From contig NZ_BAFM01000006.1 in assembly GCF_000334895.1 (NCBI RefSeq), positions 62,001-126,000 of the forward strand: DNA of 64,000 nucleotides. The letters are read 5' to 3'. Below, one piece after another: positions 1 through 64,000 of the stretch (positions are counted from its first letter, which is position 1; the number at the start of each line of letters is the position of its first letter). A program made the translations under genes and the position numbers. Source of the DNA: Halococcus agarilyticus (GTDB lineage Archaea; Halobacteriota; Halobacteria; Halobacteriales; Halococcaceae). The notes beneath the pieces were generated by a model. It saw only the letters and a list, made by a program, of their open reading frames with translations. It searched no databases and was not told where the DNA came from.

Positions 1-289
1 TCGTTGCGAGCACCGCGACCTGCCTGGTCTCGCGGTCCGCAGGAAAACGGACCTGGACGTCCATTTCCAGCTCCTCACAGAGCTCGTCGAGCGCCCGTCG
101 GAGATCGTCCTTCGAGCCGTCCATCTCGCCCGTGTCGACTCGCATCGTCATCCGGAACAGATCCTCTCGAACCGCCTGATCGAGATCTTCGATGTTGACT
201 CCACGCTCGAAGAGAAGGGAGGTGATCCGGGCGATCAGGCCGGTGTCGTCGTCGCCGATCACCGTGATCTCGGTGAGTCGCGGGTTCAT
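1..289 (-). CDS. purU: PurU-like formyltetrahydrofolate deformylase / formyltransferase, N-terminal ACT domain (3' partial)
   Basis: Only the N-terminal 96 residues are inside the window; the gene runs off the left edge. The translation begins MNPRLTEITVIGDDDTG and continues with LIARITSLLFERGVNIEDL, a typical ACT-domain start as found at the N-terminus of PurU-like proteins. PurU releases formate from 10-formyltetrahydrofolate, and haloarchaeal homologues are often annotated instead as the glycinamide ribonucleotide transformylase of purine synthesis. The divergent purS-purQ pair supports a purine role. The catalytic formyltransferase domain is not visible, so the exact reaction is inferred. 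The start is the only ATG that gives the complete ACT fold. Confidence 0.75.
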   Translation of the reverse strand, partial: MNPRLTEITVIGDDDTGLIARITSLLFERGVNIEDLDQAVREDLFRMTMRVDTGEMDGSKDDLRRALDELCEELEMDVQVRFPADRETRQVAVLAT

Positions 290-422
290 CGCCACCACCG
301 CGTGTCGGTCGCGTCCATTGAGAGCGATTCGTCCAACGAGAGCGAAAACCCTTCGTTTGCAGCAGCACTCGCGGCCGAACCGATGCAGAAGGGTTTTCGC
401 CGACGGCTCCTTTCCGCCGCCG

Positions 423-674
423 ATGACCGCCTACACCGCCGTCGTCACCGTTCGATTAAAGCGGGGCGTGCTCGACCCCGAGGCCGAGACCACCGCCCGC
501 GCGCTCGAACGTCTCGGATTCGAGCTGGACGAGCTCCGCGCGGCCGACCGCTTCGAGGTCGATCTCGACGCCGAAAGCGAGGAGGCGGCCGCAGAGCGCG
601 CGGACGCGATGGCCGAACGCCTGCTCGCCAACCCGACCATCCACGACTACACCGTGACGGTCGAACCCCGATGA
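423..674 (+). CDS. purS: Phosphoribosylformylglycinamidine synthase subunit PurS
   Basis: This is an 83-residue protein beginning MTAYTAVVTVRLKRGVLDPE, the usual start and length of PurS. PurS bridges PurQ and PurL in the complex that converts FGAR to FGAM using glutamine and ATP in purine synthesis. The stop codon TGA overlaps the purQ start as ATGA, so the two genes are translationally coupled. The larger open frame upstream of position 423 has no PurS-like sequence, so the ATG at 423 was chosen. purL is not in the window. Confidence 0.95.
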   Translation: MTAYTAVVTVRLKRGVLDPEAETTARALERLGFELDELRAADRFEVDLDAESEEAAAERADAMAERLLANPTIHDYTVTVEPR

Positions 675-1348
675 CAGTCTCGGTCATCCAGTTCGGCGGC
701 TCGAACTGCGATCGCGACGCGGTTCGTGCGCTTCGGGATGTGGGGGTCGACGCCGAGCGGACGTGGCACGAGGACGGACTCCCCGAGGACCCTTCGGGAA
801 TCGTCCTGCCTGGCGGCTTCTCCTATGGCGACTACCTCCGGGCTGGCGCGATGGCCGGGCGCGCGCCGATCCTCCAGGACGTTCGCGACGCCGTGAACGA
901 AGGCGTGCCGGTGCTCGGGATCTGTAACGGCGCGCAGGTCGGCTGCGAGGCGGGCCTCACGCCTGGCGCGTTCACCACCAACGCGAGCGCGCGCTTCCAG
1001 TGCGAGCACGTCCACCTCCGTGTCGAGAACGCCGACACGCCGTGGACGCGATCGTTCGAGCCAGGCGACGTGATCGAACTCCCGATCGCCCACGGCGAGG
1101 GCCGGTTCGAGATCGACGAGGAGCGCCTCGCCGACCTCGACGCCGACGATCGAGTGCTCTTTCGGTACTGCGACGCCGACGGGAACGTGCGGCCGGCGGC
1201 GAACCCGAACGGCTCGACGGGCGCGGTGGCGGGCGTGTGCGGCGAGCGCGAGCACGTCGCCGTGTTGATGCCCCATCCCGAGCGGGCGACCCTGCCGGAA
1301 CTCGGCGGGACCGACGGCCGCGGTATCCTGCGCGGGTTCGCGGAGTAG
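671..1348 (+). CDS. purQ: Phosphoribosylformylglycinamidine synthase glutaminase subunit PurQ
   Basis: The product is 225 residues and is a class I glutamine amidotransferase. It shows the oxyanion region LPGGFSYGDYLR (46-57), the nucleophile Cys85 in VLGICNGAQ, and the C-terminal His/Glu pair in LMPHPERA. PurQ releases ammonia from glutamine and passes it to PurL for FGAM synthesis. It overlaps purS by four bases (ATGA). The length and all three catalytic elements are normal for the small, stand-alone PurQ of archaea and Gram-positive bacteria. Confidence 0.97.
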   Translation: MTVSVIQFGGSNCDRDAVRALRDVGVDAERTWHEDGLPEDPSGIVLPGGFSYGDYLRAGAMAGRAPILQDVRDAVNEGVPVLGICNGAQVGCEAGLTPGAFTTNASARFQCEHVHLRVENADTPWTRSFEPGDVIELPIAHGEGRFEIDEERLADLDADDRVLFRYCDADGNVRPAANPNGSTGAVAGVCGEREHVAVLMPHPERATLPELGGTDGRGILRGFAE

Positions 1349-1773
1349 TCCCGACCGCAACCTCCTGACTCGAATACCCGTGACTGGTGGGAGGTTCTGG
1401 ATCAGAGGGGGAATCGCAGGCCACACCTCACCGATCGATTCGTTCGTCGGAGTCACCTTGATGTGGAGTGAAATGCGGTGTGAGCCACGGATACCGATGC
1501 ATGTGGGAGACCGCTACCGCTCCGCAGACCGCACTGTGCCACACACCTCCCCAGCCGATTCCTTCGCTTCGCTCAGTCATCCCTCGCACGAGTCGCACGC
1601 CTACGGCGTCTGCTCGCGGGTGCTTCGCACCCGCTCGCACGGCCAGCGGGACCGGAGGTCCCGCTCGGCGCTCCCGCGCGCCACCGCTACCAAATAGGCG
1701 AGGACTCACGAAATAGGTCCCCGCACTGCCGTGGACCCGCGCTCTTTTGTTCGTCGGTGCGGTACGGACCCAC
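1349..1773. other. Intergenic region with copy 1 of an interspersed element
   Basis: No protein gene is seen here. A short degenerate piece (1416-1446) begins GCAGGCCACACCTCACC and resembles the head of the element. A fuller copy lies at about 1507-1682 and is described separately. The remainder is plain high-GC sequence leading to the promoter of the small zinc-ribbon gene at 1774. Confidence 0.6.
1507..1682 (+). repeat. Interspersed intergenic element, copy 1
   Basis: The copy starts GAGACCGCTACCG and contains the 19-base core CCCCAGCCGATTCCTTCGC (1549-1567), then GCTCAGTCAT and CTCGCACGAGTCGCACG. It closes with GC-rich hairpins such as GCGGGTGCTTCGCACCCGC and GCGGGACCGGAGGTCCCGC, and ends GCTCCCGCGCGCC. 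The same order of blocks occurs at 8751-8950 and, inverted, at 52798-52924. It encodes no protein. It could be a small non-autonomous mobile element or a conserved RNA or structural element; the sequence does not decide which. Confidence 0.7.
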
Positions 1774-1920
1774 ATGGGAGAGCGCGTGTGCTATCTCGCG
1801 GCCTGTCCGAACTGCGATCTCCGGGTGTCGATCGCCGACGAGACCTGTCCGGACTGTGGGGCGGCGCTCGATACCGACGAGACGGGGCAGGCCCGAACGC
1901 GCGACGACAGACAGAGCTAA
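1774..1920 (+). CDS. Small zinc-ribbon protein (48 aa)
   Basis: This short gene encodes MGERVCYLAACPNCDLRVSI followed by ADETCPDCGAALDTDETG and an Arg/Asp-rich tail. Two CPxC knuckles (residues 11-14 and 25-28) are spaced as in a zinc ribbon, with an extra Cys at position 6. Such very small zinc-ribbon proteins are common in haloarchaea, where they may bind nucleic acid or protein; no function is assigned. It lies 27 bases upstream of the next plus-strand gene. Regular high-GC codon use and the paired knuckles support it being a real gene. Confidence 0.7.
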   Translation: MGERVCYLAACPNCDLRVSIADETCPDCGAALDTDETGQARTRDDRQS

Positions 1921-1947
1921 CACTCGACAGACCGTAGCTTCGCCGGA

Positions 1948-2226
1948 ATGACCGACGACACGGTTCGAGTCTGGCTGGTCGAGCGAACGTATTCGGATGA
2001 CGAACAGAACCTCATCATCCTGACCTACGCGACGCCCGACGGCGAGCACGACTTCCGGAAGGAGCGCGCCCTGCCCAGCTTTTCGGGGTCGGGCCGCGAG
2101 ACGACCGCCGCACTCGACGTCGATCCGGGAAACCTCGGCGACGTCGACGACCCCGACGTCCGGGAGCGCTACGCACGCGAGGCGAGTCGGATGGCCGACG
2201 AACACGAGCCAGGCGACGCGATCTGA
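1948..2226 (+). CDS. Conserved hypothetical haloarchaeal protein (92 aa)
   Basis: The 92-residue acidic protein begins MTDDTVRVWLVERTYSDDEQ and has no recognisable motif, signal or membrane segment. Its first half reads like a small beta-rich domain (VRVWLVERTY, NLIILTYATPDGEHDF) and the second half is charged and helical (ERYAREASRMADEHEPGDAI). I do not recognise a named family. It follows the zinc-ribbon gene in the same direction and converges with the RaSEA gene, 17 bases from its end. High-GC third positions and acidity argue that it is coding. Confidence 0.7.
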   Translation: MTDDTVRVWLVERTYSDDEQNLIILTYATPDGEHDFRKERALPSFSGSGRETTAALDVDPGNLGDVDDPDVRERYAREASRMADEHEPGDAI

Positions 2227-2243
2227 TCCGTGTCGCGGGTGAA

Positions 2244-3317
2244 CTACCGCGTCAGTGGCATCCCGTAGCTCTTCTCGCGCTCCACGACCGCCTCCCACGT
2301 GGCCTCGCACTCGCAGGACACCTGCTCGAACACCGAAGGGTCCTGTCGCCTGTCGAAGTCCTTGATCGCGGTCTGGACCCGGTCGTCGCACTCGCCGCAG
2401 TTGTGGGGGCCGCGATCCGAGCCGTGGCCCACCGGGTCCGAGACCACGATCGCGTCGGCGTCGGCGGTCGATTCGAGCACGTCGGCCACCGACCAGAGCC
2501 ACGGCGGACGATACCCGCCGTCGTGATACAGGTCCTCGACCATCGTGTGGCGCTGGACGTTACAGGGGTTCATCGAGACGGTGTGGGCGTGCTCGGCACA
2601 CCGCCGGATCGAGGATTCCATGTCCGCGATCGCCTCGCTCTCGGTGAGGAACGGCGGTTTCATCAGGAGGTAGGCTTTGATCCCCGCGCCCGCCGCGTCG
2701 GCCGCCTCGCTCGCCGTGACGAACTCGGCGAAGTCGAAGTATTTGTTCACACAGTCGTGGCGCACCCGGTCGGTGGCGGTTTCGAGACCGACCGCGATGT
2801 CGATCGCAAGGCCGCGGTCGGTGAAGTCGACCAGGCGGTCGCGCTCGACGAAATCGGGGAGGGACTCGACCACGATCCGCTCGCGGTCGGCGAACGTCTC
2901 GGCGATCGCTTCGCGGGTCTCGGGGGGGATCTCGCGTTCGTCGAGGAAGCTCCCCGAGGTGTAGATCTTGACGAGCGGGCAGGGCTCGTCGGCGTTCTCT
3001 GCTTCGTGATCGAGGCAGACGTCGAGCTGGTCCATGAGCGCGTCGTGGGGGACCGTACCGCCCTCGACCGATTCCGCGACGTAGCCACACATGGTGCAGC
3101 CGCCGGCCCGCGCCCACCGACAGCCGCCAGCGTTCAGGATGATCGTGAGACTCCGGCGGACGCCGTCGGGGGTGTTGTCCTCGTCGAGCCAGACCCGAGT
3201 GGGTTCGTGAGGATCGTAGGTCTGGTCGTTGCGCGCACGGATCCGGCGCATCGCCGCGTTGTGGGCGTCCATGCCCTTGCCCTGCTCGTAGACCTCGGGA
3301 TCGGGCGTACTGCTCAT
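2244..3317 (-). CDS. raSEA: Archaeosine synthase subunit RaSEA (radical SAM)
   Basis: The product is 357 residues with a radical SAM cluster motif: Cys66, Cys74 and Cys77 in GGCRWARAGGCTMCGY, a CX7CX2C spacing. RaSEA acts with ArcS: ArcS adds lysine to the preQ0 base at position 15 of tRNA, and RaSEA then converts that adduct to archaeosine. Further landmarks are KIYTSGSFLDE and LLMKPPFLTE. The start at 3317 (MSSTPDPEVYEQGKGM) was preferred over the open frame extending to 3656 because the extra part overlaps the divergent regulator gene and lacks family sequence. arcS and tgtA lie 2-5 kb away on the same strand, which supports the assignment. Confidence 0.88.
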   Translation of the reverse strand: MSSTPDPEVYEQGKGMDAHNAAMRRIRARNDQTYDPHEPTRVWLDEDNTPDGVRRSLTIILNAGGCRWARAGGCTMCGYVAESVEGGTVPHDALMDQLDVCLDHEAENADEPCPLVKIYTSGSFLDEREIPPETREAIAETFADRERIVVESLPDFVERDRLVDFTDRGLAIDIAVGLETATDRVRHDCVNKYFDFAEFVTASEAADAAGAGIKAYLLMKPPFLTESEAIADMESSIRRCAEHAHTVSMNPCNVQRHTMVEDLYHDGGYRPPWLWSVADVLESTADADAIVVSDPVGHGSDRGPHNCGECDDRVQTAIKDFDRRQDPSVFEQVSCECEATWEAVVEREKSYGMPLTR

Positions 3318-3437
3318 TGGCAGGCCTACCCGGCCGAACGGTAAATCCCCACCGGCTTCGGACCCAAGAGGGGTCGAAATGGCGGGATCCGGCCAGCGGT
3401 CCGTGGAACTATGGATCGTTCGCACCGACGGGCGGAC

Positions 3438-4370
3438 ATGGCCGACGACACCAGTTTCTCGGCGGACGAGGACGAACCCGACGCCCCCGGCGAGGTCGTC
3501 GTCGAGCGGCTGTCGCCAGGCGAGGCGTTCGGAGTGGTGGCCCACGAGACCCGACTCCGGGTCCTCGAAGTCCTGAACGAGGCCGACGAGCCGCTCGCGT
3601 TCGCCGACCTCCGCCGACGGGTCGGTGCGGCCGACCCCGGCGGGTTCAACTACCACCTCGGGGAACTCGCGGGTCGGTTCGTCCGGAACACCGACGATGG
3701 CTACGAACTCACCGACCCCGGTCGCCGGATCGTCGGCGCGGTCCTCTCGGGCGGGTACACGAAGGCCCTCGACGCCGATCCCGTCCCGGTCGACGGTACT
3801 TGTACCGAATGCGATGGATCGCTAGAAGCACGATTTCACGAGAAGGGCGTCCGGATCGTCTGTACCGACTGTGGGTTCGAGTTCACCGATCCGGAAATCC
3901 CGGCCGGCGCACTGGAGGGGGTCGCGCGCGAACAGGTCCCGATGGTCGTCGATCGGTGGCTCAAGCGCGTCCACGCGGCGGCCGAGCACGGGTTCTGTCC
4001 GAACTGCGACGGCCGGCTCGACAGGAAGGTGACGCTGCCGTCCGACGACGGCTCCCCCGAGTGGCTCACCGGCGAGAATCTCGACGTGACCGTGATCTAC
4101 GACTGCCGGCGGTGTGGGACTGCGTGGCAGTCGATCGTCCCGTACGCTGTTCTGACCCATCCAGCGATCGTCGCCTTCCACTACGAGCACGGTATCGACC
4201 TTCGGGAGACGCCGGACTGGCATCTCGACTGGCCGAAAGCGGGCGTGGCGACCGTCACGAGCGCGGACCCGCTCCGGATCGAGCTACCGATCACGCTGGA
4301 CGGCGAGACGCGCGTGTTCACCTTCGACGAGAATCTCGACACCGTGACGGACGGCAGAACTGACACGTAG
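3438..4370 (+). CDS. ArsR-like winged HTH regulator with C-terminal zinc ribbons
   Basis: The protein (310 aa from this start) has an N-terminal winged helix with the ArsR-like phrase FGVVAHETRLRVLEVL, followed by a recognition region ending FNYHLGELAGRFV. The C-terminal two thirds carries zinc-ribbon knuckles (CTECDG, CTDCGF, CPNCDG, CRRCGT). That layout is common in haloarchaeal transcription regulators of unknown ligand. It is divergent from raSEA, so it may share or control that promoter region; this is inference. An alternative ATG lies 27 bases upstream at 3411. Confidence 0.8.
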   Translation: MADDTSFSADEDEPDAPGEVVVERLSPGEAFGVVAHETRLRVLEVLNEADEPLAFADLRRRVGAADPGGFNYHLGELAGRFVRNTDDGYELTDPGRRIVGAVLSGGYTKALDADPVPVDGTCTECDGSLEARFHEKGVRIVCTDCGFEFTDPEIPAGALEGVAREQVPMVVDRWLKRVHAAAEHGFCPNCDGRLDRKVTLPSDDGSPEWLTGENLDVTVIYDCRRCGTAWQSIVPYAVLTHPAIVAFHYEHGIDLRETPDWHLDWPKAGVATVTSADPLRIELPITLDGETRVFTFDENLDTVTDGRTDT

Positions 4371-4453
4371 CGAATAGAAGCGTGGTTCTGCGACCGACGC
4401 TACAGAAATGGAGTTCTACAAACAGTTATTCGGGAGGTGAGGGTGGGTCGTCC

Positions 4454-5332
4454 GTGGAACGATCATCCCAGCCCGAGACTGACGAGCGATCGACCGACAG
4501 CACCCCGGAAGCCTGGCCGACGTGCGATCCTGAACAAGTCCAGGTCATGCTGCTCGGCACGTATCACATGGACAACCCCGGACTGGACGAGGTCAACATT
4601 GAGGCCGACGACGTGCTCGCGGCCGACCGCCAGGCCGAACTCCAGGGCCTCGCCGAGCGTCTCGAAGCGTGGCAGCCCGACCGGATCGCGGTCGAGCGAC
4701 CGTACGACAACTTCGAGAGCGTGAACGATCTCTACGGGAAGTATCGCTCGGGCGAGTACGTCTACGGTCACGCGGAGACGTTTCCGGCTCCGCATCCGAT
4801 GCGGAACGACGACGACAGCGAGTGCCGGAGCGAGGTCGTCCAGATCGGGTTTCGGTTGGCCGATCGGCTCGATCACGACCACGTTGCCCCCATCGACGAA
4901 CACCCCGAAGAACTCGACGACGATCCGTTCGCGGACCGCGGGATCGACTCGGCACGGAAGACCTCGGTGGGACTTCCGGACCCGGAGGACTGGAAGCGCG
5001 AGACGGACGACCACCTCGCATCCTCGCCGATCTCCGAACACCTCGCGTGGATGAATCGGGAATCACAGCTCCGATTCAACCACCGCCTGATGTTCGATCG
5101 AGCGATCAGGGCGACAGGCGAGGCGTTCGGCAGCCCGGGCGCACTCGCGTACTGGTACGATCGAAACATCCGGATGGTCCATCATTGCTGGCGATCCATC
5201 GAAGCCGGCGACGAACGGCTGCTCCTCGTGGTCGGCTCCGGCCACGTCCGCGCTATGCGATACCTGCTCACGGAAGCGCCGATGTGCTGTCCGGTCAGCC
5301 CGCTGCCGTACCTGACGAAGAACGGTGGCTGA
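4454..5332 (+). CDS. DUF5694-like protein (TraB/Tiki-type fold possible)
   Basis: From a GTG at 4454 the protein has 292 residues. A strong Shine-Dalgarno-like GGAGGTGA lies at 4433-4440, upstream of this GTG and inside the longer open frame that begins at 4382, so the later start is preferred. The conserved opening VQVMLLGTYHMDNPG and the C-terminal LLLVVGSGHVRAM resemble DUF5694 and TraB/Tiki-type proteins, where GxxH and late GxGH motifs may bind metal. No signal peptide or membrane segment is seen. The role is unknown. It stands alone between the HTH gene and the convergent arcS gene. Confidence 0.7.
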   Translation: MERSSQPETDERSTDSTPEAWPTCDPEQVQVMLLGTYHMDNPGLDEVNIEADDVLAADRQAELQGLAERLEAWQPDRIAVERPYDNFESVNDLYGKYRSGEYVYGHAETFPAPHPMRNDDDSECRSEVVQIGFRLADRLDHDHVAPIDEHPEELDDDPFADRGIDSARKTSVGLPDPEDWKRETDDHLASSPISEHLAWMNRESQLRFNHRLMFDRAIRATGEAFGSPGALAYWYDRNIRMVHHCWRSIEAGDERLLLVVGSGHVRAMRYLLTEAPMCCPVSPLPYLTKNGG

Positions 5333-5386
5333 CGCCGGCATCCGTCATCACCGTTCTCGATCGCGTTCGGCCGCTGCTCGTGGGTA

Positions 5387-7135
5387 CTACGTCTCCTCGA
5401 CGTGGCGCACCGCGACGGCGACGCCCCTCGTGCTGTCGGCCATCGCGGGGCCGCTCATCTCCGCACGGCCGACCGCGAACGCCTTCGGTCCCTCCACGAC
5501 CACCTCGTCGCCGACCCGGATCTCGTCGCTCGCGTCGATGATGCCCGGCGCGAGCACGCTACCATGAGGAACGAACCCGTCGATCTCCACCCTCCTCGTC
5601 GGCACGTCGCTCTCGACCCATCGACGGGCACCCGCGAGCGTCAGGGCGAGCACGCCGTACTGGGGCACCATCGTGGCGAGATGGGTGTCGCTGTCGTCGT
5701 TCACTCGGAGTTTGGGATAGAAACTCCCCGTGGAAATCGATTCGAACAGCGCGTCGCCCGCCCGCGGCCCGAACTGGTAGTCCGCGATCGCGCGGACGGT
5801 GTTGTGCTGGCGCTCGCGCTTCGAGTACTTGAGTTCGCCGTCGAGCGCGTCCGAGAGCGCCGCAAGCGAGCCCGTCGTGGTCGGGTGATCCTCGACAGTG
5901 TAGGTGAACTCCATGCCGAGCGCATCCTCGACGCGTTCGGTGATCGGCCGATAGTCCTCGGGGACGTGGGCGATCACCCGGGAGTACCCGTTGCGTTCGA
6001 GGTAGGCTTCGAGCACGCTCGCCACGAACTCGATCTCGCCCGCGGTCCACTCGCCCGTGACGACCGAATCGTAGTGCTGGGCCGGGTAGGTGCATTCGAG
6101 CTCCTGGGGCACCACACCGATCGGCGAGGTCATCGAGACCGTGTGCGCCCGGAACCCGATGGCGCTGTGGAACTGTTCGTGGCTCTGGGACTCGCTGTAG
6201 GGTTTCGTCGCCGAGCAGGGGACGAGGACGAGCGGGTTGTCGAACCGGTTGTGGTACCGGGTCGTGACTCGCTCGGCGAAGCGCTGGATCTCGACCCGAC
6301 GGAGCGTCTCCTCGCTCGCGGCCAGCAGTTCCGATCGGCGGATCACGGGCGTCCGCTGTTCGAGATACGCGTACTCCTGATCGAGTCGCCGGAACGCCGC
6401 CGTCAGCCATCCCTCGTGGCGCGCCTGGCCTTCGAGGTAATCCCGAAGTCGACCCTGACGAATCCGCTCGCGTACGGTCGCGAGTTCGGCCCCGAGGACG
6501 TTCGCGTTGTGGGTCGCACAGTCCTCGCGATCGAAGTCGTCGATCCCCTCAGCGCAGGCCGGGCACGCACACGGCAGTTCCGCGAGGTCGTCGAGGAAGT
6601 GTTCGCCGTCCGGCGTGAGGTATCTTCCTTGTGTGCCTTTCACCACCGCCCGATCGGTGTCGAGGAGATCCACCCCGGAATAGGCGAGCAGCGCGGCGTT
6701 CGCGGGCGTCGCCACCCCAGGAAGATAGAGCGCCGTGTCGTCGGGGATCGCGTTCCGCACCGAGACGATCCCCTCCACGAACGCGCTGGCGTGGCCGACG
6801 ATCCCCTGGGCGTCCGAGAGCACGTAGGCGTCGGTCCCGTGGTCGCTCGCCGTTTCGGTCGAGACGACCGCGGCGCTCGGCGCGTCGACGTCGGAGTGTT
6901 CGGGGGCGAACGCCCCCGCGACCTCCTCGGGGGTGCCCGCCGGGAGCGCGCGATGTGGAAGCACGGTGAGACGCTCGGGGTCGCCAGGCGGCGTCTCGCG
7001 CTCTTCCGGCCACAGACTGCCCGCGTCCGCGAGCACCTCGTCGCAGAGCGCGGGCGTGGCGAGCGGGTCGGCGAGGCGCACCTCCCCGATCCGGGCCGCC
7101 CCGTCGCGGTCGTGAACCTCGAAGAACTCGGTCAT
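5387..7135 (-). CDS. arcS: Archaeosine synthase alpha subunit ArcS
   Basis: The product is 582 residues and related to archaeal tRNA-guanine transglycosylase. It carries the ArcS-specific motif [17 protein letters not shown] and a C-terminal PUA domain ([16 protein letters not shown] through [16 protein letters not shown]). A zinc-binding cluster CACPACAEG lies in the TGT-like part. ArcS adds lysine to preQ0 at tRNA position 15, and RaSEA completes archaeosine. Its start ATG overlaps the tgtA stop (ATGA, 7132-7135), so it is the second gene of a coupled tgtA-arcS operon. The plus-strand 635-codon open frame over it is a high-GC shadow. Confidence 0.95.
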
Positions 7136-8634
7136 TGCTCCGTCTGGTCGTCTCGGTCGTATTCGTCCATCGATTCGAGCGGCACCACCGAAACGCGCTC
7201 GGGAACCCGTTCGAGCGCGCTCGCCGGCCACTCCCGGTGGGCGAGCGTGAACTCGACATCGGGGTTCGACTCGACCAGTCGGGAGATCCCGTTGGCAGCC
7301 GCCTCGTAGCTCTCGCGATCGATGCGCTCGGGCACCTCGGCGGTGAGCGGGTACGTCTCCGAGAGATGTCGCGGAAACGGACCGAACGGTGGCACGACAC
7401 GCCACGATTCGTCGTACGAACTGTTCTCGCCACCCTCGGTGAGCAGAACGTTGCCCTCGGGAGCCAGCCGCGCGAGGCGGTCGTGGTGGCGGCGGACCTC
7501 GGGCCGACGGGCGCTCTCGGCCGAGAGGTGGAAGAACGCGTCCTTCGAGACCGGATCCGAGCGCTCTAAGCGATCGGCGTGATCGAGTAGCGCGCGATAG
7601 CCGTCGAGCATTGCCGGGTGGCCCCGTGCGCGCACCTCGACGAGTTCGAGGAGGTTCCCGCGGCGGATCGCCTGCTTGATCCGACGGAGTTCGCCGAAGC
7701 TCACGTGGAGGTTGTGCTCGGCGAGATGTCGTTCCCGCTCGTCGTCGCCGAGATCCCGTAGTTCGTCCGGTGTGTGGCCGACACAGATCGGACACTCGCA
7801 GGGCAGGTAGTCGAGCTCTCCAAGCTGTTCGGTGCCGCGCACCGTGAGATAGCGGTCGTCGCGGGCGTAGAGCGCGTACGCCGCCGAGTCGAACAGGTCA
7901 CAGCCCGCCGCGACCGCGAGCGCGAACATCATCGGGTGGCCCGCGCCGAACAGGTGCACGGGTTTGTCGGCACCGAGCCCGCGCTTCGCCGCGGTGACGA
8001 TCTCGACCACGTCGTCGTAGCGATAGGCGTTCAACAGCGGGACCGCCGCGCCGACCGGGAACACGTCGAGACCCGTGCCGCGGGCGTGTCGCCCCGCGTC
8101 CTCGCGGAGGTCGGGGTACGTCGACCCCTGGACCGGGGCGTTCACGAGCATCTCGCCGGTCTCGACCTCCCGAGCGCGTTCGAGCCGGTCCTGGGTCGTC
8201 GAAAGCTCGCGTTCGGCGCGTTCGCGGCCCACGTCGGGCGGTGTCGGGATGTCGATCGGGGTCCCGATGTCGGAGCCGATCTCGTACTGAAAATCGAGGA
8301 TTTCGGGCGTCGTGACGTCGATCTCGCCGTATTCGGCGAGCTGAAAGGAGCCGGAGTCGGTCACGATCGCGCCCGAAAAATCGAGGAGATCGTGGAGCCC
8401 CATCGACAGCGCGGCCTCGCGGAGGTCCTCGCTCTGTGAGAGGATGTAGCCGTTCGTGATCAGGATCTCCGCACCGAACTCCTCCTCTAGGCGAGCGGGC
8501 GCGATCGTCTGGACGTGGGGGTTGACGACCGGCATCAGCGCGGGCGTCTCGACCGTGACGCCCGAACGCGGCACGGCGAGTTCGCCGATCCGGCCCGCGG
8601 CGTCAGTCGTTCGAAGCTCGAAAACTCCACTCAT
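7132..8634 (-). CDS. tgtA: Archaeal tRNA-guanine(15) transglycosylase TgtA
   Basis: The product is 500 residues. It shows the active-site region [17 protein letters not shown] with Asp93, the zinc site CECPICVG, and the typical [14 protein letters not shown]. The enzyme exchanges guanine 15 of archaeal tRNA for preQ0, the first committed step to archaeosine. The length lacks a full C-terminal PUA region such as that kept by ArcS, as is usual for haloarchaea where the two functions are split. It overlaps arcS by four bases. The start at 8634 ([17 protein letters not shown]) matches the family; a longer open frame to 8682 adds only unrelated residues. Confidence 0.96.
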
Positions 8635-8979
8635 TCCTGTTCGAAACCGTCGGCTCGCGCCTAAGGATTGCGTTCTCCACACCAGCGGCTGTCGAGATCT
8701 TCGCAGTCGCTATCGCTGGTGAGGTCAGTTAGATCGTTATCGTCGTGATCGAGACCGCTACTGATGCCGGCACAAATGAGGGCCGCAGGCCACACCCTCC
8801 CCAGCCGATTCCTTCGCGTCGCTCACTCCGTTCGCTCCGCTCAGTCATTCACCGTCAGAGCAACGCTCTAACGAGCCTGCACTCGCTTCGCTCGTGCAGA
8901 CCTCGCACGAGTCGCACGTCTACCGACGTGCTCCCGCGCGCCGACCGCATCCGTCGGGTGCGTGCTCCCCACTCCCCAT
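8635..8979. other. Intergenic region with copy 2 of the interspersed element
   Basis: This 345-base gap separates the tgtA promoter side from the end of the Nudix gene. It is largely filled by element copy 2 (8751-8950). No coding frame here resembles a protein. Confidence 0.6.
8751..8950 (+). repeat. Interspersed intergenic element, copy 2
   Basis: The copy starts GAGACCGCTACTG, has GCAGGCCACACC and the exact 19-base core CCCCAGCCGATTCCTTCGC (8799-8817), then GCTCAGTCATTC and CTCGCACGAGTCGCACG. It ends GTGCTCCCGCGCGCC. Between the conserved blocks are variable hairpins such as GCACTCGCTTCGCTCGTGC. The order of blocks equals that of copy 1, while the hairpin arms differ, as if stems co-vary while the frame is kept. 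Confidence 0.75.
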
Positions 8980-9528
8980 TCAGTCTTTCGCAAACCGCTC
9001 GTAATAGAGCAGACTGAGTGCGGTGCGGCCGTCACGGAGCTCGCCGGCGGCGAGCCCGTCGAGGAGCGATTCGCGGGTGGTCGTCTCGACGCGGATCGAC
9101 TCGTCGTCGTCGAGGCGCTGTTCGCCGGTCGGTCGACAGCCGCGGGCGACGAAGTGGTGGTGGACCGAGTTCGCGAGACCGTTGAGCGGCTCGACGGTCG
9201 TGAGGTGATCGAGGGCGTCGGCCACGTAGCCCGTCTCCTCTTCGAGTTCGCGCCGTGCAGTGATTTCGAGATCGTCGTCGCCTGGCTCGACGGTCCCCGC
9301 GGGGAACCCACGGTTCACGTGCCCGACGGCCTCGCGCCACTCCTCGATCACCACCACCCGGTCGTCGGGCGTCAGCGCGAGCACCACGACCGCCGCGGGC
9401 TCGTCGACGTAATCGAAGTCGGTCTCGGTGCCGTCGGGGAGTTCGACGGTCTCGCGCACGATATCGAACCCCGGACACGAGTACGCGACGTCGGCGTCGC
9501 GGGTCGCCCACACGAGCGGATCGTCCAT
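8980..9528 (-). CDS. Nudix hydrolase, ADP-ribose pyrophosphatase-like
   Basis: The product is 182 residues with a Nudix motif around GTVEPGDDD and RRELEEETGYVADAL. The spacing between the first Gly and the REL block is one residue longer than the textbook Nudix box, and Asp replaces the first Glu. The catalytic REL..EETGY is intact. The WREAVGHVNRGFPAGTVEPG context resembles ADP-ribose pyrophosphatases, which hydrolyse nucleoside diphosphate derivatives. The substrate cannot be told from sequence. The gene is on the same strand as tgtA-arcS but is separated from it by the repeat element. Confidence 0.85.
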   Translation of the reverse strand: MDDPLVWATRDADVAYSCPGFDIVRETVELPDGTETDFDYVDEPAAVVVLALTPDDRVVVIEEWREAVGHVNRGFPAGTVEPGDDDLEITARRELEEETGYVADALDHLTTVEPLNGLANSVHHHFVARGCRPTGEQRLDDDESIRVETTTRESLLDGLAAGELRDGRTALSLLYYERFAKD

Positions 9529-9575
9529 GCGCTCTCGACTTCCGAGCCGAGAATAAGCGTTGTCGTCGACTTCGA

Positions 9576-10670
9576 TCAGTCGTCGGCGGTCGCCTCGGAC
9601 GGCTCACCCATCGCTCCCGCGATGTCCTCGCGCTCAACCCCGTCGAATTCGAGCACGAACTCGGGCCCGAACGCCGACGCCGGCGTCTGGAATCCTGGAC
9701 TGGTCTCGCCGGCCGCCACCCGCCGCGCGGATTCGACGGCAGTGCGCGCAGTCAGATCGTAGGTGTCGGGGGCTTCGAGCCGCGCGGCGACCCGCTTGCC
9801 CTCGTCGTTCTCGACCTCGCCCCACACGCGGGTGGTGCTCCGCGCGCGCTCGGCGGCGGTCGGCCCCGAGACGGTCGCGTCGATCACCGTCTTCAGCGCC
9901 CGCTGGACCGCAGACGAGCCGAACAGGGGTGCGAGCGCGCCCGTCCGCCGCATCATCGCGACCGCGAGCCGCGGCACGGTGGCGTAGGTCTCGACGTTCG
10001 GGATTCCCGTGGTGTAGTACGCCGTCGCGACGTCGCCCCACGGGATCGTCACCGCGGGTTTCGGCCCCGCGCCGAGGTCGATCCGACGGGTCTTCCACGC
10101 TGGCGGCACGGTTCGAATCTCGCCGTCGATCCGCGCCGCGCCCGATCGCGAGAGTCCCTCCACGATGGATTTCATGGTGCCGGGCGAGAACGTCCCCATC
10201 CCGTCGATCGCGAGCCGGAGCTGTGTCGAGGAGGGGAGCCGACTCTCGAGATACGCCGCGAGGCAGTCCGTTGGCACCACGTCGAAACCCACCCCCGGCA
10301 GGAGGGTCACGTCGGCCTTCTCGGCCTCGCGGTCGCGCTCGGCGAGCGCTTCGAAGGCGTCGATCTCGCCGGTGATGTCGAGGTAGTCGGTGCCGCTCCG
10401 GAGACACGCCTCGACCATCGGTGCCGCGGTCGCCGAGAACGGCCCCGCACAGTTCAACACCGCGTCGAACTCCCCGAGGTGGGCCTCGATCACGTCCGGA
10501 TGGTCGAGACTGAACACACGGTGATCGAGATCACGGTCGGTCGCCTGACGCTCTACCGGCTCCGCACGCCGACCCGCGAGCGTGGGCGAGAGCCCCGCCT
10601 CGGTGGCGGTCTCGACGATCAACGCGCCGGTGTAGCCGTACGATCCGTAGATCAGCAGCTCGTCGGTCAT
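9576..10670 (-). CDS. Saccharopine dehydrogenase-like NAD(P)-binding oxidoreductase
   Basis: The protein is 364 residues and opens with a Rossmann nucleotide site, LLIYGSYGYTGALIVETA, followed by the family phrases LAGRRAEPVERQA, VLNCAGPFSATAAPMVEACL and YLDITGEIDAFEAL. This is the saccharopine dehydrogenase-like or trans-acting enoyl reductase-like family. Archaeal members have no proven substrate; in mycobacteria a relative acts as an enoyl reductase in lipid synthesis. It is 47 bases upstream of the Nudix gene in the same direction, so co-transcription is possible. No membrane segment or signal is clear. Confidence 0.82.
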   Translation of the reverse strand: MTDELLIYGSYGYTGALIVETATEAGLSPTLAGRRAEPVERQATDRDLDHRVFSLDHPDVIEAHLGEFDAVLNCAGPFSATAAPMVEACLRSGTDYLDITGEIDAFEALAERDREAEKADVTLLPGVGFDVVPTDCLAAYLESRLPSSTQLRLAIDGMGTFSPGTMKSIVEGLSRSGAARIDGEIRTVPPAWKTRRIDLGAGPKPAVTIPWGDVATAYYTTGIPNVETYATVPRLAVAMMRRTGALAPLFGSSAVQRALKTVIDATVSGPTAAERARSTTRVWGEVENDEGKRVAARLEAPDTYDLTARTAVESARRVAAGETSPGFQTPASAFGPEFVLEFDGVEREDIAGAMGEPSEATADD

Positions 10671-11288
10671 GGGTCATCTATCGAACGCTGGCGACAAAAA
10701 CACCCGTGGCCGCTCGTGGTTCGCTGCTGGCGGAACCGCGTCGCCACGATGTGTCGCGATCCGCGTACCGTCACCAGCAAAGACAGCTCGTAGATACTGA
10801 CTGTCCTCGACACTGCCCAGCGGAAGAACGCGAGGCGTCGGTCGCAGTTTGTCTATCGCGTCATGTGGTTGATCGGATTACCTGACACCGAAATGCGCCA
10901 CTGACCCGGACCGGGAGGGCAGCGTCGAGGGACGAGCGTTGGGTGGACGACCGACGTGACCGTCCACGGGCGGAATCGTATTCCACGAGCACGCTCGTCG
11001 ATGAGTAGTCATCGAAGCGACGTACTCTAGTTGTGGTCCGGTAGTGACGGAGCAACCGGTCAGTAGCGCCAGGCGTCGGCGTGTGGGTCGGACGGATGGA
11101 GGTTCCGTCTGACCGGCCGCCGACGTATCGCACGGCTCCGCTGGAAGGGAAACTTCGCCGAGAGAGCAGGTCATAAATCACGGAGCAGTTTAACGAATCG
11201 GTAGCAGCCGCGGCGTTTGGATTTCCACGAGCCGTCGCACGGGTCGCCGTCTCGGGTGGCTTAAGAACCGGCCGAACATGGGGAGAGT
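10671..11288. other. Long intergenic region, possible decayed minus-strand gene
   Basis: There is no convincing intact gene in this 618-base gap. On the minus strand near 11190-11155 a frame reads LNCSVIYDLLSRR, and at about 11055-10965 the same frame reads LLRHYRTTTRVRRFDDY and LVEYDSARG. These resemble the beginning and end of small haloarchaeal winged-helix proteins (DUF7344 type), with unrecognisable sequence between them. I treat this as a possible remnant only. The last 30 bases hold CTTAAG (about 11260), a TATA-like element for rfcS. Confidence 0.3.
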
Positions 11289-12266
11289 ATGAGCGAAAGC
11301 GCGACCGGAGCGGCGGGCCGGGGCGAGATCTGGATCGAGAAGTACCGCCCCGAGACGCTCGCGGAGGTCGTCGGCCACGAGGACATCGTGGGGCGGCTCG
11401 AAAGCTACGTCGCCGGGAACGACCTGCCACACCTCCTGTTCTCGGGGCCGGCCGGCGTCGGGAAGACCACGAGCGCGATGGCGATCGCGCGCGAGGTGTA
11501 CGGCGACGACTGGCGCGAGAACTTCCTCGAACTCAACGCCAGCGACGAGCGCGGGATCGACGTCGTGCGCGATCGGATCAAGGACTTCGCGCGCACCAGC
11601 TTCGGCGGCTACGACTACCGAATCATATTTTTGGACGAGGCCGACGCGCTCACGAGCGACGCCCAGTCGGCACTCCGGCGCACGATGGAGCAGTTCGCGA
11701 ACAACACGCGCTTCATACTCTCGTGTAACTACTCCAGTCAGATCATCGATCCGATCCAGTCGCGCTGTGCGGTGTTCCGGTTCGGCCCGCTCGCCGAGGA
11801 GGCAGTGGGCGAGTACGTCAGCGGGGTCGCGGAGCGAGAGGGGATCGAGGTGACCGACGACGGCGTCGACGCGCTCGTCTACGCCGCCGACGGCGACATG
11901 CGGAAGGCGCTGAACGGGCTTCAGGCCGCGGCCACGATGGGCGGCGCGGTCGACGAGGAGGCGGTGTACGCGATCACGGCGACCGCGCGCCCCGAGGCGA
12001 TCGAGGCGATGGTCGAGACCGCACTCTCCGGCGACTTCACCGCGGCGCGTGCGAAGCTCGACGATCTCCTGACCGACGCCGGACTGGGGGGTGGCGACGT
12101 CATCGACCAGCTCCACCGTTCCGCCTGGGCGTTCGATCTCGACGACGCGGCCACCGTCCGACTGCTGGAGCGCGTCGGCGAGACCGACTACCGGATCACC
12201 CAGGGCGCGAACGAACGCCTCCAGCTGGAGGCGCTGCTCGCGTCGCTCGCGCTCGAAGCCGAATAG
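11289..12266 (+). CDS. rfcS: Replication factor C small subunit
   Basis: The product is 325 residues, an AAA+ clamp loader subunit. It has Walker [10 protein letters not shown] (53-61), Walker B LDEAD (115-119) and the arginine finger motif SRC (158-160) in [15 protein letters not shown]. With the RFC large subunit it loads PCNA onto DNA; the PCNA gene is also in this window at 58985. Haloarchaeal rfcS genes often carry inteins, but none is present here and the length is that of the plain protein. Its stop codon overlaps by one base a possible GTG of the next gene. Confidence 0.97.
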
Positions 12267-12325
12267 TGCTCGGCGACGAGAGCGCCGACGGCAGGAACCA
12301 TATACCCGCCGCCAGTGGGAGGAGT

Positions 12326-14155
12326 ATGTCGTTCGGCGGCGTCGTGATGCCCGCACAGTTCCCCCCGATCACGGCCGGGATGGCCGTCGTGTTCGCGATC
12401 ACGCTCCTCGCATTCGGGCTGTTCGCGACCGAGCTCGTTCCAGTGGACGTCACTGCGCTGCTCGTGATGGTCGCGCTGATGGTGCTCGAACCGTGGACCC
12501 GGGTCTCGATCGAGGAGGGCGTTTCGGGGTTTTCGAACACCGCAACGATCACCGTGCTCGCGATGTTCATCCTGAGCGCGGGCGTCAGCCGCACGGGCGC
12601 GGTCCAGCGGCTCGGCGCGTGGATGGCGAGCTTCGCCGGCGACGACGAGCGACGGCAGCTCCTCTCGGTCGTGGGCGTCGGTGCCCTCCCGTCGGGCGTG
12701 CTCAACAACACGCCGATCGTCGCCATGCTGATCCCGGCGGTCTCTGACCTCGCGCGCGAGGGCGGCACGTCGCCCTCGAAGCTCCTCATTCCGCTCTCCT
12801 ATGCGTCGATGGTCGGTGGCATGCTCACGCTGATCGGCACCTCGACCAACCTCGTCGCGAGCGACGTCTCGGCGCGGCTGCTCGATCGCCCGTTCTCGAT
12901 GTTCGAGTTCACGGGGCTGGGCGCGATCGTCGCCCTCACCGGTGCGGGCTACATCCTGTTCGTCGGCCACCGCCTCATCCCCGAGCGGGTCGCGCCCGGC
13001 GAGGGACTGTTAGCGGAGTACGAGGTGACCGAGTACCTCACCGAGGTGGTCGTCGAGCCCGACTCGCCACTAGTCGGGCGAGCGATGCGGGACGTCCACG
13101 AACGCGACGTGTTCGACGCCGAGCTCGTTCAGGTGGTTCGTGACGGGGAGTTCCTCGAACCGTTCACCGAGACCGCGCTTCGAGCGGGCGACGCGCTCGT
13201 CGTCCGGGCCGGCGTCGACACCATCCGCGATCTCGCCGCGACCGAGGGGCTCTCGATCGCGAACACCGACGTGACCGCGGGCGTCCTCGGAGCGAGCGAG
13301 CCGCGGAGCTTCGTCGAGATCGTCGTTCCCACGGGATCGTCGTTCGTCGGCGAGACGCTCGCCGCGTCGTCGTTCCACCACACGTACGACGCGAACCTCC
13401 TCTCGATACGCCGCGGGGCCGACCTCCTGCACCACCGGCTGAACCGGGTGACGATCGATCGCGGGGACACCGTTCTCGTTCAGGCAACCGCCGAAAGCAT
13501 CGAGCGGATGGCGGTCGATCCGGACGTCATCGTCGTCCGCGAGCTCGACGACCCGGACTACCGGACGGGGAAGATCCCGCTCGCCGTCGGCATCGTGCTC
13601 GGGGTGGTGGGTCTCGCCGCGCTCGGCGTGCTCGACATCCTCGTCGCGGCGCTGTGTGGCGTCGTCGCGATGGTGTTCGGCGGCGTGCTCGATCCCGACG
13701 AGCTCTACGACGCGGTCGAGTGGGACGTCATCGTCCTGCTCGCCGGGCTCATCCCACTGGGAATCGCGTTCGACCAGACCGGGGCGGCCGCACTGATCGG
13801 CGCGCTCGTCGCCGAGAGCGCGGCGTACCTCCCGCCGCTCGGCGTGCTCTGGGTCTTTTACGTGATCACCGCGCTCACGACCGCGGTGGTGAGCAACGCC
13901 GGCAGCGTCGTGCTCATGATCCCGGTCGGGGTGGCGACCGCCGGCACCATCGGCGCGAACCCGTTCGCGTTCGTGCTCGCCGTCACCTTCGCGGCGAGCG
14001 CCGACTTCATGACGCCGGTCGGCTACCAGACCAACCTGCTCGTGTACGGGCCCGGCGGCTACCGGTTCACCGATTATTTCCGGGTCGGTGCGCCGCTACA
14101 GGCCCTGCTCTCGGTCGTGACCGTCCTCGGGATCGCCGTGCTCTGGGGGCTGTGA
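12326..14155 (+). CDS. SLC13/DASS-type carrier with two TrkA-C (RCK-C) domains
   Basis: The product is a 609-residue membrane protein. An N-terminal block of about six segments contains the carrier signature GVLNNTPIVAMLIPAV and IGTSTNLVASDVSARL. Two cytoplasmic TrkA-C-like domains follow (about residues 215-385, for example ADLLHHRLNRVTIDRGDTVL), then a second membrane block ending in FMTPVGYQTNLLVYGPGGY. Relatives carry dicarboxylates, sulfate or other anions with sodium; the substrate is not resolvable. The ATG at 12326 was chosen because GGGAGGAG lies just before it; a GTG at 12266 overlapping the rfcS stop is the alternative. Confidence 0.87.
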   Translation: MSFGGVVMPAQFPPITAGMAVVFAITLLAFGLFATELVPVDVTALLVMVALMVLEPWTRVSIEEGVSGFSNTATITVLAMFILSAGVSRTGAVQRLGAWMASFAGDDERRQLLSVVGVGALPSGVLNNTPIVAMLIPAVSDLAREGGTSPSKLLIPLSYASMVGGMLTLIGTSTNLVASDVSARLLDRPFSMFEFTGLGAIVALTGAGYILFVGHRLIPERVAPGEGLLAEYEVTEYLTEVVVEPDSPLVGRAMRDVHERDVFDAELVQVVRDGEFLEPFTETALRAGDALVVRAGVDTIRDLAATEGLSIANTDVTAGVLGASEPRSFVEIVVPTGSSFVGETLAASSFHHTYDANLLSIRRGADLLHHRLNRVTIDRGDTVLVQATAESIERMAVDPDVIVVRELDDPDYRTGKIPLAVGIVLGVVGLAALGVLDILVAALCGVVAMVFGGVLDPDELYDAVEWDVIVLLAGLIPLGIAFDQTGAAALIGALVAESAAYLPPLGVLWVFYVITALTTAVVSNAGSVVLMIPVGVATAGTIGANPFAFVLAVTFAASADFMTPVGYQTNLLVYGPGGYRFTDYFRVGAPLQALLSVVTVLGIAVLWGL

Positions 14156-14192
14156 GACGCCGATTTCCGTGAATCGACGGTCGGGTCGTCGC

Positions 14193-14702
14193 TCAGTTGA
14201 GCGTCCAGATCGCGTAGTTCAACGCCGTGGCGAAGGTGACCCACGCGAGATACGGCACCAGCAGGGCGGCGGCGCGGCGATCGATCCGCGAGAATACGGC
14301 CATGGTGGCGACGATCGCGACCCACAGCGGAACGATCACGACGAGACCCAGGATCGGGGATTCGAGCCCGAAGAACGCGGGCGACCACGCGAGATTGAGC
14401 ACGAACTGGACGGTGAACAGTCCGAGGCCAATCCGTACGGCTCGATCGTCGAGACCCGCCCGCCAGATCAGCCACGCGGCGACGCCCTGGAGGGCGTAGA
14501 GCAGTGTCCAGACAGGACCGAACACCCAGCTCGGCGGGGTAAAACCCGGCTTGTCGAGGGTCGCGTACCACGTCTCGATCTGCGGGGCCGTGATCAGCCC
14601 GCCCGCCGCACCGAGCACGACGCAGGCCCCGACGACGCCCGCGATCGTGAGGAACGGTCGGCGTTCGGGGAGCGCGAGCCGCCCGTCGTGGGTGGTCGAC
14701 AT
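14193..14702 (-). CDS. tspO: TspO/MBR family membrane protein
   Basis: The product is 169 residues with five predicted membrane segments. It carries the TspO signatures WYATLDKPGFTPPSWVFGPV and WTLLYALQGVAAWLIWR, plus the Trp-rich loop LNLAWSPAFFGLESP. TspO proteins bind tetrapyrroles and have been linked to porphyrin handling, stress and light responses in bacteria; a haloarchaeal role is not established. The gene converges with the SLC13 carrier and diverges from alaS. The length is normal for the family. Confidence 0.93.
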   Translation of the reverse strand: MSTTHDGRLALPERRPFLTIAGVVGACVVLGAAGGLITAPQIETWYATLDKPGFTPPSWVFGPVWTLLYALQGVAAWLIWRAGLDDRAVRIGLGLFTVQFVLNLAWSPAFFGLESPILGLVVIVPLWVAIVATMAVFSRIDRRAAALLVPYLAWVTFATALNYAIWTLN

Positions 14703-14847
14703 GGGTCGTCTACGCGGGCCGAACGGTTAGTGCTACCGTCGGGTTGGGTCACGTCTACACTCGCGAAACCGTTCGGTGAGACGACGAATCGGCGCTCCGT
14801 GAACGGTACGCAACTGTTTTAGGCGAACGCGGGTATGACGGGATACC

Positions 14848-17628
14848 ATGAGTACGCTCGAAGCCGAGTACCGCCTGGAGTACTTCGAGGAGGAGGGGTT
14901 CACCAGAAGGGAGTGTCCCGAGTGCGGTGATTTCTTCTGGACGCGCGACGAGGATCGCGAGACCTGTGGCGAGCCGCCCTGTGCGGAGTACGCGTTCATC
15001 GGAAACCCGAGCCTCGACGAAGAATACAGTCTGGAGGAGATGCGCGAGGCGTTCCTCTCCTTTTTCGAGGACCACGATCACGAACGGATCGAACCGTACC
15101 CGGTGGCCGCGAACCGGTGGCGTGACGACGTTTTACTTACTCAGGCGTCGATCTACGACTTCCAGCCGCTGGTGACGAGCGGCGAAACCCCGCCGCCGGC
15201 GAACCCGCTCACGATCTCCCAGCCCTGCATCCGGATGCAGGACATCGACAACGTCGGCAAGACCGGCCGCCACACGATGGCGTTCGAGATGATGGCCCAC
15301 CACGCCTTCAACGCGCGCGAGGAGCTCGACGATCCCGACCAGTACGCCTACGAGGGCGAGGTCTACTGGAAGGATCAGACAGTCAGGTACTGCGACGAGT
15401 TCTTCGAGGCGATGGGCGTGGACATCGAGGAGATCACCTACATCGAGGACCCGTGGGTCGGCGGCGGCAACGCCGGCCCCGCGATCGAGGTCATCTATCG
15501 GGGCGTCGAACTCGCCACGCTCGTGTTCATGTCGATGGAGCAAGACCCCGACGGCGAGTACGAGCTGAAGGACGGCAACACCTACTCGCCGATGGACACC
15601 TACATCGTCGACACGGGCTACGGCCTCGAACGCTGGACGTGGGTCTCCCAGGGCACGCCCACCGTGTACGAGGCGATCTACCCCGACATGATCGAGTTCC
15701 TCAAGGAGAACGCCGGGATCGATTATACCGACGACGAGGAGGCAATCGTCACTCGGGCAGCGACCTTGGCCGGTCACATGGATATCGACGAGGCCGAGGA
15801 CGCCGAGCGCGCCCGCGGGACGATCGCGGCGGAGATCGGGGTCGACGTCGACGAGCTCCGCGAGCTGCTCGAACCGCTCGAAGCCATCTACGCCATCGCG
15901 GATCACTGCCGGACGCTGGCGTACATGCTCGGTGACGAGATCGTTCCCTCCAACGTGGGCACCGGCTACCTCGCGCGGATGGTGCTCCGACGCACGAAAC
16001 GGCTGTGTGATACGGTGGGCGTGGACGCACCGCTCGACGAACTGGTGGACATGCAGGCCGAACGGCTGGACTACGAGAACCGGGATACGGTGCGGGATAT
16101 CGTCCGGACCGAGATCGAGAAGTACCGCGAGACGCTCGAACGCGGCGGGCGACGGGTCCGCCAGCTCGCCGACGAGTACGCCGAACGCGACGAGGCGATC
16201 CCCACCGACGAACTGATCGAGCTGTACGATTCACACGGGATTCAGCCCGACATGGTCGCCGAGATCGCCCGCGAGAAGGGTGCCGAGGTATCGGTGCCCG
16301 ACGATTTCTACAGCCTCGTGGCCGCGCGCCACGGCGACGAGGGGGTGGACGAGACGGCCGAAACAACGGTCGACGAGCGGATCGCCGACCTCCCCGAGAC
16401 GGAGCGGCTCTACTACGACGATCAGGAACGCACGGAGTTCGAGGCGATGGTGCTCGACACCACAGAGCGCGACGACGGCGGCTACGACGTGGTGCTCGAC
16501 CGCACCCTCTTCTACCCGGAGGGCGGCGGTCAGCCCGCCGACACGGGGTCGCTCTCGACCGACGACGTGACCGTGGAAGTCGAGGACGTCCAACGAGAAG
16601 GCGACGTGATCGTCCACCACGCCGACGAGGACCCTGGTACTGGTGAGTTCGTCCGCGGTCGGATCGACGGCGGGCGGCGGCGGCAGCTAATGGCCAACCA
16701 CACCGCGACCCACATCGTGATCCACGCCGCGCGACAGGTGCTCGGCGAGCACATCCGCCAGGCCGGCGCACAGAAAGGTGTCGAGCGCTCGCGGATCGAC
16801 GTCCGCCACTACGACCGAATCGGTCGCGAGCAGGCGAAGGCGATCGAACATCGCGCCAACGCGATCGTCCGCGAGAACGTCTCGGTCACCCAGGAGTGGC
16901 CCGACCGCCACGACGCCGAGGACGAGCACGGGTTCGACCTCTATCAGGGCGGGATCCCACCTGGCGAGCGGATTCGACTCATTCACGTCGCCGAGGACGT
17001 CCAGGCCTGCGGGGGGACCCACGTCGCCCGCACCGGGGACATCGGCACGATCAAGCTCCTGAACACCGAGCGTGTGCAGGACGGCGTCGAGCGGCTCGCC
17101 TTCGCGGCGGGCGAGGCGGCGATCGAGGCGACCCAGGACATCGAGGACGCGCTCTCGGGGGCGGCCGAAACACTCGACGTCACGCCGAGCGAGGTCCCCG
17201 AGACCGCCGACCGCTTCTTCACCGAATGGAAGGAGCGCGGCAAGCGCATCGAGGACCTCGAAGCCCAGCTCGCGGAGGCCCGTGCGGCGGGTGGCGTCGG
17301 CGAGGAGGTCGATCTCGGCGACGCGACCGCCGTCATCCAGCGCGTGGACGCCGCGCCAGACGAGCTCCAGGCGACCGCGACCGCGATCGTCGAGGGTGGC
17401 GAGGTCGCCGTGGTCGGGAGCGCCGCCGAGGGCGCGCAGTTCGTGGTCGCCGTACCGGAAGGAGTGGCGATCGACGCGGGCGACGTCGTCGGCGAGCTGG
17501 CCGCGCGGGTCGGCGGCGGCGGCGGCGGCCCGCCGGACTTCGCCCAGGGCGGCGGACCCCAGGTCGAGGAACTCGACGCGGCGCTCGACGCGGCTCCCGA
17601 CGTGCTTCGCCAGGTATCGAACGCCTGA
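14848..17628 (+). CDS. alaS: Alanine-tRNA ligase
   Basis: The product is 926 residues of the archaeal type. An N-terminal extension carries zinc-type Cys residues ([16 protein letters not shown]). The catalytic core shows [13 protein letters not shown] and [11 protein letters not shown]. The editing domain has NHTATH with His618 and His622, and CGGTH with Cys721 and His725. A C-Ala domain ends the protein with a glycine run near [11 protein letters not shown]. It charges tRNA-Ala and clears mis-charged Ser and Gly. A TATA-like TTTTAGG lies about 27 bases upstream. Two small membrane protein genes follow closely and may be co-transcribed. Confidence 0.98.
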
Positions 17629-17630
17629 GA

Positions 17631-18224
17631 ATGCCGGAGCTGAGTTCGATCATCGAGGACGATCGCCGGAACGCCGCCGTCGGATGGGCGCTCTGTGTCG
17701 TCCTCGGGCTCGCGGCGGTCGGGAGCGCGTTCGCCGACCCGCTGTGGACGGGCTTCGCCCTCGCCGGGATCGCCGTTGCGGTCGTCCCCGCCATCGCTTA
17801 CCGCGATGCGTCGGTGCTGCCGCCGTGGGAGGCGATCGCGGTCGTCGTGATACCCGTCGTGATCGCCTTCCTCGACGTGCCAACCGTGCTCGGGGAGATC
17901 ACGACCGCTCTCGCGGTCGTCGCGCTCGCGGCGCTCTGTGTGGTCGAACTCCACGTGTTCTCGTCGGTCGCAATGACTCCGCGCGTCGCTGCCGTGCTCG
18001 TGGTGCTCGTGACGATGGCGACCGCGGGTCTCTGGACCATTCTCCAATGGGTCGCGGACGTCGCGTTCGGGACGGGGTATCTCACGGACATCCCGGGAGT
18101 CATGTGGGATCTCGTGATCGCAACCGCGGTCGCCGTCCTCGGCGGGCCGCTGTTCGGGCTGTACCTGCGCGTGCACGCCTCGACGGGCGATCGCGCGCTC
18201 GACATCGGGAGGCGATCGGGGTGA
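17631..18224 (+). CDS. Polytopic membrane protein of unknown function (197 aa)
   Basis: It begins two bases after the alaS stop (TGAGAATG), which implies an operon. The protein has about six hydrophobic segments, including WALCVVLGLAAVGSAFA, AIAVVVIPVVIAFLDV and AVLVVLVTMATAGLWTI. There is a conserved-looking HVFSSVAMTPRVA and a short charged C-terminus. Neither catalytic motifs nor a transporter signature are visible. Its stop overlaps the start of the next membrane protein (GTGA), so the two likely work together, perhaps as one membrane unit; this is inferred from arrangement only. Confidence 0.75.
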   Translation: MPELSSIIEDDRRNAAVGWALCVVLGLAAVGSAFADPLWTGFALAGIAVAVVPAIAYRDASVLPPWEAIAVVVIPVVIAFLDVPTVLGEITTALAVVALAALCVVELHVFSSVAMTPRVAAVLVVLVTMATAGLWTILQWVADVAFGTGYLTDIPGVMWDLVIATAVAVLGGPLFGLYLRVHASTGDRALDIGRRSG

Positions 18225-18859
18225 CGCTCCGCGAGCGTCTCGCCGACGAGGAGTCGCTGCGACTCCTCACACGGACGCTCCAGCTGGCGCTCGTCGGAAT
18301 CGTCTGCTACGGGGCGGTCACGCTGAACGTCGGGCTCGTCGTCAACGCCGGCGTCTCGCTCGGGGTCACGTTCCTGCCGGCGGTGCTCGAACGCAAGTAC
18401 CGGCTGCCGATGAACGCGGGACTCGTGCTCTGGATCACGGGCGCGGTGTCCCTCCACGCGATCGGTGCGCTCGGGCCCTACGAGTGGTTCGGCTGGTACG
18501 ACTCGGTGACCCACACTCTCTCGGCGAGCGTCGTCGCCGGCGCGGGGTACGCGAGCGCGCGGGCGCTCGACGTTCACTCCGCCGAGATCGAGATCCCATC
18601 CCGATACATGCCGGGGTTCATCCTGACGTTCGTGCTCGCGTTCGGGGTGCTCTGGGAGGTCCTCGAGTTCGGGTTGGGCGGAGCGGCGAGCCTCGTCGGC
18701 GGCGAGGCGGTGCTCGCGCAGTACGGCGTCGACGACATCGTGTTCGACCTCCTGTTCAACGCCGTCGGGGCGATCCTCGTCGCTGCGCTGGGCACGCAGC
18801 GGCTCAGAGGTGTGGCGAGCGCGCTCGCGGATCGGCTCGGCACGCACACTGGGCAGTGA
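18221..18859 (+). CDS. Polytopic membrane protein of unknown function (212 aa)
   Basis: This gene starts at GTG 18221, overlapping the previous stop as GTGA. The protein has about six hydrophobic segments and the polar phrase YEWFGWYDSVTHTLSASVV, with GVLWEVLEFGLGG and DDIVFDLLFNAVGAIL in later helices. The pattern of Asp, His and Glu residues within membrane helices recalls a family of small archaeal and bacterial membrane proteins (DUF2238-like) of unknown role. Coupling with the preceding gene suggests a shared function. The tail GTHTGQ is short and charged. Confidence 0.72.
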   Translation: MTLRERLADEESLRLLTRTLQLALVGIVCYGAVTLNVGLVVNAGVSLGVTFLPAVLERKYRLPMNAGLVLWITGAVSLHAIGALGPYEWFGWYDSVTHTLSASVVAGAGYASARALDVHSAEIEIPSRYMPGFILTFVLAFGVLWEVLEFGLGGAASLVGGEAVLAQYGVDDIVFDLLFNAVGAILVAALGTQRLRGVASALADRLGTHTGQ

Positions 18860-18909
18860 ACCGCCAGCGACCCCTCACGCGCTCGTTCGCTCGGCCGCCA
18901 GCGAACCGA

Positions 18910-19208
18910 TCAGTCCTCGACGAGCGATGCCTTCGCCGCTCGCGGGAGGCACTTGATCGCGTGTTCGCGCGAGAGCGCCGCACCCTTCTCGTCGAACGTC
19001 TCGACGTGACGGAGTTCGACCGGCGTCCGACCGCGGGTGTACTTCGCGCCCTCGCCCGCGTTGTGCTCACTCACCCGGCGTCTTCTCGCGGGCGCAGCCC
19101 GCTCGAATGGTCCGAGGCGGCTTCGCCGCCTCGCTAGTCGACATCAGTCGTGTAGCCCGTATAGAGACTGCCGTCGTGACACTCGACGACGTAGACGTGA
19201 TGGGGCAT
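18910..19208 (-). pseudogene. GIY-YIG endonuclease domain protein, disrupted by a 56-base hairpin insertion
   Basis: The first 24 codons (19208 to 19137) read MPHHVYVVECHDGSLYTGYT followed by TDVD, the classic start of the small UPF0213/YhbQ GIY-YIG family, then meet TAG. Downstream, another frame resumes the family sequence as RRVSEHNAGEGAKYTRGRTP and continues to LPRAAKASLVED and a stop at 18910. Between the halves lies exactly 56 bases (19081-19136) that do not belong to the gene. These 56 bases shift the frame and carry two hairpins. Removing them restores a near-normal product of about 80 residues. The gene is therefore inactive unless translation restarts at GTG 19074. Confidence 0.85.
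19081..19136 (-). repeat. 56-base GC-rich double-hairpin insertion
   Basis: On the minus strand the insertion starts TAGCGAGGCGGCGAAGCCGC and contains the perfect stem GAGGCGG / CCGCCTC around CGAAG, then a second stem GCGGGC / GCCCGC around TGC. It splits the GIY-YIG reading frame. The hairpin style (GC stem with TTCG or GCGC-like loop) is the same as in the variable parts of the intergenic elements at 1.5 and 8.8 kb. No clear target duplication is visible. Confidence 0.65.
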
Positions 19209-19231
19209 GCGGTGCCCTCGGAGGACCGCCC

Positions 19232-19381
19232 TCAAGCGTTTTTCGCCCGTTCCTTGGCCGCCTCGGCGATGCCCGCGTTCGCCGCACAGCCAGGACACGC
19301 GAAGATCCGGCCGTGTTCGTCGGCGAAGACGCGCTCGAACCGATCCGAGACGTGCGCGCCGCAGTGGTCACACTCTGACAT
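19232..19381 (-). CDS. Small zinc-ribbon protein (49 aa)
   Basis: The translation begins MSECDHCGAHVSDRFERVFA and ends in FACPGCAANAG plus a basic helix AAKERAKNA. Two CxxC knuckles (residues 4-7 and 29-32) form a zinc ribbon. A clear relative is in this window at 34830-34988, which also starts M-x-E-C-x-x-C-G-A and keeps the R-V-F phrase. These tiny proteins belong to a haloarchaeal family of unknown function (DUF7563-like). The gene lies 23 bases upstream of the broken GIY-YIG gene in the same direction. Confidence 0.8.
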   Translation of the reverse strand: MSECDHCGAHVSDRFERVFADEHGRIFACPGCAANAGIAEAAKERAKNA

Positions 19382-19503
19382 GGGGACTCGTCGACAGTGA
19401 CGGCTGTCAACGATTCACGATACGGGTCGGAGCGGTAAATATCCTCCCCGAACGGCCGTCGGCTGCGCATTACCGCCCCGCCGGACGCCGGATCGACTCC
19501 GGT

Positions 19504-20271
19504 CTATCCGTCGCGCGCCGCATCGATCGCCCGCGCCACCAGGCCGGCCTGTGCGCCCGCCACGAACCCCGCATCGACGTTCACGGTCGTGAGGACGGTG
19601 CACGACTGGAGAAGGCCCGCGAGCGCGGCCTCGCCGTCGCCGCCGTGGCCGTAGCCCGACGCCACGGGGAGCCCGATCACCGGCACGTCGACGAGCCCCG
19701 CCAGAACGGTGGGGAGTGCGCCCTCGCGGCCGGCGGCGACCACGAGCACGTCGGCCCGCCTGAGATCGTCGAGTCGGTCGAGCGCCCGGTGAAGCCCCGC
19801 CACGCCGACGTCGTCGATCCGTTCGACCGTCGCCCCCATCTCCGCCACGGCGGCGGCAGCCTCGCCCGCCGGCTTCGTGTCGGCAGTTCCAGCCGTCACC
19901 ACCCCGACGACCGCGTCGAGGTCGGGCGGGTCGTACTCGGCCGCACGCGCCCGGAATACACCCGTTCGTTCGTCGAATTCCGTGGTCGCATCGGGCCGAT
20001 CGGCGGCGAGGCGGTCGTGGACCGTGTCGGCGATCGGCTGGTCGACCCGCGTGGCGAGCCCGTGGCCGGTCGTCTCGACGGCGAGTGAAACGAGCTCCGC
20101 GACCTCGTCGGCCGATTTGCCGTCGGCGAGCACCGCCTCGGGCACGCCACGTCGGTGTTCGCGGGCGGCGTCGAACCGGCCCGCCTCGCCGGTCGCGTAG
20201 CCCGCGAGCCGCGCCTCGGCCGCCGTCACTGACAGTTCGCCCGCCGCGAGGGCTTCGAGCGTCTCGCGCAT
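19504..20271 (-). CDS. larB: LarB, pyridinium-3,5-biscarboxylic acid mononucleotide synthase
   Basis: The product is 255 residues. Its C-terminal half is a PurE-like (AIR carboxylase) domain: VVTAGTADTKPAGEAAA, VLVVAAGREGALPTVLAGL and the glycine-rich GLPVASGYGHGGDGEAAL. LarB carboxylates and hydrolyses NaAD to make the first intermediate of the nickel-pincer nucleotide cofactor used by lactate racemase LarA and related enzymes. larE, the sulfur-inserting step, is also in this window at 35787, but larC and larA are not. The start at 20271 (MRETLEALAAGELSV) matches the family. Confidence 0.92.
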   Translation of the reverse strand: MRETLEALAAGELSVTAAEARLAGYATGEAGRFDAAREHRRGVPEAVLADGKSADEVAELVSLAVETTGHGLATRVDQPIADTVHDRLAADRPDATTEFDERTGVFRARAAEYDPPDLDAVVGVVTAGTADTKPAGEAAAAVAEMGATVERIDDVGVAGLHRALDRLDDLRRADVLVVAAGREGALPTVLAGLVDVPVIGLPVASGYGHGGDGEAALAGLLQSCTVLTTVNVDAGFVAGAQAGLVARAIDAARDG

Positions 20272-20362
20272 ACCCCCGATCGGTGCCCGACACACTACAC
20301 CCCATCGACTCGTGGACCACGAACCCCGCCGAGAACCCCGCAATCGAACGATTATGGGAACG

Positions 20363-20370
20363 TTTATAAA
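20363..20370 (+). promoter_or_regulatory. TATA box of the DUF1931 gene
   Basis: TTTATAAA sits 25 bases before the ATG at 20395. That spacing fits a leaderless transcript starting at or next to the start codon, and no Shine-Dalgarno is present. Confidence 0.65.
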
Positions 20371-20394
20371 GAACGCTTTGAAACAAGGCTGCGT

Positions 20395-20562
20395 ATGGCA
20401 GACCTGATCGTCAAAGCCGCCGTGAAAGAAGAGCTCAACGACATGAACGTCGCGTCGGACTTCTACGACGCACTCGACGAGGAAGTCTCGACCCTGCTCG
20501 ACGACGCAGCCCGACGCGCCGACGAGAACGACCGGAAGACGGTCCAGCCGCGCGACCTGTAA
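20395..20562 (+). CDS. DUF1931 family histone-fold-like protein (55 aa)
   Basis: The gene encodes MADLIVKAAVKEELNDMNVA followed by a second helix SDFYDALDEEVSTLLDDAAR and the tail RKTVQPRDL. This is the compact half-histone-fold family DUF1931 (UPF0740-like), conserved in haloarchaea. The final TVQPRDL recalls the histone-fold ending in which a short strand and helix follow. DNA binding is suspected from the fold but not shown; the protein is very acidic for a DNA binder. It has a strong TATA box and no neighbours in the same unit. Confidence 0.85.
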   Translation: MADLIVKAAVKEELNDMNVASDFYDALDEEVSTLLDDAARRADENDRKTVQPRDL

Positions 20563-20656
20563 GTCGGTCGACCCTCCTCAGTATTTTCCGCCGGCCAGCC
20601 GTGGCTCCACGGATCGGCGTCGACACGCTCAAGACCACTCGTGGGCTGGCTCGGCT

Positions 20657-20848
20657 ATGGTCACGGTCGAGGTCGTCGGGAGCGACACTCACGAGATCGA
20701 CGTCGACGGGACGTACGCCGACCTGCTCGACGCCGTCGGGCTGGGGCCCCACGAGGCTACCGTGTTGGTCGACGGCCGGCCCGTTCCCGAGGACCGCGCA
20801 ATCGACGCCGAGCACGTTCGGGTGCTCCGGCTGATCAAGGGCGGGTGA
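20657..20848 (+). CDS. samp2: SAMP2-like ubiquitin-like modifier / sulfur carrier
   Basis: The product is 63 residues with a beta-grasp fold: VTVEVVGSDTHEIDVDGTYA, VTVL.VDGRPVPED-like segments and the C-terminus RVLRLIKGG. The terminal Gly-Gly is adenylated by the E1-like UbaA and then used either for protein conjugation or as sulfur carrier. The sequence closely follows the Haloferax SAMP2 pattern (TVLVDGRPVPED and VLRLIKGG), and SAMP2 is also the sulfur carrier for tRNA wobble uridine thiolation. It lies 54 bases before the peroxiredoxin gene. Confidence 0.9.
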   Translation: MVTVEVVGSDTHEIDVDGTYADLLDAVGLGPHEATVLVDGRPVPEDRAIDAEHVRVLRLIKGG

Positions 20849-20902
20849 TCGTCGAAGGCGGCTGACCCACACGGCTTTGTCGCGCGACGCCCAAGGGAGT
20901 CC

Positions 20903-21397
20903 ATGTCCATCGCGCAACTCGACTTCGAACTCCCGAACGCCGGTTCGGGGCCCGACCCGCTCTCGCTCGGCGCGTTCGCCGCCGATCACGACGCGATCGT
21001 GCTCCTCTTCCAGCGCGATTATCACTGTGGCAACTGCAAAGCACAGTTAGAGGACGTCGCCGAACGTTACGACGAGTTCGCCGATCGCAACGCCGCCGTC
21101 GTCTCGATCCTGCCCGAGCCGAAGGCCCGCGCCCGCGAGTGGCAGGAGTCGTTCGAGCTTCCCTTCCCGCTGCTCGCGGATCCCGATACTGAGGTCGGCG
21201 AGCAGTACGACCAGCCGACGCGGTTCGGCGCGCTCGGCGAACTCCACGACCTCGTCGGCCGGATGCCACAAACTGTCATTCTCGACACCCGCAACGACGC
21301 GCTCGACGCCCACTCGATCCACGAGGGCGATTCGCCGTCCGACCGCCCCTCGATCGACGCGGTGCTCGGCGAACTCGACGACCTGCTCGCGGCGTGA
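20903..21397 (+). CDS. Peroxiredoxin-like (AhpC/TSA) thioredoxin-fold protein
   Basis: The product is 164 residues with a thioredoxin-like fold and the redox motif CGNC (Cys42-Cys45) in FQRDYHCGNCKAQLEDVAE. The following SILPEPKARAREWQESFELP and FPLLADPDTEVGEQYDQ segments are typical of AhpC/TSA proteins. It probably reduces peroxides or disulfides in the cytoplasm. The CxxC in place of the usual single peroxidatic cysteine suggests an atypical or thioredoxin-like mechanism. Its stop overlaps the start of the GNAT gene (GTGA). Confidence 0.85.
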   Translation: MSIAQLDFELPNAGSGPDPLSLGAFAADHDAIVLLFQRDYHCGNCKAQLEDVAERYDEFADRNAAVVSILPEPKARAREWQESFELPFPLLADPDTEVGEQYDQPTRFGALGELHDLVGRMPQTVILDTRNDALDAHSIHEGDSPSDRPSIDAVLGELDDLLAA

Positions 21398-21774
21398 CGA
21401 GGGTTCGCCCGGCCCGTCCCGAGGAGCTTCCGGCAGTGATGGGCGTGCTGGACGGTGCGGCGCTCGCGGTCGAGGCGGACGCGGTTCGCGAAGCGATCGA
21501 TCGCGGGGCGGTGCTGGTCGCGGTCGCCGACGGCCGAGTGCTCGGTGCGTGCGTTCTCGACGGTCGAGAGATCACGGCGATCGCGGTCCGGCGCGCGCGG
21601 CGCGACCAGGCGATCGGCACGCGCCTCGTCGAAGCGGCCGCGGAGCGCTACGTGACGGACGAAGACGAACTGATCGCCGAGTTCGATCGCGGCGTGCGGC
21701 CGTTCTACGAATCACTCGGGTTCGCGATCGAGCCGGCCGATGAACCGGGGCGATTTCGGGGCCGTCTCGGTTGA
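21394..21774 (+). CDS. GNAT family N-acetyltransferase
   Basis: The product is 126 residues starting from GTG at 21394. It shows the GNAT core: beta-strand VLGACVLDGREITAIAVR, then RRDQAIGTRLVEAAAERY, which is the acetyl-CoA pyrophosphate loop in the form (R/Q)xxxxGxRL. The usual second Gly is present. The C-terminal FYESLGFAIEP is the standard GNAT alpha-beta end. The target amine is unknown. Four-base overlap with the peroxiredoxin gene indicates co-transcription. Confidence 0.85.
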   Translation: MTRVRPARPEELPAVMGVLDGAALAVEADAVREAIDRGAVLVAVADGRVLGACVLDGREITAIAVRRARRDQAIGTRLVEAAAERYVTDEDELIAEFDRGVRPFYESLGFAIEPADEPGRFRGRLG

Positions 21775-21806
21775 GCGAGCACCGGCGATCCGGCTCCGCT
21801 CCTGCA

Positions 21807-22673
21807 CTATTCGTAGGTGTGCGTGTACCCGCCGTCGAACAGTAGATCGCCGCCGTTCAGGTGCTTCGCGTGGCCGGAGAACCCGAAGACGAACAGGTTC
21901 GCCACTTCGGCGGGCGTCATCATCTCCTTCGTGCGCGCCTGGCCGAGCATCACGTCCTCGACGACCCTCCGCTCGTCGATCCCTCGCTCGGCGGCGGTGT
22001 CCTCGATCTGGTTCACCATCAGCGGCGTCAGGACGTAGCCGACGCTCACCGAGAAGCCGCGCAGGCTGCCCGCTCCCTCGGCGGCGATCGAGCGGGTCAG
22101 CCCGTGGAGCGCGTGTTTCGCGGTGATGTACGATGCCTTGTCCTGGGTCGCGTAGTGGCCGTGGACCGAGGACATGTTCGCGATCGCGCCGACGCCGTCC
22201 TCGGTTGCCTCGATGTGCGGGATGGCGTGTTTCGCGACCAGGAACGGCGCACGCACCATCACCGACTGCATGACGTCGTAGCGCTCCATCGGGAAGTTCT
22301 CGATCGCGGCGATGTGCTGGAGGCCGGCGATGTTGGCGACGTAGCGGAGGTCACCACGGTCGGCGGCCCCGTCGACGGCGCGTTCGACCGCCTCGTCGTC
22401 GGTGAGGTCGGCGGGTGTGGCGACGAACTCGCCAGGTACTCCGAGGTCGTCGGCGAGGTTCGCGGTCGCGTCGAGATCCTCCTCGTCGACATCGATGCCG
22501 ACGGTCGTGAGGCCGTTCGCGGCGAGCGCGAGCGCGGTCGCCTCGCCGATCCCCGAGGCCGCCCCGGTGACGATCGCCACGGTGTCGGGCGTGAAGCGGG
22601 GATCGTCGAGCACGAGGAGGTCGTCGGTGGTCAATTCCGGTTCGTCGATCTCGAAGTCGTCGTCGGTGCTCAT
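21807..22673 (-). CDS. Short-chain dehydrogenase/reductase, 3-hydroxybutyrate dehydrogenase-like
   Basis: The product is 288 residues with an acidic N-terminal leader, the cofactor site VTGAASGIGEATALALA, the NIAG loop (VANIAGLQHI) and the catalytic Tyr-x-x-x-Lys in ASYITAKHALHGL. The following Asp in GIDVDEEDLDA suggests NAD preference. Sequence phrases (IANMSSVHGHYATQDKASYI, VLTPLMVNQI) resemble bacterial 3-hydroxybutyrate dehydrogenase, but substrate is not certain. It lies 142 bases downstream of the liv transporter operon and may belong to the same catabolic unit. Confidence 0.85.
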   Translation of the reverse strand: MSTDDDFEIDEPELTTDDLLVLDDPRFTPDTVAIVTGAASGIGEATALALAANGLTTVGIDVDEEDLDATANLADDLGVPGEFVATPADLTDDEAVERAVDGAADRGDLRYVANIAGLQHIAAIENFPMERYDVMQSVMVRAPFLVAKHAIPHIEATEDGVGAIANMSSVHGHYATQDKASYITAKHALHGLTRSIAAEGAGSLRGFSVSVGYVLTPLMVNQIEDTAAERGIDERRVVEDVMLGQARTKEMMTPAEVANLFVFGFSGHAKHLNGGDLLFDGGYTHTYE

Positions 22674-22815
22674 GTCGTGGTCTCCGTTCGATCGCACGCC
22701 GAGGACGGACGGGCCGTGCTCGGCGGCTGGTCGGTGTCGCGATACGTCCGGGGTCGATCGATGGACCCGTCGTGTCGGTTCGTGAGCTGTGGTCGGTTCA
22801 TCGGTAATGATCCGT

Positions 22816-24078
22816 TCAGCGGCGGCGTTCGAGCTGGCGTGCGGTCCACGAGGCGACCGTTCCGCCCAGTCGATTCCGAAGCGTGCCCAACAGCCCGTTC
22901 GGGACGTAGAGCACGAACAGAACGAACAGCAGGCCGAGATACAGGCTCGCGTGCCCATTGAGAAACGCCTCGATGGCTCCCTGGACCGTGACCCCGCCGA
23001 CGAGTTCGGTCGCGAGCACGTCCGCCGGCACGTGTTCGCGGAGATAGGGCAACAGGCCGCCGCCAGCGCCGGCGGTCGAGAGGAACTCCCGGACCGACTC
23101 ATCGAACAGCCGGCCATAGAGCGGCCCCACGAGCGTGCCGAACCCGCCGATGATCGAGGCGAGCAGCGCGTCGCCCGCCACCAGGAAGTAGAAGGTGTCG
23201 TCGGGCGTGACCGACCGCTGGAACCCGGCGAACAGCGCGCCCGCGATCCCGGCGAAGAAGCCAGACACCGCGAACGCCGCGAGCTTGTACCGGAAGGTGT
23301 CGTAGCCGACGGCACGGGCGCGCTCCTCGTTCTCGCGGATCGCGACCATCACCCGGCCGAACGGCGAGTGGAGGATCCGCTGCATCGCGAGATAGCAGAC
23401 CACGACGACGCCCCCGATCGCGTAGTACGACACCTCGCCCGCCGACAGCGAGATCGCTCCCAACAACCCCTCGATCTCGTCGCCCGTGAGCTGGCCGATG
23501 GCCACGTTGAGCGAGTCGATGAACGGAACGCCGATCTCGAAGCCGCCGCGCTCGCCCGTGACGAACACGCCGTCACGCGGGTTCGAGCCGACGTAGTTCC
23601 ACCCGCGGACGAACACGTAGAGCACCTGGGAGAAGCCGAGCGTGATCATCGCGAAGTACACCCCCGAGAGCCGGAACGAGACCGCGCCGATGGCGATCGC
23701 GAGCACGAGTGCGGCCAGTCCGGCGAGCACGAGCAACAGCATGAACGACGTGCCCGCGGGCACGAGGGGTATCTTCCCGTTGGCCGCGAGCACGACGAAG
23801 TACGCGCCCGCACCGTAGAAGGCGGCGTGGCCGAAGGAGAGATAGCCCGTGTAGCCGCTGATGAAGTCGAAGCTCATCGCGAACAGCCCGAAATAGAGGA
23901 CTGCGGTCATCGTCTCGACGTCGGGCAGCAGCGCCACCGCCTCCGCGCCGACCGGCGAGATCGTGAGCAGCGTGTGGATGCCGGGGTACAGCGCGAAGAG
24001 GACGATCACGACGAGATGGGCGACGTGCTCGCGGGCGTACCGCGCGAGCCAGCTGTCGCTCGTCCGCTCGACGGCCAC
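22816..24078 (-). CDS. livM: Branched-chain amino acid-type ABC permease LivM
   Basis: The product is about 420 residues with nine to ten membrane segments and the LivM signatures FDFISGYTGYLSFGHAAFYG and FGRVMVAIRENEERARAVGYD, the EAA-like loop that docks the ATPases. It contains an unusually long periplasm-side insertion near FDESVREFLSTAGAGGG. LivM and LivH form the translocation path. GTG 24078 is preceded by GAGACCGAG; the frame could also extend to ATT 24102, which overlaps the livH stop. The substrate class (branched-chain amino acids or related acids and amides) follows from family only. Confidence 0.92.
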   Translation of the reverse strand: MAVERTSDSWLARYAREHVAHLVVIVLFALYPGIHTLLTISPVGAEAVALLPDVETMTAVLYFGLFAMSFDFISGYTGYLSFGHAAFYGAGAYFVVLAANGKIPLVPAGTSFMLLLVLAGLAALVLAIAIGAVSFRLSGVYFAMITLGFSQVLYVFVRGWNYVGSNPRDGVFVTGERGGFEIGVPFIDSLNVAIGQLTGDEIEGLLGAISLSAGEVSYYAIGGVVVVCYLAMQRILHSPFGRVMVAIRENEERARAVGYDTFRYKLAAFAVSGFFAGIAGALFAGFQRSVTPDDTFYFLVAGDALLASIIGGFGTLVGPLYGRLFDESVREFLSTAGAGGGLLPYLREHVPADVLATELVGGVTVQGAIEAFLNGHASLYLGLLFVLFVLYVPNGLLGTLRNRLGGTVASWTARQLERRR

Positions 24079-24097
24079 CTCGGTCTCGGTCGGGGTG

Positions 24098-25126
24098 CTA
24101 ATGGCCCCCCACCTCCGCGAGGCCGAACAGGCCCTGTGGGCGCACGATCAGGGTGATGACGAGGATCAGGAAGATCGTCATCTCGGGCAGCCCGGTGAAC
24201 TCGATCGCGTTCTGGAACCACCACGTCATCGTGCTGTCGACGAGGCCGACGAGCAGTCCTGCGACGACCGTACCCCGGAACGTGCCGAGTCCGCCGACGA
24301 TCACCACGACGAACGCGGGTAGCAGGGTTTCGGAGGCCAGCGGGACGCTCGCGCCCCACGTCGCGTCCCACGCCAGTAGCGTGCCCGCGACGCCCGCGAT
24401 CCCCACGCCGAGCGCGAACACCACCGTGAAGACGCGCCGGACGTCGATCCCGAGCGCGTCGACCATCTCGCTATCCTCACTGCCTGCGCGTACGACGAGC
24501 CCGTACCGCGTTCGAGTGAGGAAGGCGTAGATCGCGAGCACGGTGACGAGGCCGAACCCGATCTGAAACAACGCGAGCCCGCTGACACTCACCGGACCGA
24601 GCCCGATCGACTGCGTGAGAATCGGGGGTTTGGTTCCGAGTGCAGCCTGCCAGTCGCTGATGGGTTGAAGTCCGTAGAACGACACCACGATTCTGGCGAG
24701 CTCGTCGAGCACGAGCGTCAGACCGAAGGTGAGCAGGATCTGGTAGATCGGCGGGCGATCGTACAGCGGCCGGATGAGACCCACTTCTAAGAGACCGCCG
24801 AAGGCCGCGAGCAGCCCGAACACGGCCACCACGGTCACGAAGAAGAGCGCGAGGGTGGTCGGCCCGCCTCCGCCGACCAGCACGACGAGGATCGCACCGC
24901 CGAGGTACGCGCCGATCATCGTGAGCGAGCCGTGCGCGAAGTTGAGCACGCCCATCAGCCCGAAGATCAGGGTGAGGCCGGCGGCGATCATGACGTAGAG
25001 CGCCGCCTTCGCGAGTCCGTCGACGAACACCCGCGCGAGGGTTCTTGGTTGAAGGAACTGGCCGAGGGCGTCGCCGATCTGGAGCGCGACCGGACCGCCG
25101 AGCAATGCGAGGGGGCCGTCGATCAT
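24098..25126 (-). CDS. livH: Branched-chain amino acid-type ABC permease LivH
   Basis: The product is 342 residues with about eight membrane segments and LivH phrases LTLIFGLMGVLNFAHGSLTM, YGLVVRAGSEDSEMVDALGI and VVIVGGLGTFRGTVVAGLLV. It pairs with LivM in the inner half of the importer. Start and stop overlap neighbours: its ATG overlaps the livF stop (25123-25126), and its stop lies just before livM. A non-typical N-terminus (MIDGPLALLGGPVALQIGDA) precedes the first helix. Confidence 0.93.
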   Translation of the reverse strand: MIDGPLALLGGPVALQIGDALGQFLQPRTLARVFVDGLAKAALYVMIAAGLTLIFGLMGVLNFAHGSLTMIGAYLGGAILVVLVGGGGPTTLALFFVTVVAVFGLLAAFGGLLEVGLIRPLYDRPPIYQILLTFGLTLVLDELARIVVSFYGLQPISDWQAALGTKPPILTQSIGLGPVSVSGLALFQIGFGLVTVLAIYAFLTRTRYGLVVRAGSEDSEMVDALGIDVRRVFTVVFALGVGIAGVAGTLLAWDATWGASVPLASETLLPAFVVVIVGGLGTFRGTVVAGLLVGLVDSTMTWWFQNAIEFTGLPEMTIFLILVITLIVRPQGLFGLAEVGGH

Positions 25127-25920
25127 GCCGAGAGATACCCCCGGAGCGCCTCGTCGTCGCTGCTCACGTCGTCGGTGTCGCCGTTCGCGACGACCCGACC
25201 GTTGTCGAGCACGTAGAACCGATCGGCGAGATCGAGCGCGAGCGGGAGGTTCTGCTCGACGAGCAGTATGGTGGTGTCGCTCGCGACGTCGGCGATCGCC
25301 TCGGCGACCGACGCGACGATCTGGGGAGCGAGCCCCTCGCTCGGCTCGTCCACGAGGAGGAGATCGTTCCCGCCGACGAGACCGCGCGCGATCGCGAGCA
25401 TCTGCTGTTGGCCGCCCGAAAGCGTTCCCGCCTTCCGGTCCGCGAATCGTTCGAGATCCGGAAACGTCTCGAAAGCGGTGGTGCGGGCGCGTTCGGTCTC
25501 GTCGGCCGGTGCGGCGATCCGGACGTTCTCCGCGACGGTGAGTTCGGCGAACATCCGCCGTTCCTCGGGGATCCAGCCGATCCCTGCCTCGGCGACCTCG
25601 TGTGTCCGCCGCCCGATCAACTCCATGTCGCGATATCGAATCGATCCCTCGCGCGGCGGGGTGAGCTGGAGGATCGAGCGCAGCGTCGTGGTCTTCCCGA
25701 CGCCGTTGCGCCCGACCAGCGCCACCACCTCGCCCTCGCGAACGTCGAGCGAGACGCCTTCGAGCACGTGGCTCTCGCCGTAGTAGGTGTGGACGTCGGA
25801 GAGAGAGAGCAGCGGTGCCGACCCGGTGTCGGCCTCGCTCGCGGCACTTCCGTCGGTGTCCGTCGCCTCGGCGTCCGTCATCTCGCCGTCAGTCGAGTCC
25901 GGCTGTGTGTCGGCGCTCAC
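25123..25920 (-). CDS. livF: ABC transporter ATP-binding protein LivF
   Basis: The product is 265 residues with an acidic leader of about 35 residues followed by a standard ABC domain: Walker A GRNGVGKTT, signature LSGGQQQMLAIARGL, Walker B LLLVDEPSEGLAPQIV, and H-loop replaced by the LivF-typical LLVEQNLPLALDLAD. It supplies ATP energy to LivHM. It overlaps livG and livH by four bases each, so the unit is tightly coupled. Confidence 0.95.
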   Translation of the reverse strand: MSADTQPDSTDGEMTDAEATDTDGSAASEADTGSAPLLSLSDVHTYYGESHVLEGVSLDVREGEVVALVGRNGVGKTTTLRSILQLTPPREGSIRYRDMELIGRRTHEVAEAGIGWIPEERRMFAELTVAENVRIAAPADETERARTTAFETFPDLERFADRKAGTLSGGQQQMLAIARGLVGGNDLLLVDEPSEGLAPQIVASVAEAIADVASDTTILLVEQNLPLALDLADRFYVLDNGRVVANGDTDDVSSDDEALRGYLSA

Positions 25921-26732
25921 GCCGCGCTCCCCTCCGGGTCGGTCGTGTCGTTCGGGCCTCGCTCGCCGCCCGACGTGTCGTCCGCGCCCGGTTCGTACCC
26001 GCCGAGGTACGCCTCCTGAACGGCGGGGTCGTTTCGGACGGTTTCGGGATCGCCGTCGGCGATGATCGCGCCCTGATGGAGGACGACTACCCGCTCGGAG
26101 ACGTTCATCACGATGTCCATGTTGTGTTCGACCAGCAACACGGCGTGATCGTCGGCCACGTCGTCGATCAGCGCGATGATCTCGTCGACGCTCTCGCTCG
26201 ATACACCCGCATTGGGTTCGTCGAGCAGGAGGACGTCGGGATCGCCCGCGAGCGCGATCGCGACCTCGAGCTGGCGCTTCTCGCCGTGGCTCAGCGTCGA
26301 CGCCACGGTGTCGGCCGCGCCGGCGAGCCCGACGCGTTCGAGGATCGTGTAGGCCTCGTCAACGTACCGATCGAACGATCCGGCGTTGCGCCACAGTTTG
26401 AACGAGTCCGATCCGTGGGCCTGGGCCGCGATCCGGACGTTTTCGAGAACGGTGCTCGTCGGAAACACGTTTGTGATCTGGTACGACCGGTGGAGACCGG
26501 CCGCCGCGGTCTCGTGTGGAGCTGCCCCGGTCACGTCCTGCGGGTCCTCGCCGCCGAGCTCGATCGTCCCCGCAGTGGGTTCGAGCGCACCGGTCAAGAG
26601 GTCGAAGAACGTGGTCTTGCCCGCGCCGTTCGGCCCGATCAGCGAGCAGAGTTCGTCCTCAAGCACGAAATCGACGTCGTCGACCGCGGTCAGTCCCCCG
26701 AACCGCTTCGTGAGTCCTCGGGTCCTCAGCAT
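25917..26732 (-). CDS. livG: ABC transporter ATP-binding protein LivG
   Basis: The product is 271 residues: Walker A GPNGAGKTT in CSLIGPNGAGKTTFFDLL, the LivG-type signature LSHGEKRQLEVAIAL, Walker B VLLLDEPNAGVS, and switch His in VLLVEHNMDIVM. An acidic, disordered C-terminal tail of about 25 residues follows. It partners LivF. It begins only three bases after the livK stop. Confidence 0.95.
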   Translation of the reverse strand: MLRTRGLTKRFGGLTAVDDVDFVLEDELCSLIGPNGAGKTTFFDLLTGALEPTAGTIELGGEDPQDVTGAAPHETAAAGLHRSYQITNVFPTSTVLENVRIAAQAHGSDSFKLWRNAGSFDRYVDEAYTILERVGLAGAADTVASTLSHGEKRQLEVAIALAGDPDVLLLDEPNAGVSSESVDEIIALIDDVADDHAVLLVEHNMDIVMNVSERVVVLHQGAIIADGDPETVRNDPAVQEAYLGGYEPGADDTSGGERGPNDTTDPEGSAA

Positions 26733-26735
26733 GCC

Positions 26736-28289
26736 TCAGAGCGAACAGCCCATCTCGGAGCTGTCCTGGGGGATCGTGGTCTGATCGGCTGGCACAGTCG
26801 CGATGGGGTCGCTCGGCTTGATCGCGGCGTCCCAGTTGTCGTTGTCGTTCGGGACGCCGTTCGCGAGCGTCATTGCCGAGCGCGCCTGGTTGTTATAGCG
26901 CTGGAAGGTGTATGCACCCTCGCCCTTCGGCGTGTCGGTGACGGTCATCCCGCGGAGCGCGCTCGCGATATCCTCGCCGTCGGTCGAGCCGCTCGCCTCG
27001 ACCGCCTGGACGATCGACGAGGCGGCCGTGAACGTACCCGACGTGAAGAGGTCGGGCACCACGCCGTAGGATTGGGTGTAGCTGTCGACGAACGAGTTGT
27101 TGATCTCGTTGTCGTACTGGTTCCAGTGATACCGGGTGGTGAACGGCCCGAGATTGGTCCCTTCGAGTTTCTCTGCCGTGAGCGGTTCGCCGAGCACCTT
27201 CTGGAGCGTCTGGCCGATGATCCCCACCGTGATCTGGGTGGCGAACCCGCCGAACACCCGGTAGGAGTAGTCGCCGTTGAGGAACGTGGTGAACAGTTGC
27301 GGGAGCGTCGAGACGGTGAACCCGGCGACGATCCCCTCCGCGCCCGCCTCCTCGGCGTTGTCGAGCAGCCCCTGCCACTCGGAGTACCCCTGCGGGACGA
27401 ACTTCTCGCCGACGATCTCGACGTCGTTGGCTTCGAGCACCGTCCGGTAGTTGTTGACGACCGCTTTCCCGAAGCTGTAGTCCGCACCGAACAGGTACAC
27501 CTTCGAGACGTCGCTGTTCTGGGCGACGTAGCGCCCACCCGACCGGGCGTCCATCGCGGTGTTCTCGCTCGCCCGGAACAGGTACTCGCCACACGTCTCG
27601 CTGCTCGCGGTGATGTCGGCCGAGGCGGCGGGCCCGATCATCGTCGGGACCTGCGCCTGGTTCGTGACCGTGGTGGCGACCTGCGAGGCCGCCCCCGAGG
27701 ACGAACAGCCGAAGAGCATGTCGACTTCTTCATCTTGGACGAGGCTGGTCGCGAGCGACTGCGCGCGGCTGGCCTGCAGCTGGGTGTCCCGCACGATCAG
27801 CTCGTAATCGACGCCACCGACGGTCGCGGTCTTCGTTCCCGTCTTGGCGTCGGCGGTGAACCCCTCGTCGCTCTTGTAGTTGAACCCCTCGTAGAACCCC
27901 CAGAGCGACTGCTGGCCGTAGTACTTCAGATCGCCCGTGAGCGGCTGGAGGACGCCGATCTTCACGGTTCCCGACGCTCCACCGCCCCCACCGGTCGTCG
28001 TCCCGTCCCCACCGGCCGTCTCCGTCCCCTCGGGACTGTTCGTTTCGGTTCCGCCGTCACCGCTCGTCTCGGTTCCGTCCCCGCTCGCCGTCTCGGTCGC
28101 ACCGCCGCTCTCGGTCGACGTCTGAGTGTCGTTCCCGCTGCCACCGCCACTACCGCCGCCGTCCGTTCCGTTGCCACCCGAGTCGTTGCTCCCGCTGCCG
28201 TTTCCGCCGGCACAGCCCGCAAGGCCGGAGACCCCGGCAGCACCGAGTGCCGCGACCACCTGTCGACGCGTGATGTCGTTCGTGTTCAT
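26736..28289 (-). CDS. livK: Substrate-binding lipoprotein LivK/AmiC-like
   Basis: The product is 517 residues. A Tat-type signal (twin Arg at residues 8-9) ends in lipobox LAGC with Cys26, so the protein is exported folded and lipid-anchored. A long Gly/Ser/Thr/Asp linker (27-105) is typical of haloarchaeal lipoproteins. The binding domain starts TVKIGVLQPLTGDLKYYG and contains LIVRDTQLQASRAQSLA and LFGCSSSGAASQVATTV, the periplasmic-binding type 6 fold. AmiC-like or urea/amide-type ligands are as likely as branched-chain amino acids. It heads the livKGFHM operon. Confidence 0.93.
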   Translation of the reverse strand: MNTNDITRRQVVAALGAAGVSGLAGCAGGNGSGSNDSGGNGTDGGGSGGGSGNDTQTSTESGGATETASGDGTETSGDGGTETNSPEGTETAGGDGTTTGGGGGASGTVKIGVLQPLTGDLKYYGQQSLWGFYEGFNYKSDEGFTADAKTGTKTATVGGVDYELIVRDTQLQASRAQSLATSLVQDEEVDMLFGCSSSGAASQVATTVTNQAQVPTMIGPAASADITASSETCGEYLFRASENTAMDARSGGRYVAQNSDVSKVYLFGADYSFGKAVVNNYRTVLEANDVEIVGEKFVPQGYSEWQGLLDNAEEAGAEGIVAGFTVSTLPQLFTTFLNGDYSYRVFGGFATQITVGIIGQTLQKVLGEPLTAEKLEGTNLGPFTTRYHWNQYDNEINNSFVDSYTQSYGVVPDLFTSGTFTAASSIVQAVEASGSTDGEDIASALRGMTVTDTPKGEGAYTFQRYNNQARSAMTLANGVPNDNDNWDAAIKPSDPIATVPADQTTIPQDSSEMGCSL

Positions 28290-28330
28290 GACACGTGGTA
28301 TGAAACACCTGCCACACCCTCAACCCCGAT

Positions 28331-28393
28331 GTTCACATGTTAATCCGGTGCGCCCGCGCTGGCCGGTTCGGGCGAGCGTGCTAACATGTGAAC
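28331..28393. promoter_or_regulatory. 12-bp perfect inverted repeat in the livK / hydrolase divergent promoter
   Basis: GTTCACATGTTA (28331-28342) and its exact reverse complement TAACATGTGAAC (28382-28393) are separated by 39 bases, between the divergent livK and hydrolase starts. Each arm contains the palindrome ACATGT. The two arms could be operator sites for one regulator that acts on both directions. The nature of the regulator is unknown. Confidence 0.6.
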
Positions 28394-28429
28394 CACACCC
28401 TATTCGGTGACTGAAATCGAGATGTCGAC

Positions 28430-29341
28430 ATGGCACTTCGGGCTCACGACGTGACGGCGCGCGACGGCCTCTCGCTCAACCTCTGGGAACGATCCCCCGC
28501 AGACGACGGCGACGAAGCCGTGCTCTTCGTCCACGGCAGCATCACCTGCGCACGGGCGCTGTTCGCCCCGCCGGTCGCGGGCGACGACTCGTACTCGTGG
28601 CTCGCCGCCCCTGGAGAGCGCGGTCGAACGGCGTTCGCGCTCGACATCCGGGGGTACGGCGACAGCGACCGTCCGTCCGAGATGGACGAACCGCCCGAGG
28701 AGAACGGCCCGCCAGTCCGGGCGGATCTCGCCGCGAACGACGCTGCCGACGCACTCGAATTCGTCCGCGAGCGTTTCGACACCGTGCATCTCGTCGGTGT
28801 CTCGTGGGGCACGAACGTCTGCGGACGGCTCGTCGAACGTGACGCGCCCCCCATAGCTTCCCTCGTCCAGTGCGCGCCGGTCTACCGGACGCCCTACGAC
28901 GTTGAGGACGGCCTCGCGGCGCTCGGGCTCAACCCCGATCTCGACGCCTACTACTATCAGGACCGCGCAACCGTCGAAAGTCGCCAGGGCGAGGACGCAA
29001 ACGACGCACTGTTCGAGGCGATCTGGCGAACCCAGATCGAGTCGAACCAGGGCGTCGACGAGAGCCGGTATGTCGCTCAGACGGGTGCGCTCGCGGACTT
29101 CGCCGACTGCTGTGCCGACGAGCCGCCGTACGACGCCGCGAACATCGACGCCCCGACGCTCGTGGTTCGCGGCTCCGACGACGCGATCTCGTGGCGCGCG
29201 GACGCGACCGCGCTGTACGACGAACTCGGGACCCTCGATGCAGAATACCTCGAACTCGCGGCCGCGGACCACTACGCCATGCATGGCAAGCGCCGCAGTG
29301 CGCTCTACGACGCCGTGAACCGCTTCCACGACCGGACGTGA
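28430..29341 (+). CDS. Alpha/beta hydrolase
   Basis: The product is 303 residues with the alpha/beta hydrolase landmarks: oxyanion loop LFVHGSITCARALF, DIRGYGDSDRP, nucleophile elbow GVSWGTNVCG (Ser in GxSxG), a late acid in VVRGSDDAISW and His in LAAADHYAMHG. It is cytoplasmic with no signal. The substrate is unknown. It diverges from livK and shares an inverted repeat with it, so it may act on a compound taken up by the liv importer; this is inference. The cap region (YRTPYDVEDGLAALGLNPDL) is long and acidic. Confidence 0.88.
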   Translation: MALRAHDVTARDGLSLNLWERSPADDGDEAVLFVHGSITCARALFAPPVAGDDSYSWLAAPGERGRTAFALDIRGYGDSDRPSEMDEPPEENGPPVRADLAANDAADALEFVRERFDTVHLVGVSWGTNVCGRLVERDAPPIASLVQCAPVYRTPYDVEDGLAALGLNPDLDAYYYQDRATVESRQGEDANDALFEAIWRTQIESNQGVDESRYVAQTGALADFADCCADEPPYDAANIDAPTLVVRGSDDAISWRADATALYDELGTLDAEYLELAAADHYAMHGKRRSALYDAVNRFHDRT

Positions 29342-29449
29342 AGTGCCGCTTGAGGGATGCGGTGTGAAGCGGTCGGTACGTTCCGCCGACGCGATACCGT
29401 CTCTTTCGACGGGCGAACGCCTTTTTGCGCGTTCCAATGTACGAACGTC

Positions 29450-29830
29450 ATGATCGACCTCCCGTGGAGCAGGGACGACAGGGAGACCGGGGAGGATGGC
29501 ACCGACTCGGTCGACGACCACGCCGACGCCGCCGTTGTCTGCAAGTTCCAGGACGGAACCCTGACCGTGTACGAAGACCGGGTGGTCATCGAGCGCGTCG
29601 GACGTTCGACGTTCGACGACGAGACGATTCCGGCCGCCGAGATCCAGGGGATCGACTATTCCGAGGGCATCACCATCGGCTACCTCCAGGTGGAGCAAAC
29701 CGGCGTCGAGATCGACGTTGGCGGACTGCTCAGCGATCCGGTCAACGAGAACACGGTTCACTTCGACCGGGGGAATCGCGAGTGTGCGCGGACGGCCCGC
29801 GACGAGATACTGTCGCTGGCCCGAACCTGA
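29450..29830 (+). CDS. Hypothetical protein with PH-like fold (126 aa)
   Basis: The product starts MIDLPWSRDDRETG, has an acidic leader of about 25 residues, then alternating beta-strand sequence AAVVCKFQDGTLTVYEDRVV, AAEIQGIDYSEGITIGYLQV and a terminal helix ECARTARDEILSLA. This order of strands followed by one helix is that of small PH-like domains (DUF4429/SHOCT-associated type). No enzyme motif is seen. A T-rich CTTTTTG lies about 28 bases before the ATG as a possible promoter. No operon partner is visible. Confidence 0.65.
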   Translation: MIDLPWSRDDRETGEDGTDSVDDHADAAVVCKFQDGTLTVYEDRVVIERVGRSTFDDETIPAAEIQGIDYSEGITIGYLQVEQTGVEIDVGGLLSDPVNENTVHFDRGNRECARTARDEILSLART

Positions 29831-29875
29831 GCCACGGGTGCGTCGCGGAGCGGTTGTCGACCGACGATCGCTTGG

Positions 29876-30610
29876 TCAGTCCGGCGACTCCGATCGCTCG
29901 TCATCGGGGTCGTCGAGATCGTCGAGCGCGTCGACCACCCGCGAGAGCACGCGTTCCTGGCCGCGCCGGAGCGTGTTCGAGACCGCGGGCTTCGAGACGT
30001 CGAACTCGTCGGCGAGCGCTCCGAGGTCGGCGCTGCGCGGCCGGTCGAAGTAGCCACCGTCGACGGCGGCTTCGAGAGTCTCGCGTTCAGTCTCAGAGAG
30101 ATCGCGACAGCCGTCGACGAGCGTCATCGCCGCACCCACCGACTGAACGTACCCACCCATCTCGGGGAGACCGACCTCCTCGCGCGCCTCGACGGTAAAT
30201 TCGTTGTCGGTTTCGAGCGCCGCCAGCGCGGCCTCGGCGGCCCCCTCGCCGTCGAACCCCACCTGCCAGCGCTCGCTCCCCGACTCGATGTGGAACGGGC
30301 CCGTGACGTAGCCGTCGTGGTCGCGGATCGTGCCCATCGCGTTCGTCGTCGGGATGGTCGAGCGAATCCGGGCGACGCCGTCGCGTTTGGCCACTAGGTC
30401 GTACTCGTGGATCTGGTCGTGCTCACGGAGCGTCCCCAGTCCTCTGTCGAGGGTCGCGCGGTCGCCGCCGTCGACCACCATCCTGGTCTCGAGCTTCGCC
30501 GCCGTGCGGTCGAACTCCCAGTTGAGCGTCGAGAACGCCACATCGTGATCGTCGGTCGCCGCGATGTATGGACAGTCGTACTGCTCGACGTCGAGGGTGA
30601 GATCGATCAT
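29876..30610 (-). CDS. Bat-type HTH-10 transcription regulator
   Basis: The product is 244 residues. The N-terminal 140 residues form a haloarchaeal Bat-associated sensor fold (VAFSTLNWEFDRTAAKLETR, GPFHIESGSERWQVGFDGEG). The C-terminus is the HTH_10 domain: DLSETERETLEAAVDGGYFD, RPRSADLGALADEF and DVSKPAVSNTLRRGQERVL. Relatives include Bat (bacteriorhodopsin activator) and many regulators of unknown stimulus. It lies upstream of nothing obvious on its strand, and the carbonic anhydrase gene precedes it by 91 bases in the same direction. Confidence 0.88.
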   Translation of the reverse strand: MIDLTLDVEQYDCPYIAATDDHDVAFSTLNWEFDRTAAKLETRMVVDGGDRATLDRGLGTLREHDQIHEYDLVAKRDGVARIRSTIPTTNAMGTIRDHDGYVTGPFHIESGSERWQVGFDGEGAAEAALAALETDNEFTVEAREEVGLPEMGGYVQSVGAAMTLVDGCRDLSETERETLEAAVDGGYFDRPRSADLGALADEFDVSKPAVSNTLRRGQERVLSRVVDALDDLDDPDDERSESPD

Positions 30611-30701
30611 GGCCCCGGTGTATCACTCATGATTTTTCGCTCGCCGGCAAAACGCTTTCGCCCCGACGAACGTGAGGTCGTGTGGCGGCTTACGACCGAA
30701 C

Positions 30702-31385
30702 TCAGTACTCCCACCGCCGCTCGATCCGTGCGGCGATCTCGGAGTGGGTGTTACGCAGCGCGTCGACCTCCGTCTCGCCGTCGACGTTGACGACGTGAAC
30801 CTCACCCCGACGCTCGGTGTAGACGTCCTGGAAGTCGTAGACGACCCCGACGACGTCGACGCTATCGGGGACATCCTCGCTCTCGACGAGCGCCGCGACC
30901 TGGCGATCGACGTTGTACTCCACGAGCCGGTCGATGGCCTCGGTGCGACGCACGTCCGCGGGGAGCGCCTCGACGCCCGCTTCGAGGTGGGGGGTCAGCA
31001 GTCCGATGCAGTGTTCGATCCCGGCGGGCTCGCCAGCCCCGTCGCCGCTGATGGCGTCGTACGCCGCCGTGACGGCCCCACAGCCCGTGTGGCCGACCAC
31101 GACGGCGGTCTCGGTGTCGGTGTGGGCGATCGGGTACAGGACGTCCCCCGAAACGACTTCCCCGGCGTCGGTCCGCTGGCACACTCGATTCCCGATGTTG
31201 GCACACGTGAAGACGTGTCCTGGCTTGTCGTTTTCCCACATCTGGTCCTGAAGCACCCGGGAGTCGGCACAGCAGACCGTGACGACTGCCGGCCGCTGTG
31301 AGTCCTGCACGTCGTCGAATCGATCCCCGAACTCCTCGGCGTGATCGGCGTTTCGCTCCAGTAGTTCGACAACCGTCTGGTCCAT
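30702..31385 (-). CDS. Beta-class carbonic anhydrase
   Basis: The product is 227 residues with the beta-CA metal site: CADSR (Cys39, Asp41, Arg43) and HTGCG (His99, Cys102). A further conserved region is FTCANIGNRVC. It interconverts CO2 and bicarbonate in the cytoplasm. The start at 31385 (MDQTVVELLERN) was chosen; the open frame upstream overlaps the mutase gene in a shadow frame. The length is standard. It is followed by the bat-type regulator on the same strand. Confidence 0.93.
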   Translation of the reverse strand: MDQTVVELLERNADHAEEFGDRFDDVQDSQRPAVVTVCCADSRVLQDQMWENDKPGHVFTCANIGNRVCQRTDAGEVVSGDVLYPIAHTDTETAVVVGHTGCGAVTAAYDAISGDGAGEPAGIEHCIGLLTPHLEAGVEALPADVRRTEAIDRLVEYNVDRQVAALVESEDVPDSVDVVGVVYDFQDVYTERRGEVHVVNVDGETEVDALRNTHSEIAARIERRWEY

Positions 31386-31425
31386 GGCTATCCGGAACCC
31401 ACCCGTCGAATATACTTCTTCGGTC

Positions 31426-32826
31426 CTAGACGAGCGGCGCGACGAGGTCACGGCCGGCGTCGAGCAGTTCGTCGACCCGTTCTTCACTACTTGCTTCGGC
31501 GTACACCCGAAGGACGGGTTCGGTCCCACTCGGCCGAACGAGCAGCCACGCCCCGCTCTCCAGCAGGATCTTGAACCCGTCTTTCGTGACCACGTCCGCA
31601 ACCGCCTCGCCCGCGACCCGCTCGGGAAGCTCCCCCTCCAGATCGTCGAGCACGCGCGTCTTCTCGTCGTCGGGGCAGTCGACGCTGATCTTCGACTGAT
31701 GGATCGCGCCGTGTTCGTCGAACAGCCGATCCACCCGGTCGTCGAGCGGTTCTTCCTGTGCGGCGGCCGCCGCGAGCAGCGCCAGCAACACGCCGTCCTT
31801 TTCGCGGACGTGCCCGCGGATCGAGAACCCGCCCGACTCCTCGCCCCCAATCAGGGCCTCGGCCTCGCCCATCGCCTCCGCGACCCACTTGAATCCGACC
31901 GGCGTCTCGACTACGTCCTCACCGTGGGCCTCGGCGATCCGGTCTATCAGGAACGTCGTCGAGACCGTGCGGACAGCCGGGCCGGCGTCCGATTCGAGGA
32001 GGGAGTCATAGATCGCGGCGAAAAACAGGTTCTCGTCGAGGTAGCCCCGCTCGGGCGTGACGACCGCGAGCCGATCGGCGTCGCCGTCGTTCGCGATCCC
32101 GAGGGCGGCGTCGCCCGTCCGGACGCACTCGGCGAGTTCCGCGAGGTGCTCGGCGCTCGGTTCCGGTGGCGTCCCGCCGAAGTCGTCGCGCTGCTCGCAG
32201 TGGAGTCGATCGACGTCAGCACCCGCGCGTTCGAGTAGCGCGTCGGTCACGCCCCGCCCGCTGCCGTACATCGCGTCGTAGGCGACCGTCACGCCGTCGA
32301 GAAAGGCGTCGTCGCGCGACACACCCGCTCGATCGGCCACGAGGTCGTGCGCGTGGTCTGCGTGTGAGTCGACGAAATCGATCTCCTCGACGGTGCCCCA
32401 CTCCGGCTCGGGGAGCGGGTCGGGCTCGGCGAGGTTGGCCTCGATCCGCTCGGTCACGTCGGGGAGTGCGGGCGCGCCGTCGTCGGGGATGAACTTCACG
32501 CCGTTGTACTCGGGCGGGTTGTGGGAGGCGGTGACCATCAGTCCGCCCGCGAGATCGCGATCGACGATCATCCACGCGAGCAGCGGTGTCGGGCGGTCGC
32601 GTTCGGGGAGGAGAACGTCGAACCCGTTGGCCGCGAGTACACGAGCGAGTTCTTCGGCGAATCCTCGCGAACTCTCGCGGGCGTCGTAGCTCACCGCCAC
32701 CGGCGCGTCGTGGCCCGCTTCCCGGAGGTGGGTGGCGACCGCCTGACCGACCATTCGCACCCGCGGCGCGGTGAAGGTGTCGAGGGTCGCGCGCCAGCCG
32801 TCGGTCCCGAACGAAATGGCGTCCAT
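31426..32826 (-). CDS. Phosphohexomutase (phosphoglucomutase/phosphomannomutase)
   Basis: The product is 466 residues of the alpha-D-phosphohexomutase family: phosphoserine loop MVTASHNPPEYNG (Ser101), metal loop ANDGDADR, sugar loop GGEESGGFS and phosphate-binding RPSGTEPVLRVY at the C-terminus. The GEESGG sugar loop is that of phosphoglucomutase/phosphomannomutase. It isomerises hexose 1- and 6-phosphates, probably for glycan or glycogen-like precursors. A second, GlmM-like mutase lies at 33514 in the opposite direction. Confidence 0.92.
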   Translation of the reverse strand: MDAISFGTDGWRATLDTFTAPRVRMVGQAVATHLREAGHDAPVAVSYDARESSRGFAEELARVLAANGFDVLLPERDRPTPLLAWMIVDRDLAGGLMVTASHNPPEYNGVKFIPDDGAPALPDVTERIEANLAEPDPLPEPEWGTVEEIDFVDSHADHAHDLVADRAGVSRDDAFLDGVTVAYDAMYGSGRGVTDALLERAGADVDRLHCEQRDDFGGTPPEPSAEHLAELAECVRTGDAALGIANDGDADRLAVVTPERGYLDENLFFAAIYDSLLESDAGPAVRTVSTTFLIDRIAEAHGEDVVETPVGFKWVAEAMGEAEALIGGEESGGFSIRGHVREKDGVLLALLAAAAAQEEPLDDRVDRLFDEHGAIHQSKISVDCPDDEKTRVLDDLEGELPERVAGEAVADVVTKDGFKILLESGAWLLVRPSGTEPVLRVYAEASSEERVDELLDAGRDLVAPLV

Positions 32827-32952
32827 AGTGTGGCTGTCCGCCCCGCGAACAAAAGTCCCCCGTCAGACGCGGCTGCCTCGCCGCTGTCAAGCAAACGGCC
32901 ACAGCGGCTTTTGCCAACGACTATTCGATGGGGACTCGCACTCACCCTATCG

Positions 32953-33427
32953 ATGCGGCTCATCAAGCTCATCGTCCCCGACGACGACCGCGAGGCGGTT
33001 CTCGACGTGCTCCGCGAGGAGGACATCGATCGCGTCGTCACCCGGGAGGCGAGCGAGCGCGATTCGTCGACGCTGGTGGAGTTTCCCTTGCCGACCCAGG
33101 CCGTCGGGTACGTTCTCGACGAACTCCGTGAGGCGGGGTTCGACGACGGGCGCTACAGAGGTGGTCGGTGCGGACGTTCTCGGCGGCCAGCGTTCGGTCT
33201 CGGTCACCGTGAGTCGACCCGCCGACCGATCGTATCCGGATCTCCCGCAGGCGCTCGCACGGGCGATCGAGGACCGGACCGGGACGTCGGTGGCAGTCGA
33301 GGTGACCATCCACGACCGACGGGAGTTCGAACCCCGCGGGGAGCGTTCGGGCGGTTCGCCGGTGTCGCTGCGTTCGAGCGATGGCGGATCGCCCGGTAGC
33401 GCCATCCGTCCGGCGATCGCCCGATAG
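32953..33427 (+). pseudogene. DUF389 family membrane protein remnant, internally deleted and frameshifted
   Basis: The first 66 codons read MRLIKLIVPDDDREAVLDVL and continue to VGYVLDELREAGFDDGRY, which is the N-terminal domain of haloarchaeal DUF389 proteins. From about 33155 the family-like sequence continues in another frame as EVVGADVLGGQRSVSVTVSR then QALARAIEDRTGTSVAVEVT, which resembles the C-terminal domain of the same family. The six or so membrane segments that should lie between are absent. The whole remnant is about 158 codons, against 400 or more in intact members. It ends at TAG 33425. The junction around 33151-33160 marks both the deletion and the frameshift. Confidence 0.6.
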
Positions 33428-33513
33428 CGTCGCCGCGGACCGGCACCGATCGCGGTTCGTGGTCCGCCGCCACACCAGTAGGGTCTTGACGCGAACGCCC
33501 GCAGGCATCCACC

Positions 33514-34833
33514 ATGTTCGGCACCAGCGGCATCCGCGGTCCGGTCGGGGAGACGGTCACCGCGAGACTCGCGCTCGACGTCGGGCGCGCGGTCGGGATC
33601 GACGCCGATCGTGCCGTGGTCGGGCGCGACCCGCGCGAGAGTGGTGTTCTCCTTTGCGACGCGCTGGCCGCCGGCCTCCGCGAGTCCGGCACTGACGTCC
33701 GTGATCTGAGTCTCGCCGCTACCCCCACGGTGGCGCGCGCGGTCGACTGGCACGACGCCGACGCCGGCGTCTCGATCACGGCGTCGCACAACCCCGCGCC
33801 CGACAACGGGATCAAGCTCTGGCAGCCGGGCGGCCAGGCGTTCGACGAGGCGCGGCGCGACACCATCGCCCGGCGCGTTCGTGAGGGCGAAAGCAATCTC
33901 CAGGGATGGGACGACCTCGGCGACCGCACCCGCGTCGACGCGACCGAACGCCACGTCGACGCGCTCCGGGGGGCGGTCGGAATCGACGATCCGCTCTCGA
34001 TCGCCGTCGATCTCGGCAACGGGGCCGGCGGCGTCACCGTCGACGCGCTTCAGTCCCTCGACTGTACGGTCGAGACGCTCAACGCCCAACCCGACGGCGG
34101 GTTTCCGGGCCGACCCTCCGAGCCGACCGCCGAGAACTGCGAGTCGCTCCGAAGACTGGTCGAGGCGACCGATGCCGACTGCGGGATCGCCCACGACGGC
34201 GACGCCGACCGGTTACGCGCGGTCACCGGTACGGGCGAGTTCCTCTCCGGCGATGTGTTGCTCGCGCTGTTCGCCCGCGAGGCGGTCGCGCGGAGCGACG
34301 TCGACGAACCGCGCGTCGCGGTTCCCGTGGACACCAGTCTGGCGGTCGACGACGCGCTCGCGCCGCTCGAAGCGACGGTCACCCACACGAGAGTCGGCGA
34401 CGTGTTCGTGGCCGAGCGCGCCACCGAGCCCGACGTGGTGTTCGGCGGCGAACCGAGCGGCGCGTGGATCTGGCCGGACGAGACCCTCTGTCCCGACGGC
34501 CCGCTCGCGGCCTGCCGCCTCGCCGCGCTCGCCGCCGATCGCCCGCTCGACGAGCGCGCCACCGAGATCGAGACCTACCCGATCCGGCGCGCGAACGTCG
34601 AAACCGACGACAAAGCCGGAGTGATGGATCGCGTCGAGGAACGGGTTCTCGCAGAGTACGACGACGTGCGGACCCTCGACGGCGTTCGTGCGGATCTCGG
34701 CGACGCGTGGTTTCTGGTGCGCGCAAGCGGGACCCAGCCGCTCGTCAGGATCACTGCCGAGGCGCGTGACGAAGCGCGCGCTGGGGAGGTCTTCGAGACC
34801 GCTCGGGAGATCGTCGCCGACGCCGAGAACTAG
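33514..34833 (+). CDS. glmM: Phosphoglucosamine mutase GlmM-like
   Basis: The product is 439 residues of the phosphohexomutase family. It has phosphoserine loop SITASHNPAPDNG (Ser91), metal loop HDGDADR, sugar loop GGEPSGAW and the C-terminal phosphate loop RASGTQPLVRI. The GGEPSG sugar loop is typical of archaeal GlmM-type enzymes that make glucosamine 1-phosphate for UDP-GlcNAc. The last motif differs from the usual R-P-S-G-T-E-P. The TAG stop overlaps by four bases the end of the convergent small zinc-ribbon gene. Confidence 0.88.
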   Translation: MFGTSGIRGPVGETVTARLALDVGRAVGIDADRAVVGRDPRESGVLLCDALAAGLRESGTDVRDLSLAATPTVARAVDWHDADAGVSITASHNPAPDNGIKLWQPGGQAFDEARRDTIARRVREGESNLQGWDDLGDRTRVDATERHVDALRGAVGIDDPLSIAVDLGNGAGGVTVDALQSLDCTVETLNAQPDGGFPGRPSEPTAENCESLRRLVEATDADCGIAHDGDADRLRAVTGTGEFLSGDVLLALFAREAVARSDVDEPRVAVPVDTSLAVDDALAPLEATVTHTRVGDVFVAERATEPDVVFGGEPSGAWIWPDETLCPDGPLAACRLAALAADRPLDERATEIETYPIRRANVETDDKAGVMDRVEERVLAEYDDVRTLDGVRADLGDAWFLVRASGTQPLVRITAEARDEARAGEVFETAREIVADAEN

Positions 34834-34988
34834 CCGCGCCGCGTCGACCGCGCCTGCCTGACTTCCGCGCCGTCGCGGATCTTGTCCTCACACTGCGGGC
34901 ACACCCGGGGGTCCTCGATCTCGCTCGGTGTGAAAACCCTGGCGTACGCCGCCGTCACGAACGCACCACAGTTCTGGCATTCAGGCAT
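34830..34988 (-). CDS. Small zinc-ribbon protein (52 aa)
   Basis: The translation starts MPECQNCGAFVTAAYARVFT, then has DPRVCPQCEDKIRDG and a basic tail ARSTRRG. Two CxxC knuckles (residues 4-7 and 30-33) make a zinc ribbon, as in the paralogue at 19232-19381. The two share the start M-x-E-C-x-x-C-G-A and a central R-V-F. The stop overlaps the glmM stop as CTAG, so the two genes converge without a terminator space. Family DUF7563-like; function unknown. Confidence 0.85.
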   Translation of the reverse strand: MPECQNCGAFVTAAYARVFTPSEIEDPRVCPQCEDKIRDGAEVRQARSTRRG

Positions 34989-35147
34989 ACGCCTTCGATT
35001 CCACGTCACCGACCATATACCCCACGATACGTCTTCTCACGCGTTCGAACGTCAACACGACCCACACGACGCCGAAGGACGCCGATCGCTGCGCCGTGAC
35101 CCGGGATCGATACCAACGCTCATTCGAGCGGCCATCCAAACGTGAGC

Positions 35148-35768
35148 ATGACCGTTCTCCTCGTCCGCCACGGCGAGACCGCGTGGAACGCCGCCCGCCG
35201 GGTTCAGGGCTGGGCACCCGTTCCGCTCTCCGAACGGGGACGCGAGCAAGCCACGCGCCTCGGCGAGCATCTCGCCGCAACGTACGATGTCGACCGTTTC
35301 GTCGCCTCCGACCTCCGGCGGACCCGCGAGACAGCGGTGCTCGTCCACGAAGCCGGCGTCGACGCCGAGCCGACGTTCGACCGGGCGTGGCGCGAGCGCG
35401 ATTTCGGTGTCTATCAGGGACTCTCCTACGAGGCGCTGTTCGAGACCTACCCCGAGTTCGCCGTCACCGAGTCCGGCCGACGTGCGCTCGAAGCCGTCCC
35501 CGAGCGCGGCGAGAGTCTGCTCGACTGTCGCGAGCGCGTGCTCGATGGATTCGATCGGCTCGTCGCGGACGCGCCGGGTGACGAAACGGTGCTGATCGTC
35601 ACTCACGGCGGGCCGCTCTACGCGCTGCTCGGCCATCTCAAGGGGATCGACTACGTGACGTCGATCGCCGGCGAGTCCCAGGGAAACTGCGCGGTGAACG
35701 AACTTCGTGGCGATCAGGAGAAAGGGTTCGAGATCGTCCGCGAGAACGACACGAGCTACCGGGAGTAG
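35148..35768 (+). CDS. Histidine phosphatase family protein (phosphoglycerate mutase-like)
   Basis: The product is 206 residues with the phosphohistidine motif LLVRHGETAWN, SDLRRTRETA, the acid in WRERDFGVYQGLSYE and second His in IVTHGGPLYALLG. Such enzymes dephosphorylate sugar phosphates or act as phosphoglycerate mutases or alpha-ribazole phosphatases. The substrate is unknown. ATG 35148 gives the standard MTVLLVRHG start; a GTG six bases earlier is the alternative. Confidence 0.9.
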   Translation: MTVLLVRHGETAWNAARRVQGWAPVPLSERGREQATRLGEHLAATYDVDRFVASDLRRTRETAVLVHEAGVDAEPTFDRAWRERDFGVYQGLSYEALFETYPEFAVTESGRRALEAVPERGESLLDCRERVLDGFDRLVADAPGDETVLIVTHGGPLYALLGHLKGIDYVTSIAGESQGNCAVNELRGDQEKGFEIVRENDTSYRE

Positions 35769-35786
35769 CCGTCCGTATCGTAACGG

Positions 35787-36692
35787 TCAATCTTCGGCGG
35801 TCGGGTACTCCGCGCCGAGATCGAGGTCGCCGGAAACGAGGCTCGACGCGTCGGTTTCCGTCCCGTCTGCCGTCTCGGCTCCCCCATCGTCCGCCGGGCT
35901 GACGCTCCCGGTGCGGTAGCCGTGGAGGTCGAGCGTGACGTGCTCGAAGCCGATGTCGGTGAGATGTTCGCGGGCCGCCCGAACGAAGTCGGCATCGAGC
36001 GCGCGCTCTAGCTCTTCGGGCGCGACCTCGATGCGCGCGAGGCCGTCGTGATCGCGCACCCGGAACTGCTCGAACCCCCACGTCCGGAGGAGGGTTTCGG
36101 CCTTCTCGACCCGCGAGAGCCGCTCCTCGGTCACATCGAGACCGGTGGGAATCCGTGAGGAGAGACACGCCATCGAGGGTTTGTCCGCGACCGAGAGGCC
36201 ATAGTCGCGTGCGATCTCCCGAACCTCATCTTTCGTGATGTCGTGCTCCAACAGTGGGGAGTAGGCGTTCAGCTCCTCGACCGCGCGGAGGCCCGGCCGG
36301 TGGCCCTCGCCGGGATCGGAGGCGTTCGTCCCGTCACACACCGTCGTGATCCCGAGCTCCCGCGCGGCGTCGAACATCGCCGAGAGCCGCATCGTGCGGC
36401 AGTGATAGCACCGATCGCCGTCGTTCGCGACGAACTCCTCGCTACTGAGCTCCGAGAACTCCACGATCTCGTGGCGGATCCCGATCTCTTCGGTGACTCG
36501 GGTCGTGTCGTCGAGTTCGGCCGCCGGCAGGGTCTCGCTCTTCGCGGTGCAGGCCACGGCGTCGTCCCCGAGCGCGTCGTGGGCGAGTGCCGCGACCACA
36601 CTCGAATCCACACCACCGGAGAACGCGATCACGACCCCGTCGCGTTCGGCGAGATCGGCACGGACGGCGGCTGCCTTCGCCTCGACGTTCAT
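35787..36692 (-). CDS. larE: LarE, ATP-dependent sulfur transferase for the nickel-pincer cofactor
   Basis: The product is 301 residues with the PP-loop SGGVDS (25-30) of ATP pyrophosphatases and the LarE signatures RCYHCRT and SMACLSSRIPTG. LarE adenylates the carboxylates of the LarB product and replaces oxygen with sulfur. Cys95, Cys98 and Cys176 are all present. Members with three such cysteines use an iron-sulfur cluster, while single-cysteine members lose the sulfur of one residue; this one fits the three-cysteine class. An acidic tail of about 35 residues extends past the domain. It converges with the phosphatase gene and diverges from the MutS2-like gene. Confidence 0.93.
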   Translation of the reverse strand: MNVEAKAAAVRADLAERDGVVIAFSGGVDSSVVAALAHDALGDDAVACTAKSETLPAAELDDTTRVTEEIGIRHEIVEFSELSSEEFVANDGDRCYHCRTMRLSAMFDAARELGITTVCDGTNASDPGEGHRPGLRAVEELNAYSPLLEHDITKDEVREIARDYGLSVADKPSMACLSSRIPTGLDVTEERLSRVEKAETLLRTWGFEQFRVRDHDGLARIEVAPEELERALDADFVRAAREHLTDIGFEHVTLDLHGYRTGSVSPADDGGAETADGTETDASSLVSGDLDLGAEYPTAED

Positions 36693-36800
36693 GGCTCCGA
36701 TTCGGGGTCGCGGGCCAAAAGCGCGTTGCGTTCGGCGGCGTTGATGACGGCCGATCGCTCCCCGGATGGTTTTTGCCCCCGGCGGGGCTTGACGCGAGCG

Positions 36801-38792
36801 ATGGACCTCGAATCCGTTCCGGGGGTAGGTCCGAAAACCGCCGACCGCCTCGCGGCGCTCGACGAGCCCGAGCGCGCGCTCGCGGCGGGCGACGTGGCGG
36901 CGCTCGCCGAGGCTCCCGGGGTCTCGCCGGGACGGGCCGCGACCATCGCGCGAGCGGCGATCAAGGCCGAACACGGCGACACCGGGGAGTTCCTCGCCAC
37001 CGATCGCGCTCGCGAAGTCTACCGAGACGCACTCGCCCTCCTCCAGGACCGCGCCGTCACCGACTACGCCGCCAAGCGGCTCGAAACCCTCTACCCCGCC
37101 GGGAGCGAGTCGCGGATCGAGGAGGTGCGCGAATGGACCACGCAGGCGATGGCGCGCGAGCCCGATCCCGAGGTTCTCGACGCACTCTCCGGGGTCGCGC
37201 CGCTTGAATCGCCCACTGGACTTCGGGTCCGCGAGCGGTGTCTCGCCACCGCCGACGCCGAGCGCCACGCCGCGGCCGAGGCTGCCTACCCCGAGATTTC
37301 GGTCGAGGTGGTGGAGGACGCGCGCGACATCGCGGACCTCGCGACGGGTTATTCCACCGTGATCGTGCTCGACGAGTCGTTCGCCGGCATCGACATCGCG
37401 GGCGACGTCCGGGTCGAACCCGACGCGCTCGAAAAACCCGAGATGGTGGTTCCCGAGCGGCTGCTCGCCTTCTTCGCCGAAAACCGCGATCGGCTCCGCA
37501 CGGCCGCCGCGGTCGCACGGGCCGCCGACCTCGATACCCCCTGCGATCTCGTGGCGCTCGACGACGCGCTCTCCCGACTCGACGACGAGGGAAGCGTCGT
37601 CCCTGACGACGAACTCGCGCGGCTGCGCCAGGCGGTCGACGATCTCGACGCGGCGGTCTCCACGGGTGAAAGCGTGGCGAACGACCGGCTCCGCGAAGCG
37701 ATCGAGGAGCGCGACGTCACCATCGAAGGATCGGATCTGCTCTCGCTCGTCGAGCAGGGTGCTGGCGTCGACTCGCTGCTTTCGCGGGAGCTCGAAGACG
37801 AGCACGCCGCCGCGATCGAGGCCGCGCGCGAACATCTCGTCGACGCGCTCGCGCTCGACGCCGGCGAGGCAGAAATCGCCGCACGGGCGTTCCCCGAGGA
37901 GCCCACCTTTCCCGTGGAACACGATGAGGCGGTCGTGAGCCGGCTCCGCGAGGAGCTTACCGCTGCGCGCGACCGTCGAGCGACGCGGCTGAAACGCGAC
38001 CTCGCGGCGGATCTCGCCGACCTGAGCGAAGACTGCGAGGAACTCGTCCACGCGGCGCTCGAACGCGACGTCGAACTCGCCGTCGCGCGCTTCGCTCGCG
38101 AGTTCGACTGCACGCTGCCCGAGTTCGGTGGAAGCGGCGTCGCGATCGAGGCCGGCCGCTCGCCGCTGCTCGACATCGACTTCGAGGCGGTCGAGCCGAT
38201 CGACTACGCAGTCGCGGGGCCGACGCTGCTCTCGGGGGTCAACAGCGGTGGAAAGACCTCGACGCTCGATCTCCTCGCGCTCGTCACGGTGCTCGCCCAC
38301 ATGGGGCTGCCCGTCCCCGCCGATCGGGCGGTGGTCGAGCGGTACGATTCGCTGCACTACCAGGAGAAGAGCCAGGGCACCCTCGACGCGGGCGCGTTCG
38401 AGTCCACACTCCGGGAGTTCGCCGGCCTCGTATCGGGGGCGGGTCACCGGCTGGTGCTGGTCGACGAACTCGAAAGCATCACCGAGCCTGGTGCGTCGGC
38501 CCGGATCATCGCGGGCATCCTCGAAGAACTCGCGGGCGGCGAGGCCACCGCCGTCTTCGTCTCGCACCTCGCCGGCGAGATCCGCGAGGCCGCCGGGTTC
38601 GAGGTTCCTGTCGATGGCATCGAGGCGGTCGGACTGGAGGGCGGCGAGCTCGTGGTCGAGCGTTCGCCGAAAAAAGACGTGCTCGCGCGCTCGACGCCTG
38701 AACTCATCGTCGAGAAGCTCGCCACCCAAGACGGCGAGACCGCAGATGGGGCGGAGCCGTTCTACGAGCGGCTGCTAGAGAAGTTCGAGTGA
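36801..38792 (+). CDS. MutS2-like ATPase with N-terminal helix-hairpin-helix
   Basis: The product is 663 residues. It opens with a helix-hairpin-helix, LESVPGVGPKTADRLAAL and EAPGVSPGRAATIARAAI, continues with a long, coiled-coil rich middle, and ends in a MutS-type ATPase: Walker A SGVNSGGKTSTLDL, LHYQEKSQGTLDAGAFE and Walker B LVLVDELESITEPG. It lacks the Smr nuclease domain of bacterial MutS2 and the mismatch-recognition domain of MutS. Such haloarchaeal proteins are annotated as MutS-related DNA repair proteins without a proven role. It marks the left edge of the AT-richer island. Confidence 0.85.
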   Translation: MDLESVPGVGPKTADRLAALDEPERALAAGDVAALAEAPGVSPGRAATIARAAIKAEHGDTGEFLATDRAREVYRDALALLQDRAVTDYAAKRLETLYPAGSESRIEEVREWTTQAMAREPDPEVLDALSGVAPLESPTGLRVRERCLATADAERHAAAEAAYPEISVEVVEDARDIADLATGYSTVIVLDESFAGIDIAGDVRVEPDALEKPEMVVPERLLAFFAENRDRLRTAAAVARAADLDTPCDLVALDDALSRLDDEGSVVPDDELARLRQAVDDLDAAVSTGESVANDRLREAIEERDVTIEGSDLLSLVEQGAGVDSLLSRELEDEHAAAIEAAREHLVDALALDAGEAEIAARAFPEEPTFPVEHDEAVVSRLREELTAARDRRATRLKRDLAADLADLSEDCEELVHAALERDVELAVARFAREFDCTLPEFGGSGVAIEAGRSPLLDIDFEAVEPIDYAVAGPTLLSGVNSGGKTSTLDLLALVTVLAHMGLPVPADRAVVERYDSLHYQEKSQGTLDAGAFESTLREFAGLVSGAGHRLVLVDELESITEPGASARIIAGILEELAGGEATAVFVSHLAGEIREAAGFEVPVDGIEAVGLEGGELVVERSPKKDVLARSTPELIVEKLATQDGETADGAEPFYERLLEKFE

Positions 38793-38969
38793 TCTTCATC
38801 AGCAGCTACTCGTGATTCTTGTGCGAATCCAGACACTCATCTGCTGATTGCAATCGACGATCCAAAACTCCTGTTTGTCTCACCGATCTCGTAGTAGATG
38901 GAGAATTGGGAAGGTATGCTCACACTTCCAAAAGTAATTTTAAGTCAGATGCGGTTTCGATATATACAC

Positions 38970-39794
38970 ATGGACGAACGTTGCGCTGCAATGGAATGCC
39001 TCTGCAACTCACCGCAACGGCTTCGGATTCTCGACGTCCTCGATGACACACAGATGGACGTTCGTGATTTGATGGAGGCATTGAACAGTCCACGTTCCAC
39101 CGTCCAGCGTAACCTTACAGTACTGGAAGAACGGGACTGGATCGAAGACAGATGTTCTGGATACACGACAACCACGATTGGAAGACTTCTCCGTGAGGAA
39201 TTCGTGTCGATGAGTGAGACCACCGATACGATCAAACGCATGGCACCGTTTTTCGAAGTAGTAAATACGCCGCCGAAGATCGATATTAGCCAATTGTCTG
39301 ACGCGCTCGTGATGACTCCTGATTCGGGTCAGCCGATGTCCCTGATGAATCGGTTGTTCAACAGCTTTGGAGGAGTTGATTGTGTCCGAGGGTTCCTGCC
39401 AGTCGTCTCCTCGTTATCGATCGAACTCTCTCGCCGCGTGGGTACGGACGATGGAAGTGTACCTGAGTACGAATACGTTCTCTCATCGGCTGCATTCGAC
39501 ACACTCCGTCAGCAGTATGACAGCGATAGTGCTACTGAGACTGAGATAGATCCGCCACCTCACATCGATATTCGGGTATACGAAGGTGATCTTCCTCATG
39601 GACTGTTCGTCTCAGACGAGCAACTCGCGCTCGTGGGCTACAATGAAGTCGGCCGAATACAAGCAGTGGTCGAGTCAACCAATACGGCGGCCATCAAGTG
39701 GGGTGGGAAAACGTATGGGACCTACAGAGATCAATCAACACAGCCGCACGAGACGGATACTCCGATCGGAGCATCCGATACAGAATCAGACTAG
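38970..39794 (+). CDS. Winged HTH transcription regulator at island edge
   Basis: The product is about 274 residues. An N-terminal winged helix contains NSPQRLRILDVLDDTQMDVR and RSTVQRNLTVLEERDWIEDR, with the rest forming a ligand-type domain (PPHIDIRVYEGDLPHGLFVS, LALVGYNEVGRIQAVVESTN) of the DUF1724/GvpE-like haloarchaeal regulator kind. The ATG at 38970 was chosen because TTTTAA at 38938-38943 is the right distance for a leaderless start; longer forms from 38898 or 38949 are possible. As the first gene of the island it may control the precursor genes; this is inferred from place. Confidence 0.75.
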   Translation: MDERCAAMECLCNSPQRLRILDVLDDTQMDVRDLMEALNSPRSTVQRNLTVLEERDWIEDRCSGYTTTTIGRLLREEFVSMSETTDTIKRMAPFFEVVNTPPKIDISQLSDALVMTPDSGQPMSLMNRLFNSFGGVDCVRGFLPVVSSLSIELSRRVGTDDGSVPEYEYVLSSAAFDTLRQQYDSDSATETEIDPPPHIDIRVYEGDLPHGLFVSDEQLALVGYNEVGRIQAVVESTNTAAIKWGGKTYGTYRDQSTQPHETDTPIGASDTESD

Positions 39795-39804
39795 TTCTGC
39801 TTGT

Positions 39805-40656
39805 TTATGTGGTTGCTTGAGCGGACTGATTCGGTTGTTCTTGCACGCCGTCCGTGTCGGCATCGTCCCATTCCATTTCGAACAGGCGAGAGTCACAGTC
39901 CTGACAGGCTGAGGCGATCACATCATACGACCGACAACACGATTCGACGACCTCTTGTTCAACCTGAACGGAGCCGTCGCAGTCAGGGCACTGCTCGATG
40001 AAGATACGGAGGCTCATCAGCACACGCGCGATTTCGGCAGGAGCGAAGTCCGACCAATTAGTGGTGCGTTCGCTGAGTTCGGTCGTAGCGGCACTGTCTG
40101 CGATAGCGGCGGCCTGTGAACTCCACTGGCCGATGGTAGCATCGTCAGTGTAGGCGACAAACGCCTCGCCGTGTCGGTCGATCGTGATTCGGTCGTCTTC
40201 GGACGAGATATCGAGCGCGTCCGCAAGGCGGTCTTCGGCATGGTCGTGCGCGCGGGCGTCGTGAATGCGCTCGCGCCATGCCTGCTGAAAGTCGGATGTG
40301 AGGCAGAGGTCGGTGCCTTCCCGGCACGGTTCGACCGCGCCGGCGTTGAGGAGCACCCGTTCGGGATCGATCTCGACGGTCTCGTCGGTCTTCGGCGTCG
40401 TGGTGTCCTTGTCGAACCATCGAAGGACACGCTCGGGGAAGTAGCGCTTAGTGAGGGTTGGAGTGCCGGGAACGAGATATCCGCGGAGATAGATGGCCCC
40501 AAGCGAGAGCGAGAACACACCGGCTCCGAGGACGGTAGACGTAAGCGCGGCGAATGCGCTCGCGCCAGCAGCGATGGCGACGTTAACAACAGTGCAGGGT
40601 GTACAGCGGTTTTTGCCGGTGTATTCGGGTCGACGAAGTCGGTCGATAAATGACAT
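39805..40656 (-). CDS. Membrane protein with Cys-rich tail, divergent from precursor 1
   Basis: The product is 283 residues. The N-terminus has a CTPC motif (residues 18-21) followed by two hydrophobic segments, VVNVAIAAGASAFAALTSTV and VFSLSLGAIYLRGYLVPG. A soluble part follows with CREGTDLCLTSDFQQAWRER, and the C-terminus has zinc-ribbon-like CPDCDG, ESCCRSYD and ACQDCDSR. It shares a 170-base divergent promoter region with the Cys-rich precursor at 40828. A role in maturation, immunity or regulation of that peptide is plausible from position, but no family function is known to me. Confidence 0.65.
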   Translation of the reverse strand: MSFIDRLRRPEYTGKNRCTPCTVVNVAIAAGASAFAALTSTVLGAGVFSLSLGAIYLRGYLVPGTPTLTKRYFPERVLRWFDKDTTTPKTDETVEIDPERVLLNAGAVEPCREGTDLCLTSDFQQAWRERIHDARAHDHAEDRLADALDISSEDDRITIDRHGEAFVAYTDDATIGQWSSQAAAIADSAATTELSERTTNWSDFAPAEIARVLMSLRIFIEQCPDCDGSVQVEQEVVESCCRSYDVIASACQDCDSRLFEMEWDDADTDGVQEQPNQSAQATT

Positions 40657-40696
40657 CGGGAATATTACATACGCTGCAGGCTTCACTTTATCTGGT

Positions 40697-40827
40697 GAGC
40701 AGATGCCCACTCGGTAATCATCTGTTTAGGGAGTTGGCACCTACTCTCCCTGTAGGCAGATACTCACTGTGTGGAAAACTTCTCATGAAGTAAGGTGAAA
40801 ATGTATGTGAGTGTGAATCGAGATGCG
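40697..40827 (+). promoter_or_regulatory. Promoter of precursor 1, duplicated upstream of the halocin C8-like gene
   Basis: This region aligns with 46322-46451. Shared pieces are GCAGATGCCCAC (here), GCCCACTCGGTAA at 40705-40717, and GTAAGGTGAAAATGTA at 40790-40805 (one mismatch with GTAAGGTGAAAATATA at 46415-46430). The last ends 23 bases before the ATG, as a TATA box of a leaderless gene should. The spacing from the GGTAA motif to the ATG is 123 bases here and 122 bases in the other copy. Confidence 0.75.
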
Positions 40828-41523
40828 ATGTTCGACGACAACAACGCAGATGAACTATCCGAACCGGATGGAAACACCAACCCGATCAACCGACGCCGCT
40901 TCGTCAAGTCACTCGGTGTGGCGGGCGGCGCAACTGTCGGACTAACGGGCGTGGGCGCAGCCAAAGCACGTTCGGACGAAGGGGAGAACAACAGTCCGAG
41001 TATCGAAATACTATCGGTCGATGTCAAAACTGCACAGGAGACACTTAACGAGCGTGCCGAACGCTTGTTGGAAGCACTCGCAGCTGATGGGTATATTCCC
41101 AAGGCCTCTGCAAGTGCATTTCCTGCGTATACACTGTCTTCTGACAAACCGGGTGGTATCGGACGTCATCGTACGGAAGGGACTGGTCGTGTCGAAATAG
41201 ATTTCGAGATACAACTCGATCAGGGCCGACTGGCAGTCACTCTTCCAGAGCAGGGTGAGCCTACTGGTATGTTCAAACCAACGAGCGAGGATTCATGGAT
41301 TCTGTACACTCCAAGTAATAACTACGAAGGAGAAAAACACGCGTCTACATCGTCAAACGTATCGATGAAGGAAATTTCTGTTGTCGGTTCTGATGCCGGG
41401 ACCTATGCCTGTGGTGGTTGCATCTGTACAGCGGCACCGCTCTGTGCGTTCCAGTTCAACAAACTAGTCTGCGAGCCGTTCATTAATGGATCGTGTAGAT
41501 CGTTCTCCGAGTGCAATTGCTAA
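40828..41523 (+). CDS. Tat-exported precursor with eight-cysteine C-terminal peptide (halocin-like)
   Basis: The product is 231 residues. A Tat signal, INRRRFVKSLGVAGGATVGL (20-39), ends near AKARSD. A mid-region of about 140 acidic residues follows. The last 40 residues are Cys-rich: Cys at 195, 198, 200, 206, 215, 223, 229 and 231, within GTYACGGCICTAAPLC and CRSFSECNC. The overall plan (Tat signal, soluble pro-part, Cys-rich tail) is that of the halocin C8 precursor, but the tail differs in cysteine number and spacing, so it looks like a separate peptide class. The start at 40828 is set by promoter conservation; an in-frame GTG at 40795 is the alternative. Confidence 0.75.
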   Translation: MFDDNNADELSEPDGNTNPINRRRFVKSLGVAGGATVGLTGVGAAKARSDEGENNSPSIEILSVDVKTAQETLNERAERLLEALAADGYIPKASASAFPAYTLSSDKPGGIGRHRTEGTGRVEIDFEIQLDQGRLAVTLPEQGEPTGMFKPTSEDSWILYTPSNNYEGEKHASTSSNVSMKEISVVGSDAGTYACGGCICTAAPLCAFQFNKLVCEPFINGSCRSFSECNC

Positions 41524-41695
41524 CTCAACAGTCACATAAAACTCATTCTTTTAGATGTGTTGTATGCTTGGAGTGGTAATCCACAAAACGTTGTCCAATA
41601 AAATACGGTTCGTTCCATCCCTTTGCAAATTCACCAGAACATCTCCCATCCATCACCATTTGATTTCATGGCACATTTTAAAACACCCTCCATAT

Positions 41696-42271
41696 CTACC
41701 GCCCCAAAACAACTACTCGCCGGAGTGCGATGCCGATGAGAAAGCCAATAATCGTGATTGGGATGCCATAGAGGGATGCGCCTGTTAGTGCAAATATGAT
41801 CGCATCGGAGAGGGGCAGCGGTGTGGGATCGAGTTTCAGAACGGTAGGGTTGCCGGCTCTATTGACGAAAAATCCGAAGATGGGCCCCAACACGAGACCA
41901 CCAGTCGGCAACAAACCACTGTTCAGGTAAGCGCTCCCAATCGCCCCCAGAAGAAGCACAATCGGTCCTACGGCGAAAAGCAGATGGGCGCGACTGCCAG
42001 TGTATGTAGCAACAAACATATCGACTAGTTGAGTGTACGAAGACGCGTGGAGGACGACGGTCTCGGCAGCGGCCGGCCCAGTCGGTGTGTATCGAATCTC
42101 CGTTACTGCGACGATTGCAGCAACGACAACAGTGCTCACGAGTGCAGCGAACCAAATCCACGCCGACAACCGGGAATTCTGTCCGAAGAGGACGACCCGC
42201 CCGCCAGCTATGATCGGGCGTAATCGACTGGTCCTCCGGTTGGCGGGTTCTCCGCCCTCAGTATCAGTCAT
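41696..42271 (-). CDS. Island membrane protein (191 aa)
   Basis: The product is 191 residues with about four to five hydrophobic segments (WIWFAALVSTVVVAAIVAVT, LLFAVGPIVLLLGAIGSAYL, LPTGGLVLGPIFGFFVNR, IPITIIGFLIGIALRRVVVL). It begins with an acidic and basic leader MTDTEGGEPANRRTSRLRP. No catalytic or transport motif is seen. It converges with precursor 1. Position and topology fit an immunity or export accessory protein, but this cannot be shown from sequence. Confidence 0.6.
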   Translation of the reverse strand: MTDTEGGEPANRRTSRLRPIIAGGRVVLFGQNSRLSAWIWFAALVSTVVVAAIVAVTEIRYTPTGPAAAETVVLHASSYTQLVDMFVATYTGSRAHLLFAVGPIVLLLGAIGSAYLNSGLLPTGGLVLGPIFGFFVNRAGNPTVLKLDPTPLPLSDAIIFALTGASLYGIPITIIGFLIGIALRRVVVLGR

Positions 42272-42334
42272 TGTTTCGTATCAGCATATCGCCGACGCGT
42301 TCGCGTGAAGTGGTGTTCATTGTACTGTCTCTTT

Positions 42335-42655
42335 TCATGTGCGGGTGAATCCATAAAGGATGAGGACGAGCCCAAGGACGTTGAGGAGTTGGGCGATGAG
42401 AATACTCTGTGACGGTGCGAGCGCGTTCGTCACCCGAACCCAACTTTCCACTACGAACGGGATAGTTGTCAAGAGGAGGATGCCAGCGGTGAGGAACAGC
42501 AGCGTTCGGTTCCTGTTCCGCACGTATCCACGGTAGCCCTGATACGCGACGAAGATGCCGACACCCGCAAGGAGTCCGGCGATGACGAGTGGCACTGTCT
42601 CCGAGTAGGCGGCGAGAGATACTGGGACGGGACCCGCCACGTGCTCACTCATCAT
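42335..42655 (-). CDS. Three-helix membrane protein, DUF7521-like (106 aa)
   Basis: The product is 106 residues with three hydrophobic segments: VPLVIAGLLAGVGIFVAYQG, LLFLTAGILLLTTIPFVVES and LIAQLLNVLGLVLILYGFTR. It is related in layout and in the phrases GILLLTTIP and LNVLGLVLILYG to the next gene upstream (GILLLSGIP, IRLFGLVTILVSIY). I place both in the haloarchaeal DUF7521 type, which is commonly next to a winged-helix gene, as here. Function is unknown. A second Met is four bases inside the start. Confidence 0.65.
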   Translation of the reverse strand: MMSEHVAGPVPVSLAAYSETVPLVIAGLLAGVGIFVAYQGYRGYVRNRNRTLLFLTAGILLLTTIPFVVESWVRVTNALAPSQSILIAQLLNVLGLVLILYGFTRT

Positions 42656-42732
42656 GAGTTATCTCGTTCATGTTCCCGACGGTCGTGTCGGTCCTGATGA
42701 GTCCGTTCGGTCTAGCCGGCGGCAGAGTGGTG

Positions 42733-43044
42733 TTACTGGTCATAGATGCTCACGAGGATGGTCACGAGTCCGAAAAGCCGGATGAGAGTGACCGTCGTCT
42801 CCACGATCCAATCCGGTATCGTTGTAAACGTCGTGAGAACCACGTTGATGCTGGTGGGTATCCCACTCAAGAGCAGAATGCCTACCACGAGCAAGACGAT
42901 CCCCCAGTCGTGTGACTCACGATAGCTCCGCATTCCCTTGAGCCCAATAACGAACGACAGGATGACCGACACGAGCAGACTGCTGAACAACACTAACAGG
43001 ACCCCCGTGCTGCCCGTCCCTGTTTGGAGAGGCAGTACCATCAT
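42733..43044 (-). CDS. Three-helix membrane protein, DUF7521-like (103 aa)
   Basis: The product is 103 residues with three hydrophobic segments: GVLLVLFSSLLVSVILSFVI, WGIVLLVVGILLLSGIPTSI and LIRLFGLVTILVSIYD. It is a paralogue of the gene at 42335. It starts seven bases after the stop of the winged-helix gene at 43052, so the HTH and two membrane genes form one unit. No function is known. Confidence 0.65.
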   Translation of the reverse strand: MMVLPLQTGTGSTGVLLVLFSSLLVSVILSFVIGLKGMRSYRESHDWGIVLLVVGILLLSGIPTSINVVLTTFTTIPDWIVETTVTLIRLFGLVTILVSIYDQ

Positions 43045-43051
43045 GATGCAG

Positions 43052-43399
43052 TCACTTGAGCTCTTCGACGAGGTCGGAGAAGCGGTCGGCCGCTTCCCGT
43101 TCCGTCCGGGTTATCTCGACACTATACGTTCCGTCCTCGAGGTCGATGGACACCTGTTCGAGACGGGCTTCGTACGACTTGTAGTGGTGGCCATCGGGGT
43201 CGAGTTGCTGTTGCTCTCTGAGGAGATCGTGTTCCTGTAAGCGCTCGATGCGGCGATAGACTGTCGGAAGCGATGCATCGCAGCGGTCGCTCAGCATCTT
43301 TGCCGACATCGGTTCGATACTCGTCTTGGCGAGAATCGCGCGTGCATACGGATCGTCGAGCAGCTCGGCGACCTCACTCAGATCACCGTCCGTGGTCAT
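43052..43399 (-). CDS. ArsR-like winged HTH regulator (115 aa)
   Basis: The product is 115 residues. It has LLDDPYARAILAKTSIEPMS, then AKMLSDRCDASLPTVYRRIE and RLQEHDLLREQQQLDPDGHH, a normal ArsR/winged-helix order with recognition helix SLPTVYRRI. The C-terminus forms a beta-strand pair EQVSIDLEDGTYSVEI and a helix. It leads the unit with two DUF7521-like membrane genes and diverges from the ABC transporter, so it may regulate either or both. The closeness to the halocin genes suggests an immunity or signalling circuit; this is inference. Confidence 0.78.
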   Translation of the reverse strand: MTTDGDLSEVAELLDDPYARAILAKTSIEPMSAKMLSDRCDASLPTVYRRIERLQEHDLLREQQQLDPDGHHYKSYEARLEQVSIDLEDGTYSVEITRTEREAADRFSDLVEELK

Positions 43400-43748
43400 C
43401 GGATGATTCCCGGTCTCTCGACAAATTTCCCGCGGTCAGTCCTCGTCGTGGAAGCACGTCGCTTCGGAATGAAGACGGTCGTTTATAAAATCAGGTGGGA
43501 GACTTTCAGACTCGGAAACCGTGGTTTTCGTCTTATCATAGCAGGAGTCATAGTGTTCGAGTGGAGAATGAACGTGTTCAATAACTTCTCGGTCAGGAGC
43601 CACCTGCAACACTCCTCTCGGATTCCCGACTGTTCCGGTACGGTGGCCCGCTCCCTCAGGAATCAGGACGAATACTACTTGCACGCAGGAGTTATGATGA
43701 ACGGAACGTCGACAGATAGTCGCTGGATCGGGGTTTTGGGTGAGTGAC
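43400..43748. other. Divergent intergenic region, no gene seen
   Basis: This 349-base region lies between the winged-helix unit and the ABC transporter. Open frames on both strands exist but resemble nothing and overlap the promoters of both units. It has TTTATAAAATCA at about 43481, a possible TATA element for one of the two directions. Confidence 0.4.
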
Positions 43749-44669
43749 ATGGCGGCACTCGAAACACGTGGCCTCACCAAACGATTCGGAGATACTGTCG
43801 CCGTGCATAACCTTGATCTCACTGTCGATGAGGGTGAGGTATTCGGCTTTCTCGGCCCGAACGGCGCAGGCAAATCGACGACGATCAATATGATTCTGGA
43901 TTTCATGCGGCCAACTGCTGGCAGCGTCGCCGTCCTCGGAACTAACCCTCGACAGAACCCTCGCGCCGTCCGCGAGCGTATCGGTGTTCTTCCGGAGGGT
44001 TACGACCTGTACGACCGGCTTACCGCGCGCAAGCACGTCACTTTCGCCATCGAGATGAAACGAAGCAATGACGATCCAGAGACGATCCTCGAACGCATTG
44101 GTCTGGCTGCTGACGCTGACAAGGCCATCGGTGGCTACTCCAAGGGGATGCGTCAGCGGCTCGCGCTCGGGATGGCACTCGTCGGCGATCCCGACCTACT
44201 GGTGCTTGACGAACCCTCATCGGGACTGGACCCGAACGGTGCCCGCGCGATGCGTGAAATCATCAGTACCGAGCAAGACCGCGGAGCGACGGTGTTCTTT
44301 TCGAGCCACATCATGGAGCAGGTCGAGCCAGTCTGTGATCGTGTCGGCATCATGCGTGACGGAGAACTTGTCGCGGTCGATACCGTTGATGGCCTCCGCG
44401 AGTCAGCTGGCGCAGAGTCCACTCTGGTTCTTTCGGTCGATACCGTTCCACAACAACACGCGCTCTTCGACATTCCCGGCGTAACAGACGTTCAGTGTAT
44501 CGACTCGACTATCCATGTCAACTGTTCAGATTCGAGCGTCAAAGCTGATATCATTACTGCAGTCGAGGCGACCGGTACGTCCGTCCAAGACATTACCATC
44601 CAGGACCGCTCGCTTGATGACCTCTTCGCCGAGTACACTACTGAGAATGCTGCGGAGGGACAAGCATGA
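43749..44669 (+). CDS. ABC transporter ATP-binding protein (ABC-2 export type)
   Basis: The product is 306 residues: Walker A GPNGAGKST (36-44), signature YSKGMRQRLALGMALV, a shortened LSGGQ variant usual in exporters, Walker B LLVLDEPSSGLDPNGARAM and switch His in VFFSSHIMEQVEPVCDRVGI. The C-terminal extension (VLSVDTVPQQHALFDIPGV) matches NosF/CcmA-type exporters. The next gene is its permease, overlapping by four bases. In a halocin locus it is a candidate for peptide export or self-immunity; other substrates are possible. A GTG nine bases upstream is an alternative start. Confidence 0.88.
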   Translation: MAALETRGLTKRFGDTVAVHNLDLTVDEGEVFGFLGPNGAGKSTTINMILDFMRPTAGSVAVLGTNPRQNPRAVRERIGVLPEGYDLYDRLTARKHVTFAIEMKRSNDDPETILERIGLAADADKAIGGYSKGMRQRLALGMALVGDPDLLVLDEPSSGLDPNGARAMREIISTEQDRGATVFFSSHIMEQVEPVCDRVGIMRDGELVAVDTVDGLRESAGAESTLVLSVDTVPQQHALFDIPGVTDVQCIDSTIHVNCSDSSVKADIITAVEATGTSVQDITIQDRSLDDLFAEYTTENAAEGQA

Positions 44670-45493
44670 AGACGAATGCGGGCACGATTGCGACGAAAGA
44701 AATCGCTGATGCTACCCGGTCACGGCTTGTGTGGTTTCTAGTAGTCGCATTCGTCGTCGTGACGATCCCACAACTCCTTTCGTTTCGAGCACTAAACCCG
44801 ACGACTGCGCAGGCGTCCAGGAGCATTGCCATTTTTCTCAAACCGTTTATTCCATTGGTGGGGCTGCTGGTTGGCTACAAGGCGATCGTCGGTGAACGCG
44901 ACTCCGGGAGTCTCCGAATCTTGCTCGGGCTGCCGGGCACTCGCCGTGACATCGTCCTTGGAAAGATACTCGGTCGTTCCGCAGTTTTTCTCATTGCAGC
45001 ACTCTCTGGTTTTATCGCTATGGCCGTGGTGATTCGTGTCGTCTATGGCGGCATCGACGTTGCGGTTTTCGTCGGTACCGTGGCGTTCATGCTGCTGTAT
45101 GGGCTATCGTGGGTTGGCATCGCGGTTGGACTCTCGGCGGCTGTAGCTACCCGATTCAGAGCGATGGCTGGCGCGGTGGGACTGTACTCCCTGTGCAACA
45201 TGTTCTGGAACTCGCTCGTTCTTCCGATTACTACGTTTCTGTTCACCGGTAGTGCGTCAACGGACCACCTCAAGCCGGTCAAAATCGCTGCTGGGCCAGA
45301 GTGGTACATCTATTTCCAGCGATTGAATCCAACGAAGGCCTTCGAAGGCAGCTCTTTCGCCGTCTCACAGCTAGTCAGGTCGTCGACGTCCTTGACAGGC
45401 GTTGACTTGTTCGGGGTCGGCGTACTGGCAGCATGGTTCGTTCTTCCAGTACTGATCGGATACTGGCGATTCAATCGCGTTGATTTGGGGTGA
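44666..45493 (+). CDS. ABC-2 type permease
   Basis: The product is 275 residues with six hydrophobic segments, among them VWFLVVAFVVVTIPQLLSF, FLIAALSGFIAMAVVIRVVY and GVLAAWFVLPVLIGYWRF. The loop YKAIVGERDSGSLRILLGLP is the ABC-2/NosY-type signature that contacts the ATPase. It overlaps the ATPase stop and the next gene start (ATGA and GTGA contexts), so three genes are translationally linked. Export of a peptide or lipid is likely; the substrate is not determined. Confidence 0.85.
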   Translation: MKTNAGTIATKEIADATRSRLVWFLVVAFVVVTIPQLLSFRALNPTTAQASRSIAIFLKPFIPLVGLLVGYKAIVGERDSGSLRILLGLPGTRRDIVLGKILGRSAVFLIAALSGFIAMAVVIRVVYGGIDVAVFVGTVAFMLLYGLSWVGIAVGLSAAVATRFRAMAGAVGLYSLCNMFWNSLVLPITTFLFTGSASTDHLKPVKIAAGPEWYIYFQRLNPTKAFEGSSFAVSQLVRSSTSLTGVDLFGVGVLAAWFVLPVLIGYWRFNRVDLG

Positions 45494-45501
45494 TTCGATC
45501 A

Positions 45502-45891
45502 ATGAGTATATTGAAGATCAACGGAGAGGGCCCCTATTCTACGTCCACTCGCCGCACCGTTCTCCGTGGAATCGGAGCAACCGCTACAGGATTGTTCGCA
45601 GGGTGCGCTGCCCTCCCGGCCCTCGGCTCTGACGTGAAAGTTGTTGAATGGGATCGCAAGGACGATCTCGCTGGCGAGACCACGTTCGCCGTCGTGGTTA
45701 AAAACCGAGGTTCGAAGACATCGATCACCATCACGATCAAACTTCACCCAGAATCCATGGGAGGTGGGAAGACGCTGACTCAAAAGAGTAAGACTGTCAC
45801 GCTGTCGGGTGGCGAGAAGCGCACGGTTCGGATGACGATGCTGGTTCCTGACGCTACTGAATCTTGGATCGTTCATACTCGTAGCATGTAA
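45502..45891 (+). CDS. Tat lipoprotein of the ABC transporter operon (129 aa)
   Basis: The product is 129 residues. A twin-Arg signal STRRTVLRGIGATATGLFAG leads to lipobox Cys35, so it is folded, Tat-exported and lipid-anchored outside. The mature part is small and beta-rich (FAVVVKNRGSKTSITITIKL, KTVTLSGGEKRTVRMTMLVP), like an immunoglobulin-type domain. It follows the permease with overlap if the GTG at 45490 is used. It might be an immunity lipoprotein or a transporter accessory. No named family is recognised. Confidence 0.7.
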   Translation: MSILKINGEGPYSTSTRRTVLRGIGATATGLFAGCAALPALGSDVKVVEWDRKDDLAGETTFAVVVKNRGSKTSITITIKLHPESMGGGKTLTQKSKTVTLSGGEKRTVRMTMLVPDATESWIVHTRSM

Positions 45892-46451
45892 CGAACATCA
45901 ACCGTCTCCGTCGCCATGCTAGAGTCAACTCTCCATGGACGCAGCATGTAGTTCTCGTGTGAGTTGAACGGCAGTCACTCTCCTGATTGTCGGACCCAAA
46001 CGAAAACCGTCTAGAATGGTTCGCCATACCATCTACATCCACGCATCGACGAACGCCTACGAAACACCCACCACCGTGACACCATCGATGAGGGGAAGCG
46101 CTGGCGGCTTTTGACTTCTATTCCCAGAACTCGCTCCGCTTGAATCCTGTTGGTTCCAATAGAGGGAAGGGCCGAAGATCCGCTTCTCCTCACAGAGATA
46201 GACGTGAAACAGTATCTCAAAAACACTCTTACCATCGCCCAGATCGCTCGATATTCACCACTATCTTTGCTGATCCCGGTCGTGAGTACGTGCCCGCTAG
46301 GTAAGCAATTACCCAGGAGATAGGCAGATACCCACCCGGTGATCGTTTGCTTAGAGGGTTAGCAACTCCTAATCTAGTGGTTAGGTGTCCATTGGGCGAG
46401 CGATTGTCCACGCGGTAAGGTGAAAATATAGGAAGATGTGGGTGAAATGCG
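45892..46451. other. Long intergenic region with a possible transposase remnant and precursor 2 promoter
   Basis: No intact gene is present. Near 46114-46165 one plus-strand frame, interrupted by stops, reads FPELAPLESCWF, which resembles the PELNPVEECW end of IS630-type transposases; this is too short to be sure. From about 46292 to 46451 lies the promoter region of the halocin C8-like gene with repeated GGTAA motifs. Confidence 0.4.
46292..46451 (+). promoter_or_regulatory. Promoter of the halocin C8-like gene with repeated motifs
   Basis: The motif CCCRCNNGGTRA occurs as GCCCGCTAGGTAA (46292-46304), ACCCACCCGGTGA (46330-46342) and GTCCACGCGGTAA (46406-46418). The TATA-like GTAAGGTGAAAATATA (46415-46430) ends 22 bases before the ATG. 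The downstream 130 bases align with the promoter of precursor 1 at 40697. The repeated boxes may be activator sites. Confidence 0.7.
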
Positions 46452-47207
46452 ATGTCGAAGAAACCTCGCGCTGATGAGACCGACAGTACAGATGTTCTGA
46501 ACAGGCGCAAAGTCATTCGTATGATGGGAACCGGTGCCGTTGGTGTTGCTGGTCTCGGTACTGTGTCGGGTGCTTCTCGTCGTTCGGACGGCGATGCCGG
46601 TGTCGAGTCGCTAAGCGGGAACGGAAAGCGAGAAGCAGTTGCCATTGCGAGAGATACACCTGAATTCGAACTGCTACGTAACGAACTCGAAGAGGAGTAC
46701 AGCTACAGACTCGATCAATCAAAAACACAGGTGTTCGAAGGTGACGATGACGACGGAAATCCATATCACGTCGTCTCGTTTCACCCCGTGTCAACCGGCG
46801 TCCCAGAAGACAGCAGCGAAGTAGACCTTGCTATTACACTGAAGCACAGCTCGTTCTACGATGCTGGAGCAACTATCACTGAGTACGAGGGTGAATCAGG
46901 CACGGTCACATTGCTTACAACTAGCGGGGGCGTCGTCGAGACCGAATCTGCTGCTCTTGGTCGATCTGTATCCAGTGACGCTGTGACTGTCCAGAGTAGC
47001 TGTAGTATTTGTCGTGATGTGTCTACTGTAATCTGCAACAGGGGATGTAGTCTCGGCGGGGCCACCCTCTGCGCTATTGCTGGCTTCGGAACGATCGGAA
47101 GCATTGCATGTGCTGCTGTAGTCAATGAACTTTGCCGGAGGTATGGAGGCAACATACGACAAACATGCAGACGATCCAATCTCTGTAACCTGTCTGGAAT
47201 TTGTTAG
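46452..47207 (+). CDS. Halocin C8-like precursor (Tat-exported, ten-cysteine tail)
   Basis: The product is 251 residues. A Tat signal NRRKVIRMMGTGAVGVAGLG (17-36) ends near VSGASRR. The pro-part (about 40-180) is acidic. The tail has exactly ten cysteines at 184, 187, 195, 199, 207, 220, 228, 239, 245 and 251, embedded in glycine- and alanine-rich hydrophobic sequence (CSLGGATLCAIAGFGTIGSI). The halocin C8 tail has ten cysteines with closely similar order and ends in C as here. Halocin C8 is released from the C-terminus and kills related archaea, and its pro-part acts as immunity; the same is expected here but unproven. Confidence 0.88.
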   Translation: MSKKPRADETDSTDVLNRRKVIRMMGTGAVGVAGLGTVSGASRRSDGDAGVESLSGNGKREAVAIARDTPEFELLRNELEEEYSYRLDQSKTQVFEGDDDDGNPYHVVSFHPVSTGVPEDSSEVDLAITLKHSSFYDAGATITEYEGESGTVTLLTTSGGVVETESAALGRSVSSDAVTVQSSCSICRDVSTVICNRGCSLGGATLCAIAGFGTIGSIACAAVVNELCRRYGGNIRQTCRRSNLCNLSGIC

Positions 47208-47210
47208 TCG

Positions 47211-47226
47211 GTATAGTTAACTATAC
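47211..47226. promoter_or_regulatory. 16-bp perfect palindrome downstream of the halocin gene
   Basis: GTATAGTTAACTATAC is a perfect palindrome three bases after the halocin C8-like stop and 20 bases before the ATG of the small membrane gene. It could be the TATA region and operator of that gene. It is AT-rich and without a T-tail, so it is a less likely terminator. Confidence 0.55.
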
Positions 47227-47246
47227 AGAGCGAACTCGATCAATCC

Positions 47247-47405
47247 ATGGCTAGCGTTCGTGAATCGATTGTCGTCGCCATTGCATTAGGAATGGGTTGG
47301 ATACTTATCGACGTTCTCGTCAGGGGTGCGACGATCGAGAGCGTTCTCCCCTCAGCAGCTTTCGTAGCAATTGTAGGCTTCGTGGCTGCTCTACTTTTCC
47401 GATAG
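47247..47405 (+). CDS. Two-helix small membrane protein downstream of the halocin gene (52 aa)
   Basis: The short gene encodes MASVRESIVVAIALGMGWIL followed by IDVLVRGATIESVLPSAAFV and AIVGFVAALLFR, with two hydrophobic segments and a positive C-terminus. It follows the halocin C8-like gene by 39 bases in the same direction, with a palindrome between. Small two-helix proteins next to bacteriocin genes are often immunity proteins; that role is suggested by position only. Codon use is that of the island. Confidence 0.55.
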   Translation: MASVRESIVVAIALGMGWILIDVLVRGATIESVLPSAAFVAIVGFVAALLFR

Positions 47406-47679
47406 CAGTCTGAACATACCCGACAGCAACGCGTAACAGTTGCTCGCTGCCGCTTTGCTTGTCACGAACCCCGATTTTGTTCGGGTGGTCGGTGCTCATG
47501 TGGGGTGTTGGCTTGGTCATGGAGCGAAACTTGGATATGTTTTGACCGATCGCCGTCCAGTTTCAGGTCTTATATCTCGGTTTGTGCAACCGTTGTGGGG
47601 CACAGTTGATCGATCTGGCTCGGCTCCACGGACACGAGCCGCCGAAGCCTTGAAGCCGGCGGGGAGCGAGGTGAAAGTG

Positions 47680-48798
47680 ATGGCCGACGACGGCGATATG
47701 CTCTCGTGGGACGAGTCGGTCTTCCGGGACGAGTCGGTGTTCGAGGTGGACTACCTCCCGGAGACGTTCCACCACCGCGACGACCAGCTCGACGGCCTCC
47801 AGTACGCGCTCCGGCCCGCCGTCCGGGGCTCGCGCCCGCTGAACGCGATGGTTCGCGGGCCACCGGGAACGGGGAAGACCACCGCCGTCCAGAAGCTGTT
47901 CGGCGAACTCGACGCGCGGCGCGGGGTCCGCGCAGTGAGGGTGAACTGCCAAGTCGATTCGACCAGGTACGCAGTATTCTCGCGGTTGTTCGAGGCGATC
48001 TTCGAGTACGAACCGCCCGCAAGCGGGATCTCGTTCAAGAGCCTGTTCGAGCAGATCACCGACCACCTCACCGACGAGGGCGAGGTCCTGGTGGTCTGTC
48101 TCGACGACGTGAACTACCTCTTCTACGAGGGTGAGGCCTCCGAGACCCTCTACTCGCTGCTGCGCGCCCACGAGACCCACGCGGGCGCGAAGGTCGGGGT
48201 CATTCTGGTTTCCTCGGATCTTGATCTCGACGTGATCGCCGATCTGGACGGACGGGTCCAGTCGGTGTTCCGGCCAGAGGAGGTGTACTTCCCGGCGTAC
48301 GACGAGAGCGAGATCGTCGACATCCTCCGCGAGCGGGTCAAGCGCGGCTTTCGGGACGACGTTCTCGGCCCGCGACCGCTCGACCTGGTGGCCGAACTGA
48401 CAGGCGAAACCGGCGACCTCCGGGTGGGGATCGACCTTCTCCGACGGGCTGGACTCCACGCCGAGACCCGCGGAAGCCGAACCGTCGAAATCGAGGACGT
48501 CGAGTCGGCCTACGAGAAGGCCAAACACGTCCATCTCTCGCGCCGGCTCGGCGAACTCACCGAGCCCGAGCGCGGCCTCCTGCGCGTGATCGCCGACCAC
48601 GACGGCGAGCGCGCCGGCACGGTGTACGAGGCGTTCCACGACGAGACCGACCTCGGCTACACCCGCTACTCCGAGCTCGTCAACAAGCTCGATCGCCTCG
48701 ACCTGGTCGACGCGACGTACACCAACGTCGAGGGTCGCGGACGCTCGCGGGAACTCTCGCTCGCCCACGACGCAGACGCGATCCTCGACCGGCTCTGA
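47680..48798 (+). CDS. cdc6: Orc1/Cdc6-type replication initiator
   Basis: The product is 372 residues of the AAA+ Orc1/Cdc6 family: ETFHHRDDQLDGL, Walker A GPPGTGKTT (60-68), Walker B VVCLDDVNYLF and a C-terminal winged helix (LTEPERGLLRVIADHDGERA, TRYSELVNKLDRLDLVDATY). Such proteins bind origin repeats and load the MCM helicase. The ATG at 47680 follows GGGGAGCGAGGTGA and gives the normal start; the open frame to 47440 has no family sequence. No clear origin repeat was recognised in the 270 bases upstream, so this paralogue may not mark an active origin. Confidence 0.93.
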   Translation: MADDGDMLSWDESVFRDESVFEVDYLPETFHHRDDQLDGLQYALRPAVRGSRPLNAMVRGPPGTGKTTAVQKLFGELDARRGVRAVRVNCQVDSTRYAVFSRLFEAIFEYEPPASGISFKSLFEQITDHLTDEGEVLVVCLDDVNYLFYEGEASETLYSLLRAHETHAGAKVGVILVSSDLDLDVIADLDGRVQSVFRPEEVYFPAYDESEIVDILRERVKRGFRDDVLGPRPLDLVAELTGETGDLRVGIDLLRRAGLHAETRGSRTVEIEDVESAYEKAKHVHLSRRLGELTEPERGLLRVIADHDGERAGTVYEAFHDETDLGYTRYSELVNKLDRLDLVDATYTNVEGRGRSRELSLAHDADAILDRL

Positions 48799-48823
48799 GG
48801 TCGCACCGGTTCGGAGTGGGGGT

Positions 48824-49630
48824 TCAGCCGCGTCCGGTCCACCTGAGCAACAGAAGCGTGCCCTCGAACAGCCCGATCATCGTCGCGCCCACGATGACGG
48901 GGGCCATCCCGGTCGGGTCTGGACTGAAGAGGAACGCGATCCCGGCGAACCCACCCCAGAAGTAGAGCCGTCGGCTCGTGAGCCACGCTCTCGTCGTGAT
49001 CCCCATCATGATCGCGAGCATCACGAACAGCGGGATCTGGAAGACCAGCGCGAAAAAGCCCATCAGCAGCGTCATCAGCCCGAAGGTGTCGCCGAGCCCG
49101 AACGCGATCTCCGCGACGGGCCGCGAGTAGCCGAGGAAGTAGTTGAAGATCACGGGCAGCACGAGGAAGAAGGCGAAGGCGACCCCGATCAGCGCGAGCA
49201 CGAGGCTCGTGGGGACCGCCGCGAGGTAGTACCGGCGCTCGTTCTCGTAGAGTCCGGGACGCATGAACCGGTAGGTCTGGTAGACGAAGAGGGGGAGCGC
49301 GACCACGAAGCCCGCGAGCGACGCCGCCTTCAGCCGCGCGAGGATGAGCGAGAGCGGATCGTAGACGTACGGACACGCGGCGCTCGCCTGGTCCGCCGTG
49401 ACCGGGCAGACCGAGGGCGAGCCGGGGAGGAAGGCGTACCAGATGAAGTTGATGAGGTCGTCGGCAAAGGGGAAGACGACACCGCTCACGACGCCCATCG
49501 CCACGAGCACGATCCCGAGACGTTTGACCATCTCCTCGATGTGGTCGGCGAGCGGCATCTCGCTGTCGTCGATCGGCGCGGTGCCGGCGGGCTCGCTGGC
49601 GGTCCCACTCGTTTCCGTCGACTCGGCCAT
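48824..49630 (-). CDS. tatC: Twin-arginine translocase subunit TatC
   Basis: The product is 268 residues with six membrane segments and the TatC signatures MPLADHIEEMVKRLGIV, LPLFVYQTYRFMRPGLYENE and FGLMTLLMGFFALVFQIPLF. A haloarchaeal insertion with two cysteines, PSVCPVTADQASAACPYVYD, lies in the first outer loop. TatC binds twin-arginine signals at the membrane. It converges with cdc6 and diverges from the double TatC gene, a common haloarchaeal order. In haloarchaea most secreted proteins use Tat, including the two precursors in the neighbouring island. Confidence 0.95.
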   Translation of the reverse strand: MAESTETSGTASEPAGTAPIDDSEMPLADHIEEMVKRLGIVLVAMGVVSGVVFPFADDLINFIWYAFLPGSPSVCPVTADQASAACPYVYDPLSLILARLKAASLAGFVVALPLFVYQTYRFMRPGLYENERRYYLAAVPTSLVLALIGVAFAFFLVLPVIFNYFLGYSRPVAEIAFGLGDTFGLMTLLMGFFALVFQIPLFVMLAIMMGITTRAWLTSRRLYFWGGFAGIAFLFSPDPTGMAPVIVGATMIGLFEGTLLLLRWTGRG

Positions 49631-49746
49631 CTGGGTGGCGGTTCGCGGGTGAGCGTTGTAAGCTTTCTTCTCGGCACTCGGCAGGGCGGGAGGCCCGGTA
49701 GACAAGATTGATAACGAGGAGTCGGTTAATCCCACCGAAGCAACGA

Positions 49747-51993
49747 ATGTCGGGAGCCGTCGACGACGACGTTCGCCGGTCAGTCGATCGCGGTCGGGAG
49801 ACGCTCGGGGCGGTGCTGTCGGCCGCACAGACCCATCTCCAGAAGGTCGCGATCGCCTTCCTGATCGGCTTCCTCGGCTCGTTTTACGCCCTCTGGCTCT
49901 ACGTCTGGGAGCGGCTGAAGACCGATCTCTTCGCACAGATCCCGGCCGCCGCCGCCGAGGAGACCTCGGTCATCGGCAAGACCCCATTCGAGGTGCCGCT
50001 GTTGCAGGCGAAGATCGCGCTCGCGGTCGGCGGGATCGTGGCGCTCCCGGTTCTCCTGTACTACTCGCGCGAGGCGCTCCGCGAGCGGGGCTACTGGATC
50101 ACGATCGGCTCGCGCTGGAAGGTGGCCGCCATCGCCCTGGTCGCCGGCCTCCTTTTCCTCGTCGGGGCTTCCTACGGGTACTTCGTGTTCTTCCCGCTGA
50201 TGTTCGCGTTCCTCGCCGAGAACGCGGTCAAGGTCGGGTTTCAACCTACGTACTCCATCACGCTCTGGGCACAGTTCGTCTTCCTGCTCATGCTCTCGTT
50301 CGGGCTCGCGGCCCAGCTCCCGCTCGCGATGACGGGACTCTCGCTCGCCGGGATCGTCCGCTACGAGACCTTCCGCGACAAGTGGAAGTACGCGATCGTC
50401 GCCGCGTTCGCCTTCGGCGCGCTGTTCTCGCCGCCGGACCCCTTCACGCAGGTGCTCTGGGCCGTCCCGATCGTCGGGCTCTACGCGATCAGCGTCGGCC
50501 TCACCAAGGTCGTCGTCACGCTCCAGCGCGGCGGCAGCGCGGTCGACGTTCGCCGGGTACTCCGCGAGCGCTGGCGCGCGATCCTCGCGGTCCCGACGGT
50601 CGTCGCGGGCGCGATCGCCGCCCTGATCGTCGCCGGTTTCGGCGCGTTCTTCAATCAAACTGTCGTGCCGGCGATTCCCTACGTTTCACCGGAGGAGCCG
50701 GTGTTCAAGTACATCGGGCCGATGTTGGGCCTGCCGCGCGAGTTCGCGATCGCGGTCGTCGCGGGCGCGGCCTTCCTCGCCGTCCTCGTCCTCGCCTTTG
50801 CGTACTACGTTTACCGGGCGATCGAGGCCGCCGCCGCGACGAGGGGCCGGGCCGGCGATCCGACCGCGATCGACTTCGAACGCCTCGACGCGACTGGCGT
50901 CCGGGCTGCCCCGCCCGAGGCCTTTCGCGACCTGAGCGAACAGGAGGCGGTCGCTCAGGCCAGCAAGGCGACGAGCGACGGCGAGCCCGAGAAGGCTCGC
51001 GCGATCCTCGACCGCTTCGACGAGGCGGAGGCGGCCGCGGAAGCGGAAGGCGACCAAGCGGCCGCGGCCGACACCGCCCTCGACGACGCCGACCATCCCG
51101 GCGAGCCTGGCTCGGGGGCCGAGACCGACGCGGACGATTCGAACCCGTTCCTGAGCCGCACGACGGGCGTCGTCGACGCGTTCACGACCGAGGAGACCAC
51201 CGAGGAGGACGTCGGCGGGTACTACTACGACATCGCGTTCGTGCTCGACAGCCTCCGATCGCGCGCGTTCTTGCTGGTCGGGCTGTTCATGGCGGTGCTC
51301 GCCGGGACGTTCCTCTGGCTCTACCAGGGTGGGATCGGGCGGCTCCGTGCGGACTTCCTCGCGCGCCTCCCCGCGGGCGTCAGGGCGGAAGATGTCGGGA
51401 TCGTCGCGCTCCACCCGACCGAGGCGCTCGTGTTCGAGATCAAGCTCAGCACGCTGTTCGCGGTGCTCGCGGTCCTGCCGCTCGTGCTCTACTACGCGTG
51501 GCCGGCGCTGCGCGAGCGCGGGATCGCGGCCGGCGACCGACGAGTGTTGATCGTGTGGGCCGGCGCGCTGTTCGTCAGCCTCGTCGGCGGGGTCGTCGTG
51601 GGCTACACCACGATCGCCCCCGCGGTGATCTCGTGGCTCGCCGCCGACGCCATCGGCGCGGGGATGGTGGTGGCCTACCGCATCTCGGCCGCTGGCTGGC
51701 TGGTCTTCTTCACCACCGCCGGCATCGGGCTGCTCGCCCTCATCCCGGTGACGATGGTGCTGTTCCATCGCGGCGGCCTCGTGCCCTATCGGGGGATGCG
51801 AAACCGCTGGCGCGAGGTCACGGTCGGCGTGTTCGCGATCACCGCCTACGTCTCGCCGCGGGGCGTGTTCATGATGTTCATCCTCGGGATCCCGATCATG
51901 CTGTGTTACGGGCTGGGGCTCGGCTTGCTCTGGCTCTACACCGTCGGCGGTCGGCGCACTTGGAGCGAGGAGCCCGGCGAGAGCGCCGACTGA
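49747..51993 (+). CDS. tatC2: Double-domain TatC (TatCt type)
   Basis: The product is 748 residues with two TatC-like units joined by a soluble linker. The first (about 20-390) has FLIGFLGSFYALWLYVWERL and FVFLLMLSFGLAAQLPLAMT. The second (about 500-740) has LVGLFMAVLAGTFLWLYQGG and VFEIKLSTLFAVLAVLPLVL. The acidic linker (about 400-490) contains EGDQAAAADTALDDADHPGE. About 14 membrane segments are expected. Fused TatC is characteristic of haloarchaea (TatCt) and works with TatA. It diverges from the single TatC gene. Confidence 0.93.
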   Translation: MSGAVDDDVRRSVDRGRETLGAVLSAAQTHLQKVAIAFLIGFLGSFYALWLYVWERLKTDLFAQIPAAAAEETSVIGKTPFEVPLLQAKIALAVGGIVALPVLLYYSREALRERGYWITIGSRWKVAAIALVAGLLFLVGASYGYFVFFPLMFAFLAENAVKVGFQPTYSITLWAQFVFLLMLSFGLAAQLPLAMTGLSLAGIVRYETFRDKWKYAIVAAFAFGALFSPPDPFTQVLWAVPIVGLYAISVGLTKVVVTLQRGGSAVDVRRVLRERWRAILAVPTVVAGAIAALIVAGFGAFFNQTVVPAIPYVSPEEPVFKYIGPMLGLPREFAIAVVAGAAFLAVLVLAFAYYVYRAIEAAAATRGRAGDPTAIDFERLDATGVRAAPPEAFRDLSEQEAVAQASKATSDGEPEKARAILDRFDEAEAAAEAEGDQAAAADTALDDADHPGEPGSGAETDADDSNPFLSRTTGVVDAFTTEETTEEDVGGYYYDIAFVLDSLRSRAFLLVGLFMAVLAGTFLWLYQGGIGRLRADFLARLPAGVRAEDVGIVALHPTEALVFEIKLSTLFAVLAVLPLVLYYAWPALRERGIAAGDRRVLIVWAGALFVSLVGGVVVGYTTIAPAVISWLAADAIGAGMVVAYRISAAGWLVFFTTAGIGLLALIPVTMVLFHRGGLVPYRGMRNRWREVTVGVFAITAYVSPRGVFMMFILGIPIMLCYGLGLGLLWLYTVGGRRTWSEEPGESAD

Positions 51994-52074
51994 TCGAACG
52001 GCCTAACTGCGCGCCGGGGAATCTCCGGGTATGATCGACCGCTACGCAACCGCGCGCGATGGGGCTGATCGAGC

Positions 52075-52788
52075 ATGAGCACGTCCCGTGGAGCCTCGAC
52101 GATCCAAGTCGCGCTGATCGCACTCTTTACGACCGCGCTCGTGACCGCCCAGCTCACCGCCACCAAGATCCTCGGCTTTTCGATTCCGTTTTCGCTCCCG
52201 ATCACGGGCGAGATGCTGATCCTGCCCGGCGCGTCGCTCGCGTACGCGCTGACGTTCCTCGCTTCGGACTGCTACGCCGAACTCTACGGCCGGCGTGCGG
52301 CCCACGTCCTCGTGAACGTCGGCTTCGCGATGAACGTCGTTCTTCTGGGACTGGTCTGGGGGACGATCGCCGCGCCTGCCGCCACGTCGAGCGTCGATCC
52401 CGCGGCGTTCGCGACGGTGCTCGGTGCGAGCACCAACGTCGTGCTCGGGAGCCTGCTCGCCTATCTCGTGAGCCAGAACTGGGACGTGTTCGTGTTTCAC
52501 CAACTTCGCGACTACACCGAAGGACGCGCGCTCTGGCTCCGGAACGTCGGCTCGACCGCGACGAGCCAGGCGCTCGACACCGTGATCTTCGTGAGCGTCG
52601 CCTTCTACCTCGCGCCGGAACTCCTCGGCCTCGGCAGCGCGCTGCCGCTCTCGGTCCTGCTCGCACTCGGGGTCGGCCAGTACCTCCTCAAACTCCTGAT
52701 CGCGCTCCTCGACACCCCTGTGGTCTACGCCATCGTCGGCTACGCGCGCTCGCGAACCGACGCCCGACCGACGGCCAGCGCCGACTGA
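52075..52788 (+). CDS. YhhQ/VUT family transporter (probable queuosine or archaeosine precursor)
   Basis: The product is 237 residues with six membrane segments. It carries VUT signatures: TATKILGF, FLASDCYAELYGRRAAHVLV and ALWLRNVGSTATSQALDTVI. In bacteria YhhQ imports preQ0 and preQ1, precursors of the modified nucleosides queuosine; in archaea the same precursor preQ0 is used for archaeosine. The presence of tgtA, arcS and raSEA elsewhere in the window makes a preQ0 role attractive. It is alone between tatC2 and an interspersed element copy. Confidence 0.9.
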   Translation: MSTSRGASTIQVALIALFTTALVTAQLTATKILGFSIPFSLPITGEMLILPGASLAYALTFLASDCYAELYGRRAAHVLVNVGFAMNVVLLGLVWGTIAAPAATSSVDPAAFATVLGASTNVVLGSLLAYLVSQNWDVFVFHQLRDYTEGRALWLRNVGSTATSQALDTVIFVSVAFYLAPELLGLGSALPLSVLLALGVGQYLLKLLIALLDTPVVYAIVGYARSRTDARPTASAD

Positions 52789-52797
52789 TTTTGGGGA

Positions 52798-52924
52798 TTG
52801 GCGCGCGCTCGCGGTCGTGTGCGAGCCAAGCGAGCACCGACCGCGAACACCGTGCGAGGGATGACTGAGCCGAGCGAAGCGAGGCGAAGGAATCGGCTGG
52901 GGAGGCGTGTGGCCTGCGGTCTCT
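52798..52924 (-). repeat. Interspersed intergenic element, copy 3 (inverted)
   Basis: Read on the minus strand the copy starts GAGACCGCAGGCCACACGCC (ending at 52924), has the exact core CCCCAGCCGATTCCTTCGC (52884-52902), then CTCAGTCATCC and CTCGCAC, and ends GCGCGCGCCAA. It is shorter than copies 1 and 2 because the variable hairpin section is reduced. It lies between the YhhQ and rlmE genes. Confidence 0.75.
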
Positions 52925-53003
52925 CAGTTGTGTCGGGATTCGCGATCGTGATACAAATTCGTGCCCGAATTCAAAACGTATGCGTTGGGAGTCGTAAGTG
53001 GAT

Positions 53004-53759
53004 TCAGTCGATCCGTTCGGCGAACCCGAAGCGCGGTTTCACGTCCTCGATCCGAACCTGAACCGTCTCACCTTCCCCTGCATCCGAAACGAACAGCGTG
53101 TACTCCTCGACTTTCGCGATCCCGTCACCCTCGTCGCCCGTGTCGGTGATCTCGACGGTCAGTTCGTCGCCGACGCCCACTGGCGCGGTCATCCGGCCCT
53201 TCCCCACGAGGAAGAGCTCGGAGGACTCGTCGCGCGAGGCGTCGGGGCGCACGGTTCTGACGTACTCGAATTCGTTCTCGATGTCGGCTTCGAGATCGTC
53301 GAGATCCCGTCCGTCGAAGACCTTCACGACGAGATCGCCGCCAGGCGCGAGAATCGCGCGCGCCACATCGAGCGCCTGGCGCGCGAGATGAACGGAACGA
53401 GCGTGATCGAGGTCGTACTCGCCGGTCATGTTCGGAGCCATGTCCGACAGAACGAGGTCCGCTTGCCCCACCCGCTCCCCGATCTCCGCCTGGGTGTCGT
53501 CCTCGGTGAGGTCCCCGCGAACCGTCTCGACGCCGTCGATCGATTCGATGCGCTGGCGGTCAACGCCTACCACGCGACCGTCGTCCGTGCGTTCGGCGGC
53601 GACCTGGAGCCATCCTCCGGGGGCGGCCCCGAGGTCGATCACGGTGTCGCCCGGGGCGATGAGGTCGGCGGTGTCGTCTAGCTGCTGGAGCTTGTACGCC
53701 GATCGCGAGCGGTAGCCCTGCTGTTTGGCCTTGTTGTAGTATTCGTCCCGACCCGACAT
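53004..53759 (-). CDS. rlmE: Ribosomal RNA 2'-O-methyltransferase RlmE with TRAM domain
   Basis: The product is 251 residues. The FtsJ/RlmE part has SRSAYKLQQLDD, SAM motif DLGAAPGGWLQVAAE, the catalytic SDMAPN and VVKVFDGRDL. A TRAM RNA-binding domain follows (VGVGDELTVEITDTGDEGDG to VEEYTLFVSDAG). The enzyme methylates 23S rRNA. The fused C-terminal TRAM domain is typical of haloarchaea. It diverges from pstS across a 218-base promoter region. Confidence 0.94.
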   Translation of the reverse strand: MSGRDEYYNKAKQQGYRSRSAYKLQQLDDTADLIAPGDTVIDLGAAPGGWLQVAAERTDDGRVVGVDRQRIESIDGVETVRGDLTEDDTQAEIGERVGQADLVLSDMAPNMTGEYDLDHARSVHLARQALDVARAILAPGGDLVVKVFDGRDLDDLEADIENEFEYVRTVRPDASRDESSELFLVGKGRMTAPVGVGDELTVEITDTGDEGDGIAKVEEYTLFVSDAGEGETVQVRIEDVKPRFGFAERID

Positions 53760-53926
53760 TGCTTGGCCGGCGTAGTTCGTGTGCGCGTAAACGCCCTTCG
53801 TTCAGCCGTCGTTCCGTTTCGGTCACGACCGATGCTATCGACAGCCACGGGCGGACGGCGACGTTTCACCGACTGTCCGGACCACGTCGTATCGATATAT
53901 AGCGGCCTGTCCTGCTCTGTGCTACA

Positions 53927-53942
53927 ATTTATATATATTAGC
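53927..53942 (+). promoter_or_regulatory. AT-rich promoter upstream of pstS
   Basis: ATTTATATATATTAGC is the most AT-rich stretch of the gap between rlmE and pstS. It lies about 40 bases before the pstS start at 53978, so a short leader is likely. This is the probable TATA region of the phosphate-transport operon. Confidence 0.55.
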
Positions 53943-53977
53943 AGCATCTATGTACTCATCGGCCTCGTTTTCACGTG

Positions 53978-55225
53978 ATGACGCGCAAAGCGACACGACG
54001 CCGCGTACTGATGGGGATCGGCACCGGGACCGCGATCGGGGTCGCTGGATGCACAGGCGGGTCGAACGGCGATGGAGGTGGAGACGGCAACAACGGCAGT
54101 AGCGGGGAAAGCGGTAGCAGTGGCGGCACTGCAAGCGGCGAGGATACCACGAGCGGGGGGCAGGGGAACAGCAGTGGCGGCAGCGCACAGCAGGCCAGCG
54201 GTCCGCTGACCGCCGACGGCTCTTCCACTGTGTACCCGATCACGAGCGACGGCGCGGCGGTCTGGAACTCGAACCCGCCCGCCGACGACGGCGAGTACTG
54301 GGGCTCGAACGACGAGGGGACCGCGCCCGGCTACGAGGCGCTCGGCAGCCCCGACATGCCGATGACGGAGTTCTTCGCGAACATCTACGGGCTCGACCCC
54401 TACCAGGTCAACGTCGGCCTCAGCCACTCGGGGACGGGCATCGAGAAGCTGATGAACGATCAGGTCGACATCGGTGACTCCAGCGCGCCCGTTCAGGACG
54501 AACTCCCCGAGCGCGAGAGCTACGAGAACTTCGTGGATCACGTCGTCGGCGTCGACGGGCAGCCGGTCATCGTCAGCCAGGCGATCTACGACGCGGGCGT
54601 GACGAAACTCACCGGCGAGCAGCTCCGTGGCATCTACACGGGCGAGATCACGAACTGGTCCGAGATCGACTCGTACTCCGGCGACGACAAGGAGATCCAG
54701 AACATCTGCCGGGCGGAGGGCTCGGGCACCGACACCGCGTTCCGGTCGAACTTCCTCGGCGATCCGAACGCCGAGATCGCCTGTTCGCAGCGGATCGGCC
54801 AGAACCAGCAGGTTCGCTCGACGGTGCTCAACGCCGACAACGCGGTCGCGTACATTGCACTCGCATTCACCGGCAACGGCGCACCGGCGGTCGCACTCGA
54901 ACTCGACGGCACCACCTACGAGCTCGGCAAGAACCTCGGCTCGAAGGACTACCCGCTCTCGCGCGACCTCCACTGCTACACGTGGCAGGACACCTCGAAG
55001 CAGGAGTCCGCGTTCATCAACATGCTGCTCACCGAGTTCGGCCAGCAGCAGTTCGTCGCGGCGAACGACTACTTCAAGCTGCCACCCAACCGCCGCGAGG
55101 AGGAGCGCAGCAAGCTCGCCGAACCCGAACAGGACATCGAGTACGGCGGCGGCAACGCCTCCTCGGGGAATGCTTCGTCCGGAACCACCATGGGTAGCAC
55201 CACCTCGGGCAGCTCGAGCAGCTGA
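53978..55225 (+). CDS. pstS: Phosphate-binding lipoprotein PstS
   Basis: The product is 415 residues. A Tat-type signal with RRRVLMGIG ends at lipobox GVAGC (Cys25); a Gly/Ser/Asn linker follows (to about 70). The binding domain has LTADGSSTVYPITSDGAAVW and later SGTGIEKLMNDQVDIGDSSA and AEGSGTDTAFRSNFL, the phosphate-contact loops. It captures phosphate outside the cell for PstCAB. It heads a four-gene unit; spacing to pstC is 63 bases. A GTG three bases before the ATG is an alternative start. Confidence 0.95.
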   Translation: MTRKATRRRVLMGIGTGTAIGVAGCTGGSNGDGGGDGNNGSSGESGSSGGTASGEDTTSGGQGNSSGGSAQQASGPLTADGSSTVYPITSDGAAVWNSNPPADDGEYWGSNDEGTAPGYEALGSPDMPMTEFFANIYGLDPYQVNVGLSHSGTGIEKLMNDQVDIGDSSAPVQDELPERESYENFVDHVVGVDGQPVIVSQAIYDAGVTKLTGEQLRGIYTGEITNWSEIDSYSGDDKEIQNICRAEGSGTDTAFRSNFLGDPNAEIACSQRIGQNQQVRSTVLNADNAVAYIALAFTGNGAPAVALELDGTTYELGKNLGSKDYPLSRDLHCYTWQDTSKQESAFINMLLTEFGQQQFVAANDYFKLPPNRREEERSKLAEPEQDIEYGGGNASSGNASSGTTMGSTTSGSSSS

Positions 55226-55288
55226 GGACGTCGGCCGGTCGACCGACCCTCACACACCGGAAATATCAGATGATACATCAACATTCAC

Positions 55289-56380
55289 ATGTCGACCATC
55301 CCTGAACGGTGGCTGCCGGGCAGCTCCGGTGACGGAACCACCGATACCGACCGGAGTGTCCTCATCGTCGGCGCGATCGGTGCGCTCTTGCTCGCGGGCG
55401 TCGCAGTCGGGTTCCTGGTCCAGTCCAGCCTGACCGCGGTGTTTCTGCTCGGCTTCCTCGTCGTGGTGGGGTTCGGATGGTACGCCCATCAGGCGGAAAC
55501 GGCGAAGGCGCTGACCTTCCTCGCGACGGCGTTCACGGTCGCCGTGATGGGACTCATCATCGTCTTTCTCTTCGGTGAGGCGTGGCCGGTGTTCGAGCTG
55601 ATGGGGCTCGATCTCGTCACGCGCGTCGATCCCGGCGAGACCGGGTTGTGGAGCACTGCCGACGCGGTGTACTCCCTGACACCGATGATCTGGGGCACGA
55701 TCGTGACGACGGTCCTCGCAATGGCCATCGCCGGGCCGCTCGGGATCGCGGGGGCGGTGTTCATCGCGGAGATCGCCCCCGGGTGGCTTCGGGATATCGT
55801 GAAACCGGGCGTCGAGATCCTCGCTGGAATCCCCTCGATCGTCTACGGCTGGCTCGGGTTCATCGTCATCAACGGCTACTTCAGCCGGTCGGACACGTTC
55901 GATCTCACCTCGAACGGAAGCCTGGTCGTCGCAGGAATGGTGATCGGGCTGATGGCGCTACCCACGGTGGTTTCGGTCGCCGAGGATGCGCTGACGAGTA
56001 TTCCCGAGTCGATGAAGAGCGGCTCGCTCGCGCTCGGTTCGACCGAGTGGCAGACCACGCTCGGCATCACGATCCCGGCGGCGTTCTCGGGCGTCTCGGC
56101 CGCCGTCCTGCTCGGCGTCGGCCGGGCGGTCGGCGAGACCATGGCCGCGACGGTGATCCTCGCGAACGTCACCGAGTTCCCCGGCCCGCTGTTCGACGCC
56201 TTCGACAACACCATCACGCTGACCAGCGTGATCGCCAACCAGTACGGCGTTGCCCAGGGACTCCACCTGAGTGCGCTGTTCGGCGCGGGCGTCGTGCTGT
56301 TCGTCACTGTGCTCTTCCTCTCGATCGGTTCGCAGTTGATCGAGGTGCGAATGGAGCGCAACCTCGGGGGGAACCGATGA
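55289..56380 (+). CDS. pstC: Phosphate ABC permease PstC
   Basis: The product is 363 residues with seven to eight membrane segments. It carries PstC marks: LGIAGAVFIAEIAPGWLRDI, VEILAGIPSIVYGWLGFIVI and RAVGETMAATVILANVTEFP. An extra N-terminal pair of segments precedes the core. It forms the channel with PstA. It overlaps pstA by four bases (ATGA). Confidence 0.94.
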   Translation: MSTIPERWLPGSSGDGTTDTDRSVLIVGAIGALLLAGVAVGFLVQSSLTAVFLLGFLVVVGFGWYAHQAETAKALTFLATAFTVAVMGLIIVFLFGEAWPVFELMGLDLVTRVDPGETGLWSTADAVYSLTPMIWGTIVTTVLAMAIAGPLGIAGAVFIAEIAPGWLRDIVKPGVEILAGIPSIVYGWLGFIVINGYFSRSDTFDLTSNGSLVVAGMVIGLMALPTVVSVAEDALTSIPESMKSGSLALGSTEWQTTLGITIPAAFSGVSAAVLLGVGRAVGETMAATVILANVTEFPGPLFDAFDNTITLTSVIANQYGVAQGLHLSALFGAGVVLFVTVLFLSIGSQLIEVRMERNLGGNR

Positions 56381-57945
56381 GCGACGCGTACGGAACTGAC
56401 TCGACGCTCGTCGAGGGCCGCTCGTCCATCTTCGAGCGCGCGAGCGCGCTCGCGGTCGGTCTCGGCTTCCTCGCCTTCCTGTTCTCGTGGACGGCGCTGT
56501 TCCGTATCACGCCACCGACGACCGAACTCCTCGGCCTCACCCTCTACGACCTCTTCGGGGCCGGCCTCGTCGTCGTGGGAGGGATCGTGCTCGGCCTCGG
56601 CGTCGCCTCGCGAACGGGCGTCGTCACGACGACGCCGAGCGACACCGGCGGACTCACCGCCGCGACCACGTTCGGTCTCACGGCACTGATCGCCACAGGA
56701 CTAGTCGTCTCGCAGACGCTCGGGCTGGGGACGGTCGCGTGGCTGCCGGCCGCGCTGGTCGCTGGAGCCGCAACGGCAGCCGCCGTAGTGGGCGCACGCG
56801 AGGACATCGGCGCGACGATTCCGGCGGGAATCATTGCCGTCGGCGTCGGCCTCGCCTTCCTCACGGACGTCATCGGTCCGGACTGGGTGTGGTCGCCGAC
56901 AGGGTTCGCGGCGTCGTTCCACGCGCCGGTTGTCGTGCCGTTGCTGACGATCTTCTGTAGCCTGCTCGCGGCGTGGCCGGCCGCGAAGGCGAGCGCGGGC
57001 TTCGGTAGCCGAGGACGACAGACCGGTGCGTACCTGCTGATCGGGATCAACACGTTCTCGATTCTCGCGATCCTCGTCTTACTGGTCGCGTTCGTCGCCA
57101 TACAGGGGCTGCCGAAACTCACCGACGGCCTCGAAATCGGTCTCGGCAGGTTCGCGTGGCCGTTCGTGACGAACGTCTCGCAGGGCATCTACGTCGATGT
57201 TCCGGGCGTGCTGCCCGCGATCCTCGGGACCGCGTGGCTCGTCGTCGGCGCAGTGCTCTTCGCGGTGCCGCTCGGTGTCGGTGCGGCGCTCTTTCTCACC
57301 GAGTACGCCGACGAGGGTGGGTTCACTCGGATCGTCGAGATCGCGACCAACGGCCTCTGGAGCACGCCGAGCATCGTCTTCGGGCTGTTCGGGTACGCCT
57401 TCCTCGTTCCGCGCTTCGGCAACACCACCTCGCTCTTTGCGGGGATGCTCGTGCTCGGGTTCATGCTGCTGCCGCTGGTGCTCATCACGAGCCGGGAGGC
57501 GATCATGAGCGTTCCCGACGAGTACCGCGACGCGAGCGCCGCGCTCGGGGTGAGTCAGTGGCAGACCATCCGTAGCGTCGTGTTGCCGGCGTCGGTGCCG
57601 GGCATCGTCACGGGCGTCATCCTCGGTGTCGGCCGGATCGCGGGCGAGACCGCACCGATCCTCGTCGTGATGGCGGGGTCGCCGTTCCCGAACTCCACGC
57701 CGAACGTGTTGGGTTCGTTCGCGTTCACCGCGACGCCGCCCTTTATCACCAACGACGCGTTGCTGACCTCGGCCAGCGCGCTGCCCTACCAGCTCTACGC
57801 GACGATCACTGCGGGTGTCGGCGCGACGGACGTCGAGGCGTTCGGGTGGGGGACGGCGTTGGTCCTGCTGCTCGTCGTGCTGTCGTTTTACGCCATCGGG
57901 ATCGCGACGCGGGCGTACTTCCGGAGGAAACTACGCTATGAGTGA
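56377..57945 (+). CDS. pstA: Phosphate ABC permease PstA with long N-terminal membrane extension
   Basis: The product is 522 residues, while bacterial PstA has about 290. The C-terminal core has [40 protein letters not shown] and [20 protein letters not shown]. The first 230 residues add about six hydrophobic segments of unknown role ([40 protein letters not shown]). The extension seems lineage-specific. It overlaps pstB by eight bases. Confidence 0.93.
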
Positions 57946-58918
57946 AACAGAGAACCAACCACGGACCGACACTACGACGACGGGCGAAACCGCCCGAACC
58001 GACCGGACTGACCGAAACCGAACGGACAGCACAGCGACGGACACGCGGCCATCGGGACAGCAAACGACGGCCGGTGAGACCGACGAGACGGTCCACGACG
58101 AGTGGGTCCAGTACGACTACGCTGGCGCGGCGAAGGTCACCACCACGGATCTCAACGTCCACTACGGCGACGACCACGCGATCGAGGACATCTCGGTCGA
58201 GATCCCCGAGCAGAGCGTCACCGCACTGATCGGGCCGTCGGGCTGCGGGAAGTCGACGTTCCTCCGGTGTCTGAATCGGATGAACGACCGAATCCGTGCC
58301 GCGACGATCGACGGTTCGGTCGCGGTCGACGGGGAGGAGATCTACCGCGACGGTGCAAACCTCGTCGAGTTGCGAAAGCGCGTCGGGATGGTGTTTCAGC
58401 AGCCGAACCCGTTCCCGAAATCGATCCGGGACAACGTCGTCTACGGTCCGCAAAAGCACGGCGAGATCAACACGAGCGTTCTCTCGCGATTGTTCGGCCG
58501 GGACACGAGCGGGAAAGAGGATGAACTCGTCGAGCGCTCGCTCCGGCAGGCGGCGATCTGGGACGAGGTGAAGGATCGGCTAGACGACAATGCGCTCGGG
58601 CTCTCTGGCGGCCAACAGCAGCGCCTCTGCATCGCCCGGTGTCTCGCGGTCGGCCCCGAAGTCATCCTGATGGACGAGCCCGCGAGCGCGCTCGATCCGA
58701 TCGCCACCGCGAAGATCGAGGACCTCATCGAGGACCTCGCCGAGGAGTACACGGTGGTGATCGTGACTCACAACATGCAGCAGGCCGCCCGCATCTCCGA
58801 TCAGACCGCCGTGTTCCTCACCGGCGGCGAACTCGTCGAGTACGGCGACACCGATCAGATCTTCGAGAACCCCGCAAGCCAGCGCGTCGAGGACTACATC
58901 ACCGGGAAGTTCGGCTGA
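57938..58918 (+). CDS. pstB: Phosphate ABC ATP-binding protein PstB
   Basis: The product is 326 residues. An N-terminal hydrophilic tail of about 65 residues rich in Thr, Asp and Arg precedes the ABC domain: Walker [10 protein letters not shown] (99-107), Q-loop FQQPNPFP, signature [14 protein letters not shown] and Walker [14 protein letters not shown]. It powers PstCA. No phoU follows; the next gene is pcn 66 bases away with its own TATA box, so the operon ends here. Confidence 0.95.
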
Positions 58919-58954
58919 GCACGACACTCGTCTCCGACCGTCGGAACGCGCATC

Positions 58955-58962
58955 TTTTATAA
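58955..58962 (+). promoter_or_regulatory. TATA box of pcn
   Basis: TTTTATAA lies 23 bases before the pcn ATG at 58985, right for a leaderless transcript. It separates pcn from the phosphate operon. Confidence 0.65.
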
Positions 58963-58984
58963 CCCGGCTGGTCGTACCGCGTCC

Positions 58985-59728
58985 ATGTTCAACGCCATCG
59001 TGAGCGCCGGGACGCTCGGGACGGCGCTCGATTCGGTGAGCGTCCTGGTCGAGGAGTGTAAGATCCATCTCAACGACGACGGGATCGCGGTTCGAGCGGT
59101 GGACCCCGCGAACGTCGGGATGGTCGACCTCACGCTCTCGGAAGCGGCCTTCGAGTCCTACGAGGCCGACGGTGGCGTGATCGGCGTCAACCTCTCGCGG
59201 CTCCAGGACATCGCCGGAATGGCCGGCTCCGACGACCTCGTGCATCTCGAACTCGACGAGGAGACCCGCAAGCTCCACATCTCGATCGACGGCCTCGAAT
59301 ACACGCTCGCGCTGATCGACCCCGACTCCATCCGCCAGGAACCCGACATCCCCGACCTCGACCTGCCCGCGACGATCGTGCTCGAAGGGCGGGACGTCAA
59401 CCGTGCGGTGACGGCCGCCGACATGGTGAGCGACCACATCGCGCTCGGTGTGAACGAAGAGGACGAGCAGTTCTACGTCGACGCCGAGGGCGACACCGAC
59501 GACGTCCACTTCGAGCTCGACCGCGACGACCTCATCGATCTCACCGTCGGCCCGGCGCACTCGCTGTACAGCCTCGACTACCTGAAGGACATGAACAAGG
59601 CGATCCCGAGCGACGCCGAGGTCACGCTCGATCTCGGCGAGGAGTTCCCCGTGAAGTTCCACTTCGACGTCGCCGAGGCCGAGGGCTCGGTCACGTTCAT
59701 GCTCGCGCCACGGATCCAGTCGGACTAG
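58985..59728 (+). CDS. pcn: DNA polymerase sliding clamp PCNA
   Basis: The product is 247 residues: [40 protein letters not shown] and the C-terminal [20 protein letters not shown] that follows the interdomain loop. It forms the trimeric ring that tethers polymerases and other partners. The rfcS loader subunit is in the same window at 11289. No intein is present. The surface is very acidic, as for haloarchaea. Confidence 0.98.
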
Positions 59729-59886
59729 CCAGCTCCCACCTTTTTACTTCGGGGAATCGCGCGCTCGCTCTGCTCGCGCGCTCAACCCCTCGCAAAAATC
59801 TGGACCAAAAACTCCCGCTCGCTCCCTGCGGTCGCTCGCGGTGGGATTGCTTTCACTCCGCAACCGCCACGCATCCGCATCGCCGC
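59729..59886. other. Intergenic hairpin-rich region after pcn
   Basis: The 158-base gap between the convergent pcn and decarboxylase genes has inverted repeats, for example GCGCGCTCGCTCTGCTCGCG around 59758 and CCGCTCGCTCCCTGCGGTCG around 59815. It resembles the hairpin style of the other intergenic elements but lacks their core. It may serve as a two-sided terminator. Confidence 0.45.
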
Positions 59887-60522
59887 CTACTCCCGAACCA
59901 CGCGCGGCTGCGCCCGCTGCTCGGAAATTATGCCATCGCTCTCTGTGAGCACCGTTTCGCCGGCGACGACGCGCTCGCCCTTCCGTACGTCGAGGTCCGC
60001 GCGTTCGATCCTTTTGGGAAACACGATGTCGACCCGGCTCCCGAAGCTGATGTGGCCGATCCGGTCGCCGCGCGCGATCTCGTCGCCCGGTTCGACCGAC
60101 GGATGGATTCGTCGTGCGAACGCGCCAGCGATCTGGACGACCGCAAACTCGCCGCAGTCGATCTCGACGTTCTCGTTGCGGTCGGAGTCCTTCGAGAACG
60201 CCGGTCGATTCGCGCCCGGCGAGTGGCTTACCTCGCGCACCGTGCCCGCGAGCGGCGCACGGTTCACGTGGACGTCGGTGACGCCCATGTAGATCCCGAC
60301 GCGGAGCCGCCCGTCCTCCCGGCGCACGACCGACACCCGGCCGTCGGCGGGCGCGACGATCCCCGATGACGGCACTTGCCGCTCGGGATCGCGGTGGAAG
60401 ACGAGCACGAGACCGGCGAGCGCGAGCGCCGCCACGCCCGCAATGGGCGAGAGCAGGCCCGCGACTGGCGCGAGGACGAGCGCCGGCGCGGCGTACCGCC
60501 ACGCGTGGGACGCGATCCGCAT
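59887..60522 (-). CDS. asd: Phosphatidylserine/archaetidylserine decarboxylase-like, pyruvoyl enzyme
   Basis: The product is 211 residues. Two N-terminal hydrophobic segments are followed by VAPADGRVSVVRRED, YMGVTDVHVNRAPLAGTV and the cleavage site FGSRVDIVFP, where Gly161-Ser162 would self-cleave to a pyruvoyl group. It decarboxylates the head group of archaetidylserine to archaetidylethanolamine. In haloarchaea this enzyme is linked to the archaeosortase pathway that lipid-anchors surface proteins. No archaeosortase gene is visible here. Confidence 0.92.
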   Translation of the reverse strand: MRIASHAWRYAAPALVLAPVAGLLSPIAGVAALALAGLVLVFHRDPERQVPSSGIVAPADGRVSVVRREDGRLRVGIYMGVTDVHVNRAPLAGTVREVSHSPGANRPAFSKDSDRNENVEIDCGEFAVVQIAGAFARRIHPSVEPGDEIARGDRIGHISFGSRVDIVFPKRIERADLDVRKGERVVAGETVLTESDGIISEQRAQPRVVRE

Positions 60523-60661
60523 CGATACTCGCTATTTCCATCGGAAAGGAATGTCTTCCGGTCCGAGCGGGACCCCGCCGAACCATCCCACCTCCCTCCA
60601 CCATCGCACCCCATCCCATCGACCACCGCACTTATTGAACGCGCCGCGCAACGGACGACGG

Positions 60662-61774
60662 ATGGAACGCCGCCACGCCCGCTACCCGTTTCTCGACGCG
60701 GCCCGCGAGGCGGTCGAACGCGCCGACGTCGACCTGCTCGCCATCGCTCGCGACGAGGAGCGGGTGGTCGACCGCGCCACCGAACGTGTCGAGCGCGCTC
60801 TCACGGACGGGACGATCGGCGACCCCCGGCGGAGCACGCGCGTCGAACTCCTCTCGTATCCGCTCGCGCGCGTGCTCGTCTCGCTGGTCGACGAGCACGT
60901 CCTGATCCGAAAGTACGCCCGCGCCGAGGCCAGCGCCGCCCACGAACGCTTCGAGACGGCCGCCGCCGACGCGGAACTCAAGAGCACCCGCGACGACCGC
61001 GTGACCACGACCGAACTCCTCGCCGAGTTCGACCTCGCCCGCCACGTCCACGCCGTCAGCGGCACAGACTCCGTCGGTGATGGGGACGGAGCCGGGACCG
61101 GGGAGGACGCGTATCGGGTCGATGTCGGCGCGTATCTCGGTCTCGCCGCCGACATGTGGGGCGACGAATGGCGGCTGGTCAATCGCACGCTCGCCGAGGG
61201 CCGCGTCCCGATCACCCACACCGAACTCGGCGATCTCCTCGAAAAAGCGATCGAACGCCGGATCGCCGACGGCCTCCCGCTCACGGTGCCCGAATCGGTC
61301 GGCGACCTCCTCGAAGACGCCGAGGCCGGTATCCGGGAAACCCTCTCCGAGCTCGAACTCACCCGCGAGATCGACACCGTGGTGCCCGACCTCTTCCCAC
61401 CCTGTATGCGCGCACTCCTGGATTCGGTCCGGAAGGGCGAACACCTCGAACACCACTCGCGCTTCGCGATCACGGCGTTCCTGACTTCGATCGGGATGAC
61501 GACCGACGAGATCGTGGAGTTCTACTCGGTGAACCCGGGTTTCGGCGAGGAGATGACCCGCTACCAGACCGACCACATCCGCGGCGAGACCAGCCCCACG
61601 GAGTACTCGCCGCCGTCGTGTGCCACGATGCAGTCCTACGGCGACTGCGTCAACATGGACGACCGGTGTGAGACGATCTCACATCCGATGGCGTACTACG
61701 AGGGCGCGCTCGACGACGCCGACGACGACGAGATCGCCGACTGGCGCGAGACCGAAGCCGACGCCGACGCCTGA
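60662..61774 (+). CDS. priL: DNA primase large subunit PriL
   Basis: The product is 370 residues. It starts MERRHARYPFLDAAREAVER. The C-terminal domain carries four cysteines, in LFPPCMRALL, PSCATMQSYGDC and DDRCETISHP, that should bind a 4Fe-4S cluster as in archaeal and eukaryotic PriL. It works with PriS to make RNA/DNA primers. The length and cysteine pattern are normal. PCNA lies 1 kb upstream in the same direction. An insert with SGTDSVGDGDGAGTGEDAYR is a species-specific acidic loop. Confidence 0.95.
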   Translation: MERRHARYPFLDAAREAVERADVDLLAIARDEERVVDRATERVERALTDGTIGDPRRSTRVELLSYPLARVLVSLVDEHVLIRKYARAEASAAHERFETAAADAELKSTRDDRVTTTELLAEFDLARHVHAVSGTDSVGDGDGAGTGEDAYRVDVGAYLGLAADMWGDEWRLVNRTLAEGRVPITHTELGDLLEKAIERRIADGLPLTVPESVGDLLEDAEAGIRETLSELELTREIDTVVPDLFPPCMRALLDSVRKGEHLEHHSRFAITAFLTSIGMTTDEIVEFYSVNPGFGEEMTRYQTDHIRGETSPTEYSPPSCATMQSYGDCVNMDDRCETISHPMAYYEGALDDADDDEIADWRETEADADA

Positions 61775-61818
61775 CCGGCGAGCCGTGGCCACCGGTCGCC
61801 ACGCCGATCGAACCGTCT

Positions 61819-62007
61819 CTACTGCCTCGAGAGCCAGTAGCCAGTCGCCACCATCACCGCCACGAAGAACACGAGGCTCCCGACCAGCGCGAACCCACCC
61901 GCGCCCTCGAGGTTCGGGTACATCAGACCGACGGCCACGATCGCCACGAGAAACAGCACGACCGCAGTGGTAGAGACGGCAGCCTCGACGAACGTCTCCC
62001 GTTCCAT
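61819..62007 (-). CDS. Small two-helix membrane protein (62 aa)
   Basis: The product begins MERETFVEAAVSTTAVVLFL and has two hydrophobic segments, VVLFLVAIVAVGLMYPNL and ALVGSLVFFVAVMVATGYWL, ending in SRQ. It resembles a widespread haloarchaeal family of tiny membrane proteins (DUF7472-like) with no known role. It converges with priL and diverges from the SWIM gene. An upstream ATG at 62013 adds two residues. Confidence 0.7.
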   Translation of the reverse strand: MERETFVEAAVSTTAVVLFLVAIVAVGLMYPNLEGAGGFALVGSLVFFVAVMVATGYWLSRQ

Positions 62008-62135
62008 ACGCATGCTTTCGGCGGACGCGAGAAAAGCGCGTCGAAGTCGACGGGCGAGGGGTTTAGGATACTCCAACCCCTATTTCGTTTGTAGACGGAA
62101 CCAGCGATAGTGGCGATCAAACCGTCGACAGAACC

Positions 62136-62774
62136 ATGACACACACTCGAAACACACCCGTGTCACGAAAGCAGTCACTCGTTCCCGATCTCGATGGGAT
62201 GGCCGACCGGGCCGCCCGTGCGTGGCGCGAACGCATGGCAGTCGACCCGCTCGGCGGCGGGCGGTACGTCGTCGAGAGCACGAGCGATGCGACCTACGTC
62301 GTCTCGCTCCCCGGAAGCCGATGTTCGTGTCCCGACCACACCATCCGCAACGAGCGGTGCAAACACCTCCGACGGGTCGCGATCGAAGTCACCGAGGGCC
62401 GGGTCCCACCGCCCGGATTCCGCGCCGCCGACTGTCTCGCCTGCGGTCGTGAGACGTTCGTTCCCGACGCGATCCGGCTCCCACTCTGTCCTACCTGCGG
62501 GTTCGAACCCGGTGATCGGGTTCGTGACCGTGAGACCGGCGATCTGCTCACCGTGGTCGCCGTCGCCGATCGCCGGGCCGACGAGGTCGAGATCGAAGCG
62601 TTGGATGCGACCGTCGCGGCCCACCCATCGAACCGTGCCTACGATCCTGCCGAGCCGGTCGTCGAAGCCGTCTATCCGGGTAGCGAACAGCGGTACTCGT
62701 TCCCTCGATCGCGGCTCGTCCGGCGACCACGGGCCGCGAGCGCCGGTGACGCCTCACCCACCGCGACCGGGTGA
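62136..62774 (+). CDS. SWIM zinc-finger protein
   Basis: The product is 212 residues. A SWIM motif (CxCx(n)CxH) is seen in CSCPDHTIRNERCKHLRRV. Two more Cys pairs (CLACGRETF and LCPTCGFEPGDRV) form a second zinc site, followed by a small beta domain (DLLTVVAVADRRADEVEIEA). SWIM domains bind DNA or protein, and haloarchaeal copies appear with recombination and other unknown systems. No catalytic part is present. Function unknown. Confidence 0.85.
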   Translation: MTHTRNTPVSRKQSLVPDLDGMADRAARAWRERMAVDPLGGGRYVVESTSDATYVVSLPGSRCSCPDHTIRNERCKHLRRVAIEVTEGRVPPPGFRAADCLACGRETFVPDAIRLPLCPTCGFEPGDRVRDRETGDLLTVVAVADRRADEVEIEALDATVAAHPSNRAYDPAEPVVEAVYPGSEQRYSFPRSRLVRRPRAASAGDASPTATG

Positions 62775-62832
62775 GTCACCGACCCAAGCCACGGGTCCGA
62801 GCCGTTTTGCCGGTCGCGCTGCGAGCCATCAC

Positions 62833-62931
62833 ATGACCGACTCGTGGCAAGGGTTGTTCGATCGCGCGGACGACCACGACGTGACGCTCGACGCCCTCCA
62901 AGCCGTGCTTGCGGAGCGCCGGGATGGATGA
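62833..62931 (+). CDS. 32-residue acidic protein overlapping a PIN-like gene
   Basis: The tiny gene encodes MTDSWQGLFDRADDHDVTLD followed by ALQAVLAERRDG, a two-helix acidic peptide. Its end overlaps the PIN-like start by eight bases in another frame, so the two are translationally coupled. Size and arrangement recall antitoxin-toxin pairs, but the peptide is much shorter than usual antitoxins. Coding status rests on the overlap and acidic, haloarchaeal-like composition. Confidence 0.6.
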   Translation: MTDSWQGLFDRADDHDVTLDALQAVLAERRDG

Positions 62932-63394
62932 GCCGAATCCGGCGCGAGTCGTCGCCGATGCCGACGTGCTCGCGGCGGACCTCCTCGTCGGCGGCCCCGC
63001 ACGTACCGCGCTCGACATCGTTCGGAGCCACTCGTGGGTCGATCTCGTGGCGAGCGATCCGCTGCTCGACGACTGCGAGGCGGTCGTGGCGACACTTGCC
63101 GATGTCGACCTCGCGGCCGACCATCGCGACAAGCTCGCCGCCCTCCGGATGCGCGTCACCCATCCCGAGGACGATCATCCCGCGATTGCGTCGGCGGCGG
63201 CGGGCGACGCCGCCCACGTCCTCTCGTTCGACAATCGCCTCCAGGGAGCCGCGGCCGGCGTCGAGATCCGCTCACACGTCGCCACCAGCGTCAAGGACCC
63301 CGCCGCCTTCGCCCGTCTGTTCGATCCTGAGCGGCTGTGGCCGGTCGTCGGCGACGACAAGTATCCCGGCCCGGACCGTGACCCGCGGGCGTAA
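62924..63394 (+). CDS. PIN-like domain protein (DUF7384-like, 156 aa)
   Basis: The product has the PIN-domain landmarks ARVVADADVLAADLLVGGPA with an early Asp pair, SDPLLDDCEAVVATL, and late VLSFDNRLQGAAAGVEIRSH with the Asp of the final strand. PIN proteins are Mg-dependent RNA nucleases, many of them toxins. The acid set is only partly conventional (DADVL, LLDD, SFD), so activity is uncertain. It overlaps the preceding 32-codon gene by eight bases. The haloarchaeal family has no known function. Confidence 0.7.
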   Translation: MDEPNPARVVADADVLAADLLVGGPARTALDIVRSHSWVDLVASDPLLDDCEAVVATLADVDLAADHRDKLAALRMRVTHPEDDHPAIASAAAGDAAHVLSFDNRLQGAAAGVEIRSHVATSVKDPAAFARLFDPERLWPVVGDDKYPGPDRDPRA

Positions 63395-63397
63395 CCG

Positions 63398-63592
63398 TCA
63401 GTTCGTCTCGGGCAGTTGTGCGCGAACAGCGCTGCGTGTGATCAGATAACACGGTGGCGCGAGGACGACAGCGACGAAGACGACCGCGCCGAGCAGGACG
63501 GCATCACCCCGAAACATCCAGAGCCCGACGGCGAGCATCACGAGTGCGTACACGACGGCCGTCGCCGCGGCAACCCCGGTTGCGCGATCCAT
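63398..63592 (-). CDS. Small two-helix membrane protein (64 aa)
   Basis: The product begins MDRATGVAAATAVVYALVML and has two hydrophobic segments, ATAVVYALVMLAVGLWMF and GAVVFVAVVLAPPCYLIT, then a polar tail SAVRAQLPETN. It converges with the PIN-like gene with only three bases between the stops. Function unknown. The frame upstream allows five more residues. Confidence 0.65.
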   Translation of the reverse strand: MDRATGVAAATAVVYALVMLAVGLWMFRGDAVLLGAVVFVAVVLAPPCYLITRSAVRAQLPETN

Positions 63593-63673
63593 AGTTCCAT
63601 ACGTCACGGACTGACAATGGATTTTTCGTCGATGGTGCTATCGAGATGTCACACAGCGAGATAGCTCCGTGTC

Positions 63674-64000
63674 TCACAGTTCTTTGCGCATCTCGACGAC
63701 CGCCAACCCGCCAGGGCTCTCGCCCTCGCTCACCCGCTCGTAGCCCGCCCGCTCGTAGAACCCGACGGCGTTCAGCGATGACTGGAGGGAGAGCGCCGAA
63801 TACCCCTGGCCGCGGGCGTATCCCTCCAGCTCGGCGAGCAGCGCGCTGCCGACGCCGTGGCCCGCGTGCTCGGGATGGACGTAGACCGCGTGGACCTCGC
63901 CCGCGCCGAGGACGACGTGGCCGAACCCCGCGACCTCGCTCTCGCGAACCGCGATGGTGAAGTGTTCGTCCGCGGTGTCGACGTCGTAATCGTCCGGCGA
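63674..64000 (-). CDS. GNAT family N-acetyltransferase (5' partial)
   Basis: Only the C-terminal 108 residues are inside the window; the start is beyond the right edge. The visible part reads FTIAVRESEVAGFGHVVLGA, then HAVYVHPEHAGHGVGSALLA, the acetyl-CoA loop of GNAT enzymes (HxGHGVGSxLL), and ends with FYERAGYERVSEGESPGGLA and VVEMRKEL. It is likely a generic acetyltransferase; the substrate is unknown. Confidence 0.88.
   Translation of the reverse strand, partial: SPDDYDVDTADEHFTIAVRESEVAGFGHVVLGAGEVHAVYVHPEHAGHGVGSALLAELEGYARGQGYSALSLQSSLNAVGFYERAGYERVSEGESPGGLAVVEMRKEL

Follow-up and report, generated by a model that had tools for sequence, protein, structure and literature searches.

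A 56-base element with two hairpins splits a UPF0213-type GIY-YIG gene of Halococcus agarilyticus, and it appears to be one copy of a non-autonomous palindromic family found across the haloarchaea. We give a probability of roughly 0.86 to the reading that the insert belongs to this family, that copies inside other genes are tolerated as loops, and that the copy described here broke its gene. In most cases elsewhere, a copy within a gene keeps that gene's reading frame open, and does so in a single fixed phase, which was not visible to the earlier note, made from this stretch of sequence.

The interrupted gene runs from 19208 to 18910 on the minus strand of the window, meaning the whole stretch of 64,000 nucleotides that was analysed. 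Its N-terminal half (19137..19208, minus strand) has 24 codons, MPHHVYVVEC...GYTTDVD, and its C-terminal half (18910..19080, minus strand) has 56 codons, RRVSEHNAGEG...SLVED, and a stop. In a profile search both halves match PF01541, the C-terminal half at 5e-06 and the N-terminal half at 8e-04, slightly below the gathering score. Between them lies the insert (19081..19136, minus strand), with TAG as its first codon in the gene's frame; 56 is 3n+2, and the frame is shifted by two. The earlier note had described two intact halves separated by 56 bases that add a TAG and a frameshift, and this description holds. The exact junction comes from a locus of the same genus (L034), which is syntenic with the window over about 1.4 kb and in which bases 1491 and 1492 are adjacent in the alignment where the window carries 56 extra bases. 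In another genome of this genus (G001), one locus is identical to Halococcus morrhuae DSM 1307 over 3040 bases, in agreement with Halococcus as the probable genus.

Homologues of the gene were matched in 50 other genomes, and 29 of them were fetched and read. All 29 are uninterrupted, with the N-terminal half running straight into RRV or RRL, and the 56 bases are not common to all homologues. The C-terminal half is present in 51 of 60 genomes, this one counted, and in 40 of the 41 that are at least 90% complete. This genome holds a single copy of the gene, the split one, and an intact copy was not found in it. Ka/Ks between the split gene and three relatives is 0.18-0.20, similar to the 0.14-0.17 among those relatives, and the split gene has no additional stop or frameshift beyond the insert. 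For these two reasons the break looks young, and the insertion into the GIY-YIG gene looks recent.

The predicted fold of the insert is two separate hairpins, each closed within it. The stretch at 19080-19135, also 56 bases and offset by one from the insert, folds at -21 kcal/mol (z -4.2), and none of 200 shuffles equals it. Hairpin 1 (19113..19133, minus strand) has a perfect stem of nine pairs and a 3-base loop, and is the 19-base variant. Hairpin 2 (19083..19107, minus strand) has six perfect pairs, then a conserved tandem G.A mismatch, then three pairs and a 3-base loop; both hairpins are defined by folding and covariation. Two perfect hairpins had been proposed from the sequence: their number and the perfection of hairpin 1 stand, and the claim is slightly too strong for hairpin 2, which holds the mismatch.

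The unit is dispersed in its own genome. A 69-base query found 37 matches there at E up to 10, and a covariance model of the unit found 66 at E<=1. In the window the model gives 76.5 bits to the insert and finds a second copy at 1604..1675 (minus strand; 50 bits, E 2.4e-10) within a larger interspersed element (repeat families D3/D10), in agreement with the resemblance between the insert's hairpins and that element pointed out earlier. Copies of the larger element lie at 1546-1690 and 8796-8924, and the first contains the unit at 1604-1675. Composite elements elsewhere in the genome start near TTTTGGTCCAGATTTTGC, end near GCAAAAGGTGGG and carry nested hairpins. A weak model match at 53335-53396 (20 bits, E 0.004) is probably a chance match in coding sequence.

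The family is also found in other haloarchaea. BLAST matches at E<=0.01 occur in 37 of 60 haloarchaeal genomes, this one counted. An exact pattern, hairpin 2 with a free loop, was scanned over 84,980 species genomes and found 66 stretches: 64 under titles of Halobacteria, two in 'Euryarchaeota archaeon' MAGs, and none under a bacterial title. Among plasmids there is one pattern match, inside a Halorussus gene annotated as a continuous 'DNA mismatch repair protein' CDS. Viral contigs hold 0 exact-pattern stretches, and a viral vehicle for the element was rejected on this result.

Covariation was measured on 68 of 103 copies, namely 28 of 38 from BLAST searches, among them the window copy, plus 40 of 65 from the pattern scan. 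The rows were chosen by eye; copies with an odd hairpin 1, with Ns or nearly identical to another copy, and others of that sort, were left out. In five of the retained rows hairpin 2 is aligned out of register, and these were scored as unpaired there. Standard pairs fill 97.5% of the pair cells, compared with 86.4% in shuffles. Two-sided changes occur in 117 cells, compared with 35.2 in shuffles; none of 500 shuffles is that high, and slid controls reach at most 11. Hairpin 1 is highly variable with compensatory changes, and variation in hairpin 2 comes only from the 28 BLAST rows because the other 40 were selected by its exact pattern. The tandem mismatch is GA/GA in 62 of the 68 copies, 40 of which were picked by that pattern. 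The spacer GGACCRT is conserved between the hairpins, the left end is TAG in 40 copies (the full GTAG in 22), and the right end is GACG, CGTC on the other strand, in 31. The layout is roughly (R)TAG, hairpin 1, GACCRT, hairpin 2, GACG.

Hairpins could also be made locally by replication errors, through template switching and palindrome growth, with no mobile family behind them. The ends of the element are not sharply fixed and the larger composites show nested hairpins of many sequences, both of which fit such an origin. It does not sit well with the conservation of GGACCRTTCG, TAG and AGACG, which lie outside the stems, across unrelated genes and genera, nor with the 66 occurrences of one exact 24-base framework, nearly all of them under haloarchaeal titles. 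We consider a local origin improbable, and return to the insert as a copy of a family.

The copies inside genes share one orientation and one reading frame. For each of the 66 pattern copies the coding frame was scored over 240 bases of either flank, and 33 of them lie inside one gene, in sense and in the same frame, reading ..SEAxSASDxSSGxSPRED.., which would give the host protein about 17-18 more residues. One copy is in sense in another phase (L107, a weak case), in three the two flanks disagree in frame or strand, and none is antisense within a gene. In one in-gene copy (L141) the frames differ on the two sides. For 27 copies the coding signal is on one side or neither, and for two the flank is too short. 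Since the score fails on short genes, and did not recognise the flanks of the GIY-YIG insert as coding, out-of-frame copies in such genes are undercounted. A control of 2640 random positions gave counts of 191 for the given frame, 423 for the remaining sense frames and 622 for antisense (1236 in sum). Of the GA dinucleotides in these genes, 35% are at sense codon position 1, and even if insertion favours GA, finding 27 of 29 gene-sites in the one frame has a binomial probability of 1e-10; the 29 gene-sites are the result of manually collapsing 33 plus 2.

All three antisense frames of the unit are also open, by inspection, so stops alone do not account for the absence of antisense copies. These frames are open yet unused, and the other readings of the unit give basic or hydrophobic peptides; from this we infer that selection at the protein level keeps the one frame and orientation. 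The 27-base form of hairpin 2 is found in 33 of 33 in-gene copies versus 20 of the 31 remaining copies (p 1e-4). Hairpin 1 is mostly the 17-base variant when the copy lies in a gene elsewhere, and the 19-base one in the window copy.

The GIY-YIG gene might still be expressed if ribosomes hop across the insert. Translational bypassing of this kind is exemplified by T4 gene 60, and the locus resembles such a case in that the insert, which is rich in hairpins, opens with TAG immediately after a codon, and its 56 bases are not a multiple of three. The insert lacks a matching take-off and landing codon in frame, the GAC at its right end leads out of frame, and the unit elsewhere is a simple open in-frame stretch, so that bypassing is very unlikely. 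An archaeal bulge-helix-bulge intron, spliced out of the RNA, is still harder to credit: that the insert is structured and the gene archaeal might suggest one, but the fold has both hairpins closed inside the insert with no helix joining the exon borders, and Rfam found no match in the window at gathering scores, a result that also rejects a known RNA family as the identity of the insert. An assembly or sequencing error, conceivable in a 58-contig draft, has as little to recommend it, because identity to other copies in this genome is only 84-85% even over the longest matches, which makes collapse or a chimera unlikely, and the insert's ends are clean against syntenic relatives.

Other copies of the family are found in a wide range of proteins. 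Host families were named for 28 of the 29 proteins scanned, out of 33; the remaining one (L131) had no match. They include ornithine cyclodeaminase, PepF, MerA, A-type ATP synthase B, GlyRS, a MoeA-like protein, acyl-CoA ligases, SufD, GyrB, MetRS, GatE, phosphoglycerate mutase, aIF2-gamma, TrpB, QueC, IleRS, the DNA polymerase D large subunit and a PurL-like protein. This genome has at least six further in-frame copies, two in GatE and one each in cupin, SBP56, PaaA/PaaC and DUF4385 proteins. At one site in ornithine cyclodeaminase (L092, L156), one genus has a short unit and another has a much longer version with several hairpins. At one site in a MerA-like reductase a copy is common to four genera (L100, L120, L127, L136) with differing stems, and may be inherited, transferred or the result of recurrent insertion. 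Another copy in this genome (L189, C1:137677-137748) stands where a small gene begins and possibly changes the N-terminus of its product.

GatE has both filled and empty sites. The gene of this genome (L208, C14:88316-90322) has two separate in-frame copies, and each is found alone in a congener. Among 30 genomes, site 1 is filled in three (this genome, G006, and G019 of another family) and site 2 in two (this genome and G004); the remaining GatE genes are without the unit, and that of G010 carries, close to site 2, a short insertion unrelated to it. Against the solved GatE structure 2d6f, the two inserts align as gaps of 18 and 17 residues, and TrpB shows an 18-residue gap at its insert against 5ey5; in phosphoglycerate mutase the alignment is less clean at the insert. 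A structure prediction for GatE was too poor to rely on (mean pLDDT 56.4), with both inserts in low-confidence stretches. A search of solved structures at E up to 10 found none that contains the insert peptide. At the DNA level the inserts at three compared sites are 54, 51 and 56 bases long; such variable ends are unusual for a classical transposon and count against the mobile-element reading.

The presence/absence polymorphism suggests that the unit is mobile, and the earlier note's idea of a small mobile palindrome that can insert into genes is supported by the precise filled and empty sites, the many dispersed copies and the hairpin covariation. An IS200/IS605-type TnpA was considered as the mobiliser and rejected. 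PF01797, the Y1 transposase, has 0 matches in this genome, which is 97.9% complete. The enzyme is found in 25 of 60 genomes and has no association with the element (table 12/11/23/14, Fisher p 0.59). There are no element cores within about 1.5 kb of the 20 TnpA genes examined, which also sets the unit apart from an IS605-derived PATE. A transposase may possibly have been lost since, or may lie on unsequenced DNA.

Altogether this suggests the following course of events. Going by the filled and empty sites, a copy that arrives at a new site duplicates no more than 2-3 bases of the target; its movement would probably depend on an enzyme acting in trans. Most of the in-gene copies that persist are 51-54 bases in length, or of a greater length divisible by three, and share one orientation and phase. 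Such a copy has an open frame for a hydrophilic loop rich in Ser, Asp, Glu and Gly; it is presumably translated and tolerated as an exposed loop, with the host protein staying usable, while purifying selection would clear other phases and orientations from needed genes. The window copy would then have inactivated a dispensable single-copy gene: it is 56 bases long, and its 19-base hairpin 1 brings TAG into frame, at the cost of the gene.

Protein-coding palindromes are reportedly a speciality of Rickettsia, going by the title of one paper cited in PMC10969869. The literature searched, with subscription journals and preprints outside it, yielded no report of in-frame coding palindromes in archaea. 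Our best reading is that the unit may be an archaeal counterpart of the Rickettsia palindromic elements and of intragenic REPs. In the available text of PMC10969869, the Rickettsia elements are short palindromes in frame in unrelated protein genes, with a conserved peptide, and are apparently tolerated. The haloarchaeal unit is likewise in frame in several unrelated protein genes and precisely present or absent against orthologues (GatE, TrpB, GIY-YIG). Compared by these descriptions it differs in being archaeal, in having two separate hairpins and 51-56 bases versus about 150, and in its sequence and peptide.

The GTAG- and CGTC-tagged bacterial REPs commonly form dimers; intragenic dimers encode 20-30 residues and some genes are hit twice, according to the available parts of PMC3733652, whose main text reports no archaeal REP family ('archaea' occurs in the references only). 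Their hairpins are of similar size, and their tags recall in part the haloarchaeal (R)TAG left end and the right end, whose bottom strand often starts CGTC, each tag being carried by the share of copies given above. Unlike the GTAG REPs, the unit has no RAYT-type Y1 transposase in its own genome and no association with one over the 60 genomes. The SMR and PATE elements of Haloquadratum, as described in the available text of PMC3119063, are haloarchaeal, transposase-free, present in many copies and without target duplication, as is the unit. SMR-A is about 110 bp long with terminal inverted repeats and tends to enter palindromes of other elements, and the ends of PATEs resemble IS605-type; that description does not mention in-frame insertions in genes. 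By description, then, the unit, at 51-56 bases (a longer three-hairpin form exists), is set apart from SMRs and PATEs by its size and by its ends. The enterobacterial RU-1/2/3 (PMC2759123, from its available text) are small mobile sequences with open frames that occur inside genes; by description they differ in being bacterial and 103-168 bp long. Unlike a classical MITE, the unit has no target duplication over 2-3 bases at the three filled and empty sites compared.

A wider reading, for which we see about even odds, is that this is an order-wide mobile palindrome suited to life in proteins. It would form recurrent surface loops in core machinery (GatE twice, GyrB, aIF2-gamma, aminoacyl-tRNA synthetases and an ATPase), at the same sites and by a non-Y1 mechanism, and gene breakage would be the failed outcome. 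The 3n length class, the one stop-free frame and the Ser/Asp/Glu-rich peptide would, in the same reading, suit it to acidic halophilic proteins.

The finding points to an archaeal, order-wide counterpart of protein-coding palindromes in core genes; closely related genomes supply nearly clean pairs of sites before and after insertion. Two questions become testable with it: by what means such small palindromes travel when no transposase is evident, and with what frequency conserved proteins acquire loops from mobile DNA. The finding is also a warning for annotation: a recurrent SSGxSPRED stretch in haloarchaeal proteins would be inserted DNA, not ancestral protein.

Follow-up and report, generated by a model that had tools for sequence, protein, structure and literature searches.

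The window, by which we mean the whole stretch analysed here (64,000 nucleotides of Halococcus agarilyticus, positions 62,001 to 126,000 of contig NZ_BAFM01000006.1), contains an island with a GC content of 0.54-0.58, compared with about 0.67 around it. The island is bordered by a MutS-domain gene on one side and by a Cdc6-like gene, then two tatC genes, on the other. The two tatC genes (48824-51993) adjoin the island with the Cdc6-like gene between, and so have Tat-dependent products encoded close by; their synteny is kept in the sister species, G044. Inside the island lies the gene of an eight-cysteine precursor, and the locus comprises the following features.

38898-39794, forward strand: HTH regulator (HVO_A0261_N and FilR1_middle domains)
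39805-40653, reverse strand: companion membrane protein, hereafter COMP (EYTGxNRCxPCT..N motif, two predicted hydrophobic helices, CPxC..ESCC..CxxC C-terminus)
40828-41523, forward strand: eight-cysteine precursor of 231 residues (open reading frame and translation)
40828-40968, forward strand: its Tat signal region, residues 1-47 (RRRFVK ... AKA), read from the sequence; TIGR01409 and PF10518 match weakly, below cut-off
40990-41343, forward strand: its shared carrier (pro-)domain, residues 55-172 (AlphaFold2)
41344-41409, forward strand: its linker, the probable processing region (pLDDT mostly below 50, AlphaFold2)
41410-41520, forward strand: its eight-cysteine tail CGGCICTAAPLCAFQFNKLVCEPFINGSCRSFSECNC, the predicted mature peptide
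42335-42655, reverse strand: DUF7521 membrane protein
42733-43044, reverse strand: DUF7521-like membrane protein (weak match)
43052-43399, reverse strand: HTH_20 regulator
43740-44669, forward strand: ABC-2 transporter ATPase
44666-45493, forward strand: ABC-2 permease
45490-45891, forward strand: small protein encoded in the transporter operon, lipoprotein-like
46452-47207, forward strand: halocin C8-domain precursor, the second candidate bacteriocin of the island (TIGR04449, 27.4 bits for a cut-off of 24)

The full-length eight-cysteine precursor is present as a single copy in the genome. Its Tat motif (NRRRFVKS, residues 21-28) and AKA site (residues 45-47) are both N-terminal to the carrier domain, which AlphaFold2 folds into two helices followed by five or six antiparallel strands, with a pLDDT above 90 over most of residues ~58-172; neither the linker nor the tail (pLDDT about 32) is resolved in the model. 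A preliminary description had placed eight cysteines between residues 195 and 231, with a CxxCxC start, wider spacing and a C-x-C end, and the translation bears this out: cysteines are found at 195, 198, 200, 206, 215, 223, 229 and 231, and none elsewhere. All eight are inside the last 37 residues, with the spacing Cx2CxCx5Cx8Cx7Cx5CxC (P = 2e-7 under random placement), and the probability of at least eight cysteines in 37 residues, given the local cysteine frequency of 1.1%, is 6e-9. The predicted peptide has a net charge of 0 and a computed mass of 3.93 kDa with four disulfides, which fits the suggestion of some 40 residues and up to four disulfides. The tail is devoid of His, and the precursor shows no anchor at its C-terminus, whether hydrophobic or PGF/LPXTG-like.

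No Pfam or NCBIfam family matches the precursor above cut-off, and PDB sequence and fold searches gave nothing significant for either the precursor or COMP; a match to SIMPL/DUF541 (E 0.024, below cut-off) was dropped as chance. The preliminary description had named, as the result that would speak against its reading, a whole-protein match to an enzyme or surface protein family with metal-binding rather than peptide function; the Pfam, NCBIfam and PDB fold searches gave no match to any known enzyme, surface protein or metal-binding family. Its statement that the tail is not halocin C8-like also stands, as the halocin_C8_dom model TIGR04449 finds no match to the precursor even at E 0.1, and the tail is not Gly/Ala-rich. 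Scans of genome contigs and viral contigs, and a tblastn search of plasmids, returned no relative of the precursor.

When 391 Halobacteria genomes were searched with the protein and by profile, at least 64 precursors were identified, from roughly 40 of the genomes; they share the Tat leader and the domain of about 120 residues (40 bits or more; the count is a lower bound, scoring having been limited to seven candidates per genome). A sample of 197 genomes of the phylum, searched with a tighter cut-off, yielded no further member. Judged by Pfam and NCBIfam, this is an unnamed haloarchaeal family. A Tat-like RR motif is present in 57 of the 62 full-length members, and the tails are very different from one another, with 4 to 22 cysteines and an even count in 63 of 64. 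Even parity was rejected as sole proof of disulfides and is only supportive, because other cysteine-containing haloarchaeal ORFs, taken as a control, are also mostly even (36/41). The counts divide between 0 and 2 modulo 4, so that cysteine numbers vary by twos rather than by fours, a pattern that suits disulfide pairs better than four-cysteine metal sites. Two members (L182:5521-6183 and L183:5763-6422) have tails with 22 and 20 cysteines in dense CC/CxC patterns, and may represent another class, perhaps a metal-binding one.

The cysteine framework of the window tail is conserved. The spacing Cx2CxCx5Cx8-9Cx7Cx5CxC recurs in two distant relatives (L061 and L068) from other families, and since identity is only 33%, the agreement reflects conservation rather than chance. 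Six further relatives (L066, L067, L069, L071, L075 and L077) have ten cysteines: they keep the eight-cysteine spacing and add exactly one cysteine before the first and one inside the x7 loop, as expected for one extra disulfide.

Some relatives occur as tandem copies whose tails are almost unrelated. When cysteines are excluded, tandem copies at one locus (L191) have domains 63% identical and tails 10% identical, and those at another (L201) have 60% and 19%; on this comparison, both show tail replacement. In many other close pairs, domain and tail diverge equally. Overall, domain identity exceeds tail identity in 338 of 363 pairs, a proportion biased by the choice of pairs on domain identity. 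Tandem precursors with 16 and 12 tail cysteines were found at L191:5772-7241, and others with 10, 8 and 14 at L074:7206-9499.

Replacement is also seen between sister species at a fixed chromosomal locus. In G044, the locus is flanked on both sides by the same genes, and the regulator and COMP (79% identical) are kept. A leader with 48% identity is followed by an unrelated, cysteine-poor protein, and the ABC/C8 part is absent. The effector has been replaced in place. In two other genomes (G255 and G323), the closest relatives of COMP adjoin yet other precursors with cysteine-rich tails, and the flanking genes differ.

Among 59 family loci, an ABC-2 ATPase lies within 2.5 kb of the precursor in 12 (6.8 times the rate further out, P 4e-7) and COMP in 6 (17 times, P 2e-6), the background for both P values being the more distant part of the same loci, which are not fully independent. 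About 40 of the 59 have neither gene nearby, and REG298-type regulators are not enriched near the precursors (0/59). In the closest relative (L061), ABC ATPase, permease, a homologue of the small lipoprotein, precursor and COMP are co-linear on one strand. COMP is directly downstream of the precursor, at 10-75 bp, in L061, L063 and L065, and bacteriocin immunity genes are often located directly downstream. Close homologues of COMP also adjoin halocin C8-type or similar cysteine-tailed precursors (L033, L034, L036, L118 and L130). COMP belongs to a family with no Pfam name or fold match. It is present in 358 of the 391 Halobacteria genomes, usually away from such precursors and with varied neighbours, and must therefore have other roles; we rejected the idea of a gene dedicated to the peptide system, given this near-universal distribution. 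Where it is linked to a precursor, we infer that it acts as an immunity or maturation protein. A second copy of COMP in the host genome (L240:1453-2951) adjoins a Tat-exported halocyanin-like protein.

The halocin C8-type gene at 46452-47207, a genuine one, is located 5 kb downstream of the eight-cysteine precursor gene. Its tail has ten cysteines, with VTVQ just before, and its TIGR04449 score is low. Regulators similar to that at 38898-39794 adjoin many halocin C8-type genes, and in another genus (L131:6506-12934) the ABC-2/HTH/DUF7521 module, including the HTH_20 regulator, recurs near such a gene. Taken together, even cysteine counts, the added cysteine pair, tail swapping and halocin-type neighbours support the reading of the ORF as the precursor of a disulfide-rich C-terminal peptide, and both its secretion and the predicted pairing of its cysteines are well supported.

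How does this precursor compare with known systems? Microhalocin S8 reportedly has four cysteines and is cut out of the interior of its precursor. As a functional class, microhalocins are secreted peptides below 10 kDa that inhibit haloarchaea, and the predicted mass of 3.93 kDa falls within that limit. Microhalocins such as S8 and R1 are peptides of 3.6-3.8 kDa, neutral and not cationic (PMC11509114), a size class and charge close to those predicted for the window peptide. Halocin C8 derives from a Tat-exported protein of 283 residues, ProC8, whose cleavage yields HalI, an immunity peptide, and the halocin itself with 76 residues (PMC11509114). The window precursor resembles it by its Tat export, its N-terminal domain and C-terminal cysteine-rich peptide, the HTH regulator nearby, the linkage to COMP at some loci of both, and a candidate VT/VS-x-Q/A-type motif that precedes the tail. 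A strict cleavage motif, V[ST][TPS][QA], was found in only 4 of 65 and was discarded; a looser [DEGNT][VI][ST][TPIVA]-type motif, defined post hoc, is enriched immediately before the family tails, with 20 of 65 compared with 3.9 in shuffles. Profile alignment (hhalign) covers the leader and first helices only (columns 15-86), and the tail, 37 residues with eight cysteines of another spacing in a family ranging from 4 to 22, differs from the 70-76 or so residues and usually ten cysteines of halocin C8. Because both the model match and the ten-cysteine framework fail, we do not file the precursor in the halocin C8 family, although it probably works in the same way. HalH4/HlyR4 and HmHapP are secreted as precursors activated by an extracellular serine protease; cysteines and disulfides are not mentioned for them, and the activity of HmHapP is in its N-terminus (PMC12893001).

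With moderate confidence, we consider that the locus is best explained by a Tat-exported pro-protein releasing a microhalocin-type antimicrobial peptide. We infer cleavage, disulfide pairing, killing and immunity along the following lines. The pro-protein would be exported folded through the Tat pathway. Its domain of about 120 residues would serve as a pro-region and might also confer cognate immunity, the role that HalI has in pro-halocin C8. An extracellular protease would then cut the disordered linker and free a neutral peptide of ~37 residues and ~3.9 kDa with four disulfides, active against related archaea. Protection of the producer would fall to the linked COMP, to the ABC-2 transporter, to the pro-domain or to more than one of these. 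Three other scenarios are considered: a signal or inhibitor, a metal-binding domain and a surface protein.

The peptide may act not as a toxin but as a signal released by the cell (a pheromone) or as an inhibitor of proteases, roles in which small disulfide-rich scaffolds are known, and the locus does include HTH regulators. However, it has no linked receptor kinase or dedicated sensor, the same partner genes go with halocin C8-type genes, and replacement of the effector at one locus is more typical of conflict systems. We therefore regard this scenario as unlikely.

Less probable again is that the tail is an extracellular metal-binding domain, metallothionein-like or iron-sulfur, exported folded by Tat as cofactor proteins often are. 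CxxCxC and CxC are indeed common metal-site motifs, COMP has zinc-ribbon-like cysteines, and its other copy in the same genome is the neighbour of the halocyanin-like gene. But the tail, in addition to lacking His, matches no metal-protein family; tail counts of 6, 10, 14 and 22 misfit repeated four-cysteine sites; the cysteine numbers vary by twos; tails are radically different between tandem copies; and no metal transporter is linked at the locus.

The least probable scenario is a surface or envelope protein that stays uncleaved and has a disulfide-rich domain at its C-terminus for anchoring or adhesion. It would agree with Tat export, with the rigid domain folded by AlphaFold2 and with a cleavage that is a prediction. 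The missing anchor is against it, and it accounts neither for tail diversification nor for the linkage to transporter and halocin genes.

Returning to the peptide precursor, its family recalls the conotoxin-type precursors of animal venoms, which have a conserved signal and pro-region and a diversified C-terminus built on cysteine frameworks. The same layout is found here, but in archaea, with Tat instead of Sec and a larger folded pro-domain, and no homology is implied. The survey of archaeal toxins and archaeocins by Makarova et al. (mBio, 2019) is said to include predicted candidates. The genes of few halocins are known, and most halocins lack relatives; a carrier domain that can be searched by profile opens access to dozens of candidate archaeal peptides stapled by disulfides, and the family supplies concrete candidate immunity proteins. 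We tentatively propose, as a possibility, a large, unnamed haloarchaeal superfamily of Tat-exported precursors organised like those of venom peptides, in which one pro-domain would carry interchangeable disulfide-framework peptides of 4 to 22 cysteines; halocin C8 may then be only one class of a haloarchaeal arsenal of disulfide peptides that have immunity and export partners in common.
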